Virus record (IMG/VR): IMGVR_UViG_3300030450_003412
Location: 1 to 33,022 of that record
DNA from: a virus
Reading direction: 5' to 3' (one strand)
DNA length: 33,022 nucleotides
This document shows positions 1-33,022 of the stretch, piece by piece. How positions within the stretch are numbered: position 1 is the first letter of the stretch; each line of letters starts with the position of its first letter. The notes under the pieces are model-generated. The model worked only from the letters and a program-made list of their open reading frames with translations. It was not told the origin of the DNA and did no database searches. The position numbers were made by a program, and so were the translations under genes.

Positions 1-27
1 CCGAGCCGTTTGAGGCGGGTGTTTTTT
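1..27. terminator. Half of a possible bidirectional terminator spanning the window ends
   Basis: A G-T7 run (21-28) touches the rusA stop codon. The other window end carries A7-C (33012-33019). If the ends are joined, AAAAAAAC pairs with GTTTTTTT around an inner imperfect CCG..CC/GG.CGG stem (1-18). That is the form of a bidirectional terminator between rusA and the small terminase gene. The joining of the ends is inferred. Confidence 0.35.
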
Positions 28-438
28 TCAGGCCTCTGGCCCTTTCCCCGTAATCACCACCCGAATCTCCCCATCCGGCCTGACGATCTCGTCTCGTTTC
101 AGGAATGGATGTGTCCGGAAGTGGCAGTCATCGATCTTCAGTGCGTCCGCCAGCCCATCACGGCCAGACTTGAAAGCTGCAATAATGTTGTCGTCGTCCC
201 GGGCCCGCCGATTGGGCGGATGGAAGTCCAGGAACACATGAATCTCACCGCCGGCCTCGACCAGCTCCCGCAGGGGCGTCAGATCCCACTTGCCCGCCTG
301 GATGGTCTCCAGCGAAATCATCTTGCAGGTGTACCGGTACACTTCCGCAGCGCGGGCTTTCTTGGCCCAGTGCCCTCTGGAGTTCGGGCTTAGGGCCTTG
401 TGCGGCCAGGGAAGTATGATTTCGAGTTTCTCTGGCAT
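28..438 (-). CDS. rusA: RusA-like Holliday junction resolvase
   Basis: A 136-residue protein of the RusA family, which cuts Holliday junctions symmetrically and resolves branched phage DNA during recombination or before packaging. The family signature is clear: an N-terminal PHKALSPN..HWAKKA stretch and the acidic metal-binding motif RRARDDDNIIAAFK (about residues 77-90), whose Asp residues and Lys correspond to the catalytic Asp/Asp/Lys of RusA. Length is close to the usual 120-140. The ATG at 438 follows a GGAG six bases upstream. The gene starts inside the 3' end of the upstream 66-aa gene (49-nt overlap), so translation is probably coupled. It is the last gene of the minus-strand early transcript; if the window ends join, the small terminase gene comes next. 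Confidence 0.88.
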   Translation of the reverse strand: MPEKLEIILPWPHKALSPNSRGHWAKKARAAEVYRYTCKMISLETIQAGKWDLTPLRELVEAGGEIHVFLDFHPPNRRARDDDNIIAAFKSGRDGLADALKIDDCHFRTHPFLKRDEIVRPDGEIRVVITGKGPEA

Positions 439-590
439 TGCCTGCTCCGTCTCCGTAATTCAAAAACTGTCTTAACGTGACATGTCACGTTTTCTCGTAG
501 TGACTCCGGGCATTCCGCCAGCCTGGCCTTTCTCTCTTCCCGACCGGCGCCGGCGGCAACGTATGCGTTCCACTCGCCGAGTGACTCCAT
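390..590 (-). CDS. Small conserved phage protein (66 aa)
   Basis: Sixty-six residues with a helical core, roughly W-N-A-Y-V then REERKARLAECPE, LRENV and HV-TVFELR. I recall small phage proteins of this pattern (ER..RLAE.PE.LR..V..HV..V..LR) in the nin-like region of lambdoid phages of Pseudomonas and relatives, but no function is known to me. The start at 590 is chosen because GAGGAG lies directly upstream; an open frame continues upstream only through the tRNA gene. The basic C-terminus (RRRSRQCQRN) lies in the overlap with rusA. The 18-bp palindrome at 474-491 is inside this gene. Confidence 0.6.
   Translation of the reverse strand: MESLGEWNAYVAAGAGREERKARLAECPESLRENVTCHVKTVFELRRRSRQCQRNSKSYFPGRTRP
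474..491. promoter_or_regulatory. 18-bp perfect palindrome, copy 1
   Basis: AACGTGACATGTCACGTT is a perfect 18-bp palindrome inside the 66-aa gene. Its 14-bp core CGTGACATGTCACG recurs exactly at 8407-8420. A symmetric site shared by two distant places in opposite operons suggests a binding site for a dimeric protein. The binder is unknown. Confidence 0.4.
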
Positions 591-610
591 GACTCTCCTC
601 AGCTTTTGTG

Positions 611-687
611 TGGTAGCAGGCGAGGGAGTCGAACCCTCCGATATCCGGGTTATGAGCCCAGCGAGACACCGTTTCTCCATGCCTGCA
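611..687 (-). tRNA. tRNA-Met(CAT) with initiator-like features
   Basis: A 77-nt cloverleaf with encoded CCA (611-613). The acceptor TGCAGGC (687-681) pairs with GCCTGCT (621-615) except for a U-U mismatch at position 1-72. The D stem is GAGA/TCTC with A11-U24. The anticodon stem is CTGGG/CCCGG around CTCATAA (anticodon CAT). The T arm is GAGGG-TTCGACT-CCCTC. The mispaired 1-72, A11-U24 and three consecutive G-C pairs under the anticodon loop are the hallmarks of bacterial initiator tRNA. Three bases instead of two join acceptor and D stems, so the fold is slightly irregular. It lies directly 3' of the large structured RNA and was probably cut from the same transcript. Confidence 0.85.
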
Positions 688-689
688 TA

Positions 690-1425
690 GCTGGCGGGTT
701 ATCCGGTACCACCGCCGTATGCCTTTTGAAGGGAGGCTACCCAGACCCCCTACCGGTAGGAGCCACAAGTTCGCAATGTCATTGCGGTTGATGCGTCGGC
801 CGGGAACCTCCCAACCCCTTACACATCTGTGGAATGCCCTCGCTTGGCGGACCCGCTTTCAACGGCAAGGACACTCCCAGATGCGTCCCGGTTACCCTCG
901 TCCGGGGACACGTCAACCACCTACCAACGGTGATACTTTTGTGCCGGGTGCCCTGGGCACCATCCCCAGGGTGGAGCCGTGGCGCCGGTGGCTCGACGCA
1001 CGACGTTCTATGGCCCTACATTCCTGCCGCAGCTCACACGGGCAGTTCAGATTCCGCCGAAGCGGGCGGGCTCTCTCGGGCGGTATCCGTATCCGAGGAG
1101 GGCTCTACCTGACTCGCAGGCCTGGGGAGACCTACCAAGTCACCTTGGTCATGGGAGCAGAGCCCTCCCGGATACGGCCTGCCTTTCCAGGCTGTCAGCG
1201 CGATCAACTGGGGCGGTGGTGGGTTACCTTTGCCTCGCGCTGCTGGCGTTCTATCGCCGGGACCCTGTCCCCGGCTGCAATGTCGGCACCTTGGCTTTCG
1301 CCTGGCCAGCTTTACCGGCTGCTTCTGATAGCGCTGCAGCTCGCGCTCGCATCAAACCCTGTACAGATATCCACCCGTAGTCAGACGGGTATTCCGCCGG
1401 CTTGCGAGTGGTTTAATGGAAACCA
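690..1425 (-). ncRNA. Large ornate structured RNA (GOLLD/ROOL-like by context)
   Basis: About 740 bases without a credible gene but dense in helices. Verified stems (plus coordinates): 1373-1378/1385-1390; 1256-1263/1267-1275; 1087-1106/1159-1177 (19 bp, one bulge); 1134-1139/1144-1149; 1054-1057/1062-1065; 1024-1028/1041-1045; 974-978/990-994; 951-957/965-971; 885-891/902-909; 824-833/875-883; 772-777/781-786; 731-736/807-812; 693-697/712-716. Read on the minus strand, loops are GUGA (1140-1143), C(UUCG)G (1058-1061) and an alternative GGAA, all standard tetraloops; on the plus strand they are not, which fixes the strand. Known giant phage RNAs such as GOLLD are of similar size and often sit beside tRNAs. 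The exact ends and the family are not established. Confidence 0.75.
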
Positions 1426-1671
1426 TCAGGCGGCCTCTCCAGATCGTTCCGCCGGCAACCCGTCAGTAGGATTCGGGTAGATGTCCGGGCGGAGCTCGTG
1501 AGGAGTGACCTGCCAGTCAGACCCTTCACAAATGGACAGCGCTCGCTTCGGCGAAATGGGGCGGATCCCATGAACCATTTGGTAAAGGTATGCAGGGGCC
1601 ACACCGATATGCTTTGCGAAATCGGAGCGGCCGCCCGGAGGCAATTGATTTAGGAAAGTTGAGAGTTTCAT
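1426..1671 (-). CDS. Cro-like / YdaS-type HTH regulator (81 aa)
   Basis: A small DNA-binding protein, MKLSTFLNQLPPGGRSDFAKHIGV..., with a helix-turn-helix at about residues 13-35 (RSDFAKHIGVAPAYLYQMVHG) followed by ISPKRALSICEGSDW, the pattern of YdaS/Cro-type regulators. It is transcribed divergently from the repressor across the operator region, as cro is from cI in lambda, so it is presumably the lytic-phase repressor of the immunity promoter. The ATG at 1671 is preferred over an upstream in-frame start because the upstream one would place promoter and operators inside the gene. It is the first gene of the transcript that continues into the large RNA, tRNA and rusA. A small hairpin (1409-1414/1420-1425) abuts the stop codon. 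Confidence 0.8.
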   Translation of the reverse strand: MKLSTFLNQLPPGGRSDFAKHIGVAPAYLYQMVHGIRPISPKRALSICEGSDWQVTPHELRPDIYPNPTDGLPAERSGEAA

Positions 1672-1678
1672 GAACGGA

Positions 1679-1707
1679 AATGTAGCTTTTGCTATATCTA
1701 ACGTCAA
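1679..1707 (-). promoter_or_regulatory. PR-like promoter for the Cro-like gene
   Basis: On the minus strand TTGACG (1707-1702) is followed after 17 bp by TACATT (1684-1679), a good sigma-70 match just upstream of the cro-like gene. Operator 1 lies over the spacer and -10, in nearly the same place relative to the -35 as operator 5 in the promoter at 4037, so bound repressor should block it. Confidence 0.7.
1682..1695. promoter_or_regulatory. Repressor operator 1
   Basis: GTAGC-TTTT-GCTAT is one of five copies of the dyad ATAGC-N4-GCTAT in the window. It overlaps the -10 of the leftward promoter, the role of OR1 in lambda. Confidence 0.65.
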
Positions 1708-1720
1708 TAGCCAATGCGAT
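1707..1720. promoter_or_regulatory. Repressor operator 2
   Basis: ATAGC-CAAT-GCGAT starts 25 bp after operator 1. It lies over the expected -35 of the repressor's own promoter, which has no good -35 sequence. This is the position of OR2 in lambda, where bound repressor activates PRM. Confidence 0.6.
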
Positions 1721-1738
1721 ATTAGCAGCCGCTATACT
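1710..1738 (+). promoter_or_regulatory. PRM-like promoter, probably giving a leaderless mRNA
   Basis: TATACT (1733-1738) is a strong -10; 17 bp upstream there is only GCCAAT, a poor -35. The transcript would start about seven bases later, at or next to the repressor ATG at 1745, and no ribosome binding site precedes that ATG. Lambda cI made from PRM is leaderless in the same way. Confidence 0.55.
1722..1735. promoter_or_regulatory. Repressor operator 3
   Basis: TTAGC-AGCC-GCTAT starts 15 bp after operator 2 and overlaps the -10 of the repressor promoter, matching OR3 in lambda (autorepression or Cro binding). Confidence 0.6.
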
Positions 1739-1744
1739 CGCCCT

Positions 1745-2158
1745 ATGAATAGACGAGAAGCGCTGAAGCGCTTGATTGACGAAAGATTCGAAGGGAAGCA
1801 GGCCGACTTCGCCAGAGCGATAAATAGGTCTCCGTCTCTCGTTTGGCAGTGCCTCAGCGGTCACCGGAATATAGGAGAGAAGCTCGCACGTGAGATTGAG
1901 AGCAAGCTTCGACTCAAAAAAGGGTGGCTCGACACCGATTCGAACAACTTCGATCCTTCCGGAAAACCGCCTGAACCTGTTTCCGATAATCCGCCAGCAA
2001 AGGTTCCGCCTGAATTTTCCGCACTTTTATCAAAGGCCACGCCTCGGTCTTACAAGCAGCTGATGCAGATCGCCGAAGCTGCAGCGGATGGGCGCCTGAC
2101 TGACGCTGATATCAATCTACTCACCCAGATCGCCAATAGGATCGCAGCAAAGGAGTAA
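1745..2158 (+). CDS. CI-like phage repressor without peptidase domain (137 aa)
   Basis: The N-terminal 60 residues form an HTH domain (MNRREALKRLIDERF; GKQADFARAINRSPSLVWQCLSG; EKLAREIESKL), followed by a Pro-rich linker and a C-terminal helical segment (about 95-137) ending LTDADINLLTQIANRIAAKE. Full lambda-type repressors have about 200-240 residues with an S24 self-cleaving domain; that domain is absent, so RecA-stimulated self-cleavage is unlikely. The start at 1745 is chosen over an in-frame ATG at 1670, which would read through the operators. It heads a compact operon with the kinase (4-nt gap) and the 290-aa protein. It is presumed to bind the five ATAGC-N4-GCTAT sites. Confidence 0.8.
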   Translation: MNRREALKRLIDERFEGKQADFARAINRSPSLVWQCLSGHRNIGEKLAREIESKLRLKKGWLDTDSNNFDPSGKPPEPVSDNPPAKVPPEFSALLSKATPRSYKQLMQIAEAAADGRLTDADINLLTQIANRIAAKE

Positions 2159-2162
2159 GGCT

Positions 2163-2912
2163 ATGCAGCCTATTGGGTTTGCGACCCTGTATACCGAGCC
2201 ACGCCGTCTTGAAGGGCTGGATAATGTCTCAGAGGTATGGGTTGCCGACGCCCTCACACACGAGGGTGACCTGCGCCTGTACGTCAAGAAAACCACCAAA
2301 GAGGAGATCCTGGCGGAATGTCTGGCGTCCCTGCTGGCGGCAGAGCTGGGATTGCCAGTCAGCAGAGCTTTTATAGTTCAGGATCCGGGCGATCTGCTTG
2401 GCGGCGGTTATTTCGCGGGAAGTGAGGACGCAGGCGCACCTTCCATCAAACAGTGGCTGAATCGCCACGACCCCGTTGTCGTCCAAATGCTTTCCAACTG
2501 GGACAAACTGCATGAAGTAGCGTTATTCGACGAGTGGATAGCCAACCCGGACAGGCATGGTGGCAATCTATTGTGGGGCGGGGAGGATAACTGGGTGCTG
2601 ATTGATCACGCCCTATCCCTCTGGTCGACACTCAGGAAGCCAGACGCAGATCTACCATGCGAGAATATCCTGGCTGGCTGCATCAGAGAATGGGAGGGCG
2701 ATTTAGGCCCGGCGAGAATGCACAGAAATAGCGGCCCGTTCGCGGCCAGGTGCAGGCAGATAGATCCGGAAGAGATCCAAATTGCCTCTCAAAGTGAACA
2801 TATTGGAATGTATGAGCGGTGCCGGGATACGCTATCATCATTGGAAAAGCGACTTTCCAAGATGCCGGCATTGCTTGCCAGGCACGGTAACCAACTGGGT
2901 CTTCTACCATGA
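2163..2912 (+). CDS. HipA-like protein kinase (249 aa)
   Basis: Related to the HipA-like kinase family. The key elements are visible: a nucleotide-binding Lys pair in RLYVKK (about 42-43), a helix with Glu in EILAECLASLLAAELGLPV (about 48-66), the catalytic loop NPDRHGGN (128-135) and the metal-binding segment WVLIDH (144-149). It lacks the large N-terminal lobe of classical HipA (about 440 residues) and resembles the short 'HipA family kinase' proteins of about 250 residues. HipA itself phosphorylates a tRNA synthetase and is held by the HTH partner HipB; here an HTH protein gene also sits directly upstream, but that one looks like the phage repressor. It overlaps the next gene by 4 nt (ATGA). 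Expression from the immunity promoter implies activity in lysogens. The target is unknown. Confidence 0.72.
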   Translation: MQPIGFATLYTEPRRLEGLDNVSEVWVADALTHEGDLRLYVKKTTKEEILAECLASLLAAELGLPVSRAFIVQDPGDLLGGGYFAGSEDAGAPSIKQWLNRHDPVVVQMLSNWDKLHEVALFDEWIANPDRHGGNLLWGGEDNWVLIDHALSLWSTLRKPDADLPCENILAGCIREWEGDLGPARMHRNSGPFAARCRQIDPEEIQIASQSEHIGMYERCRDTLSSLEKRLSKMPALLARHGNQLGLLP

Positions 2913-3781
2913 CTGCCAAAAGCTCTCCATTTCCAGAGCTACCACAATACAAGGCCGAAGGTATGGCCGTATTCATGGAGCCTATAGCTGGCTCCGTAGA
3001 ACGATTGTGCGTGGCAGTGGCAGCGCAAGGAGTAGATCGCGCCTATCAGGTCGTTCCGGTTATACGCGAATCCACAGCCAAGTGTATGCTAGGCCATGCG
3101 GGGCCGGGCTTTCTGGAGATGGTTAACCTGGTTATTAATAGCCTGACCTGCCATCTGGAAACCGGAGCGCCAATGAAGACATGGCGGCCTCCGATGACTG
3201 GAGTTTATCCCGGCGAAGCTAGGCCCGGGCAGGTTGAAGACCTGACCATGATGCTTCGCACAACGGCAAGGAATAGCGCCTTTCTCAGCCGGATGGCAGA
3301 CTTTACCGCCGATGACGATGTCGAGGTTACGGTTTCCGATCGCTGGCTGACCCAGGTGAAAGAGGCCATGGCGGAAGAGCACCCAGAGCTGGTGCGTAAC
3401 TTCAGCAGGAAGTTGCAGCTGTACACCGGTGGATCCCCCACGACCTTCGACTACGTGGGCGGCAACTACGTGGCCCAGCTTTCGCGGATTGTGCCAGGCA
3501 ATGGTCTGTCCACATACAATCGAATCGCCAAGTCAAAAATGTGGGAGCTCATCTCTCTGAGAGACAAGGGGCATACCGGGCTGTTCCAGGTCGAGAACTT
3601 CGAGCTGATCCTGTATCGGCCGGGCAAGAACGATCCCAGCTTCAGCGAAAGCGACATCAATCGAGTTTACGAAGTATTTCATGAGCTCGAGGAAGAAGCT
3701 GATCAGCAGGAGCTGCGAGTGCACGGAGTGCAAAGCCCGGAAGGTGCGGTGCGGCACATCCTCAATGGCGAAGCGGCCTGA
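2909..3781 (+). CDS. Unknown protein translationally coupled to the kinase (290 aa)
   Basis: I do not recognise this protein. It is soluble in character, with no signal peptide or membrane segment, and mixed alpha/beta: an N-terminal stretch with EPIAGSVERLCVAVAAQG (about 24-41), a middle part around TARNSAFLSRMADF, a conserved-looking YTGGSPTTFDYVGGNYVAQLSRI segment, and an acidic C-terminal helix (ELEEEADQQELRVHGV). Its start overlaps the kinase stop (ATGA), so the two are almost certainly made together. Short HipA-like kinases are often paired with a DUF3037 protein; the ERLCVAVA stretch might be a distant relative of that domain, but this is only a guess. Its presence in the lysogenic operon suggests a role in lysogeny control or in exclusion of other phages. 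Confidence 0.7.
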   Translation: MTAKSSPFPELPQYKAEGMAVFMEPIAGSVERLCVAVAAQGVDRAYQVVPVIRESTAKCMLGHAGPGFLEMVNLVINSLTCHLETGAPMKTWRPPMTGVYPGEARPGQVEDLTMMLRTTARNSAFLSRMADFTADDDVEVTVSDRWLTQVKEAMAEEHPELVRNFSRKLQLYTGGSPTTFDYVGGNYVAQLSRIVPGNGLSTYNRIAKSKMWELISLRDKGHTGLFQVENFELILYRPGKNDPSFSESDINRVYEVFHELEEEADQQELRVHGVQSPEGAVRHILNGEAA

Positions 3782-3822
3782 CCAAGCTTCCATCTCCCGA
3801 CTCTTCGTAAGCGAAAGGCTGT

Positions 3823-3847
3823 CAGGGCGCCAACGTTCCGCGCCCTG
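3823..3847 (+). terminator. GC-rich hairpin after the immunity operon
   Basis: An 8-bp perfect stem with a 9-nt loop, 42 bases after the stop of the 290-aa gene. No U-run follows, so intrinsic termination is doubtful; it may be a 3'-end stabiliser or a Rho-dependent end. Confidence 0.35.
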
Positions 3848-4023
3848 CTGCAATCACGGATAGGCTCCCCCTTTCGGTAAGGCATCTCAGATTTCCTGCA
3901 AGCTTTCTTATTCTCGTAATCCGTCGCGAAAACATTAACTCACCTTCCAAATAGATCTGCAGCGATTATCTAGGGCTTTATGACGCGCCATTTTCCGGGC
4001 TCAGAAAACGGTTAATAAAAAAT

Positions 4024-4037
4024 ATAGCAAAAGCTGT
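4024..4037. promoter_or_regulatory. Repressor operator 4
   Basis: ATAGC-AAAA-GCTGT matches the operators at 1682-1735 and abuts the -35 of the early promoter. Confidence 0.6.
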
Positions 4038-4066
4038 TGACCAATAAATATAGCTGTTGCTATTGT
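4037..4066 (+). promoter_or_regulatory. PL-like early promoter
   Basis: TTGACC (4037-4042) with TATTGT (4061-4066) at 18-bp spacing, or CTATTG at 17 bp. It drives the plus-strand operon from 4099. Operator 5 covers spacer and -10 and operator 4 abuts the -35, so it should be tightly repressed in the lysogen. Confidence 0.65.
4050..4063. promoter_or_regulatory. Repressor operator 5
   Basis: ATAGC-TGTT-GCTAT is a perfect dyad, the best match to the consensus. It starts 26 bp after operator 4, close to the 25-bp spacing of operators 1 and 2. Confidence 0.65.
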
Positions 4067-4098
4067 TTGCCCATAACGTTGATCAGGGAGACAACAAA

Positions 4099-4488
4099 AT
4101 GGGTCGCAGACAGAAACCAACTTACCCCCGAATGGAAGTAGAGCTGGCGGACGCCACGCTGCTGCCACCTCGCCGTGCCGAAGTCGTCGTTCTGGCGGCC
4201 CGCTCAATGAGCACAAAGGCCATTGCCCGCAAGCTAGGCATTTCTCCAGCCACTGTTGAGTGGCACCTGGATGAAGCCAAGGACCAGTTCCACGCCCTGA
4301 CTCGGCTGGATCTGGTTTCCCAGGGCTGGATGCAGGGCCTGTTCCGGGCCCGGATGCTTGCCTGGATGCTTGTTGCTTTCTCAGCGCTGCCGGCAATGCG
4401 CAGCCGACCCACACCAATGACCGGTACACGTCCGCCAGCCGTGCGCAGCGTGATTGGCCGTACCGCGATCCGCGAATTCCGTGCTTAA
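4099..4488 (+). CDS. LuxR-type HTH protein (129 aa), first early gene
   Basis: Residues 22-72 form a LuxR/GerE-type DNA-binding domain: LPPRRAEVVVLAARSMSTKAIARKLGIS then the recognition helix SPATVEWHLDEAKDQF. There is no receiver or autoinducer domain. A hydrophobic stretch (GLFRARMLAWMLVAFSALPAM, 80-100) and a basic Pro-rich tail follow. The ATG at 4099 is preceded by GGGAG; an upstream in-frame start would lie in the promoter. As the first gene under the operator-controlled promoter it probably acts as an early regulator, comparable in position to lambda N, but no RNA-binding or antitermination motif is visible. Confidence 0.65.
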   Translation: MGRRQKPTYPRMEVELADATLLPPRRAEVVVLAARSMSTKAIARKLGISPATVEWHLDEAKDQFHALTRLDLVSQGWMQGLFRARMLAWMLVAFSALPAMRSRPTPMTGTRPPAVRSVIGRTAIREFRA

Positions 4489-4501
4489 CCAGGAGACCAC
4501 C

Positions 4502-4699
4502 ATGGCAACGCTGACTATCGAACTTCCGGAAAAGGTTACCCAGGGCCAAATGATGGAGGCGCTGGCCTCGCTCGGCTGTGAGCTCCGGCTTTCCAGCGAT
4601 GGCAGGAACTACAAGGCCGTGCCGCGTGAGCAGAGCAACGTGGTCCGGATGCCGGCGAGGGTCCGGGAGGTCCGCCAGCCGGGGCCAGGTGTCGCGTGA
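4502..4699 (+). CDS. Small hypothetical protein (65 aa)
   Basis: Unrecognised. It begins MATLTIELPEKVTQGQMMEAL, an amphipathic strand-helix start, followed by a segment with RNYKAVPREQSN and a basic tail. The ATG at 4502 follows AGGAG with good spacing. It sits 13 bases after the LuxR-type gene and its stop overlaps a GTG of the next small gene. Probably a small early regulatory protein; function unknown. Confidence 0.5.
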   Translation: MATLTIELPEKVTQGQMMEALASLGCELRLSSDGRNYKAVPREQSNVVRMPARVREVRQPGPGVA

Positions 4700-4701
4700 A
4701 C

Positions 4702-4944
4702 ATGGACGGGGTGGCTCCGGAGCCGTTCGCAGTGGCTGCCGCCGCGATCGCGATCTGGGTGCTGGCCCTGATTATCGAAACGACCAAAGCAAGAGGAAAA
4801 AAGGATGTTGATTCTGACAAGGCGCACCGGAGAGACGATCGTCATCGAGACCCCGAGCGGGGAAGTGGTGGAGGTCACCGTTCTGGGGAACAACGGCCCG
4901 CAAATTCGCATGGGCGTTACCGCGCCAAAGCACACAAGCATTGA
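4702..4944 (+). CDS. Possible small single-pass membrane protein (up to 80 aa)
   Basis: The first 30 residues contain one clear membrane helix ([16 protein letters not shown], about 10-25) followed by basic residues. A GTG at 4696 overlaps the previous stop; the ATG at 4702 is the alternative start. The second half overlaps csrA in another frame for about 140 nt and is low in complexity ([15 protein letters not shown]), so only the membrane part is convincing. It may be a small membrane peptide whose tail is incidental, or not a gene at all. Confidence 0.4.
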
Positions 4945-4993
4945 CCGTGAAGAAATCTACAAGCGGAAGAAGGCGGAGGCCAGTCATGGCTGA
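4805..4993 (+). CDS. csrA: CsrA/RsmA-family RNA-binding regulator
   Basis: A 62-residue CsrA homologue beginning [15 protein letters not shown] and ending ...[21 protein letters not shown], which matches the host family nearly throughout. CsrA dimers bind GGA motifs in mRNA leaders and block or stabilise translation. The RNA-contacting elements are present: the N-terminal MLILTRR strand and the Arg of DREEIYKR (equivalent to R44). A few extra residues (TPSGEVVE) lengthen the loop after the first strands compared with E. coli CsrA. The start follows AAGAGGAAAAAAGG. It overlaps the next gene by 8 nt. A phage-borne copy may redirect host carbon and motility regulation or control phage mRNAs. Confidence 0.93.
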
Positions 4994-5315
4994 GTGCTAT
5001 GCCCACGAGGTGTTCGGGAATCTGTCCTGCTTTGCAGGAACCCCGGACCAGGTGAAATCGGCACTGGCTAACCAGGTAGGTGACGACATGGTCGACTGGG
5101 GCAGGGTGGTACCGCTCCAGGTGGAGACAGCCAAGTCCCGACACGCTGACGAGCTCTACCAGGTGCTCCGGGATCTCACCTCAATGGCAAAGCTAGGTGT
5201 TCCGATTTCATGCATCAACACATACCTGGCAGCGATCCGGAACGCGGAACAGCTGCTGGAGAAAGTCGACAACGAATCCACGGAGGATTCCATCCATGAA
5301 AAACAAACTGACTGA
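4986..5315 (+). CDS. Hypothetical early protein (109 aa)
   Basis: Unrecognised. The sequence [31 protein letters not shown] suggests a small alpha/beta fold; the C-terminal half is helical ([31 protein letters not shown]). The ATG at 4986 overlaps the csrA stop by 8 nt, so it is co-translated with csrA. Its 3' end overlaps the following gene by 20 nt. Confidence 0.6.
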
Positions 5316-5517
5316 CCTGAATAACCATCTTTTTGCCCAGCTCGAGCGGCTGAATGACGAAAGCTTGAAGGGCCAGCTCCTCGAGGAGGAGATAGAGCGC
5401 AGCAAGGCTATTACTGGCGTGAGCAAAGAGGTCGTCTCGAACGCCAGGCTGGTCCTGGATGCTGAGCGCTACAAGCGCGAGCACGGCATGACCAACGGTC
5501 CAAAGATGTTGGAGTGA
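5296..5517 (+). CDS. Small conserved phage protein (73 aa)
   Basis: All-helical protein [61 protein letters not shown] recall this pattern (DLNxHLFxQLERL...EEExxRxKAxxxVxxxVxxNAxL) from small early proteins of many proteobacterial temperate phages, always without known function. The ATG at 5296 overlaps the end of the previous gene; the downstream HNH gene follows after 3 bases. Confidence 0.7.
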   Translation: MKNKLTDLNNHLFAQLERLNDESLKGQLLEEEIERSKAITGVSKEVVSNARLVLDAERYKREHGMTNGPKMLE

Positions 5518-5520
5518 GTC

Positions 5521-6144
5521 ATGGCCACCTGGAATGCGCAACGGGATGAATGGCTGCGATCGCTATACCCCGAGACCAATAACAGGACGATCGCCAAAGT
5601 GATGGGCTGCTCCTATAGCGCCATCAAGAATCGGGCGCAGACGTTGGGTCTGAAAAAGTCTCCGGAATATCTGCAGCGGGAGAAACCAGGCTGCTTTCGG
5701 TCAGGCCAGACCAGCTGGAACAAGGGCCTCAGCTATCAACCAGGTGGCCGCTGCCAAGAGAACCAGTTCAAGCCCGGGCAAAAACCGCAAACGACAGTGC
5801 CGGTTGGCACCGAGTCGGTCGACAAGGATGGCTATCTGAAGCGGAAGGTTCGTGATGATGCGCCTTCAGGAATGAGCCGGAAGAACTGGAAGTTTGTTCA
5901 CGTCCTGAAGTGGGAGGAGTACCACGGCCGTCCGGTACCGCCAAAGCACATTGTCCGATTGAGGGACGGTGATAAGCGGAACTTTTCCAGGGAGAACCTG
6001 GTGCTGGTGAGCATGGCTGAGAACGCGATCCTGAATAAGTTCTTCGCCATGGAGAACCCGCCAGAAGGGAGCTTCGATGTGCTCCACAACCTGGCCAAGA
6101 TCAAGTTGGCAGCGAACAAACGGAAACGGGAGCTGACATGTTGA
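5521..6144 (+). CDS. HNH-type protein with N-terminal HTH (207 aa)
   Basis: Residues about 5-47 form an HTH (NNRTIAKVMGCSYSAIKNRAQTLGL). Two short repeats, CFRSGQTSWNKG and QFKPGQKPQ, precede a core of GTESVDKDGYLKRKV, then WKFVHVLKWEEYHGRPVP, HIVRLRDGDKRNFSRENLVLV, typical of HNH proteins of the homing-endonuclease-like kind (H...W..HG..P..H...DGD..N...NL.L). Known relatives nick or cut DNA; the second motif differs from the common HHxDGN form, so activity is not certain. It overlaps the next gene by 7 nt and is embedded in the operon, so it may be a working phage gene rather than an intruder. Confidence 0.72.
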   Translation: MATWNAQRDEWLRSLYPETNNRTIAKVMGCSYSAIKNRAQTLGLKKSPEYLQREKPGCFRSGQTSWNKGLSYQPGGRCQENQFKPGQKPQTTVPVGTESVDKDGYLKRKVRDDAPSGMSRKNWKFVHVLKWEEYHGRPVPPKHIVRLRDGDKRNFSRENLVLVSMAENAILNKFFAMENPPEGSFDVLHNLAKIKLAANKRKRELTC

Positions 6145-6524
6145 TTGCAAGTTACGAGCAATGGCGCGAAGCGAAGAAGCAGGTCCTCGAGGAAGAAAAC
6201 CCGGAGATCGATTGCGAAGAATGCGGGGGCCTTGGGGAAATCTACGAGCGTTGTCACTGCTGCGGTGGCGAAAAAGAGGAGGAGTGCGACCTCTGTGATG
6301 GTCGCGGGACCATTCGCTATCTCGACTCCTCAAAGCCACGGCCGGGTAATGATCTGGTGGGTCAAAGAGTTTACTTCCAGGAAGTGATCGCAGATCTCAA
6401 GACCTGGTGCACCTACACCAAGCAGGACTTTCTCCAGGTGGCCGGCGGGTTCGTTAGCGAATTCAGAAAGCAACACGGAATCAGGGGGCGTCACGGAATC
6501 ACCAGGTATAAAGGGCGGGCCTAA
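6138..6524 (+). CDS. DnaJ-like zinc-binding protein (128 aa)
   Basis: Cys-rich segment at residues 26-57: CEECGGLGE, then CHCCGG and CDLCDGRGT, spaced like the CxxCxGxG repeats of the DnaJ central zinc domain. There is no J domain, so it is not a chaperone by itself. The remainder is a helical C-terminal part with a basic tail (RKQHGIRGRHGITRYKGRA) suited to nucleic acid binding. Small DnaJ-type zinc-finger proteins are common in phage early operons, role unknown. The gene overlaps its neighbours at both ends (7 nt, then 1 nt). Confidence 0.65.
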   Translation: MLIASYEQWREAKKQVLEEENPEIDCEECGGLGEIYERCHCCGGEKEEECDLCDGRGTIRYLDSSKPRPGNDLVGQRVYFQEVIADLKTWCTYTKQDFLQVAGGFVSEFRKQHGIRGRHGITRYKGRA

Positions 6525-6784
6525 TGGACGGAAATACAGCCAGAACCATCCTCAGTCTGAACGATCAGCGGGACAAGGCAGAGGCCAGCAAGCGGGAAGC
6601 GCTCCTGCAGCTGGCCGAAATGAAGCACGAGCTCCAGATTCTCAGGCACATGAAGCGGGAGATCTTGGTCTGCCTGCTCGATCGACGGCTGCCCCATTAC
6701 CAGCGTGACGGATCATCACCCAGCTGCCACCACACAGTCAGCCGAATAGCGAGGATTGTACGCAGTGCACACGCAGGTAACTGA
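6524..6784 (+). CDS. Hypothetical coiled-coil protein (86 aa)
   Basis: The N-terminal 55 residues are one long helix (NDQRDKAEASKREALLQLAEMKHELQILRHMKREIL), a likely coiled coil; the tail has scattered Cys and His. The ATG overlaps the previous stop (TAATG). The 3' end overlaps the next gene. Function unknown. Confidence 0.5.
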   Translation: MDGNTARTILSLNDQRDKAEASKREALLQLAEMKHELQILRHMKREILVCLLDRRLPHYQRDGSSPSCHHTVSRIARIVRSAHAGN

Positions 6785-6956
6785 TCTGAGCCACGAGGAT
6801 CGCGCTGAGGCGATTATCGAACTCATCGAGAGCACCGGCATGGCCTATGCCCATTCCAGCGGCTGTGTGGTGCTGAAGGACGGAACATGGCTCCAGCCTG
6901 AGCAGTGGCAAGTGTGGGTGGAGCATCTGAAGAATGAGGAGAGGGAAGCATGCTGA
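6765..6956 (+). CDS. Hypothetical protein (63 aa, GTG start)
   Basis: Small acidic protein with DLSHEDRAEAIIELIESTGMAYAH and KDGTWLQPEQWQVWVEHLKNEER. I place the start at GTG 6765 because GAGGA (6751-6755) lies at good spacing; a TTG at 6756 in the same frame is too close to it. It overlaps the neighbours on both sides, as usual in this operon. Function unknown. Confidence 0.5.
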   Translation: MHTQVTDLSHEDRAEAIIELIESTGMAYAHSSGCVVLKDGTWLQPEQWQVWVEHLKNEEREAC

Positions 6957-7177
6957 CACAAGAGCAACGCGATGAGGCGGTCAAGCTCCTGGGCACGTCC
7001 GCAGACGACTGTGAGCAGAACATCATGCGCAGTGTCGAGATCAACCCGTATTCGGGACTGATGACCGTGGCCAGCACTCTGGTACATGCCAACCAGACAA
7101 ATCGGCTGAACAAGTCTCACCGCCAGGCGTTGATGAAGGCCGGCAGGAAAGCTTTAAAGGATCTGGGAGATATTTGA
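6950..7177 (+). CDS. Hypothetical protein (75 aa)
   Basis: Helical protein MLTQEQRDEAVKLLGTSADD... ending HRQALMKAGRKALKDLGDI. The ATG at 6950 lies inside the end of the previous gene, preceded by GAGAGGGAAGC. Its stop overlaps the start of the Gp37/Gp68 gene (TGATG). Function unknown. Confidence 0.55.
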   Translation: MLTQEQRDEAVKLLGTSADDCEQNIMRSVEINPYSGLMTVASTLVHANQTNRLNKSHRQALMKAGRKALKDLGDI

Positions 7178-8226
7178 TGGGACAGAAAACTGGAATTGAG
7201 TGGACCGAATCCACCTGGAACCCGATACGTGGCTGCTCCCGTGTCAGCGAAGGCTGTCGGAACTGCTATGCGGAAACCGTTGCCAATCGATTCAAGGGCC
7301 CCGGTGAACCCTATGAGGGTCTGATCGCCAAGGGCGACCAGTGGAATGGCGAGGTGAAAATGATCGAGCACAAGCTGGATGAGCCCTGCCGGTGGAGCAA
7401 GCCGCGGATGATCTTCGTGAACAGCATGAGTGACCTGTTTCATCCCTCAGTTCCGTTTGAAACCATTGCGGCCGTTTTCGGAATCATGGCCGCCGCCTCG
7501 TGGCATACCTTCCAGGTGCTCACCAAACGCCCGGAACGTGCTTCTCAATTCTTCTCCTGGTTGGAGGCTCACCCGGAGCGGTCCAACTTCGATACACAGA
7601 AGCTTCAAAGCACCTACCCGGGCGCAGCGTGGCAGCCGTTCCTATTGGCTCAAGCTGCGGCCGACATTTTACCAAGTGAGGGTGCTGGCCTGAGAGTCGA
7701 TCTAAAAGGCAAATGGCCTCTCCCCAATCTCTGGCTTGGCGTTAGCGTGGAGGATCAGGAAACCGCAGACGAGCGCGTTCCTTTGTTGCTGAATGCCCCA
7801 GCTGCTGTTAGGTGGATCTCTGCAGAGCCGTTGCTTGGCGCGGTCGATCTCACACGGATCAATGGTTGTCCTACTGACGATCGATATATGGATAGCGGTT
7901 GTGTCGATGCCCTCCGCTGCACGCACCCGTCGAGAGTTGATTGGGTAGTTGTTGGAGGCGAGTCCGGTCCAGGGGCCAGGCCAATGCACCCTGAATGGGC
8001 TCGCGGCCTTCGCGATCAGTGCAAATTGGCGGGTGTGCCATTCCTTTTTAAGCAGTGGGGCGAGTTTGCCCCCTCTCCTGACGGTGGCTTGCCCGATGAT
8101 CTGCCAGAGTCGGCCGGTCATTACTTTGATGAGCCACACCCTCCAGGAAAGACCTGGCGATTTGGAAAGAAGCGTTCCGGGAGACTTCTGGATGGCCGCA
8201 AATGGGATGAGTATCCGGAGGGTTGA
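7177..8226 (+). CDS. Phage Gp37/Gp68 family protein (DUF5131), 349 aa
   Basis: Typical family start GIEWTESTWNPIRGC with a Cys triplet C20-x6-C27-x2-C30 (GCSRVSEGCRNCYAE), then FVNSMSDLFH, VLTKRPERA, WLGVSVEDQETADERVPLL, RWISAEPLLG, DWVVVGGESGPGARPM and FLFKQWGEF, all in the expected order. The family resembles radical-SAM proteins, but the biochemical role in phages is not settled; nucleic acid or protein modification has been proposed. The length is somewhat larger than the common 250-300 because of an insertion around residues 120-180 (HPERSNFDTQKLQ...EGAGLRVDLKGK). It is the largest early gene. The ATG at 7177 overlaps the preceding stop. Confidence 0.9.
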   Translation: MGQKTGIEWTESTWNPIRGCSRVSEGCRNCYAETVANRFKGPGEPYEGLIAKGDQWNGEVKMIEHKLDEPCRWSKPRMIFVNSMSDLFHPSVPFETIAAVFGIMAAASWHTFQVLTKRPERASQFFSWLEAHPERSNFDTQKLQSTYPGAAWQPFLLAQAAADILPSEGAGLRVDLKGKWPLPNLWLGVSVEDQETADERVPLLLNAPAAVRWISAEPLLGAVDLTRINGCPTDDRYMDSGCVDALRCTHPSRVDWVVVGGESGPGARPMHPEWARGLRDQCKLAGVPFLFKQWGEFAPSPDGGLPDDLPESAGHYFDEPHPPGKTWRFGKKRSGRLLDGRKWDEYPEG

Positions 8227-8229
8227 TTG

Positions 8230-8538
8230 ATGGCCATGACAGCAACAGAGCGAAAGCGCCGCCAGCGTGAAAGGGAAAAGCACCTGGACATCAAGCCCTT
8301 CACGATGCAGTTGGCTGCCAACGAGAGAGCAGCGATCGAAGAGGCGGCAAACCTCCGAGAGTTCGAAGATCAGACTGAGTACATCCTCGCGCTGGTTTAT
8401 AAGGATCGTGACATGTCACGAAAAGAAAATGTGTGTAGCTATCCCGAATGCCGGTGCCCGTTTGATATGGGACCAGATGGTAAATGCCTGGCTGGGAAGC
8501 CGAGAGCGGAGGAGGTCGACAATGGCGCTGCCATATGA
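8230..8538 (+). CDS. Small phage protein with basic N-terminus (102 aa)
   Basis: Begins MAMTATERKRRQREREKHLDIKPFTMQL, then a helical AANERAAIEEAANLREFEDQTEYILALVYKDRD. This resembles small ribbon-helix-helix-like phage proteins (TERKRRQRERE...KPFTxxL), so DNA binding is plausible. A second part has four Cys (CSYPECRCPFDMGPDGKC), a possible zinc site. ATG at 8230 or 8236 are both possible. The palindromic site at 8406-8421 lies inside this gene. Confidence 0.6.
   Translation: MAMTATERKRRQREREKHLDIKPFTMQLAANERAAIEEAANLREFEDQTEYILALVYKDRDMSRKENVCSYPECRCPFDMGPDGKCLAGKPRAEEVDNGAAI
8406..8421. promoter_or_regulatory. 16-bp perfect palindrome, copy 2
   Basis: TCGTGACATGTCACGA shares the exact 14-bp core CGTGACATGTCACG with the palindrome at 474-491. 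Here the core encodes RDMSR, in the other copy NVTCHV, so the identity is not due to shared protein sequence. Confidence 0.4.
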
Positions 8539-8971
8539 AAAGGCCACCAGCGGTGACAAAGCCCTGGGCGAGATCCAGAAGATCCTGCGCGGGTTCGGCT
8601 GCCAGAAGTTCGGAAGCATGGTGGACGACCAGGAACAGAGCCTGACGGTCCAGTTCCAGTACCGCGGAAAGATGGTGAGCGTGAAGGCCAGTTTTGCCGG
8701 ATACGCACAGGCCTGGCTGCGAGAGCACCCCCACACCAGTCGGATGCACAAAACGAAGCAGGAGCATGAACGCCAGGCATATGACAAGGCCAGCATCGCT
8801 GTCTATTCGATTCTGCGGGACTGGATCAAAGGGCAGGTGACGGCCATTGAAACCGGGATCCTGTCTTTTGAGGGCGCGTTCCTTGGCCAGATGATGCTGG
8901 AGCACGGCGAGACGGTTCTGGATTACGCGCAGCGCCAGAGGCTTTTGCCGGAGCCGGGAGGTGAGAAGTGA
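8522..8971 (+). CDS. Hypothetical early protein (149 aa)
   Basis: Begins MALPYEKATSGDKALGEIQKILRGFGCQKFGSMVDDQEQSLTVQFQYRGKMVSVKASFAGYAQAWLRE, an alpha/beta fold seen in conserved phage proteins of unknown function; the C-terminal half is helical (KASIAVYSILRDWIKGQVTAIETGILSFEGAFLGQMML). The ATG at 8522 is preceded by GGAGGAGG, the best ribosome site in the area, and overlaps the previous gene by 17 nt. Position in the early operon suggests DNA metabolism, unproven. Confidence 0.7.
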   Translation: MALPYEKATSGDKALGEIQKILRGFGCQKFGSMVDDQEQSLTVQFQYRGKMVSVKASFAGYAQAWLREHPHTSRMHKTKQEHERQAYDKASIAVYSILRDWIKGQVTAIETGILSFEGAFLGQMMLEHGETVLDYAQRQRLLPEPGGEK

Positions 8972-9231
8972 GTCATGAACCTTCAGACGCAAGCCACTAT
9001 CGCCCTCGCTTTGCTAACCCAGCGGGCCGGATCAGTGAGCTGGAAAACATGCTGGAATTTGCCAAAGAGGAAATCGAGAACTTCCGGGGCAAGTGGATCA
9101 AAGAGCTCCGTCGCGCCGAGCGTTATCACGTTTTGCTTGAAGAGGTTTTCACAAGCTTCCCGCCTGTCCGGGACAGAGAGCAATGTGATTTGCTGAAGCG
9201 AATAAGCAGGGAAATTGGAGGCGAGCAGTGA
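8968..9231 (+). CDS. Hypothetical coiled-coil protein (87 aa)
   Basis: GTG start overlapping the previous stop (GTGA). A short disordered start is followed by a helix ISELENMLEFAKEEIENFRGKWIKELRRAERYHVLLEEVF, a probable coiled coil. GGAGGTGAGA just upstream serves as ribosome site. The stop overlaps the next GTG. Function unknown. Confidence 0.55.
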   Translation: MSHEPSDASHYRPRFANPAGRISELENMLEFAKEEIENFRGKWIKELRRAERYHVLLEEVFTSFPPVRDREQCDLLKRISREIGGEQ

Positions 9232-9623
9232 ACCAGGCTGAACTGTTCCCGGTAGATCCGCCAGCGCCGGCCTTTGAACATGGCGGATACGTGCCGCCAG
9301 CGACTCAAACCTATCGAGGTCAGGAGTTTCCTGGCAGATACAGATCTGGCCACGGAATGATAACGCGGAATTCGCCGACGTTGTTTTGGCTGATGGATCG
9401 CGTGATGGAGGTTCTGAAAGGCGGATCGGTTCACTGGTACGACATGAGCAAGGCCGTCGGCTTACCGATTGAGACCTACACGCTGTCCTGGCATCTGAGC
9501 CTGATGGTCAGTCGGGGGCTTATCCATGCTGAGGAGGTTTATCTCGGCGGAAAAAGGCCAGGGGATAAGGACTATGCCGGCTTTCAGTATCAATATTCAC
9601 TGCCAGAAGAGGTGGATCAATGA
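9228..9623 (+). CDS. Hypothetical protein with winged-helix-like segment (131 aa)
   Basis: GTG start overlapping the previous stop. An N-terminal Pro-rich 40 residues is followed by a stretch that reads like a winged helix: NSPTLFWLMDRVMEVLKGGSVHWYDMSKAVGLPIETYTLSWHLSLMVSRGLIHAEEVYLGG (about 48-110). It could bind DNA; no family recognised. The last codons overlap the excisionase-like gene (ATGA). Confidence 0.55.
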   Translation: MNQAELFPVDPPAPAFEHGGYVPPATQTYRGQEFPGRYRSGHGMITRNSPTLFWLMDRVMEVLKGGSVHWYDMSKAVGLPIETYTLSWHLSLMVSRGLIHAEEVYLGGKRPGDKDYAGFQYQYSLPEEVDQ

Positions 9624-9880
9624 CCGAGGTGAAGCGTCGCAAAAGAGCCCCGGAAGTGACCCCGGAATTGATGACCGCTCAGCAGGCCGCGGACTTCTGC
9701 GGCATGGGCCGAACCACGCTGTTCAAGCTGATCAGTGAAGGGCTTTTCCCGGACGGTCGTCAGATGCCGTGGGGTAAGCGCTGGCATCGGGATGTCCTTC
9801 GGCAATGGCTCGACGCACAATGGCAGGCAGCGGAGGCACCGAAGGACGAGAAGGACGAGAAGTCGCGGGATGCAGCCTGA
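9620..9880 (+). CDS. AlpA/excisionase-like HTH protein (86 aa)
   Basis: MerR-like HTH of the AlpA/excisionase type: TAQQAADFCGMGRTTLFKLISEGLFPDGRQMPWGKRWHRDVLRQWLDAQ (about 18-67). Such proteins bend attachment-site DNA and steer the integrase to excision. It is the last gene of the early operon, and its coding sequence from 9732 on is antisense to the integrase gene, so an early transcript would produce excisionase together with RNA antisense to int mRNA. The tail is charged (EAPKDEKDEKSRDAA). Confidence 0.78.
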   Translation: MTEVKRRKRAPEVTPELMTAQQAADFCGMGRTTLFKLISEGLFPDGRQMPWGKRWHRDVLRQWLDAQWQAAEAPKDEKDEKSRDAA

Positions 9881-11054
9881 GCGTGTCTACCAGGTCCGCC
9901 CACCACTGCAGCATTATCCGGCGCTGTTCCAGGTATTGAGCATGGTTGTAGGAGGCCCGCACTTTGTTGCCCGGGGAGTGGGCCAGCTGGCGCTCAATCC
10001 AGTCAGCATCAAAACCGTAGGTGTTCAGGAGAGTGGAGGCGGTCGTCCGGAATGCGTGGCCGCTGAACAAGCCGCTGTATCCCAACCTATCCAGTACGCG
10101 GTTGATCGTCGTCGCTGACATGGGCTCTGTCGGCTGGCGAAGGTTCGGGAAACAGTAGAGCCGATTACCTGTCAATCCCTGCAGTTCCCGCATGAGCTCC
10201 ACCGCCTGGGTGGACAGCGGAACGACATGCGTCACACCCCGCTTCATATTCTCACCTGGTATCGTCCAGGTTGGCTCCGCTGATTCCAGATCGAACTGTT
10301 CCCACTGGGCCTTCCGAATCTCCACGGTCCGGACCATAGTGAGGGCAAGCATCCGGATCGCTATCTCCGTAATCCGGTACGCGATCGCATCCTCTTTCGG
10401 CCAGATAGCCCGACAAAGCTTCCCGAATTCGTCCAGGTTGTAGGACGGCTTGTGTTTCGGTTTTGGCTTCTTGATGGCTCCTCGGAGTGGTGCGGTTGGA
10501 TCATTGTCCGCCCGCAATGTTGCGATCGCGTGCCGGTAGATGGCCGCCAGCCACTGCTTCAGGTTCACGGCAATCGTCGGGGCCCGCTTCTCCACCTTCT
10601 GCAGCTCGGCCAATATTTGGGCCGGAGTGATATCACGGATGCCCTTGTGACCCAGGGTAGGCCAGATATCGGCCTCGAGCATACGCACCACCTGGAGGTG
10701 ATAGTAGGGGCTCCACTCAGATTTGTTCTTGGCGATCCATTCCTTGCCGACTTCTTCCAGGGTATTCGCCTGCTGAGCCTGCTTCTCCGCCAGCTCTCGG
10801 CGCTTCACGTCGGCAGGGGCTTCGCCATTGGCAACGCACTTCTTGGCCCAGTCACGAGTTGCCCGGGCTTCTGAGATCGTAATGGTGGGGTATTCGCCGA
10901 CTGTGAACATGCCGGCCTTACCATGCAGCCGGTACCGATACCGCCAGAACTTCGAGCCACTGGGACGGATCTCGAGGGCGAGGCCTCCAGAGTCAGCGAT
11001 GCGATAAGTCTTGTCCTGGGCTTTCGCCTTTCTGGCCTTGGTATCAGTGATCAT
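9732..11054 (-). CDS. int: P4-type tyrosine integrase (440 aa)
   Basis: Site-specific recombinase inserting the phage into the host chromosome. N-terminal arm-binding domain (DSGGLALEIRPSGSKFWRYRYR, about 21-42), SAM-like core-binding domain (100-190) and catalytic domain with R242 (MVRTVEIR), HAFR 333-336, H359 (LAHSPG) and the probable nucleophile Y369 (ASYNHAQYLEQRR). The usual fold ends near WWADLVD (residue 390). A Pro-rich extra tail of 50 residues follows, encoded exactly where the gene runs antisense to the excisionase gene. The ATG at 11054 is close to a perfect inverted repeat (11065-11092), so integrase may regulate its own promoter. Confidence 0.95.
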   Translation of the reverse strand: MITDTKARKAKAQDKTYRIADSGGLALEIRPSGSKFWRYRYRLHGKAGMFTVGEYPTITISEARATRDWAKKCVANGEAPADVKRRELAEKQAQQANTLEEVGKEWIAKNKSEWSPYYHLQVVRMLEADIWPTLGHKGIRDITPAQILAELQKVEKRAPTIAVNLKQWLAAIYRHAIATLRADNDPTAPLRGAIKKPKPKHKPSYNLDEFGKLCRAIWPKEDAIAYRITEIAIRMLALTMVRTVEIRKAQWEQFDLESAEPTWTIPGENMKRGVTHVVPLSTQAVELMRELQGLTGNRLYCFPNLRQPTEPMSATTINRVLDRLGYSGLFSGHAFRTTASTLLNTYGFDADWIERQLAHSPGNKVRASYNHAQYLEQRRIMLQWWADLVDTLRLHPATSRPSRPSVPPLPAIVRRAIAEGHPDASAYPTASDDRPGKALH

Positions 11055-11064
11055 AGGCAGCTTC

Positions 11065-11092
11065 TGTGAGTAACGGGCAAGCGTTACTCACA
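11065..11092. repeat. Inverted repeat upstream of int
   Basis: TGTGAGTAAC / GTTACTCACA, perfect 10-bp arms with an 8-nt spacer, 11 bases upstream of the integrase start codon. Confidence 0.75.
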
Positions 11093-11107
11093 ATGTTACT
11101 CACAGTG
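11083..11107. repeat. 25-bp direct repeat, copy 1
   Basis: Identical over 25 bp to 11291-11315; each copy itself holds two GTTACTCACA units with a 13-bp period. Confidence 0.85.
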
Positions 11108-11290
11108 AGCGTGGCTTGCCAAAAATTCAGTTGAACTCATATGAACGCAAGCTGAAAGAAAACAACCGCTTAACGGAAACCCGCGAACCCATTTGAACAG
11201 CCATGGACCCCGTACTGATTATCGATCATCAGCAGCATAGCGGCTTTAACCTCCCGTTATAACGGTAAAAAGTGTCGCCATGCTGTCGAG

Positions 11291-11315
11291 GTTACTCACA
11301 ATGTTACTCACAGTG
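11291..11315. repeat. 25-bp direct repeat, copy 2
   Basis: Exact second copy of 11083-11107, on the far side of the putative attP core. Confidence 0.85.
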
Positions 11316-11497
11316 GCTTTCGCTTGAACGTGTGCGTTTAGAGGCGAACGATTATTGCAGCCGGCAGGCGGCGGTACAATACTCAGATACTTGGGGTGCG
11401 CATCGACGTTTTGATTGGAGGGGGCTATTAAGTGCCAGGCAACAATGGCAGATCGTGAACTTGGTCCTTCCTAAATTCTATCACTCCCAGAGCGCAC

Positions 11498-12295
11498 TCA
11501 CTGAGTTTCTGCTGGCTTCTCCTCAAACGCTGAGAAGGACAGCTGCCGGCCGCTTGAGTTACTTGCAAGTGAGTCGAAAACTGACGGAGAGAAGAGAGAG
11601 CAGCTTATTATTTCGCGCCTCGGAATTACAACTCGGAAATAGTTGAGTTTACTGAAATCTGGATTCTCTCCAAACAAACCTTCTTCTTCGTAAAGCCCTT
11701 CATAACTTCGGTTTATTTTCAGTTCGAGGTCTTCTGACTGGCGATATCCGCTATAAAACGGAACCAACGCTATCGAGTCGATCTGGCTGTCTTCGACGAA
11801 CACGTCGAAAATGATTCCAATGTAGCACTTTCTGGAGTCCAGAGTTATGGAGACAAACTCGAGCTCTAGAGCTCCCTGCAGGAAGAGGCTTTCCATCTCA
11901 TCAGCTTTGCAAATGGCTGCGAGCTTTTGAAGTCGTCTAACAGGATCTTTGTACTCTGAGCGCTCGCGTATCCCAAACAGGCTGGACAGGCCAAGTGCTA
12001 TAAGCGCAATGCAGAGCTCTGCTTTGGATATTGAGTTGGAGCTATATTCGTTTATCTTGGAGCTAAGGGTTGCTAGGTCGAACCCAAACTTACTGAGTAC
12101 GATCGAAGGCAAATCAAATGCGTCGAGAAAAACTGTAAATAGAACCGCGCCCAGAACAGCGAAGAATCCGTGCTTTGCTACTTCAAAGTAGGAGTCCCAG
12201 CCAGTTGCTCTTTTTTGTCTATACCGAGCTGGTATGTGGAGAGAGGTGTAGATATAACCACAAACTAGTACGAAAGCGACATATAAAACACCCAT
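11498..12295 (-). CDS. Unknown membrane protein of an accessory cassette (265 aa)
   Basis: Not recognised. Three probable membrane helices: MGVLYVAFVLVCGYIYTSL (1-19), HGFFAVLGAVLFTVFLDAF (42-60) and ELCIALIALGLSSLFGI (92-108). A soluble C-terminal part of about 155 residues follows, with a beta-rich look (ELEFVSITLDSRKCYIGIIFDVF; LNYFRVVIPRREIISCSLF). The base composition is visibly richer in A/T than the surrounding late genes. It follows the 74-aa gene by 6 bases, forming a two-gene unit between attP and the tail fibre, the usual place for lysogenic-conversion or exclusion genes. A membrane anchor with a cytoplasmic domain would suit superinfection exclusion, but this is inference. Confidence 0.65.
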   Translation of the reverse strand: MGVLYVAFVLVCGYIYTSLHIPARYRQKRATGWDSYFEVAKHGFFAVLGAVLFTVFLDAFDLPSIVLSKFGFDLATLSSKINEYSSNSISKAELCIALIALGLSSLFGIRERSEYKDPVRRLQKLAAICKADEMESLFLQGALELEFVSITLDSRKCYIGIIFDVFVEDSQIDSIALVPFYSGYRQSEDLELKINRSYEGLYEEEGLFGENPDFSKLNYFRVVIPRREIISCSLFSPSVFDSLASNSSGRQLSFSAFEEKPAETQ

Positions 12296-12301
12296 GCCGC
12301 A

Positions 12302-12526
12302 CTATGCGCTGCTATTTTTCAGCTTGTGCTGTCGCAGCGTATTCAGGCGATTCTTGAGAACGCGCTTAACCTGATCACTCTCAAAGTTCACTTGCACGTT
12401 TCCGTCGTCGTCTACTTTGTGTGACTCGGCTGAAATCTCGAGGGTATTCTGGAACGAATAGTCAGCCTCTGCAGCCACTCTACGCCTGCTAAGTGCATCT
12501 CTCAGCTCCAAAATTCTTAAGTCCAT
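12302..12526 (-). CDS. Small unknown protein of the accessory cassette (74 aa)
   Basis: Begins MDLRILELRDALSRRRVAAEADYSFQNTLEISAESHKVDDDGNVQVNFESDQVKRVLKNRLNTLRQHK: a helix, a beta-hairpin-like middle and a basic helix. The ATG at 12526 has a weak GGGTGA ribosome site; an in-frame GTG at 12535 is the alternative. It directly precedes the membrane-protein gene. No family recognised. Confidence 0.55.
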   Translation of the reverse strand: MDLRILELRDALSRRRVAAEADYSFQNTLEISAESHKVDDDGNVQVNFESDQVKRVLKNRLNTLRQHKLKNSSA

Positions 12527-12885
12527 ACAAATCACCCAACCGCGAAAGTGAGGAGGAAGTCTTTCTGATATATAACGCTAGCCCAATGCAATAGCATTGT
12601 CTGTAAGATATATCTCACAAAGCAATGGGCCTTTTGGCCAGCCCATAGGATGTTTTTCTGCGCAGTGGCATCAGAGAGAAAGCTGAAAACTGCTCGGCTT
12701 GGGGCAGGCGACCCCAGCATTATGAGTGCTACCAGCAAACGTAACCGGTTGATTTTATTGTAGCCGAAAGCATTGCCCTCGCCCACATTTGTCTATTTGC
12801 GCGCATCCGTGGCTATGGTGTGGCCGCAAAATGCCCACAGTCACCTCGCCAGCCTTTGCAGAAGTGGATCTTCAAGGTTTTCTCC

Positions 12886-13032
12886 TTACTTAATCTTTGC
12901 AGCAGCAATGAACAGCTCATCCAGCTGCTCAGGCGTCAGATCCAGCTGAGCGCCGACATAATCAACGAACGCCGACCTGCTCCAACCGCTCGCATGGAAG
13001 CACAGCGTATGGATGCCCAGCGGCTGCGACAC
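12886..13032 (-). CDS. Short possible coding remnant (48 aa)
   Basis: A GTG-initiated frame whose second half, SAFVDYVGAQLDLTPEQLDELFIAAAKIK, reads like a genuine helical C-terminus with strong third-position GC bias. No good ribosome site is seen, and the open frame further upstream is not protein-like. Either a very small gene or the 3' end of a lost one. Confidence 0.3.
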   Translation of the reverse strand: MSQPLGIHTLCFHASGWSRSAFVDYVGAQLDLTPEQLDELFIAAAKIK

Positions 13033-13086
13033 CTGCCGAAAGTGGTGTGACCCAGCGAGAGTGCTGCATTCAGAGAGCAAGGATTG

Positions 13087-13115
13087 CTGAGGGGCTGGGC
13101 CCCTCAGACTTTTTT
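13087..13115 (+). terminator. Strong intrinsic terminator
   Basis: Perfect 8-bp stem CTGAGGGG/CCCCTCAG (13087-13094/13100-13107) with a 5-nt loop, followed by AC and T6 (13110-13115). The T-run is on the plus strand, although no plus-strand gene precedes it; A6 precedes the stem in the minus-strand reading. Confidence 0.65.
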
Positions 13116-13322
13116 CACTGCAAGAGCGCTTTGATACCTTCCAAGACTTCAGCTGCCAGCGCCCGATCAACGATGGCCGCACTTTCCGGTGAGTAAATCG
13201 TAACGGAGAGCCGCTGCTACACGGCCCCAATCAAGCAATCGTTATTGGCTTGAACCTGGGATTCTCTAAGCTTTCCCCCAAAAAAACTTACTCCCCTCAT
13301 ACTTCTCGAACGGGACTCTCAC
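13115..13322 (-). pseudogene. Decayed small phage gene
   Basis: A GTG at 13322 overlapping the previous stop opens VRVPFEKYEGSKFFWGKA, ended by a TAG at 13266. One base change in the T7G5 run would continue it as KLRESQVQANNDCLIGAV to a second TAG (13217-13219). After that the same frame reads QRLSVTIYSPESAAIVDRALAAEVLEGIKALLQ to a stop at 13115. The protein-like pieces in consecutive frames suggest one gene of about 70 codons broken by a frameshift and a nonsense change. Identity unknown. Confidence 0.4.
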
Positions 13323-13492
13323 CAGGTCCAGCCGGCCTCAGCTTCTAGCAGGGTATCGAACCAAGTGAACACGGCCTCCAGTGCTGCGCGCGCTTTTGAC
13401 CCAAAGACGAAAGACGAGTGCAGCGGCAAGAGCAAGAGAGAGAAAAAGTGGCCAGCAACTTCGTGCATGCACTTGGGCTGCGCACGAAGCAT
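13319..13492 (-). CDS. Small ORF or gene fragment with hydrophobic segment (57 aa)
   Basis: From ATG 13492 (or 13468) the frame reads MLRAQPKCMHEVAGHFFSLLLLPLHSSFVFG then KARAALEAVFTWFDTLLEAEAGWTW. The open frame extends a few codons upstream as SDWYPG without a start, so this may be the 3' end of a gene cut off where the tail fibre 3' end was recombined in. The hydrophobic run is short for a membrane helix; a holin role is conceivable from position only. Confidence 0.3.
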   Translation of the reverse strand: MLRAQPKCMHEVAGHFFSLLLLPLHSSFVFGSKARAALEAVFTWFDTLLEAEAGWTW

Positions 13493-13550
13493 GCCTGGAT
13501 ACCAGTCACTAACTTAAGGTTTAGACGCTTTTTAAGCGCTGCCAGGTGGG

Positions 13551-15716
13551 CTAGACCTTCCACCAATCGGCGTTATCGATTGCGCCGGCCGTTATTGGCT
13601 CACCAGCACGCCAGTAACTGAATGCTGAATCTAAGCCGGCCGGAGCACTGGGCCACGACCACCCATACCCGCCTCGCCACTCATAGCTATCCCCTGCTTG
13701 AATGACAGCGGTTCCCCCGCCACCAACAATGCTCTGGTATAGCTTGGTATTAAATCGAAACCACCGCAGCGGATTATACCGTCCATCTCCAGCCCCAAAA
13801 TCACGATCCAACCAAACAACAAATTGCCCAACGGTAGGGGATAAAAAGACAGCTGCCCACGCTTCAGGATACTCAGATGCCAGCCCCGATTCGCCATCTT
13901 GTGCAGCGGTCGCGTCAAAGGGCGCTCTGGCGTCGCGCCCTCCGTAGAACATATACGTGCTACTACCCAAGTATGGCGAGGTGGTAGCCTGGAGCGCGTT
14001 GTCGGTATTGACAACTATATCCTCAAGCGCATGACGTTTTGCCGTCACCGTAACTCCGCCTGGGCGGAAAATGAGCTTAAAAGTTTCGCGCAAAACGTAT
14101 CTGTTGAGGGATATGGTGTTGTACCCCATGAGCTCATTTATGACCGTAACCATTACCCCAGAGGCAGCCCCAGCCCCATCTTGGGTTACAGGGGAGCCCT
14201 CCGGTGCTATCGAATAGAACACGTTTCGAGCGGTCTGCGCTCCTCCATAGTTGCCGTCAGAGCCATGGTTGCCGCCAGTATATATAATTGAACCTCCATC
14301 CCCGTTATTGGCGGCGCTAACGATCATTGGAGATAACCAGTCGGTCGTAAATTCCTGCACTATGATCCAGTCAAAGCCATCTTCAGATTGCTCAATTTTC
14401 TTGAAATTCGGCAGACTATTAAACCCGTTCGGCCCAAATGTAATTCGATAATAATGACCGTTCGACTTGTATTGCGCGATCAGATCATCGCCGCTCTTCT
14501 CCCAAAAGACAAGAGAGTCATGGGGGGAATTGGGGTCGCTACGAGCCGACCTGTAGCGCGTTGGATCGATTACCCATGACCACCCCGGAAAGCCTTCATT
14601 GGCAATGATAGGAGTTCCGTCAGCAGGCAATTTCTCTGCATTGACGGTTAGTTTTATTTCAATGGTAGGGCGCTGACTAGGCACCAATCGAATCGTTTGT
14701 ATTCCGCCGCTTCGGTCAATCAATTCATCTCTCTGATCTGCGCTTTCGATCAGTACGTCGTCAGCACTGCTAAGGGTAACTGCATCCCGCTCAATGATAT
14801 ACCAACCGTACCCAGGCGCTCCGCCCAACTCCGCTCCATTCTGATAGTATCGAAGAACGTACACCTTTCCTGGGACCGCACCAATGACCTCTGCATCGAG
14901 AATCAGGTCAGACCATTCCACTCTCTCCGGCGTCGTCGTTCCATCTACCGTCATTTGCTTAAGCGGGTAAGGCTTTCCTTCGTTGATTCTCAGCGCATCC
15001 AGTGCAGGGTCAGCAAGGGCATCAGCTATAGCCTGGCTGCGATCGGCCTGTACCTCGTCCTCAAATGCCAGCCTCCGCCACCCGCCCCAAGCGGTGAAGT
15101 CCCTGGTACGAACCCAAACTGCAGGATTGTTTCTGCCTTGATTGATGGCAATCTGATGTCTCACCCCCCCGCGCTCAATATGAAGAATGGCGGGCGCGGC
15201 TGTTTCAGAAGGCTTATTCAGCGTCGAGCTGTCGCCTCGATAAAACCCGCTTTTGCTAATAGCATCAAAATCACTTTCCAGCCCAGCCCAGCCGATCAAT
15301 TTTTCAACGGAACCCGCGCTGGGGTAGCTCTCTATTTCGACGGCGGAACCGGCATTATTTTTATATAGAATTAGATACTCGTCTGCAGAGGCAGATGGCA
15401 CGCTGAAGTATTGCCCATCTGTTGTTGCGGCTATGCCGCTGGCTGCATCTTCGTATACTCCCGCTGATAGCTGAGCAGCATCTTTTGCCGCCTCGGAACG
15501 ATCAGCCTCTGCTTTCGCATCATAGTATGCGTCAATGGCTAGCTGGGCCCCGTCAAAGACTTGCTCCATCCCTCTGAGAGTCAGCCGACGTTTTCCAAGC
15601 CGGTCAATAAACACGCTTTCATCACTGTTGACGGCCTCATCGAGCTGCTCCGCGTTATCAGAAAAGTCGCGAGGATCAGCGGAACCAACAGGGTTTCCGG
15701 TGTTGTACTTGGTCAT
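13551..15716 (-). CDS. Tail fibre / receptor-binding protein (721 aa)
   Basis: N-terminus MTKYNTGNPVGSADPRDFSDNAEQLDEAVNSDESVFIDRLGKRRLTLRGME is the tail-attachment segment common to many phage fibres. A helical linker (AIDAYYDAKAEADRSEAAKDAAQLS) follows. Then comes a YPSAGSVEKLIGWAGLESD... region with TAWGGWRRLAFEDEVQ, typical of pyocin and fibre proteins, and then a long beta-rich distal part ending in WRAGEPITAGAIDNADWW. It should bind the cell surface and decide host range. The ATG at 15716 follows TTGGAGAAAAGC. It is the last recognisable late gene, with a terminator just before it (15739-15756). No chaperone gene is recognised downstream. Confidence 0.85.
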   Translation of the reverse strand: MTKYNTGNPVGSADPRDFSDNAEQLDEAVNSDESVFIDRLGKRRLTLRGMEQVFDGAQLAIDAYYDAKAEADRSEAAKDAAQLSAGVYEDAASGIAATTDGQYFSVPSASADEYLILYKNNAGSAVEIESYPSAGSVEKLIGWAGLESDFDAISKSGFYRGDSSTLNKPSETAAPAILHIERGGVRHQIAINQGRNNPAVWVRTRDFTAWGGWRRLAFEDEVQADRSQAIADALADPALDALRINEGKPYPLKQMTVDGTTTPERVEWSDLILDAEVIGAVPGKVYVLRYYQNGAELGGAPGYGWYIIERDAVTLSSADDVLIESADQRDELIDRSGGIQTIRLVPSQRPTIEIKLTVNAEKLPADGTPIIANEGFPGWSWVIDPTRYRSARSDPNSPHDSLVFWEKSGDDLIAQYKSNGHYYRITFGPNGFNSLPNFKKIEQSEDGFDWIIVQEFTTDWLSPMIVSAANNGDGGSIIYTGGNHGSDGNYGGAQTARNVFYSIAPEGSPVTQDGAGAASGVMVTVINELMGYNTISLNRYVLRETFKLIFRPGGVTVTAKRHALEDIVVNTDNALQATTSPYLGSSTYMFYGGRDARAPFDATAAQDGESGLASEYPEAWAAVFLSPTVGQFVVWLDRDFGAGDGRYNPLRWFRFNTKLYQSIVGGGGTAVIQAGDSYEWRGGYGWSWPSAPAGLDSAFSYWRAGEPITAGAIDNADWWKV

Positions 15717-15732
15717 GCTTTTCTCCAAGGCA

Positions 15733-15756
15733 TAAAAAACCCGCCTAGTGGCGGGT
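15733..15756 (-). terminator. Intrinsic terminator between tail-tip and tail fibre genes
   Basis: On the minus strand ACCCGCC-ACTA-GGCGGGT is followed by a T-run (15738-15733). It lies just upstream of the fibre gene's ribosome site, so late RNA polymerase must read through it, or the fibre is made at reduced level. Confidence 0.75.
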
Positions 15757-15776
15757 CGTTTGGGGATTAGTCTGCT

Positions 15777-18467
15777 TTAAGCTGGGGCGTTGTCGTCGTC
15801 GGCATACACGCGGGCGTCGTAGTTTGTGGCGCTCACGCTAACCGAGCCCGGGCCTTGCGGGTCAATATTGGAAATGAGTGCCGGAAAACACCAGCGCTCG
15901 GTGGTGCCGAAATATACATGCGTCGGCTCACGATCGGGCGGCAGCACGGCAGGCCACGGCTCTGGAATCGATACCAAGGCGGTGAATTCATCCGGGCCTT
16001 CGGTGCAGGGAAATGGTCCAACGGTGCTGCCGTCTTCGGCACGGTAGGCGATCACATGGTTCTTTCCGGCTTCAAACTCCATGGGCTCGGACACGGTAAT
16101 GCGGTCAGCGCTGATAGACTCAAGGATGGCAACCTTGCCATAGCCCGGAATGTCATCCAGCAAAGGCACGTATGACAGGTATTGGCTGTTGAGAGCGTCC
16201 AGCTCGGTGTTAAAGGTGTACGTCCATCGCCGATACCGTTGCGCCCTGCGCCGCCTCATTCCGATACGCCATGCTCGGGTTCGGTCGGTCACGCCATCAA
16301 GTTTGATCTTGTCCACCTTGATCTGCTGATCGCCAGGCAGAGTGCACATGACCGTCTCGGTTGTCCATGTGTCCGCGTTGGTGTACTCCACTTCCACGCC
16401 ATCCGCCTCGTCCGGCTGCCTGCCGCTGAACTGCCGGCGCAAAGGCGCGGTCATATTCTCCGGGCTGTAGCCGTCTTCGAGTTGCGTGCGGGGCTCATCT
16501 CTGACCGGCGTGATGACTCCGTTATCCAGCGTCACGTCTGCAAATCCGGCGCGCAACATCATCTTCATGGCGTCCAGCGCGGTGCCGTCGTTAATGACAA
16601 AATCAAAAGTGTCACCACGCGCCTGCCAGATGCCGTCCAGCCGCTCAAGCTCGCTGATGTTGATCTGGTCATCGCCGTAACCCAAGGAGCGTGCCACGTA
16701 AGCCGTGGCGTCAGCAATGGAGCGGGTGGTTGCCGGGGCTCCGCCTGCGACGGGCGGCAGCTTTCGGGTGGCAACGATGTTGATCTGGTTGTTGGACTGG
16801 CTGCCGATCTGGTCAGTGCCTTCCAGCGTCACGGCCATGGTGGTCACGCCGGCGTAGCTGGTGACCGTGGGCAGTCTGGCTTTTAGGCCAAGCCATTCGA
16901 TGCGGTCAAGGTCGGCAATCTCGTTGCTTTCCGCTTGCACGCGCCGCACCCGCACTTCAGGCCGGATGGCGCTGCCGAGGCTCAGGCGGTACGTAAAGCC
17001 AAGCTGGTCTCGGGTGGCGTTGTCGATGGTGTAAGTTTGGCTGTTCCAGGCGGTCGTGCCAATTTCGCGCCATTGCACTTCGACCTGCCGTTTTGTGTCA
17101 AAACTGACCACGGTATCCTCGTCGATCTTGCCCTGGCCCTGAGGCAAGAAGAAATCAACTTCGATAGTGTCGGTGGTCTCGCCAGAAGGGCAGGCGGCGA
17201 ACGGGCCGGCCCAGCCCTCATTGGCGGAGCGCTGGTCTAGCAGTACGTCATAATAACCGGTCTCGGTGGAAAAGCCGGGCCACCCGGTATCTACGGCTCC
17301 ATCTAAAAATCGCGTCACGGTAAAGCCGCGTACCAACTCAGGGTTACCGGGGTCATAGATTTTCGAGTCAATCCGATAGGCGCGGTCGGTCAGCGACGAA
17401 AAGATCAGGTAGGTGCCTGTGGGCCAGCCTTGCACGGTTGTGCCGCCCTGACTGATTGTGATGTCATTGCCGTCCACCGACTCCACCAGAAAGACGCCGT
17501 TGGCCTGCGTCAGATCGTCAGACCGTAGCCGAATGTTGTCTCCCACTTGCGTCACGCCCCAACTGGCGGTTAGCACGGTGTCGCCGTTGCTGTCGGTGCT
17601 GACGTCGGTCGATTGCCCCCCCGATATGTAGATAAAGTCGCCCACCCCCCAATCGCCGGGGAATGTCACAAACGATAGGCTGGTTTCGATAGTGTTGCCG
17701 CTCAGGTCAATGGACTCCCCGAATAGCCCCGCGCTCAAGCTCTCACCACGATACAGCCGAATGCCCGCAGAGCTGGTCGTGCCGCCCACCTCCGGCGCGG
17801 TGTACCAATTTTGATGGCACTGGTTGCCCGCCACATACGCGCCGGGCTCAAAAATGGCGTAGTTGACTGCGCTGGATAGCTGGCCAAACGGTGTCTCGCC
17901 AATGCGGATGCTATCCGCTTCGATGCTGTAGCTGCCCACGCCCACGGACAGCATCAAATCAAGGCACTGAGTCCGTGCGTCTTTGTAGTACCTCCGTGGC
18001 TGGTTGACGTAATCCGGATACCGGATATACCGGCCAAAGAGTTCCGGAATACCCTGGCCTAGTCGGGCGGTGTTGGCGCGGGCGTCTGCGGGAGTGATGC
18101 GGGAACCTTGTTGGCCCATGCTGCTGTCCGAGGCCGACGGGATGGCTGGCATGATGGCGTCGATAGCCGCCTGACCTGCCGCGATGGAGCCGCCCCAAAA
18201 TGGCAGGACCACACCGAGGGCGTCACCAACGCTTCCGCCCCTCGGCGCGGGCCGAAACTCCGCCACGTCCCGCTCGCCAATGACCGTATCGGCCCAGTCT
18301 TCCGGCTTGACGATAGCGCCGTTAATCATGCAGCTAATCGGCTGGATAGAGCTGCGCTGATAGCCTTCGGCGCGCGATGATACCCACGCCTCAACCGTCA
18401 TGCCGTGGTCGTCGTAGACCTCGACAGGCTCACCCGGCATGATGCTTTCATAGACCTTAATCGTCAT
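15777..18467 (-). CDS. Tail tip host-specificity protein (TipJ/gpJ-like), 896 aa
   Basis: Central tail-tip protein of siphophages, corresponding to lambda gpJ. N-terminal MTIKVYESIMPGEPVEVYDDHG, then ARLGQGIPELFGRYIRYPDYVNQPRRYY (about 135-165), long beta domains, GLKARLPTVTSYAGVTTMAV near the middle, DGVITPVRDEP and a C-terminal set of strands ending ATNYDARVYADD, which matches the TipJ family in order. Shorter than lambda gpJ (1132). It attaches to the tube end and contacts the receptor or fibre. ATG 18467 is preferred over an upstream TTG because GAAGG lies at good spacing. Its start overlaps the NlpC/P60 gene by 11 nt. Confidence 0.9.
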   Translation of the reverse strand: MTIKVYESIMPGEPVEVYDDHGMTVEAWVSSRAEGYQRSSIQPISCMINGAIVKPEDWADTVIGERDVAEFRPAPRGGSVGDALGVVLPFWGGSIAAGQAAIDAIMPAIPSASDSSMGQQGSRITPADARANTARLGQGIPELFGRYIRYPDYVNQPRRYYKDARTQCLDLMLSVGVGSYSIEADSIRIGETPFGQLSSAVNYAIFEPGAYVAGNQCHQNWYTAPEVGGTTSSAGIRLYRGESLSAGLFGESIDLSGNTIETSLSFVTFPGDWGVGDFIYISGGQSTDVSTDSNGDTVLTASWGVTQVGDNIRLRSDDLTQANGVFLVESVDGNDITISQGGTTVQGWPTGTYLIFSSLTDRAYRIDSKIYDPGNPELVRGFTVTRFLDGAVDTGWPGFSTETGYYDVLLDQRSANEGWAGPFAACPSGETTDTIEVDFFLPQGQGKIDEDTVVSFDTKRQVEVQWREIGTTAWNSQTYTIDNATRDQLGFTYRLSLGSAIRPEVRVRRVQAESNEIADLDRIEWLGLKARLPTVTSYAGVTTMAVTLEGTDQIGSQSNNQINIVATRKLPPVAGGAPATTRSIADATAYVARSLGYGDDQINISELERLDGIWQARGDTFDFVINDGTALDAMKMMLRAGFADVTLDNGVITPVRDEPRTQLEDGYSPENMTAPLRRQFSGRQPDEADGVEVEYTNADTWTTETVMCTLPGDQQIKVDKIKLDGVTDRTRAWRIGMRRRRAQRYRRWTYTFNTELDALNSQYLSYVPLLDDIPGYGKVAILESISADRITVSEPMEFEAGKNHVIAYRAEDGSTVGPFPCTEGPDEFTALVSIPEPWPAVLPPDREPTHVYFGTTERWCFPALISNIDPQGPGSVSVSATNYDARVYADDDNAPA

Positions 18468-18855
18468 AGTAGACAACCTTCAAAAATCGCCGCTCGAATG
18501 CCTGCAGGTGTACCAGTCTGGGGCCGTGCTTGCCGTGCCCTGGTTCGTCGGTTTCCAAGATCATTGGCCGCCCGTCCACCTCAACCACAATCGCAATATG
18601 AGTGCACAGCCTGCCCCGATAGCAGCAGGCAATCGCGCCGGGGTGCGGTCGGCACTCCTGATAGTTGCGGGACTCGGCCAGCATGGCGCGGGTTAGCGCC
18701 TTCTTGTCTGAGCCTTCGACCGCCCCGTGCTCCGGCATCCACGCCTTGCCAAACAAATGCACCCGCGCCAGCCGCACCAAGCCATAACAATCCGCGCCGG
18801 TTGGCAGTCTGCCGTTGGGCGCATACGGCACTTGGAGAAGGTCGTCTAGGGTCAT
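18457..18855 (-). CDS. NlpC/P60-family tail tip peptidase (132 aa)
   Basis: Cysteine peptidase of the NlpC/P60 kind found at siphophage tail tips (lambda gpK-like), thought to open peptidoglycan during DNA entry. Catalytic Cys in GADCYGLVRLARVHLFG (about residue 25) and His in LCTHIAIVVEVDGR (about 90) are visible. The ATG at 18855 overlaps the stop of the previous gene. As no endolysin was found, this is the only evident cell-wall enzyme in the window. Confidence 0.82.
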   Translation of the reverse strand: MTLDDLLQVPYAPNGRLPTGADCYGLVRLARVHLFGKAWMPEHGAVEGSDKKALTRAMLAESRNYQECRPHPGAIACCYRGRLCTHIAIVVEVDGRPMILETDEPGHGKHGPRLVHLQAFERRFLKVVYYDD

Positions 18856-19337
18856 AGGTAGCGCAACCCCGGAAACTCGCTTGCCAGATACCGGCGACGA
18901 GGCCACGCGGTATTCAGCAAATCAAAGTAACCGGCTTCCACCATCACCATCATGCCCTCGAACGTACCGCCGCGCAGAATCATCTTGTACGGCTGCTTGG
19001 CCGGGGCTGAGAGGTCGCCAGAGAGAAACACGCGGTAATTGACCGGCACCTGTGCGTCTGATGCCAGCGCTGCGTCTATGGCCTTCTGCGCCTCGCCTGT
19101 GGCGTTGGCAATGGCAAAGGTGAGTATTTGCTGGCCGTTGGTGTTTTTGGGGGGCTCTTTGTACTCAAATGGCCCGGCCTTGAACGTCACCGTTTCGTTT
19201 GTTTCGAGTGTGGCGGTCAAATCTTCGTAGGCAGCCACCACCCGGATGGGCTCTTCCCCCGGCACCAGAATTTCCAGTGTCGGCAATATGACCTGATCTG
19301 ATGGCGCGCTGGCGTAGACCGCTTCGATGATGCTCAT
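18852..19337 (-). CDS. DUF1833-type minor tail protein (161 aa)
   Basis: Beta-rich protein MSIIEAVYASAPSDQVILPTLEILVPGEEPIRVVAAYEDLTATLETNETVTFKAGPFEYKEPPKNTNGQQ..., characteristic of the DUF1833 family between the M-like protein and the NlpC/P60 tail peptidase. It corresponds in position to lambda gpL and belongs to the tail tip hub. The ATG overlaps the neighbouring stop codon by 4 nt on each side of the gene. Confidence 0.8.
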   Translation of the reverse strand: MSIIEAVYASAPSDQVILPTLEILVPGEEPIRVVAAYEDLTATLETNETVTFKAGPFEYKEPPKNTNGQQILTFAIANATGEAQKAIDAALASDAQVPVNYRVFLSGDLSAPAKQPYKMILRGGTFEGMMVMVEAGYFDLLNTAWPRRRYLASEFPGLRYL

Positions 19338-19798
19338 GTTTCAGGCCACTCGCGGTTGATTGCCTGGTCGATGATGTCTGCACCCAGAACAAACTCCCTG
19401 CCGATCAAGTACCAGTCTTTGGGCAGTATTGGGCGCTTGCGGATTTCGACCTTGGCGGTGTAACGCCAATAATCCAGCCCAACCAGGGCAGGGCCGTCAT
19501 ACATCGCAGCAAACCGGCACTCGTAGAATTCCAGCCTGCCGACCGGAGTGGTCAGCGCGAGATTGAACCAGTCAGCACCGTCTGTGATGTCGTACGCAAA
19601 CCATGCCTCGAATATCTGGGCCTGTGCGTTGGTCAGCAACCATTGAAGCTCTACGCTGCTCGGTACGCTGGTGAACGCTCTACGTTGCCGCGCTCTGCCG
19701 GTGGACATCTCCGTACGCATGAAGGGGCTGGCGTGCTGAATCGCGTAGCCTGAGCGCTGGGGTGTCGGCAGTTCAGCCGGGTAATCGATGTTCGCCAT
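19334..19798 (-). CDS. gpM-like minor tail protein (154 aa)
   Basis: MANIDYPAELPTPQRSGYAIQHASPFMRTEMSTGRARQRRAFTSVP... is typical of minor tail proteins encoded right after the tape measure gene, analogous to lambda gpM. The motif FEAWFAYDITDGADWFNL and a C-terminal strand region RYTAKVEIRKRP are seen. It should form the distal tail tip ring. Start overlaps the tape-measure stop by one base. Confidence 0.78.
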   Translation of the reverse strand: MANIDYPAELPTPQRSGYAIQHASPFMRTEMSTGRARQRRAFTSVPSSVELQWLLTNAQAQIFEAWFAYDITDGADWFNLALTTPVGRLEFYECRFAAMYDGPALVGLDYWRYTAKVEIRKRPILPKDWYLIGREFVLGADIIDQAINREWPET

Positions 19799-21978
19799 TA
19801 TCGGCCCTGCCTTTTAAGCCCGTAGGTGGATTGGATCGTGCGCGACATCGGCCCGCCCGTAGACATATCAGCGATGAAGATATCGATCACGCGATTACCC
19901 TGGCTGTCGGTGCTTTCTTCGGTTCGGGTGCCTGCTGGTGCGTTGTTCACGTTAACCACAGTTCCGCTTCCGCCCTGCCCAATCCGGCTCAAGGTGGCGT
20001 CCAGCTTGGCGCTGGTTTCGGAGGTTAGAACGCGCTCACCTTTATCCAATAGCCAGGTGCCTTCCTTGGGCACACTGTCGATGCCGTCGTGGGCCATGCC
20101 GACGACGGCTAGTGTGCTGGATAGGGCGGTAGTGCTGGTTAATGCGGCTGCGGCTGGTACTGCGTTACCGCCCATGGTTGCCAGCGAGGCCATAGCGGCA
20201 GCTGGTGCCCATGCGGCACTTGCAGCGGCTGCTTGCGCTACTGTTGTGGCGGTGGCTGATGTACCCATAATGGCCTGAACGGCTTGCAGTGCCAGCCACT
20301 GAGCCGCCATCTGGCCAATAGCATTGACCACCGAGCGGAGGATGGTTTCGCCAATCCCTTTCAGTGCATCGTCCAGGGACTCGGCGTCAAAGATCACCGA
20401 TTCGAAGGCGTTGCCGAACCCGGTGGTGAAGTTGTCGATGACGGTCTTGCTGAGCTCATCGAAGTTCTGCAGGTTTTCACTGGCCGATTCAATCCAGCGC
20501 TCCCAATATCCGGCCTCGACTTCTTCGCGCTGCGCCAGATTTTCCTTCGTGAGCGCGGTGATCGACTCGATCTTTTGCTGCTCGTTCTGGAACTTGAGGT
20601 TGTCCGCCTCCATCTTGCTGAGCGCGTCAGCTTCATAGAGGGCCTGGATTTCCTCGTTGCGCTCGCCGTAGACGCGGAGGATGGTCTGCTTTTCGGTTTC
20701 GAAGGCTTGGCGGATGGTTGCCAGTCGGCTCTGGAGATCGCTTTCGAGGTCGCTGGCTGAGGAGCCGTTTGAGCCGGCCCCGCCGCCACCTCGATTATTT
20801 CCGCTTGGCGGAAGATCTATCGTATCTACGCCTGTGCCGGAACCATTGGCCCCATTCCGGGCGGACTGATTCTTCCTCGCGTTGTCTATCAGCTGAGAGA
20901 CTGCTTCATATTCAGCCTTTATGCGCCGCAGTCTTTCTTCTTCTACTTTGAGAACTTCCGGGGGGATCAGGCCCGGTGTCTGACGCAAGTTTTTAAGGCG
21001 TTCTTCCTGGCCCTCCATTGCCTCGTTTAGATCCTGGAGTTTTTCAGTCAGGCGCGGGATGTCATCGGCGGCGGGGCCATGAACAAACGCCGCCAGCTCC
21101 TCGGCCAAAAACTGCGTAACCTTTACCGCGCCGTCTATTGCCTTGATCACGAAATTCATGGAAGTGACAACGGCCCCACCGAGGGCGCGCGCGGATTCCA
21201 AGGTGCTTTCATCACTCAGAATATCAATGAGATCGTTGATCGCCGGCAACGCAGCCATCACGACCTCGTTCTTCATCCCGGTGGCGGCTCCGGTCAGCTC
21301 GTCCATGCCGCGCCGGATCGATTCCAACTGCTCGAAATCCATATCCGAGAAGACGTTGCCGGTGCGCTCGGCTTCGTCGCCAAGGGCCTTCATCTCCTTG
21401 CCGTTGTCGCGCAGCAGTGGGATCAGGGCGGTGGCGTCTGACGCAATGGTCTCCATGTAGAACGTCATGTCTTTCTGACTGACGCCCGCCTCTTCCAGAC
21501 TGGACACGTAAAGCTGCAACGCTTCCGGGCCGGATAGTCGCGCAAACTGGTCAGCCGTCACCCCAACTTTCGGGGCGATATTTTCGAAGAAGTCCGCCAT
21601 CGGGCCGCCACCGGTCTGGATGAAATCACCGATGCGGTCGTTGGTGTCCTTCAGAATGTCCGCAACTTTATCCTGCTCGATGCCGTAACGCTTCGCGGCA
21701 TAGGTGAGCTTTTGAAATTGCTGCGGAGTGGCGCCGGCCAGGGCCGACAGGTTTTTAACCTCGCGGGCACCCTCTGCGGTTGACGCAACCAGTGCGGCCA
21801 TGCCGCTGACGGCTGCAGCGGTGCCAACAGTCAGCGCCGCGCCGATCTGGTTGGAGTAACGCTCAATCTGCTTGGCTGTCTTCTGAGACTTGCGGGCAGC
21901 CTTGTCCATGCCCTGCTCGAATCCGCTTACCTTCGCAATGAGGTCGAGCGTTAATGTACCCAGCGACTTACGGGCCAT
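19798..21978 (-). CDS. Tape measure protein (726 aa)
   Basis: Begins MARKSLGTLTLDLIAKVSGFEQGMDKAARKSQKTAKQIERYSNQIGAALT, the standard tape measure start. It is long and helical, with coiled coils (EDLQDLNEAMEGQEERLKNLRQ; ETEKQTILRVYGERNEEIQALYEADALSKMEADNLKFQNEQQKI) and an Ala-rich hydrophobic stretch near residues 580-660 that could insert into the membrane during DNA ejection. The length sets the tail length. The ATG at 21978 follows TGGAGAAACGC, directly after a terminator hairpin. Confidence 0.93.
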   Translation of the reverse strand: MARKSLGTLTLDLIAKVSGFEQGMDKAARKSQKTAKQIERYSNQIGAALTVGTAAAVSGMAALVASTAEGAREVKNLSALAGATPQQFQKLTYAAKRYGIEQDKVADILKDTNDRIGDFIQTGGGPMADFFENIAPKVGVTADQFARLSGPEALQLYVSSLEEAGVSQKDMTFYMETIASDATALIPLLRDNGKEMKALGDEAERTGNVFSDMDFEQLESIRRGMDELTGAATGMKNEVVMAALPAINDLIDILSDESTLESARALGGAVVTSMNFVIKAIDGAVKVTQFLAEELAAFVHGPAADDIPRLTEKLQDLNEAMEGQEERLKNLRQTPGLIPPEVLKVEEERLRRIKAEYEAVSQLIDNARKNQSARNGANGSGTGVDTIDLPPSGNNRGGGGAGSNGSSASDLESDLQSRLATIRQAFETEKQTILRVYGERNEEIQALYEADALSKMEADNLKFQNEQQKIESITALTKENLAQREEVEAGYWERWIESASENLQNFDELSKTVIDNFTTGFGNAFESVIFDAESLDDALKGIGETILRSVVNAIGQMAAQWLALQAVQAIMGTSATATTVAQAAAASAAWAPAAAMASLATMGGNAVPAAAALTSTTALSSTLAVVGMAHDGIDSVPKEGTWLLDKGERVLTSETSAKLDATLSRIGQGGSGTVVNVNNAPAGTRTEESTDSQGNRVIDIFIADMSTGGPMSRTIQSTYGLKRQGR

Positions 21979-21995
21979 GCGTTTCTCCAGGCAAT

Positions 21996-22020
21996 AAAAA
22001 ACCCGCCAGCGTGGGCGGGT
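21996..22020 (-). terminator. Intrinsic terminator between lipoprotein and tape measure genes
   Basis: ACCCGCC (22001-22007) and GGCGGGT (22014-22020) form a 7-bp stem with a 6-nt loop. On the minus strand a T-run follows (22001-21996), just before the tape-measure ribosome site. Confidence 0.75.
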
Positions 22021-22044
22021 TATTTGCGTGTTTCTATCTCGCGG

Positions 22045-22440
22045 TCAGTCAGACCAACTGGTCACTATGCCGTCTTCGGTGTAGACGTATGTGGCTTCGC
22101 AGTGGCGGCATTTTCTGTAAACCCACTGCGCATCGTTGCCCCATTGTCCGACGTACCTGTTGATGTCGCCAAACGGCGTTGGCAGTCCCCAAGAGCATAC
22201 GAGGGCTGCGGCGCTCATCCCAGCGTGGATTCGATTCCCGTCGATCATTTGCCATTCGGCATCAGGGAAGCCAACCCGGGAATTAATCTCAGTGCGCAGC
22301 GCGTCAGACGGATTACTGTAGTAGAAGTGACAAAGCTCCATGGTCGTATGCTCTGCCAGTGACTTTGTTGGCTGCGTTGGCATTCCTACCGTCGCGCAGC
22401 CACTCAAGATTACGCACAGAGCCAGAAATAAGCGCTTCAT
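22045..22440 (-). CDS. Lipoprotein with SmpA/OmlA-like fold (131 aa), moron-like
   Basis: Type II signal peptide MKRLFLALCVILSGC with lipobox LSGC, so an outer- or inner-membrane lipoprotein. The C-terminal half (GMSAAALVCSWGLPTPFGDINRY...WVYRKCRHCEATYVYTEDGIVTSW) has the G-M-x-x-x-V-x-x-x-x-G-x-P ... V-Y-x-E-D-G-x-V pattern of SmpA/OmlA-type domains. It sits between tail genes and is followed by a terminator, as morons are. Phage lipoproteins often block receptors against superinfection. ATG 22440 is chosen because the signal peptide starts there. Confidence 0.75.
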   Translation of the reverse strand: MKRLFLALCVILSGCATVGMPTQPTKSLAEHTTMELCHFYYSNPSDALRTEINSRVGFPDAEWQMIDGNRIHAGMSAAALVCSWGLPTPFGDINRYVGQWGNDAQWVYRKCRHCEATYVYTEDGIVTSWSD

Positions 22441-22480
22441 AATCAGTCCCTTCCAGAAGTTGAGACTGCAGTTTAACAAC

Positions 22481-22789
22481 CTATTTCCAGGTTTCCATCG
22501 CCTGTTCTAGGGATAGTTGCGGCTCTTCATGGTGCGGGGCGAAATCGTAGAAGCTGGCCGAGGGGCTGTCTTTCTTCCGGTGAATGTTGGCCAGCACCGT
22601 CGCGACCAGGGCCCCGGCCCGCTCGGTCCGCATTCCCGGGTGGAGGCTGCCCCGCTTGCGCCGGTACTCGACCCAATCCAGAAACTCGACATAGCTCAGG
22701 TTCTGCTGAGCCTCGGCAATGGTGCGGCCTCCGATGCCGCACATCACCAATTCGTGCCAGAGTTCCTGTTCCTCGGTCAGCTCTCCGTC
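22481..22789 (-). CDS. Tail assembly chaperone T part, made by -1 frameshift (DUF4035)
   Basis: VMCGIGGRTIAEAQQNLSYVEFLDWVEYRRKRGSL is the DUF4035 / gpT signature. It is probably not translated alone: the frame is open back to the A AAA AAG slippery site at 22795-22789, from which it reads DGELTEEQELWHELVMCGIGG. Ribosomes slipping there make a 214-residue GT fusion with the upstream chaperone, which recruits tail tube subunits to the tape measure in lambda. The end of the gene is 40 bases before the lipoprotein start. Confidence 0.85.
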   Translation of the reverse strand, partial: DGELTEEQELWHELVMCGIGGRTIAEAQQNLSYVEFLDWVEYRRKRGSLHPGMRTERAGALVATVLANIHRKKDSPSASFYDFAPHHEEPQLSLEQAMETWK

Positions 22790-23124
22790 TTTTTTCCGTT
22801 CACCTCACCAATGACGCGCAGCAGCTCCATGGTGATCTCGCCGTTCAGCGGGCCGCGTTCCGGATCCGCCTCTCCGGTAATGTCCTCCGGCTTGAAGATC
22901 GGCTTGCCTTCCTTGTCGCAGATGGCCGATGCAATCCGGCCGGCCACGGCGTCAGACTTGGCGCTCAGAGACTTAATGTCCGAGACGGCGGTGTGGTACG
23001 ACAACCGGCGCACGTAGACCGTGGCGGTCTTTTCCTCGTCGCCGTCCTTCAGGACAATCTCTTTCTCGACCGGGGCGCCGGTGAAGGCGCCCATGTCTTT
23101 GAGTGCATCAAGGGTCAAATCCAT
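22777..23124 (-). CDS. Tail assembly chaperone G (115 aa)
   Basis: Helical protein MDLTLDALKDMGAFTGAPVEKEIVLKDGDEEKTATVYVRRLSYHTAVSDI..., with a C-terminal acidic helix EITMELLRVIGEVNGKKTES. In position and pattern it is the lambda gpG equivalent that coats the tape measure protein before tube assembly. Near its end the codons GGA AAA AAG contain the classic slippery heptamer, three sense codons before the stop, so part of the ribosomes continue into the T frame. Confidence 0.82.
   Translation of the reverse strand: MDLTLDALKDMGAFTGAPVEKEIVLKDGDEEKTATVYVRRLSYHTAVSDIKSLSAKSDAVAGRIASAICDKEGKPIFKPEDITGEADPERGPLNGEITMELLRVIGEVNGKKTES
22789..22795 (-). promoter_or_regulatory. Programmed -1 frameshift site A AAA AAG
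   Basis: On the minus strand the in-frame heptamer A AAA AAG lies nine bases before the G stop codon. Slippage joins the G and T frames, as in the G/GT pair of lambda; the same heptamer is used in E. coli dnaX. Confidence 0.8.
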
Positions 23125-23126
23125 AA

Positions 23127-23843
23127 TTACGCGGCCTTCTTGATCCAGCGGGCACCGCCGGTGCGGCGAATGCTGACCTCCGACTCAACTAGGGCGTTGG
23201 TCTGGAAGTCGAACGGGAAGTCAGAGATGTAGCCGCGCATAGTGAACCAGGTCCTGGAATTCGGTAGTACAAAACTGTAATCGCCCAGTGTCGCGGTCGC
23301 AGTTGCGCCAGTGCCATCACCGCCGATGGTTACCGTTGGCGCCGCGGTGTAACCGGTGCCCGGGTCAGTCACGGTAATATCGGTGACAGCTCCGCCAACT
23401 ACCGTTGCGATACCCGTTGCAGTCCGGCCGTCAGCATCTTCAGGATCAGAGAATGTGACCGTAGTCGTGCCGCTTGAGTAGCCAGATCCGCCAGCATCAA
23501 CAGCAACAGAGCCAACGCCCTGAGCAATACCCGGAGTTGCTTTGCCATCAGACCAGCCAACAACCCAGTCCATTGAAGGCGAGGGGTTCATTCGAGAAAG
23601 ATTCCACATAGTCATGTGGCTGTCGTAGTCACCATCCGGGCGAATACCAAGAGACGCTGTGCCCGGGTTACGCATGCCGGCAACATATTCCATTTCGTTG
23701 CTATCCAGACAGGTGTCGTCCAGCTCGCCTGCCGGATCGCCGCCAGGGTTAAAGCTGGTCGCGCAATCGACCTTGACGACTTCCGGAGTCTGGCCGGAGG
23801 TGTTCAGAAAGAAAATGTGGGTGCCCTGTGTGAGCTTGCTCAT
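23127..23843 (-). CDS. Major tail tube protein with inserted Gly/Thr-rich domain (238 aa)
   Basis: N-terminal part MSKLTQGTHIFFLN...VKVDCATSFNPGGDPAGELDDTCLDSNEMEYVAGMRNPGTASLGI is characteristic of major tail proteins, and the C-terminal strand region SRTWFTMRGYISDFPFDFQTNALVESEVSIRRTG completes the tube fold. Between them (about residues 107-187) lies a domain rich in Gly, Thr and Val (GGSGYSSGTTTVTFS... GYTAAPTVTIGGDGTGATATA), probably exposed on the tube surface like extra Ig-like domains in other phages. The gene follows a terminator hairpin. Confidence 0.85.
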   Translation of the reverse strand: MSKLTQGTHIFFLNTSGQTPEVVKVDCATSFNPGGDPAGELDDTCLDSNEMEYVAGMRNPGTASLGIRPDGDYDSHMTMWNLSRMNPSPSMDWVVGWSDGKATPGIAQGVGSVAVDAGGSGYSSGTTTVTFSDPEDADGRTATGIATVVGGAVTDITVTDPGTGYTAAPTVTIGGDGTGATATATLGDYSFVLPNSRTWFTMRGYISDFPFDFQTNALVESEVSIRRTGGARWIKKAA

Positions 23844-23870
23844 GGTTCAATCCTCTCGCGGGTTTCAATA

Positions 23871-23893
23871 AAAAACCCGCTCGGCGGCGGGTT
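23871..23893 (-). terminator. Intrinsic terminator before the tail tube gene
   Basis: AACCCGC (23874-23880) and GCGGGTT (23887-23893) pair around TCGGCG. On the minus strand the stem is followed by TTTTT, then the tail tube ribosome site. It is the third copy of the same arrangement. Confidence 0.7.
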
Positions 23894-23915
23894 GTTCGGG
23901 TGGTTGGTGTTTCAT

Positions 23916-24281
23916 TTATCGATGGACGTGCCACTCTACGTCGAATCCATATCGTCTGTGACCGGTGTCGGGATCGGTGCTCTCCCCGTTCCAGCCGACC
24001 ACGTGAGCGTGGGGCTCGATCGAATCGCGCAGCGCAGCGGCTACCTGTCGGGCCTCACTGCCTCGCCCGGCGTAAACATCGATCTGGATGGTGTAGCTGT
24101 CGAGATCGGGCACCTGTCCCAGATAGTTCTCTGGCAAGCCGCTTATGGTTTGCCAAACCGCGTATGGCAGGGTGACCCCCTGCGGAGCCTGCCCAAACGG
24201 GAACAACCGCGTGGGGCCGGTGCCCAGCAGAGCGGTGACGGCTGAATCAGCTGCGCATACCTGGAAGATTGGCGGGGTCAC
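23916..24281 (-). CDS. DUF3168 tail terminator/completion protein (121 aa)
   Basis: MTPPIFQVCAADSAVTALLGTGPTRLFPFGQAPQGVTLPYAVWQTISGLPENYL..., with IQIDVYAGRGSEARQVAAALRDSIEPH: the DUF3168 pattern, corresponding to the tail terminator (lambda gpU position) that caps the tube next to the head. Overlaps the preceding gene's stop by 4 nt. Confidence 0.85.
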   Translation of the reverse strand: MTPPIFQVCAADSAVTALLGTGPTRLFPFGQAPQGVTLPYAVWQTISGLPENYLGQVPDLDSYTIQIDVYAGRGSEARQVAAALRDSIEPHAHVVGWNGESTDPDTGHRRYGFDVEWHVHR

Positions 24282-24547
24282 TGCTTGCCCTCATTCATCA
24301 AATCCGAAATAAAAGCTTCAACTTCCTTGTTTTCTGGGTTGACGATGGTCACCTGGCCCTTTATTTGGTCGAGGTTCTTCACGTCTTCAACAAAGACCGA
24401 CAGTCGAGCCATTACCACCCCATCAGGCATGATTTCGATATTGCAGCCAGTGACACCCTTAATTTCATGGCCGTCTTCGGTGTATATCTTTGTTCCCCGG
24501 CAAGCCTTCGGAGCTTTACCGGATGGCAAAACAATCTTGATGCTCAT
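24278..24547 (-). CDS. Hypothetical protein between connector and tail terminator genes (89 aa)
   Basis: Beta-rich small protein MSIKIVLPSGKAPKACRGTKIYTEDGHEIKGVTGCNIEIMPDGVVMARLSVFVEDVKNLDQIKGQ. The pattern of strand-rich substrate-like binding (GTKIYTEDGHEIKGVTG...ARLSVFV) is seen in small phage proteins beside connector genes, but I cannot name a family. Overlaps both neighbours by 4 nt. Confidence 0.6.
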   Translation of the reverse strand: MSIKIVLPSGKAPKACRGTKIYTEDGHEIKGVTGCNIEIMPDGVVMARLSVFVEDVKNLDQIKGQVTIVNPENKEVEAFISDLMNEGKQ

Positions 24548-25086
24548 TTCACACCTGCCTTCTTCCTGGCTCGCTTGAGGGCGCGGTCGATCTTTTTGGT
24601 GTACTCGTTGGCGAATACGTCCACGGCTTGCTGTCCGGCCTGCTGCGGTACCGGGCGGAATATGGGCTGCGCGGGCGCATCCTCTGTGCCGAATTCCAGG
24701 AAACGCCAATAGAAGGTATCACCGCCGGGATTGCCGGAGCTGCCGTCCGTCCGGTATGTCTGTCCAGCCCGACCCTTCCGGACATTCTCCCTGGTGTTGG
24801 CATACTGGCGGGCACCGCCAAGAACACCCACTCGGAACATCATGTTGCCGGTCTTTCTGAAAGTTCGACCCGACCAGCGCTCGACAATGTTCGCAGCTAT
24901 ATTTTCTGACGTTCGAGGGTCATCGACGCGCTCAGCATTTGACCGCGCCTGGTCCCGGAGAACCTGGGCAGCTCGGCGAAGGGCAAAGCGGCCACCCTTG
25001 CGCTTGAGATCGTATTCGAGGCCGTCCAGCTTGCCGAGCAGTTCAGGCAGTCCGTTGAACTCATAGTTCACGCCGTCAGCCGCCAT
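24544..25086 (-). CDS. HK97 gp10-family head-tail joining protein (180 aa)
   Basis: YEFNGLPELLGKLDGLEYDLKRKGGRFALRRAAQVLRDQARSNAERVD is the HK97-gp10 family start; later DTFYWRFLEFGTEDAPAQPIFRPVPQQ (the FlEfGT..apaqPFlRPA pattern) and a basic C-terminal helix. It contributes to the neck between head and tail. Overlaps the adaptor gene by 11 nt. Confidence 0.88.
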   Translation of the reverse strand: MAADGVNYEFNGLPELLGKLDGLEYDLKRKGGRFALRRAAQVLRDQARSNAERVDDPRTSENIAANIVERWSGRTFRKTGNMMFRVGVLGGARQYANTRENVRKGRAGQTYRTDGSSGNPGGDTFYWRFLEFGTEDAPAQPIFRPVPQQAGQQAVDVFANEYTKKIDRALKRARKKAGVK

Positions 25087-25417
25087 CGTTAACGCCTTCG
25101 CTGTAGGGTAGGGTCAGCCACTCCTGGCCGCTCTCGTTGTCCTCCAGCACGCCTTCGATGTTATAGATCTTGCCCATGTGGACAATGCGTATGGTGGCGT
25201 CCAAATCGGAGCGGTAACGGATCACAAATTCGCCGCTGATCTCGGATTGGCCAGCCTGGGATTGCTTGAACTCTCGGGCGCTGGAGGCGCGCTTTTGAGC
25301 CCAGACGGTGGCCACGGTTGCCCAGCCTGGGACCATTTCGCCCGTTGTCGGGTCTTGAACGGTGTCCGGCTTCTCAATGGTGACGCGGTGGCGGAGCTTC
25401 CCGGGATACAGCGGCAT
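25076..25417 (-). CDS. Head closure / head-tail adaptor protein (113 aa)
   Basis: MPLYPGKLRHRVTIEKPDTVQDPTTGEMVPGWATVATVWAQKRASSAREFKQSQAGQSEISGEFVIRYR..., ending YNIEGVLEDNESGQEWLTLPYSE, is a standard SPP1 gp16-like head closure protein. The start is ATG 25417, which overlaps the stop of the gp6-like gene by one base. Confidence 0.88.
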   Translation of the reverse strand: MPLYPGKLRHRVTIEKPDTVQDPTTGEMVPGWATVATVWAQKRASSAREFKQSQAGQSEISGEFVIRYRSDLDATIRIVHMGKIYNIEGVLEDNESGQEWLTLPYSEGVNDGG

Positions 25418-26016
25418 CAGTAGACCCAACCCTTGCGGTTGAGAGAGATTAGCGATTCGGCAGCCATCGGGATCTCAGTTGCGATTGTTCCTAGGTTCAC
25501 GGCTGAGCGGTTGGTATACCAATGCGTGACGATCAGGCGGACAATCTGCCGGATTGTCTCTGGCACATCGGTTTCCGAAGATCCAAAGCCGGCCTTAAAG
25601 GTGATTGTCAGCGCGTCCAGCCGATCGAACAGTTCCGGCCATTCAATGTCGTCCTTGGGAATGAGATAGGCCCAGTTCTCGTCTCCGTAGAGATGAAAGT
25701 CAGAGATAGTGAGGGTCTGCTCAACATTGTCCGAATCGAAGTAGCTGATAGCTTCAATAGACTGGACTGGAGTGACCGGAATATAGATCCTGCAATCGGA
25801 ATCCGGCCCCCGCGTTGAAAGCTTCCAGGTCTGAGTGAGGAACGCTTTACCAAGAACTCCAGACGGTGCCTCGAGATACTCGGTCGCAGCCTGGATGAGA
25901 GGCTGAATCAGCGTGTCTTCGAAGTCGTGGTCCACGCGCAGATCAAGCTTTACATCACTCAGCGTTACAACAGGCTTTGAGGGCGGCACTGTCCTCGTCA
26001 GGATTTCGTCCTGCAT
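25417..26016 (-). CDS. gp6-like head-tail connector (199 aa)
   Basis: VVTLSDVKLDLRVDHDFEDTLIQPLIQAATEYLEAPSGVLGKAFLTQTWKLSTRG, the phiE125 gp8 / HK97 gp6 pattern: a helical N-terminal ring domain, a strand-rich part with VTPVQSIEAISYFDSDN, and a C-terminal helix PETIRQIVRLIVTHWYTNR. It forms the ring under the portal. Confidence 0.88.
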   Translation of the reverse strand: MQDEILTRTVPPSKPVVTLSDVKLDLRVDHDFEDTLIQPLIQAATEYLEAPSGVLGKAFLTQTWKLSTRGPDSDCRIYIPVTPVQSIEAISYFDSDNVEQTLTISDFHLYGDENWAYLIPKDDIEWPELFDRLDALTITFKAGFGSSETDVPETIRQIVRLIVTHWYTNRSAVNLGTIATEIPMAAESLISLNRKGWVY

Positions 26017-26057
26017 TTTCTCGACCCTCTACCGCTGATTGATAGTTGCCGCGCCTA

Positions 26058-26294
26058 TCACGACGCGGTGCGCTTGGACTGTTTTCGACGTGCTGGCTTT
26101 GCCGGCTGCTCGATTTTTTCTTCCGTTTCGGGCGGTTCCGACTTGTGCTGTCCGGCCTCCACGTATACCGCTACGTTTCGGCTTACAAAGTGATCTTCGG
26201 ACGCGGGGGAGAGGTCATCCCTGACCTCATCCTTGGCGTAGGTGGTACGCTCCCGGTCCTGCACGGTGTAATCACGCAGGAATCGGATAGCCAT
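26058..26294 (-). CDS. Small hypothetical protein, head region (78 aa)
   Basis: MAIRFLRDYTVQDRERTTYAKDEVRDDLSPASEDHFVSRNVAVYVEAGQ followed by a charged Pro/Lys tail. Short proteins of this kind (xxVKFLxxYxVxD...Y..GExxDLpxxxA..LVxRGVAxxV) lie between capsid and connector genes in many phages, role unknown. The stop is adjacent to the following gene's start. Confidence 0.65.
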   Translation of the reverse strand: MAIRFLRDYTVQDRERTTYAKDEVRDDLSPASEDHFVSRNVAVYVEAGQHKSEPPETEEKIEQPAKPARRKQSKRTAS

Positions 26295-26723
26295 TTACAC
26301 CACCTCGTCAGCCTGGTTGTTGTCCGGCTTTTCGTAGCGCGCGTACGCGCCGATCACGGTGGCAGCTGTGTCACAGGCAGCGGTGCCGACAGTGATGGTC
26401 AACCGGATGTGAGTGAACCCGTTGGTCACATCGATATCATTCTGATTGATATCGATTGCGGCGGTTTTGTTGCTGGCAACGATCTGGGTGATTGCTTTGC
26501 CGGCGACGTCTTTGGCTCCGGTACCGGAGCTGTCCTGGGCTTGCTCAATCTTGGCGTCGACAGTGCCGGACGCGCCCAGCGCGCCAACGTTTACCAGCGC
26601 CATGAAGTTGAAATAATCCGCTACAGAGATCCAGCCGGTGGACTGAGCGCCCGCGGCCTGGTTGGACGGAGCGATGGCGACCACCAGCGGATTGCGGGTG
26701 GTCATCGGTACGTTTGAGTTCAT
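26295..26723 (-). CDS. Probable capsid-associated structural protein (142 aa)
   Basis: Begins MTTRNPLVVAIAPSNQAAGAQSTGWISVADYFNFMALVNVGALGASGTVDAKIEQAQDSSGTGAKDVAGKAIT, with Asn/Thr/Val-rich strands (IDINQNDIDVTNGFTHIRLTITV). Proteins of this type follow the major capsid gene and may be decoration or head-stabilising proteins; this is inferred from position. ATG 26723 is used (MNSNVPMTTRN). It is separated from the capsid gene by two GC-rich hairpins. Confidence 0.6.
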   Translation of the reverse strand: MNSNVPMTTRNPLVVAIAPSNQAAGAQSTGWISVADYFNFMALVNVGALGASGTVDAKIEQAQDSSGTGAKDVAGKAITQIVASNKTAAIDINQNDIDVTNGFTHIRLTITVGTAACDTAATVIGAYARYEKPDNNQADEVV

Positions 26724-26751
26724 GTCGAAACTCCTGCTTGGCAATGGGGAG

Positions 26752-26807
26752 TGCGGGGACCGCTGGCCCCGCAATGGTTAACGGTTAGTACGGGGCCTCA
26801 GCCCCGT
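26752..26807 (-). terminator. Two tandem GC-rich hairpins after the capsid gene
   Basis: TGCGGGG/CCCCGCA (26752-26758/26767-26773) and ACGGGGC/GCCCCGT (26790-26796/26801-26807), 7 bp each. No T-run follows on the minus strand, so they may protect the capsid mRNA 3' end or cause partial termination. Confidence 0.5.
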
Positions 26808-26824
26808 CACTTAGAGCCAGAGGC

Positions 26825-28138
26825 TTACGCCCGCTCATCCAGAACGACGAAGTGAGACTTGCTGTTCGTGCCTTTCGCCGGGCTCACCGGTGCAGACAGG
26901 TAAGTCTGACCACCACAGCGGAAAGTCCAGCGGAACGCCTGGATGCCATAGTCGAAGTACAGGTGGATCGAGCTGTCGAACTTCACGCCGCCCTGCTTGG
27001 TCGGCATGTAGTAGCCCATCGGATCGATGAACTGCAGATCGCCCTTGTCACCCAGCGTGCTGGCGTGCTCGCTGAAGATGATCGGACGGCCCAGCAAGAA
27101 ACCACCCGGGGCGTTCTGGAAGCCAGAGCTGGGCGGAGTCCATACGAGGTTGTCGCCGATCTTCAGCGTCATCAGTTGGGGCAGGATGTCGCTGTTGGCA
27201 ATCCAGACGGCCCGGGGCAGGGAGGAGGGCAGCATGCGGCTGTACATCTTAGCCACGTTCTCAGCCAGGATGGTATCAGCAGCCTGAGAGCCTTCCTTCG
27301 CAACCGACACCAGGGCGCCACTGTTCATGTAGCCCAGGGGCTGGCCGCTACCGGAGCCGGTCATGATCGCTTCACTGCGCTTCCACTGGATGGCGCGGGC
27401 AGCGCCACGGGTTACCCGCTGGTTGAGACGTGGTGCGTCCTCGAGCAGCTCATCGGAAGCCAGAACAAACGCGTACAGCTTGTGCAGCTTCACGGCCCGG
27501 CCATCAGTTTCCAGTCGAGAAGGATCCATCTTCTGACCTTCCGCGGCCCAGCTGGCCTGGATGCCCTGGGCACCCCACGGAGTGCTTTCGTCCGCAAGCA
27601 GGTTTACCTGGTTGCTGGCAGTAGGCTCGTTGTCGACCATGCTGGCCAAGTCGTCCGTCTGAGACATCACCTCGATGATCTCATTGCGGAACTGAGGCGG
27701 AACCTCGTAACCGTCGGAACTGCCGTTCTCCTGATGGAAGTTGGACGGAGCGCCAAGGATATTCAGACGCTGGTCACGGTCACCGCCAGGCATGCAGGCA
27801 CCCTGAACCGCCAGGGCAAAATCACCCAGACCGGAGAAGCCGGCGGTGGGGTCATCTTCGCGGTTGTCCCGTACGCGGGCCTGAGAGCCTGCAGCGTTCG
27901 GCTGAGACTGGCGGCCGGCGCTTGCCTCGAGATCGTCTACGGTATCGCCCACAGCGTTCAGCTTCTTCAGCCGATCGATGGAGGCGTTTACCTTTTCGAT
28001 CTCGGTCATCTTGGCGTCGTACTGAGCCTCTTGCTCCTCGGTCAGATCGCCGCCGTTGTTTTTGTCCGCCTCGTCCAGGATGGCGGTCGCCTCTGTTTTG
28101 AGCGCCTTAAGACGCGCAATCAGTTCTTTGAGATTCAT
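26825..28138 (-). CDS. HK97-type major capsid protein (437 aa)
   Basis: N-terminal helical delta/scaffold domain (MNLKELIARLKALKTEATAILDEADK..., about 1-75), a linker ending near residue 110, then the capsid fold with GYEVPPQFRNEIIEVMSQTDDLASMVD, AAEGQKMDPSRLETDGRAVKLHKLYAFVLASDELLED and LGRPIIFSEHASTLGDKGDLQFIDPMGYYM. The delta domain is presumably cut off by the protease encoded next to it. The ATG at 28138 is preceded by GGAGAATCATT. It is the main virion protein. Confidence 0.95.
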   Translation of the reverse strand: MNLKELIARLKALKTEATAILDEADKNNGGDLTEEQEAQYDAKMTEIEKVNASIDRLKKLNAVGDTVDDLEASAGRQSQPNAAGSQARVRDNREDDPTAGFSGLGDFALAVQGACMPGGDRDQRLNILGAPSNFHQENGSSDGYEVPPQFRNEIIEVMSQTDDLASMVDNEPTASNQVNLLADESTPWGAQGIQASWAAEGQKMDPSRLETDGRAVKLHKLYAFVLASDELLEDAPRLNQRVTRGAARAIQWKRSEAIMTGSGSGQPLGYMNSGALVSVAKEGSQAADTILAENVAKMYSRMLPSSLPRAVWIANSDILPQLMTLKIGDNLVWTPPSSGFQNAPGGFLLGRPIIFSEHASTLGDKGDLQFIDPMGYYMPTKQGGVKFDSSIHLYFDYGIQAFRWTFRCGGQTYLSAPVSPAKGTNSKSHFVVLDERA

Positions 28139-28191
28139 AATGATTCTCCAGATATCTACTCAGTTTCAGGTGAGGTAACCGTCTCGGCGGT

Positions 28192-29061
28192 TCAGCAGAT
28201 CTGACTCGGCAGGTCTGCGGTTTCTGCTGCAAGTCGGCGGCGGGCATTGCTGGTTCTGCGCCCTGGCCGCACTTGAATCAAGCTTGAAAGGGTGGTTTCG
28301 CTGTTCTGGATCCCGTCGATAAGACCGAGCTCTACTGCCTCAGTGGCAAAGAACATCCGGCCATCGGCAACGGCATCAAACTGCTTTTGGCTCAGGCCCC
28401 GGCCGTTCATAACGGCTTGACGGAAATCATCAAAGTAGCCGTCCACAATCTTTTGGAACTCGGCTATTTGTGCTTCGGTGATCTCCGTACCCATCTCCCC
28501 GGCGCTCTTGAACTCACCGGTGTCGATCGGGATCGCTTTGATGCCCGCAGATTCGAAGGCCTTGCTGTAGTCGTAAAGGGTCATACGGACACCGATGGAT
28601 CCAACCAGATCCATGCGGCCGGCGTAGATCTTCGTCGTCTGCGCAGCCACGTAATACGCCGCGGATGCGGCCATGCTGTCGACCTGGGAAATGATTGGCT
28701 TCTGCTCCTTGGCGAGGGCCACAGTGTCACCCAGTTCGGACAGTGCTGCGGTCGAGCCTCCCGGGGAATCAATCAACAGGACGATGTTTTCAACGCTGTC
28801 GTCTGCGACAGCTGCATTGATCGCCGCCCGGATGGCCAGAGTCGAGCTCATTCCAAGCCAGCGGGTAAACCAGTTTTCGGCTTTTACCATCGGGCCCGTA
28901 ATCGGAATGATGGCCGTGTTACCACGTCGAGTGACCGGAAGACCTTCCCGCTCGGCATCGTCAGCCGGGCCCGCGCCGACGCGGATGGCCATCTGGATTT
29001 TGGCCTGCAGTTGGGCTACGGCCTGGGGGTGCATCAGCCAGAGCATGTCTGAGTTAAACAT
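28192..29061 (-). CDS. S49-family prohead protease (289 aa)
   Basis: SppA/ClpP-like serine protease. Strands IVLLIDSPGGSTAALSELGDTV (about 93-114), the catalytic Ser in SMAASAAYYVAAQ (S133), the RMDLVGSIGVRM segment and the Lys of DTGEFKSAG (K185) give the Ser/Lys dyad of the S49 family. It matures the HK97-type head. I use ATG 29061 (MFNSDMLWLMHPQAV), which overlaps the portal stop by 8 nt; the open frame upstream of it is the shadow of the portal gene. Confidence 0.92.
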   Translation of the reverse strand: MFNSDMLWLMHPQAVAQLQAKIQMAIRVGAGPADDAEREGLPVTRRGNTAIIPITGPMVKAENWFTRWLGMSSTLAIRAAINAAVADDSVENIVLLIDSPGGSTAALSELGDTVALAKEQKPIISQVDSMAASAAYYVAAQTTKIYAGRMDLVGSIGVRMTLYDYSKAFESAGIKAIPIDTGEFKSAGEMGTEITEAQIAEFQKIVDGYFDDFRQAVMNGRGLSQKQFDAVADGRMFFATEAVELGLIDGIQNSETTLSSLIQVRPGRRTSNARRRLAAETADLPSQIC

Positions 29062-30616
29062 TGGGGTCTCCCATGAATTCGCGGAGGGTTGCGGATCGAG
29101 AGAGTCGCCACTCTGCCAGCAGATCCATTGTGTCCTGGTAGTCGTTGATCGCTTTGCAGGAGTCGAGGATATAGGCGCGAGCCTTTGCCTCGAGATCCTG
29201 AATGCCGTCAAAGCTGGCCACACCGCTGAATGCTTCCACCAGGTGCTGAGCATGGGCGTCGTAAAAGTCCGCCAGCTTTGAGGCGTCAATGCCTTTGTCG
29301 GCCATCCTGGAAAGGGCGTTGATCTCTTTTCGCACCATCCGACTGGCGGGATCTTCCCAGAGCGCAGAGGTTGCACGACGATCCGAAGCCCGGGCGTTCG
29401 CCTCAGTGCCGCCTTCCTCGATAGCGCGGTCTACGCTCATCATGTTGGCCTGCACGAGGCGAAGCTTGCCGTGGCCATCCGGCAGGGGGTTCATGTCCTC
29501 GCGGGAGCGGACCTCGTCAATATCGAAAACACCGCGGTCCAGCATCGCGGTGTAGAACTCTTTTCGGGCAGCGGTATCGCCACGAAGCAGGGCATTGAGG
29601 TTGATCTTCGTGAATAGCTGGACTTCATCCTCTTCGAACAACTTGAAGTCTGCTTCCTGCTCAAGCCGGGTCGACCAGGGCACAACCACATCAGTAACAA
29701 ACTCGATGTTTTGAGACTCGATGTTGTTGTGAGTGGCCCGGTCAAGCTCCGCCAGCTTATGGGGCGGAACACGAAACCAGCGGCACATGTCCAAAGTCTG
29801 GAATCGCCGTGTCTCGAGGAATTGGGCATCCTCGGGAGGAATACCAATCTCCTGGTACTTCAGGCCCGCGTCCAGGTAGTGGACCTTGTGGCTGTTGGCG
29901 GCGCCCCGGTGCTTCTTGTTAAACGAGGAAAGCAGGTTCTTAACGGCTGGGCCGCTGAGATCCCCGCTTCCCGCTTCCTTGGTGATGACACCGCCCGGGA
30001 CCGCGCCGTTACCGAAGAAAGCGGAGCCGAATTGTTCAGTGGCGATACCCAGGCTAATGGCCTGCTTGGCCTGACTGACTACGGAGTAGCCTTTAAGCCC
30101 ATCGAAGGCGAGGCCGGGCAGGTGAAACATATCCCGGGCAGCAATTTCGCTGTCATCTGCCTGGTCGTTTGTGACCTTGTAAATAATCCGGCCACGCTCA
30201 TCTCGATCAGGTGTCACACGATCGGGCGTGATGATCCAAAGAGCGATAGGCTCGCCGATGCGGTTGCGCTCGATTTCGGCGTAACCATTGCCCCAGGTCA
30301 ACGCATGGGCAATGATTGTTTCCTTGAACCGAAACGGAGGCGTTTCCGGGTTGGGGCGACGATGAAGAAGGCGGTAGACCGGATGATCAATAACCCTTTC
30401 GCGCATTTCTCCGTTGCGCTCGTAGACACCCCAGGGCAAGGAAGCGATGGTCTCGGAGATAACCCGGACGCAGGCCCATAAGGGGCCGTAGGTCATGGCC
30501 TCATGTTCGTCGACACGAACGCCCGCAACCGGTGGCCGGAACAGAGACATGGCGCCACCGGACTGTCCGGGCATGGCCGGGGCCGTCTGGCGCTTTGCGA
30601 AAACGTCAAAGATCAT
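29054..30616 (-). CDS. HK97-family portal protein (520 aa)
   Basis: Dodecameric DNA entry channel of the head. FRPPVAGVRVDEHEAMTYGPLWACVRVISETIASLPWGVYER is the typical N-terminus; HPVYRLLHRRPNPETPPFRFKETIIAHALTWGNGYAEI and TLDMCRWFRVPPHKLAELDRATHNNIESQNIEFV are conserved portal motifs. The C-terminal 100 residues (KEINALSRMADKGIDASKLADFYDAHAQHLVEAF...) form an extra helical tail. Overlaps the small membrane protein gene by 4 nt. Confidence 0.95.
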   Translation of the reverse strand: MIFDVFAKRQTAPAMPGQSGGAMSLFRPPVAGVRVDEHEAMTYGPLWACVRVISETIASLPWGVYERNGEMRERVIDHPVYRLLHRRPNPETPPFRFKETIIAHALTWGNGYAEIERNRIGEPIALWIITPDRVTPDRDERGRIIYKVTNDQADDSEIAARDMFHLPGLAFDGLKGYSVVSQAKQAISLGIATEQFGSAFFGNGAVPGGVITKEAGSGDLSGPAVKNLLSSFNKKHRGAANSHKVHYLDAGLKYQEIGIPPEDAQFLETRRFQTLDMCRWFRVPPHKLAELDRATHNNIESQNIEFVTDVVVPWSTRLEQEADFKLFEEDEVQLFTKINLNALLRGDTAARKEFYTAMLDRGVFDIDEVRSREDMNPLPDGHGKLRLVQANMMSVDRAIEEGGTEANARASDRRATSALWEDPASRMVRKEINALSRMADKGIDASKLADFYDAHAQHLVEAFSGVASFDGIQDLEAKARAYILDSCKAINDYQDTMDLLAEWRLSRSATLREFMGDPNV

Positions 30617-30762
30617 GCGCTACGAACCACGCTGATTCCGGTGAACACAAAGGCAACGCCAATAGCGATAAGGCCCCATTCCGCTCCGAATTTGAGCCAC
30701 ACACCCGCGGTGCCGGAGCCGATACCGGCCAGGATGAATGCATCGCCGATGAGTGCCCTCAT
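30613..30762 (-). CDS. Small membrane protein between TerL and portal (49 aa)
   Basis: [46 protein letters not shown]: two hydrophobic helices separated by KFGAEWG. Tiny membrane proteins at this position are known in HK97-like phages without a defined role. Start and stop overlap the neighbouring genes by 4 nt (ATGA), which supports it as real. With no other holin candidate, it could act as a small two-helix holin, but position in the head operon gives no proof. Confidence 0.7.
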
Positions 30763-32465
30763 AGCTCGGTTTCCTCGTAGATGGATTTCACTTGTTTGGC
30801 GCCGCTCAGGGCCTGACCAATAGCCATGATTAACGCCACGGCTCCGTCGATCTTGTTCTCTTCGCCTTCCTTGATCGGTCGCACCACATCGTCGTTGCCA
30901 GGGATATATTTCCCAACGACGTTGCTGATACACCAGGTCATGATCGGGTTCCCGTCATGGTGAAAGCGACCGGACTCGATGGCGGCCTCGAGCTCGATCA
31001 TCGGATCGCTCAGGTTGGTGTAGTTTTGCTGGATCGTGATCGGGTTCAGTCCCTCGTCATCCAGCTGGTGAGAGAGGTTTGTCGCACCGTGGGGATCCAA
31101 TGGTGAGCAGATAACCGGGCTGACGTGGTTCGCCTGGATGGCTTCACTCAGGATTTCCCGGTAATCGACTTCGGCGCCATGGGTGGCGAATAGGTGACCG
31201 CTGTTTACAAACTTCTGGTACCGCTCAGCACGGCGCTTGTTGTCTTCGTCGTACACCGTGTCTTCCGGAACCCAGAACCTCGGGGAAACGCAATAGTAAT
31301 GGCGCTTCCCTTCAACTTCCCTGCAATAGAGTCGGGCCATGGCGTTGAGGTCGAGCTTCCGGGCCAGATCGAGCCCGAGAATGCACTCCTGATCCTCGAA
31401 CTGTTCCAGGGAGAGCGTTGAGTCCTCGCACTTCCGCCAGCTTTCCATGTTGAAAAAGGCGGATTTTGCCGATACCCACACGTTCAGGTGCTTGGTTTTG
31501 AACGTGTTGGTGAACCGCGGATTGTTGATTGCGCGGCGCTGCTGGCTTTCCAGGTAGTCCCGATAGACCGAAACTCCGATATTCGGGTTGGCCTTGGCAA
31601 GGACCGCCGGGTCGGTCCAGTCGTCTTTTTCGTCGATGGTGTAGATGATCCCGAAAAGCTCTTCGTCCGGGGTCACTCCCTCAAGCATTTCGATCACCTG
31701 CCGGCGCTTGTCGTAGCAAGGGCCTTCGATATTCTTGCCAGCCGTGGTGATGATGAACATCAGCGGCTGCTTTCGGGCGCCCATGCCGGTCATCATCGTT
31801 TCGTACAGCGACTCTGTCGGGTGTTCGTGGTATTCGTCGACAATGGCCAGTGACGGGCTTGCACCATCCCCTGGGTTACCGATGATCGGCTCAAAGCGAG
31901 AGCCATCAGCCGGGCGGTTCAGGTTCGATGCGTTGATCTCGATGCCAGCGGCATCCACCAGCATCGGTGAACGCTTGACCATCAACCGGGCCGGTCGGAA
32001 TACCTCCCAGGCCTGCTTTTCTGTCGTCGCACCGCTGTAAACTTCTGCGCCGTATTCTCGGTCACCGCAGAAGCCGACCACGCCAACGCCGGCGCCAATC
32101 ACCGATTTCCCGTTTTTCCTGGGAATCTCCCAATAGGACTCCCGGAATCGGCGGGTCTTGTCCTTCTTCCGGAGCCAGCCGAAAGTGCACATCAGGCCGA
32201 ATATCTGCCATGGCTCGAGGGTAATCAGCTGTCGCTTGAAGCCCCATTCGCCCTTCGTGTGCGGCAGCTGCTGGATCAGCGCTATGCGGCGCTCGGCCTC
32301 TGCTTGGTCAAAATTGAACGGGTAGGTCTTCTTCCGGCTTTCGGTCAGGTCATCGAGGTGTCTTTGACACGCCAGCTGCACATATCGGCAGGCGATCGCC
32401 TTGCCTTTCACCACGTCCCGAGCCCACTTGAGACCTTTGGCACAGTTCGGAAACTTGGCGGTCAT
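30759..32465 (-). CDS. terL: Terminase large subunit (568 aa)
   Basis: DNA-packaging motor. ATPase: adenine motif [15 protein letters not shown], Walker A-like IPRKNGKS (about 114-121), Walker B LAIVDE (206-211) with the coupling motif FIITTAG. Nuclease domain: acidic residue in [11 protein letters not shown] (about 355) and a later D in the [14 protein letters not shown] region. It belongs to the terminase family of HK97-like phages with P27-type small subunits. The ATG overlaps the TerS stop by 4 nt. Confidence 0.96.
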
Positions 32466-32947
32466 AACAGAGAGCTGTACGGGTTCGACTTGGGTGTTCC
32501 GGATCCGCCAGTGAGGCGCGATCGGCTGGCCGGATCCAGGCCAAGCAGCGAGCCAAAGGTGGCCATCTGCCGGGACGCTTCGTTGATGATCGTGGCTGCC
32601 GGGTTCTTGACCGGGCCGCCTGTTGCACCTTCAACCACCAGTCCCTGGGTATTCAGCTCTACTCGAGCACGGCGCCAACGACCGTAGGCATCACAGAACA
32701 ATTCCAGATTGTGGAGGTCCCCCATGGTCAACACTTTCTGCTGACACAGCAGCGGAGCAACCCGCTCCCACATCTGCGCTGCATGCTCGTCGTCGTGGAG
32801 GTATTCCGGTGGCTCGATGTTCGTCGGTTCATCGAACTCCGGCTCGCTCTTATTGAGCTGTCGTTTGCCTGGGTTTCCGGCCGCCTTCTTTCTGGCCGTG
32901 GGTTTTGGCTTGCGGCCGCGGCCCGGTGCTACCGCCTTGCCGCTCAT
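32462..32947 (-). CDS. terS: P27-family terminase small subunit (161 aa)
   Basis: A basic N-terminus ([38 protein letters not shown]) and then [55 protein letters not shown], the P27 small terminase pattern, ending with [30 protein letters not shown]. It recognises the packaging site and presents DNA to TerL. The ATG at 32947 follows GAGAGGAAA. It is the first gene of the late block, about 75 bases from the window end. Confidence 0.92.
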
Positions 32948-32980
32948 CCATTTTCCTCTCGCTGATCGATATCCTGTTTC

Positions 32981-33009
32981 GCCCGGATTTAATTTTTAAA
33001 TTCGCGGGC
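32981..33009. other. Inverted repeat upstream of terS, possible packaging site part
   Basis: GCCCG (32981-32985) pairs with CGGGC (33005-33009), and inside it ATTTAA (32987-32992) with TTAAAT (32996-33001), around TTT. Packaging (cos) sites often lie just before terS, and the A/T-rich dyad stands out in GC-rich DNA, but the function is only inferred. Confidence 0.4.
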
Positions 33010-33022
33010 ATAAAAAAACGAT

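Follow-up and report, generated by a model that had tools for sequence, protein, structure and literature searches.

The 33,022-base stretch of DNA analysed here (hereafter the window) belongs to a temperate siphovirus with genes for an integrase, terminase, portal, major head protein, head protease, tape measure, and tail proteins. It contains one tRNA gene in total, a tRNA-Met(CAU) gene that, by the contrast between sequence profiles, is of the initiator type but divergent. On balance, this gene probably provides an intact, early-expressed phage initiator tRNA, which would add to or replace that of the host.

611–687, minus strand: initiator-type tRNA-Met(CAU) gene with encoded CCA (ARAGORN, Rfam, position-wise reading, and profile scores).

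The tRNA gene at 611–687 is real. ARAGORN called it as tRNA-Met(CAU) on the minus strand, and the RF00005 match over the same positions (39.1 bits, E 5.3e-5) was the sole gathering-level Rfam hit of the window. The initial annotation had described an initiator-like tRNA-Met, and this description is borne out by the initiator profile, which scored best, and by the marks it had named, all of which are present: (i) positions 1 and 72 are U1/U72, neither a Watson–Crick nor a G-U pair, as in all 7 carriers of the family (described below); (ii) the 11-24 pair is A11-U24, i.e., purine 11–pyrimidine 24; and (iii) the anticodon loop is closed by the three G-C pairs of G29-G30-G31/C39-C40-C41 (29-41, 30-40, and 31-39). 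The anticodon stem CUGGG/CCCGG is found in the window and 5 other carriers, and is broken at 30-40 in the carrier L091. The tRNA also has the CAU anticodon, A73, and an encoded CCA, and its anticodon loop, CUCAUAA, is the same as that of cellular initiators. The paired 1-72 and Y11-R24, which are marks of elongator Met and Ile2 tRNAs, are absent.

One additional base is located ahead of the D stem, which begins at nucleotide 11, and the 8-9 region has three nucleotides compared with the usual two. The variable loop has 6 nucleotides, one above the usual five, the D loop has 7 nucleotides, and the pair 28-42 is U-G. Two nucleotides at 8-9 and a five-nucleotide variable loop are common geometry and do not define the function of initiators. 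The acceptor-stem determinants for MTF are G2-C71, C3-G70, and G4-C69; the window tRNA has G2-C71 and C3-G70, with A4-U69 instead of G4-C69 at the third position. The extra base at 8-9, the 6-nucleotide variable loop, the 7-nucleotide D loop, and A4-U69 could impair function.

Sequence profiles were derived from distinct cellular tRNAs (21 initiators, 13 elongator Met tRNAs, and 21 Ile2 tRNAs). Scoring as elongator Met or Ile2, the outcome that had been named as speaking against an initiator, was checked directly: the window tRNA scored 3.5 bits with the elongator Met profile and had no hit with the Ile2 profile, compared with 32.9 bits with the initiator profile. The left-out cellular controls each scored best with the profile of their own class, with leave-one-out minima of 68.0 (initiator), 60.9 (Met), and 67.2 (Ile2) bits. 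The 32.9 bits of the window tRNA are far under the cellular initiator minimum of 68, and the top cross-score, 36.3, was that of a cellular Ile2 tRNA on the initiator profile. Because some cellular Ile2 tRNAs reach 36.3 on this profile, the absolute score is not decisive, and it is the contrast between profiles that counts.

Comparison with cellular tRNA-fMet (E. coli metZWV and metY, and genomes of the class of G001) revealed that CAU, A73, CCA, and A11-U24 are common to both, as are the unpaired 1-72, the GGG/CCC stem, and the anticodon loop, with U1/U72 in many of the cellular genes. The annotated initiator genes of E. coli share A11-U24 and GGG/CCC with the window tRNA but have C1/A72. The U1-U72 mismatch had been thought odd in the initial annotation, which is not borne out: among 274 genomes sampled from the class of G001, 177 had the initiator pattern with U72 and 18 had the same pattern with A72. 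We take this class to be Gammaproteobacteria, because G001 is a Legionellales MAG and because of YchF matches. When the conserved block was compared with 369 genomes by BLAST, the matches to its tRNA part were cellular initiators; 28 of the 29 loci examined, a set biased to look-alikes of the window tRNA, held a tRNA-Met, all with GGG/CCC (24 with U1/U72, 3 with A1-U72, and 1 with C1/A72). U1/U72 is a natural initiator form and a normal cellular variant.

By contrast, the window tRNA differs from cellular tRNA-fMet in the extra nucleotide before the D stem, the 6-nucleotide variable loop, U28-G42, the acceptor and T stems, and its low profile score. The D stem begins at nucleotide 10 in the cellular tRNAs compared but at 11 in all 7 family carriers. 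The extra base had also been called odd, which stands against cellular initiators but not among phages, where it recurs: the D stem likewise starts at 11 in the tRNA-Met of Mooglevirus Sf14, Felixounavirus Pr103Blw, and Vibrio phage D419, in which an extra base precedes a GAGA/UCUC D stem, with A11-U24 as in the window and a similar D loop. The tRNAs of Sf14 and Pr103Blw, unlike that of the window, have no GGG/CCC stem, have U73, and score only 9.7–11.2 as initiators; according to PMC12482277, Sf14 has no tRNA-fMet. The extra base suggests that the gene has descended within phages and was not newly captured from a host.

Initiator marks recur among the tRNAs of other viruses. An anticodon-arm pattern matched 87 stretches of viral contigs, and loci L002–L092 yielded 89 CAU tRNAs, of which 4 were unparsed and 85 parsed, 9 of the latter being dropped for poor acceptor pairing. 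The other 76 have at least 5 pairs at acceptor positions 2–7, and 70 of them have GGG/CCC; the search pattern itself selects this stem, so that only the remaining marks count as independent, namely the lack of a 1-72 pair in 57 of the 70 and purine 11–pyrimidine 24 in 56. When 74 distinct viral sequences were scored, the initiator profile was the best for 68 with GGG/CCC, and the elongator profile was the best for none that had this stem. Outside the family, exactly one tRNA was present in 31 of 41 viral records that carry such an initiator-like tRNA, compared with 8 of 50 for a tRNA-Asn control (Fisher p 1e-8), in a non-random sample that includes fragments and near-duplicate contigs and in which the sole tRNA found is presumed to be the initiator-like one. 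The initiator-like set comprised 50 of 91 loci (9 of the family and 41 others), and the control, tRNA-Asn being one possible choice, comprised the first 50 of 80 listed loci. With records of at least 30 kb, the corresponding fractions in this sample were 17/26 and 2/23 (p 8e-5). No shared genomic position was found for the initiator-like tRNAs in other phages, the flanks of which are mixed (holin, helicase, primase, HNH, ParB-like, and capsid genes).

Pseudomonas phage D3 (AF165214) is, like the window, temperate and has a full tRNA-Met gene with GGG/CCC, A11-U24, and an unpaired 1-72 (C1/U72), which adjoins the early-region NinG gene. Unlike the window, D3 has the usual spacing before the D stem and Gly, Asn, and Thr tRNA genes that follow; its tRNA-Met (L159) bears the initiator marks, but C33 replaces the near-universal U33. 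The record of Stenotrophomonas phage QDWS359, a different phage, has an annotated tRNA-fMet, a phage-borne CAU tRNA as in the window. In Mesorhizobium phage vB_MseS-P1 (L167), a tRNA-Met with R11-Y24 and A1/A72 is located just past a LexA/Cro-like pair, a position of the same kind as that in the window; it is unannotated and falls within a gene labelled as a transcriptional repressor.

Because phage tRNA-fMet has been published before, the window gene is an additional member. The tRNA is reported in phiLM21-like Sinorhizobium prophages, where it is the sole tRNA gene in most of the tRNA-bearing ones (PMC12429752), in prophage NV1.1.1 (PMC10460002), and in Erwinia jumbo phages (PMC7760394). The CAU tRNA of the phiLM21-like prophages, annotated as an initiator, is phage-borne like that of the window, a comparison made by description only (PMC12429752). 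A search of open-licence papers found none on initiator tRNA as a tRNA that phages recurrently carry alone.

The initial annotation had also raised the replacement of a cut host initiator. It is conceivable, though rather unlikely, that the phage copy replaces a host initiator destroyed by an anticodon nuclease, escapes cleavage, and sustains translation. VapC is known to cleave initiator tRNA, a point established in work cited in PMC10264068, and a lone initiator gene suits such a targeted threat better than it suits codon supply. The same paper proposes that phage tRNAs resist anticodon nucleases by changes in the anticodon loop (PMC10264068), but the loop of the window tRNA carries no mutation of this type, being identical to that of cellular initiators in general, which are the comparison here rather than the initiator of the actual host. 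On this reading of the sequence, the unchanged loop speaks against the known loop-based evasion and not against other routes. In addition, phages of Shigella, a VapC host, are described there as generally avoiding tRNA-fMet genes (PMC10264068).

The tRNA is carried by 7 phage contigs, namely the window, L039, L052, L057, L061, L066, and L091. All 77 nucleotides are identical in 5 of the 7 (the window, L039, L052, L057, and L061), and L066 and L091 have one base change each, which breaks a stem at 5-68 and 30-40, respectively. Because 2 of the 7 carriers have stem-breaking changes, the constraint on the tRNA is not absolute. In L039, the tRNA matches at 77/77 positions compared with 121/140 in the 5′ flank and 133/150 in the 3′ flank; L061 and L052 have a near-identical 5′ flank as well (149/150), so the contrast there comes from the 3′ flank only. 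A search with one genome per species gave L094 as its sole match, with the same tRNA present; L094 and L039 gave identical BLAST figures and appear to be one phage, so L094 was left out of the carrier count. Presence among relatives is patchy, as three relatives with the same neighbouring RNA and one distant relative have no tRNA. Such patchiness, the stem mismatches in L091 and L066, and the mosaic surroundings would fit passive cargo, that is, a tRNA module swapped among phages and marginally useful or decaying. This explanation is unlikely; it is opposed by the full identity in 5 of the 7 carriers, which in L039 contrasts with flanks that have clearly diverged, by the encoded CCA, and by the wide recurrence of initiator marks among viral tRNAs.

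The tRNA lies among the following features of the window.

28–438, minus strand: RusA-like Holliday junction resolvase (PHROG 34, 1.8e-16).

390–590, minus strand: small ORF after the tRNA with a possible ribosome-binding site, GAGGAG (from the sequence; in the frame of ORF 390–680).

765–1428, minus strand: conserved non-coding RNA block, probably structured, located between the Cro stop codon and the tRNA (alignment and consensus folding).

1426–1671, minus strand: Cro-like/YdaS-family regulator (PHROG 35 repressor, 2.4e-22; Pfam YdaS_toxin, 2.4e-10).

1679–1707, minus strand: sigma-70-like promoter match, a candidate early promoter, 5′ of the Cro-like gene (9/12 matches).

The order on the minus strand is thus the Cro-like (YdaS-family) gene, the non-coding block, the tRNA, the small ORF, and the RusA-like gene. 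The Cro-like ORF had been listed as 1426–1707 with a TTG start; as read from the sequence, the ATG at 1671 fits better. The promoter match is weak (1 found versus 0.6 expected by chance), and a search of the interval from the candidate promoter to the tRNA found no terminator-like site. It is plausible that one early transcript runs from the Cro-like gene through the RNA block to the tRNA. A HipA-like kinase gene (2163–2912, Pfam HipA_2) adjoins the repressor gene and is also annotated on a Marinobacter plasmid (described below), and a DUF5131 protein (PHROG 2045) is encoded at 7174–8226.

The non-coding block looks like a real RNA. Its alignment has indels of 1, 2, and 4 nucleotides, its consensus folding energy gave an alifold z of -4.5 versus column shuffles, and 5 of 123 pairs covary on both sides, against 17 pair-breaking cells. 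A protein-coding reading of 719–1480 on the plus strand was rejected, with no Pfam hit and with these same indels. No Rfam family, GOLLD and ROOL included, was above the cut-off for the block, its sub-threshold hits (plastid, HIV, and FIV elements, pRNA, and mir-642) were taken as chance, and no match to it was found in the phage collection. GOLLD and ROOL are long structured phage RNAs found near tRNA genes; the window shares with them a long structured phage RNA adjoining a tRNA, and differs in having no match to an Rfam model above its cut-off. The block belongs to a conserved family of long RNAs located behind Cro in temperate phages, with an optional inner domain of ~267 nucleotides (about 833–1088) that is missing from some relatives. 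In L089, the RNA block is interrupted by ORFs.

In the window, L039, L052, L061, and L066, only a short spacer separates this RNA from the tRNA that directly follows it. The initial annotation had suggested that the tRNA might serve as a structural or processing partner of the giant RNA; RNase P could then, for example, set the 3′ end. This now seems very improbable: the RNA is present with no tRNA in L089, L090, and L092 and, in a distant copy that was identified by eye, on the plasmid of Marinobacter sp. M3C (L093, about 6050–6560); the tRNA of L091 is >500 nucleotides from the RNA block, behind two reading frames; and a partnership would leave the initiator marks unexplained. A fixed tRNA–RNA partnership is unlikely because relatives keep the RNA without the tRNA. 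The gene is separable from the RNA, and it is also separable from the attachment site.

12709–12730, minus strand: attP core (22/22 match to the anticodon-arm part of the elongator tRNA-Met of L092).

L092 starts with a host gene, which we take to be ychF, followed by the elongator tRNA-Met and the integrase. Records G377 and G378 each contain two copies of an 18-nucleotide part of the core, one near each end, and the window has a single, internal copy of the core. The window record looks like an excised or virion genome, and its ends, just past RusA and just before the small terminase subunit, would fit a genome cut at a cos-type site. Since the attP core comes from an elongator tRNA-Met, the phage family integrates there, and the gene at 611–687 is separate. 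Although tRNA genes often serve phage integration, the idea that the gene is a leftover of integration into the initiator tRNA gene of a host is refuted by this mapping of the core and of its copies in G377 and G378, and by the gene itself, which is complete, outside attP, and separated from the integrase by 9 kb. The host is more likely to be Marinobacter-like than a member of Legionellales because the plasmid of Marinobacter sp. M3C bears a syntenic block and the distant RNA copy. The Legionellales host, derived from L094, was rejected on GC content (57% in the contig versus 35.6% in sampled contigs of that MAG). L094 (PAMH01000059.1) is a phage contig of a Legionellales MAG and, given the GC gap, is probably misbinned.

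As an early-expressed phage initiator, the tRNA would probably be transcribed from the early promoter together with the Cro-like gene and the long non-coding RNA, and would be released by host RNase P and 3′ processing. Host MetRS would charge it through CAU and A73, host MTF would formylate it through the unpaired 1-72, G2-C71, C3-G70, and A11-U24, and IF2 would deliver it to the ribosomal P site by virtue of the three G-C pairs. The likely benefit would be that initiation capacity is kept or raised at times when the host initiator is limiting or damaged, be it early in infection or following induction.

Phage tRNAs are usually explained by codon supply or by the replacement of elongator tRNAs that have been cut. 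An initiator tRNA carried alone is of no use for internal codons, and translation initiation itself would thus be the point of conflict or control. The lone-tRNA pattern, seen in 31 of the 41 sampled records, makes the question accessible to tests on one small gene in common temperate phages like D3. We put forward, as a tentative possibility, that selection has repeatedly favoured initiator tRNA as a lone translation gene in small phages: a single early-expressed phage initiator would shift or protect initiation during takeover, and the class would be hidden under the label "tRNA-Met". If this were true, the window gene would be one such case with a phage-specific body (the extra nucleotide before the D stem and the long variable loop).

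Follow-up and report, generated by a model that had tools for sequence, protein, structure and literature searches.

Our comparative analysis shows that a structured RNA family is conserved in the early operon of phages, on the strand of that operon, with a core of four helices (P7-P8-P9-P10) and an optional 5' part (P1-P6). We found it at positions 690-1425, on the minus strand, of a 33,022-base virus record of the temperate siphophage kind (the window, by which we mean this whole stretch of DNA). Since its structure is conserved and covaries, and since it is absent from Rfam, we regard this RNA, which lies beside a tRNA, as a new class. This was one of two proposals made in the initial annotation; the other, a divergent member of the GOLLD or ROOL families, gained nothing from the Rfam covariance models, which gave no match to them.

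Place of the RNA in the early operon

The host of the window phage is almost certainly Marinobacter, because loci near-identical to that of the window are present in a complete genome of the M. algicola genus (L120, genome G007) and in M. nauticus, M. bryozoorum and M. algicola records. The cro/CI region occupies 1426-2158, the integrase gene lies at about 9.7-11 kb, and the tail, head and terminase genes run rightwards to the window's end. The early operon, on the minus strand, begins with a cro-type gene of the YdaS family (1426-1671, ATG at 1671, stop at 1428-1426; Pfam PF15943, 2.4e-10), upstream of which a promoter scan found a promoter-like TTGACG-17-TACATT (1707-1679, minus strand), the predicted PR. 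After the cro stop, the order of elements is a 70-nt leader, unit A (P1-P8), unit B (in some members), P9, P10, an optional tRNA, a palindrome and the Holliday junction resolvase gene rusA (28-438, minus strand; PHROG 34, 1.8e-16), just past which the operon is truncated at the window's left edge. Elsewhere in the window, a HipA-like kinase gene lies behind the repressor (2163-2912, plus strand; Pfam PF20613), and the phage encodes a CsrA-like protein (4805-4993, plus strand; Pfam PF02599, 3.7e-18). The idea that the RNA could be a sponge for CsrA, raised by this csrA-like gene, was dropped for lack of conservation of GGA in the P7 loop.

The RNA had been described initially as standing in place of replication genes, which proved wrong. 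Downstream of rusA in L004, L108 and other relatives there is an Ant/Rha-type regulator and then an O-like replication initiator (PHROG 9773, 1.3e-62); therefore, the RNA is not a stand-in for replication genes, and the window merely stops after rusA. Judged by gene order, it is the place of cII that the RNA occupies, because related phages whose cro is of the YdaS type have a CII-like gene following it (L035; PHROG 163, 1.5e-38). We infer from the protein family and the isolate-genome origin that these are Pseudomonas phages; their cII/YdaT-type gene fills the same slot behind cro, a protein gene there as against an RNA here.

The tRNA lies directly downstream of the RNA, as first reported (611-687, minus strand; ARAGORN; Rfam 39.1 bits). 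It is an initiator-type tRNA-Met(CAU), optional in the family, with no 1-72 pair (U1:U72) and with the GGG/CCC anticodon stem, as in the host initiator tRNAs (L151-L154), while the host elongator tRNA-Met (L155) differs from it. Such an initiator-type neighbour is unusual in itself. Some members also have tRNA-like sequences within the RNA: there are two in the P9 region of L108 (about 2930-3200), the first an initiator-like one with CAU whose anticodon arm is shortened (Rfam 36.7 bits), and the second with a long insert; L011 has an insert at the apex of P8 (2379-2505; Rfam 29.7 bits, just over the family cut-off); and the P9 loop of L119 contains a weak acceptor/T-arm-like element (about 1735-1870).

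On its downstream side, the RNA module is bordered by a perfect 14-bp palindrome, CGTGACATGTCACG (476-489), just upstream of rusA. Virtually all relatives have it at this place, and longer records contain another copy several kb away (8407-8420 in the window); it looks like the operator of a phage regulator. Additionally, the 3' ends of L122 and L028 have in common a terminator-like hairpin with a weak T run (CCCGG..CTCTGCCA..GGTACGCC..GGGTTATC).

Structure, distribution and covariation of the family

When folded, the minus strand of 690-1425 reaches -342.8 kcal/mol, with a z of -4.08 (20 shuffles), compared with a z of -2.81 for the plus strand; among 86 stretches of its length (736 bases) taken from both strands, it has the lowest z of all (-5.07, against a window mean of -0.88). 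Together with the covariation found in homologues, which also confirms the strand, this bears out the earlier proposal that the minus strand encodes a structured RNA.

All helices of the window RNA are on this strand. The start of unit A (1331-1358), including the P1 hairpin (1331-1346), is defined by sequence conservation only, and compensatory changes accumulate from there on: one pair changed on both sides in the P2 hairpin (1305-1319; GCCGGU/GCUGGC, 95% of cells paired), two in P3 (1293-1302; GGC-GAAA-GCC), three in P4 (1256-1275; CCGGG/CCCGG, in others GGUGG/CCACC), four in P6 (1197-1241; 1235-1241 with 1197-1203) and 5/5 in the P7 hairpin (1177-1192). P8 of unit A (1089-1175; model R2, 36.1 bits) is the 19-bp stem with one bulge that had been placed at 1087-1106/1159-1177; it is present two bases off, with 1157-1175 pairing with 1089-1108. 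The 3' end of this P8 is GGAUAC rather than GAUGC, and no P9 comes after it.

The diverged second unit, unit B (822-1088; model R2, 127 bits), is like the lone unit of L123 and has its own P7 (887-907) and its own P8 of 20 bp (865-884 with 822-843), as well as the C(UUCG)G hairpin that had also been recognized from the start (1054-1069). The tandem units share one P9 (790-827; 821-827 with 790-796), whose inner two pairs covary (93% paired), and one P10 hairpin (772-786; CGCAAU-GAC-AUUGCG; four pairs changed on both sides, 72% paired). Model R2 detects both P8 units of the window, at 127 bits and 34-36 bits. A direct comparison of the sequences of units A and B gave no significant similarity, and the relationship that we propose between them is drawn via L123 (z of 13.1 for unit B and 4.5 for unit A), the shared P8 and model R2.

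Family members were gathered by RusA and Cro protein searches among viral contigs, by DNA-pattern scans and by two covariance models, R1 for P2-P7 and R2 for P8-P10. This gave about 30 distinct members, nearly all of them carried by Marinobacter prophages or phage contigs. Scores of R1 range from 33 to 185 bits across 24 members. This model identified nine true carriers among 124 Marinobacter genomes, to which R2 adds a tenth (G112) and a second M. nauticus locus. Strains that have the locus include M. algicola DG893 and M. nauticus DSM 50418. Four R1 matches (L124-L127, 25-29 bits), lying inside coding genes that resemble surA, proA and cbiD, were due to chance and were removed; L111, from a Clostridia MAG, was also a chance pattern match. 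Beyond the genus, we sampled 391 genomes from the order and 369 from the class; the sole results were one chance match and a 2.1-Mb genome, G827, whose RNA copy resembles that of L009. No similar DNA was present in the phage collection, and a literature search for a described noncoding RNA of Marinobacter prophages found nothing relevant. One member, L112 (NZGD01000110.1), is a contig from a 'Rhodopirellula' MAG that represents a Marinobacter-type phage, probably mis-binned.

In every member with both flanks visible, the RNA is encoded on the strand of the early operon, with the cro-type gene on one side and rusA or a replication gene on the other. One of these is L123, from a phage that differs in its Cro and has an O-like replication gene; there too the RNA lies behind cro. 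The length varies: most members have 300-400 nt, some about 130 nt and the window type about 740 nt. Unit B exists only in the window, L004, L002, L007 and L120, and the minimal members (L012, L159 and L160) lack P1-P6 and consist of the segment that follows the cro stop and P7/P8-P10; the P7-P10 core can occur by itself, at about 130 nt. Thus, the initial term 'giant' suits the two-unit members of the window type, with about 740 bases, but not the family, whose core has about 130 nt. P9-P10 are missing from L014 and L016, and P7-P10 from L028. Many members have small genes, some antisense, inserted between the leader and unit A or after P10; such small-gene cassettes at the borders of the RNA module, exchangeable and often with an antisense gene, were seen in L011, L014, L016, L027, L041, L112, L119, L012, L032, L033 and L028.

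The covariation across these homologues stands above both shuffled and slid controls. Because the structure guided the alignments and the members are relatives of one another, double-change counts do not represent independent events; with this reading, the R1-based alignment (24 members, P2-P7) has 96.8% of cells paired and 15 of its 26 pairs changed on both sides, with 59 double-change cells, and the R2-based alignment (23 distinct rows, P8-P10) has 18 of 24 pairs changed on both sides, with 75 such cells, counts that 0/500 shuffles equalled in either case. Sliding the R1-based alignment made the signal collapse. Among the modelled P8 pairs, 12/12 covary, and when the P8 arms were paired by hand they formed 12-20 bp in 22/22 members examined, with compensatory changes at 10/15 positions.

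These changes also bear on whether the region is, or was, a gene whose structure is incidental, which we consider highly improbable. A sense frame (..ARAAALSEAAGKAGQAEDRRGADIAAGDRVPAIERQQ..) is open over much of unit A in L010, L113, L119, L121, L008, L112, L120 and L002, and the window has long antisense frames (253 aa), as a coding region might. However, the sense frame is broken in the window and in L004, L005, L007, L009, L011, L013-L015, L027, L041 and L122, and it gave no match in Pfam, PHROG or tblastn; the antisense frames are interrupted by stops in several members, and the compensatory pair changes alter codons. No sense frame stays open across homologues, in agreement with the first impression that no credible protein is encoded here.

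A cmscan of positions 440-1500 against all 4227 families of Rfam 15 (lax filters, E ≤ 10) returned no RNA match except the tRNA, and at E ≤ 1 nine related loci gave no match to GOLLD, ROOL or any other Rfam family apart from tRNA. Therefore, membership in GOLLD or ROOL, for which the argument comes down to size and tRNA neighbourhood, is unsupported, and we give a divergent member almost no chance. The two families are nonetheless the closest in kind. GOLLD (RF01998) is also an RNA of phages and prophages, with an adjoining, sometimes internal, tRNA; it has a conserved 3' part, a variable 5' region, and tRNAs near it or in the linker (PMC12286853). The Marinobacter RNA resembles it, in kind only, in that its 3' P8-P10 is kept most widely, P1-P6 being dispensable, and in its association with tRNAs (611-687, and the inserts of L108 and L011). 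In contrast, it has about 130-740 nt, whereas many GOLLD members are over 800 nt, it has no covariance-model similarity to GOLLD, it lies behind cro in the early operon and its P8 and P9 compete. GOLLD is also characterized by a homo-oligomeric RNA nanocage. ROOL is also a large structured phage RNA found near tRNAs, likewise without covariance-model similarity to ours. The Marinobacter RNA may work like them.

Competing P8 and P9 helices and the leader behind cro

The outer 3' strand of P8 (b, GAUGC) pairs with its 5' partner (a, GUAUC) and doubles as the 5' strand of P9, where it pairs with a third strand (c, GCAUC); the two helices, a:b and b:c, are mutually exclusive. The strand common to P9 and the outer P8 of unit B reads GAUGU in the window. 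Members with P9 have a mostly Watson-Crick b:c helix and often a G-U at the second pair of a:b, and the competing pairing is retained wherever P9 exists. P8 helices that are not followed by P9 (unit A of the B-containing lineage, L016 and L014) have AUAC or AUUC in b, not AUGC, a contrast between three independent cases without P9 and about twenty with it. It would seem that b is kept for c, because it reads AUG where P9 follows and AUAC or AUUC where it does not, and this pattern is suggestive of a strand constrained to pair with both a and c. Alternatively, separate molecules, or the partners of a dimer, could each use one of the two helices.

The 70-nt leader (1359-1428, minus strand; leader profile 3.5e-19 and alignment) lies directly behind cro, has the cro stop as its first bases and aligns without gaps in nearly all of the members compared. 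Its sequence can adopt two hairpins, and it begins about 245 nt past the predicted PR start. The leader also reads as a 24-codon mini-ORF, MVSIKPL..NTRLTTGGYLYRV, ending GGYLYRV, with a TGATG overlap with the cro stop and conserved as MVSIKP..GGYLYR; its differences by codon position are 1681:1285:1482, and its pN/pS is 0.69, the other frames having values of 0.63 and 0.88. Thus, the leader is either a two-hairpin RNA element or a coupled mini-ORF.

As an RNA element, it would recall the putR site of phage HK022, which has about 70 nt and two stem-loops and lies about 270 nt downstream of PR (PMC9378689). Size, place downstream of PR, two-hairpin potential and gapless conservation could all be explained if the leader were the functional element, acting like put, whose RNA-only antitermination goes through the zinc-binding domain of RNAP beta', with the remainder a passenger cassette. 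We find this unlikely: the leader profile has no match in HK022 (24000-40751), RNAalifold gave no convincing consensus fold, the gapless length fits a coupled 24-codon ORF equally well, and the covariation of P2-P10 would be left unexplained. A blastn search with the leader gave no phage match either. Unlike put, this leader may code and is accompanied by the main RNA, an additional and much larger structure.

Possible functions of the RNA

The reading that we prefer, with rather less than even confidence, is that the RNA is a cis-acting switch of the early transcript in a CII-type slot. Its transcription would start at PR, and it would belong to the early message and act in cis while being transcribed, helix a:b forming first. 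The emerging strand c would then let b:c displace a, taking the RNA through two states, one of which may favour read-through of the polymerase into the early genes downstream, or affect them in another way. A cut by RNase P at the initiator-type tRNA might set the 3' end of the RNA. Several observations are consistent with this switch: the covariation and the P8 pairing of all 22 members examined, the difference in b between P8 helices with and without a following P9, the constant strand and place behind cro even beside the different Cro of L123, the parts retained in the minimal members, the CII-like gene in the same place in related phages and a minus strand on which a consensus scan of the RNA region found neither a terminator nor an own promoter. 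Other observations argue against it. Genes are inserted at the module borders and the distance to the downstream genes varies, unlike in most cis switches; the synteny seen within a single phage lineage is due in part to common descent; the leader, as a candidate read-through element, has no match to put and may be a mini-ORF; and L014 and L016 do without P9-P10.

Nearly as likely, although still doubtful, is an ornate RNA that acts in trans as GOLLD or ROOL may do. Released by RNase P at the tRNA, it would form a large particle or RNP and act on ribosomes, tRNAs or host factors. This would suit a large, GC-rich RNA with many helices, optional expansions and a tandem second unit, as well as the adjacent initiator-type tRNA, the tRNA-like inserts in peripheral loops of L108, L011 and perhaps L119, and the wide retention of the 3' P8-P10, which parallels the conserved 3' part of GOLLD (PMC12286853). 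It is less easily reconciled with a core that shrinks to about 130 nt, with the constant location inside the early operon and with the lack of Rfam similarity. The early operon, the position upstream of the O-like gene and the strong secondary structure would also be expected of a replication element (a primer RNA or an origin) or a packaging-related RNA. We consider this very unlikely, as we found no direct support for it, the minimal forms retain only P7-P10, and the frequent G-U pairs point to single-stranded RNA, not DNA, as the functional form.

It is also tempting to speculate, with some reserve, that the strand exchange between the outer P8 and P9 is an early-operon switch in the CII slot, and that some phages have enlarged it by tandem duplication and tRNA-like additions into an ornate RNA.

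To our knowledge, there are few large structured phage RNAs, and their functions are mostly unknown. In sequenced Marinobacter genomes, members of this family span about 130 to about 740 nt, so that its smallest working unit can be found experimentally, and the conserved competing helices provide a concrete prediction that can be mutated. Finally, given its place behind cro, in the slot where related phages have a CII-like gene, a regulatory position of the lysis-lysogeny region may be filled by an RNA in these phages.

Follow-up and report, generated by a model that had tools for sequence, protein, structure and literature searches.

An immunity operon carrying a kinase gene and a partner gene

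We analyzed a 33-kb virus record of IMG/VR (IMGVR_UViG_3300030450_003412; 33,022 nt), referred to below as the window. Its immunity region contains a three-gene operon encoding a repressor, a kinase, and a partner protein; a Cro-like gene of the YdaS type, read leftward, lies on one side of this operon, and an early operon, read rightward, lies on the other. The Cro-like gene (1426–1671, minus strand) is divergent from the repressor gene and encodes an 81-residue regulator of the YdaS family (PF15943, 41 bits against a cut-off of 30); YdaS acts as a Cro analogue in prophage CP-933P according to PMC8630535. The first gene of the operon (1745–2158, plus strand) encodes a short CI-like repressor of 137 residues that matches PHROG 5736, a transcriptional regulator family (E 4e-15). 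A Pfam search of this protein gave no match above the cut-off, with only YdaS (E 0.007) and HTH_68 (E 0.036) below it, and no S24 peptidase domain was seen. A TATACT box is positioned 5 nt upstream of the repressor ATG, which suggests that the repressor message is leaderless.

The repressor gene ends 4 nt upstream of the gene for the kinase (2163–2912, plus strand; 249 residues, the proposed toxin), so that repressor, kinase, and partner are likely to form one operon, and the AAGGAG ribosome-binding site of the kinase spans the repressor stop codon. A weak 5-pair terminator-like match was found at 2158–2171 (7 such matches occur in the region, compared with 2.4 expected). The kinase gene and the gene for the partner (2909–3781, plus strand; 290 residues, the proposed HipD-like antitoxin) overlap by the 4 bp of ATGA, in which the partner ATG begins at 2909 and the kinase TGA occupies 2910–2912. 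Both reading frames are present as an earlier note on this DNA had described them.

A pattern search identified three operator-like palindromes, TATAGCNNNNGCTA, between the cro and repressor genes at 1681–1696, 1706–1721, and 1721–1736 (together 1681–1736), along with an OL-like repeat pair ahead of the next rightward operon at 4023–4038 and 4049–4064 (together 4023–4064). When up to 2 mismatches were allowed, the window contained 27 matches to TATAGCNNNNGCTA versus 12.7 expected, a number reached in 0 of 100 shuffles, and all matches with 0–1 mismatch fell in one or the other of the two clusters. In all, five operator-like palindromes flank the repressor-kinase-partner operon. The order in phage lambda is OR, cI, rexA, rexB, OL. 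Judged from its sequence, the window has the lambda layout with the kinase and partner in the place of the rex genes. Elsewhere in the window, a tRNA-Met gene (611–687, minus strand; detected by ARAGORN) lies near the replication side of the immunity region, a small ORF at 4805–4993 resembles the carbon storage regulator CsrA (the relative in Marinobacter sp. M3C is so annotated), and a 350-residue ORF at 7174–8226 presumably resembles the phage Gp37/Gp68 (DUF5131) family.

The kinase retains its catalytic residues and is paired with the same partner family elsewhere

The kinase matched HipA_2 (PF20613) in the Pfam search with 38.9 bits versus a cut-off of 27, and this was the only HipA-type model that it matched. 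Across 64 relatives, the β3 lysine K42 is kept in 63 and D130 in all, and E52, D123, N128, R131, N135, D148, and H149 are each likewise kept in 64 of 64; these residues have established roles as kinase motifs. Because the catalytic residues are kept across the relatives, the enzyme is probably active. These observations bear out the earlier description of a short HipA-like kinase with an intact-looking active site, although the residues that had been singled out in that description fared differently: K42 and D130 are conserved, whereas K43 is not, being kept in just 16 of the 64 proteins. A search of solved structures by sequence returned nothing convincing for the kinase (PI4-kinase beta at E 0.02) and nothing for the partner. 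With PADLOC, the kinase weakly matched PDC-M66A (E 2.3e-6, 25 bits) and the partner matched no family, so the pair does not qualify as a PDC-M66 system.

Scans of viral contigs with the single kinase or partner sequence found no relatives; a search of viral contigs with the kinase alignment identified 41. A member of the partner family is encoded directly downstream of the kinase in 39 of these 41 viral relatives (the other two run off their contigs) and adjoins the kinase in 26 of 27 genomic (bacterial) relatives, counts that include redundant loci from near-identical phages. The one genomic exception, from an Actinomycetota MAG (L075), is closer to PI3/PI4 kinases. The neighbor search suggested by the earlier note thus shows that the same gene pair recurs elsewhere more often than chance would allow. 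Named carriers include a plasmid-prophage of Marinobacter sp. M3C, Alteromonas phage P24, Acinetobacter phage qsb1, Rahnella plasmid PRA1, and Cupriavidus plasmid pHG1. In 41 of 74 pairs, the overlap between the two genes is 4 or 8 bp, when the start codon of the partner is taken as that nearest to the kinase stop. Among 369 gammaproteobacterial genomes, the partner family was present in 4, including the centre genome that was chosen for having one, and all 4 copies were beside a kinase; DUF3037 was present in 11 of the same 369 genomes.

The surroundings of the pair vary. Directly upstream on the same strand we found 53 genes (longest-ORF guesses from the 64 loci, related phages included), of which 30 contain HTH_3 and 8 contain an S24 peptidase domain; the remaining 11 loci have either no upstream gene or one on the opposite strand. 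In Acinetobacter phage qsb1 the pair is located among tail genes and not beside a repressor, copies on plasmids PRA1 and pHG1 lack a repressor directly upstream, and some chromosomal copies sit among housekeeping genes. The pHG1 copy lies ∼1.6 kb downstream of a Gabija system (GajA and GajB; 2405–5528 of locus L006). PADLOC analysis of 101 neighbor proteins (a subset of 129, from 16 loci picked by eye as not being behind a window-type phage repressor) detected Gabija, BREX, type I restriction, Septu, Lamassu, SoFic, and DpdF at E < 1e-25, a tally of defense neighbors that stands without a matched background.

The partner model has the two-domain fold of HipD

The partner matched PHROG 21150 (function unknown) with an E value of 4e-41, and it had no match among Pfam, NCBIfam, or PADLOC families. 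The DUF3037 profile (PF11236) matched neither the window partner nor the 6 family members scanned at E values up to 10, and the partner HMM likewise found no HipD at E values up to 10. Profile-profile comparison of the partner with HipD gave a score of 33.0 (local P 9e-4), whereas 50 column shuffles reached 23.7 at most and the reversed profile 14.7; when another HipD alignment was used, the score was 15.7 (P 0.22). Since such weak scores vary with the alignment used, the assignment of the partner as HipD-like rests on the structure search.

The AlphaFold model of the partner (47 aligned sequences, pLDDT 91.1) contains two domains. For comparison, we used an AlphaFold model (19 sequences, pLDDT 88.9) of the DUF3037-type protein that is encoded beside a HipA_2-type kinase in a viral contig (L092). 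The order of strands and helices is alike in the two models, with HipD having one extra helix (residues 88–102). In BFVD searches, the top two structures for the partner were the top two for the HipD model in reversed order, both over the full length, with E values of 1.6e-22/2.2e-8 and 9.9e-11/8.2e-9 and the next matches at E > 1e-4; the shared matches have modest TM-scores of 0.29–0.62 and rmsd values of 6–15. On the basis of the element order and these reciprocal top matches, the modeled partner has the two-domain HipD fold. No weight was given to the lack of named HipA or RexA folds among the structures listed. The protein that the earlier note called unknown can accordingly be placed by its model.

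The predicted N-terminal, DUF3037-like domain comprises residues 14–123 (2948–3277, plus strand) and carries the motif YxEPIxxSGER; the PHROG 21150 partners and the HipD family share a P-x3-[S/T]-G-E motif, which is located in the first hairpin. The C-terminal domain (residues 142–289; 3332–3775, plus strand) was assigned by structure search to a PD-(D/E)XK/ERCC1-central fold without conserved catalytic residues (Z 9.8, rmsd 3.0, and 109 aligned residues versus 2a1i), and the C-terminal domains of both the partner and HipD models resemble restriction enzymes and ERCC1-type folds. An active nuclease was set aside, as no D, E, or K column is ≥70% conserved within residues 140–290.

A 186-residue protein encoded by a plasmid of Pseudomonas aeruginosa PA83 (7806–8366 of locus L007) corresponds to the N-terminal half of the partner alone (E 6.9e-42, positions 7–130), and the same half occurs alone on two other Pseudomonas plasmids. 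No kinase was found within the 16-kb stretch around the PA83 gene. This half may be an orphan antitoxin able to block the copies of the host, and it could serve as counter-defense.

Relation to HipAD and other two-gene systems

HipAD (DS-6), consisting of a HipA-like kinase and a DUF3037 protein, is a validated anti-phage toxin-antitoxin pair according to two reports (PMC13092281, PMC12548924). The DefensePredictor study (PMC13092281) describes loss of defense in a DS-6A catalytic mutant and an AlphaFold3 prediction of a kinase-partner complex, and the Retron-Sda1 study (PMC12548924) describes a requirement of the HipAD kinase against phage Bas51 and toxicity upon deletion of the DUF3037 gene. 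The window pair resembles HipAD in kinase family (a HipA_2 match with an intact active site), gene order, overlap with the downstream partner gene, the sizes of both proteins, and the two-domain partner fold. Escherichia phage PhiR5_1 has annotated genes for cI, a "HipA toxin," and a "HipD antitoxin" in succession with a 4-bp overlap; its pair directly follows cI, a layout identical to that of the window. In contrast, the window partner belongs to PHROG 21150 and that of HipAD to PHROG 5137, and the window partner lacks both a DUF3037 profile match and the helix found at HipD residues 88–102. The kinases differ as well. In the kinase tree, kinases with PHROG 21150 partners (64 rows so labeled, including L014 and L018, whose contigs end before the partner) and those with DUF3037 partners fell on separate sides, with one change each and support of 84/90 and 100/98, so that the window-type kinases form a separate clade. 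Because the partner has no DUF3037 profile match and the kinases separate by partner type, we classify the pair as HipAD-like and not as a true HipAD member. The reading we favor is that of a lineage sister to HipAD that occupies the rexAB position, with an operator cluster on either side.

The likeness to RexAB is one of gene position: two genes are found between cI and an OL-type operator, where the operators are predicted from sequence. As in lambda RexAB and RexABpp of Pseudomonas putida, the two genes follow a CI-type repressor, and PMC12894663 describes co-expression and an exclusion role for the Rex proteins; the window encodes a kinase and a soluble partner, whereas that report describes RexA as DNA-binding and RexBpp as harmful to the membrane. 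The paaR2-paaA2-parE2 locus of prophage CP-933P (YdaS/YdaT) also places a toxin-antitoxin pair under a CI-like repressor that faces the YdaS Cro analogue (PMC8630535), but its ParE-type toxin and small antitoxin are unrelated to the kinase and the HipD fold. HipBA and HipBST share with the window a HipA-type Ser/Thr kinase toxin and an upstream HTH gene. They differ in that the window kinase has 249 residues and matches no classical HipA model, the HTH protein is a phage repressor whose gene stands opposite a Cro-type gene, and a downstream protein of 290 residues that lacks an HTH is the proposed antitoxin; furthermore, no HipS-like gene fits into the 4-nt gap between repressor and kinase. 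In the literature covered on HipA-type kinases, HipAD, and DUF3037, with the main HipAD paper outside this scope, we did not find the PHROG 21150 lineage described.

A cassette swap between near-identical phages

A relative of the window phage (L118, contig G347:C59) is 90–92% identical to the window over 6–833, 1091–1440, and 4016–6957, and it also matches 1460–1518. No match was found between 1518 and 4016, and the block at 1519–4015, containing the Cro, repressor, kinase, and partner genes, was exchanged as a unit. In the replacement, the Cro-like gene differs in its N-terminal part, the repressor joins the same tail to another DNA-binding domain, and the kinase and partner belong to PHROG 11186 and PHROG 27972, respectively, the partner having a weakly DUF3037-like start (E 0.068). 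The operator-like repeats of L118, read by eye, are variants of those of the window at both places. Pseudomonas phage D14P has an arrangement like the L118 replacement. The L118 and D14P cassettes share with that of the window their position, the motif of the kinase, and the DUF3037-like beginning of the partner, and they differ by having other kinase and partner families. Cassettes of this second kind (PHROG 11186 kinase, PHROG 14695/27972 partner) fill the same slot at 3281–6444 of L118, where they represent the allelic swap, and at 3662–5947 of L117. At least three kinase-partner lineages therefore fill the slot behind the repressor, with partners of PHROG 5137, 21150, and 14695/27972. A HicB-like antitoxin gene is present at the end of the swapped L118 cassette (5799–6206, minus strand), and HicA/HicB are encoded nearby in the M3C relative.

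The joint exchange of repressor, operators, and kinase-partner alleles in one cassette would be compatible with an immunity-type-specific weapon, in which each immunity group has its own kinase set, with heteroimmune relatives that escape the repressor setting it off through their early proteins. We hold this possibility to be doubtful.

The repressor tail and a possible role in induction

The C-terminal tail of the window repressor (1988–2155) reads KATPRSxxxLxxIxxAAADGRLTDADINLLxxIA, and a tail of the form KATPR[ST]...GRL[TS]xxD is common to phage repressors with unrelated DNA-binding domains. Two surveys for the tail, covering 369 and 390 genomes, gave hits in 2 and 3 genomes, respectively. 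Four of the hits were HTH proteins, and the remaining one was a false match of the RecF type (L123), which was dropped. A kinase was next door in just 1 of the 4 HTH-type tail proteins from the two surveys. As the tail is found without an adjoining kinase, we set it aside as a mark of the kinase.

The earlier note had suggested that the kinase could phosphorylate the repressor and that a new induction mechanism would fit this setting. According to such a scheme, the kinase would act on the switch of its own phage, e.g., by phosphorylating the KATPR[ST] tail, thereby coupling induction to a cell signal, and the partner would regulate the kinase. The kinase does share its operon with a repressor in which no S24 self-cleavage domain was seen; homology to the Marinobacter M3C phage begins at window position 1985, in the repressor tail, and extends through kinase and partner with differing DNA-binding domains; and phage D14P and L118 keep the tail beside other kinases. 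However, the repressors of L116, L121, and L122 have the tail without an adjoining kinase, and other relatives of the kinase are beside S24-type repressors (8 of the 53 upstream genes), among tail genes, or at plasmid sites where no repressor is directly upstream. With the kinase found beside unrelated repressors or none, the proposed mechanism found no support, and we deem it improbable.

Discussion

The other option offered by the earlier note, exclusion or abortive infection, is well supported by the kinship to HipAD, the PhiR5_1 layout, and the location of relatives close to Gabija and other defense genes. We consider it likely that the pair is a two-component, toxin-antitoxin type anti-phage module of a HipAD sister lineage in the rexAB position of a temperate phage immunity operon. 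We infer the toxicity of the kinase, its neutralization by the partner, the trigger, the target, and protection against phage. In a lysogen, the repressor promoter would yield repressor, kinase, and partner together, and the partner, with its DUF3037-like domain and dead nuclease fold, would bind the kinase and hold it off. Infection by another phage would cause the partner to be displaced, titrated, or lost, and the freed kinase would phosphorylate an essential host (or phage) protein such that growth stops before the intruder multiplies. The prophage and the sister cells would survive.

A function mainly in stability, i.e., in addiction, with cells penalized for losing the prophage and with defense being incidental, would suit the toxin-antitoxin architecture and the additional occurrence of the pair on large plasmids. 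Several genomes nevertheless have the pair close to defense systems, its nearest studied relative is a defense system, and an integrated prophage has little need of addiction, so that such a function has perhaps an outside chance of being the main one. Still further down the scale is a role in shielding the incoming or induced phage (counter-defense or host take-over, e.g., by phosphorylation of a host defense protein), for although the pair is phage-borne and lies among tail genes away from a repressor in Acinetobacter phage qsb1, the operon shared with the repressor leads one to expect that the pair is expressed in lysogens, there are chromosomal and plasmid copies, and the HipAD precedent is one of defense.

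As an exclusion module, the pair would extend the validated HipAD defense to a second, sequence-divergent lineage that is missed by Pfam and PADLOC, and this HipAD-like lineage recurs behind phage repressors. The analysis also names a candidate antitoxin fold, together with an orphan half on Pseudomonas plasmids, and the natural cassette swap between near-identical phages provides a test case for the matching of kinase allele and immunity type.
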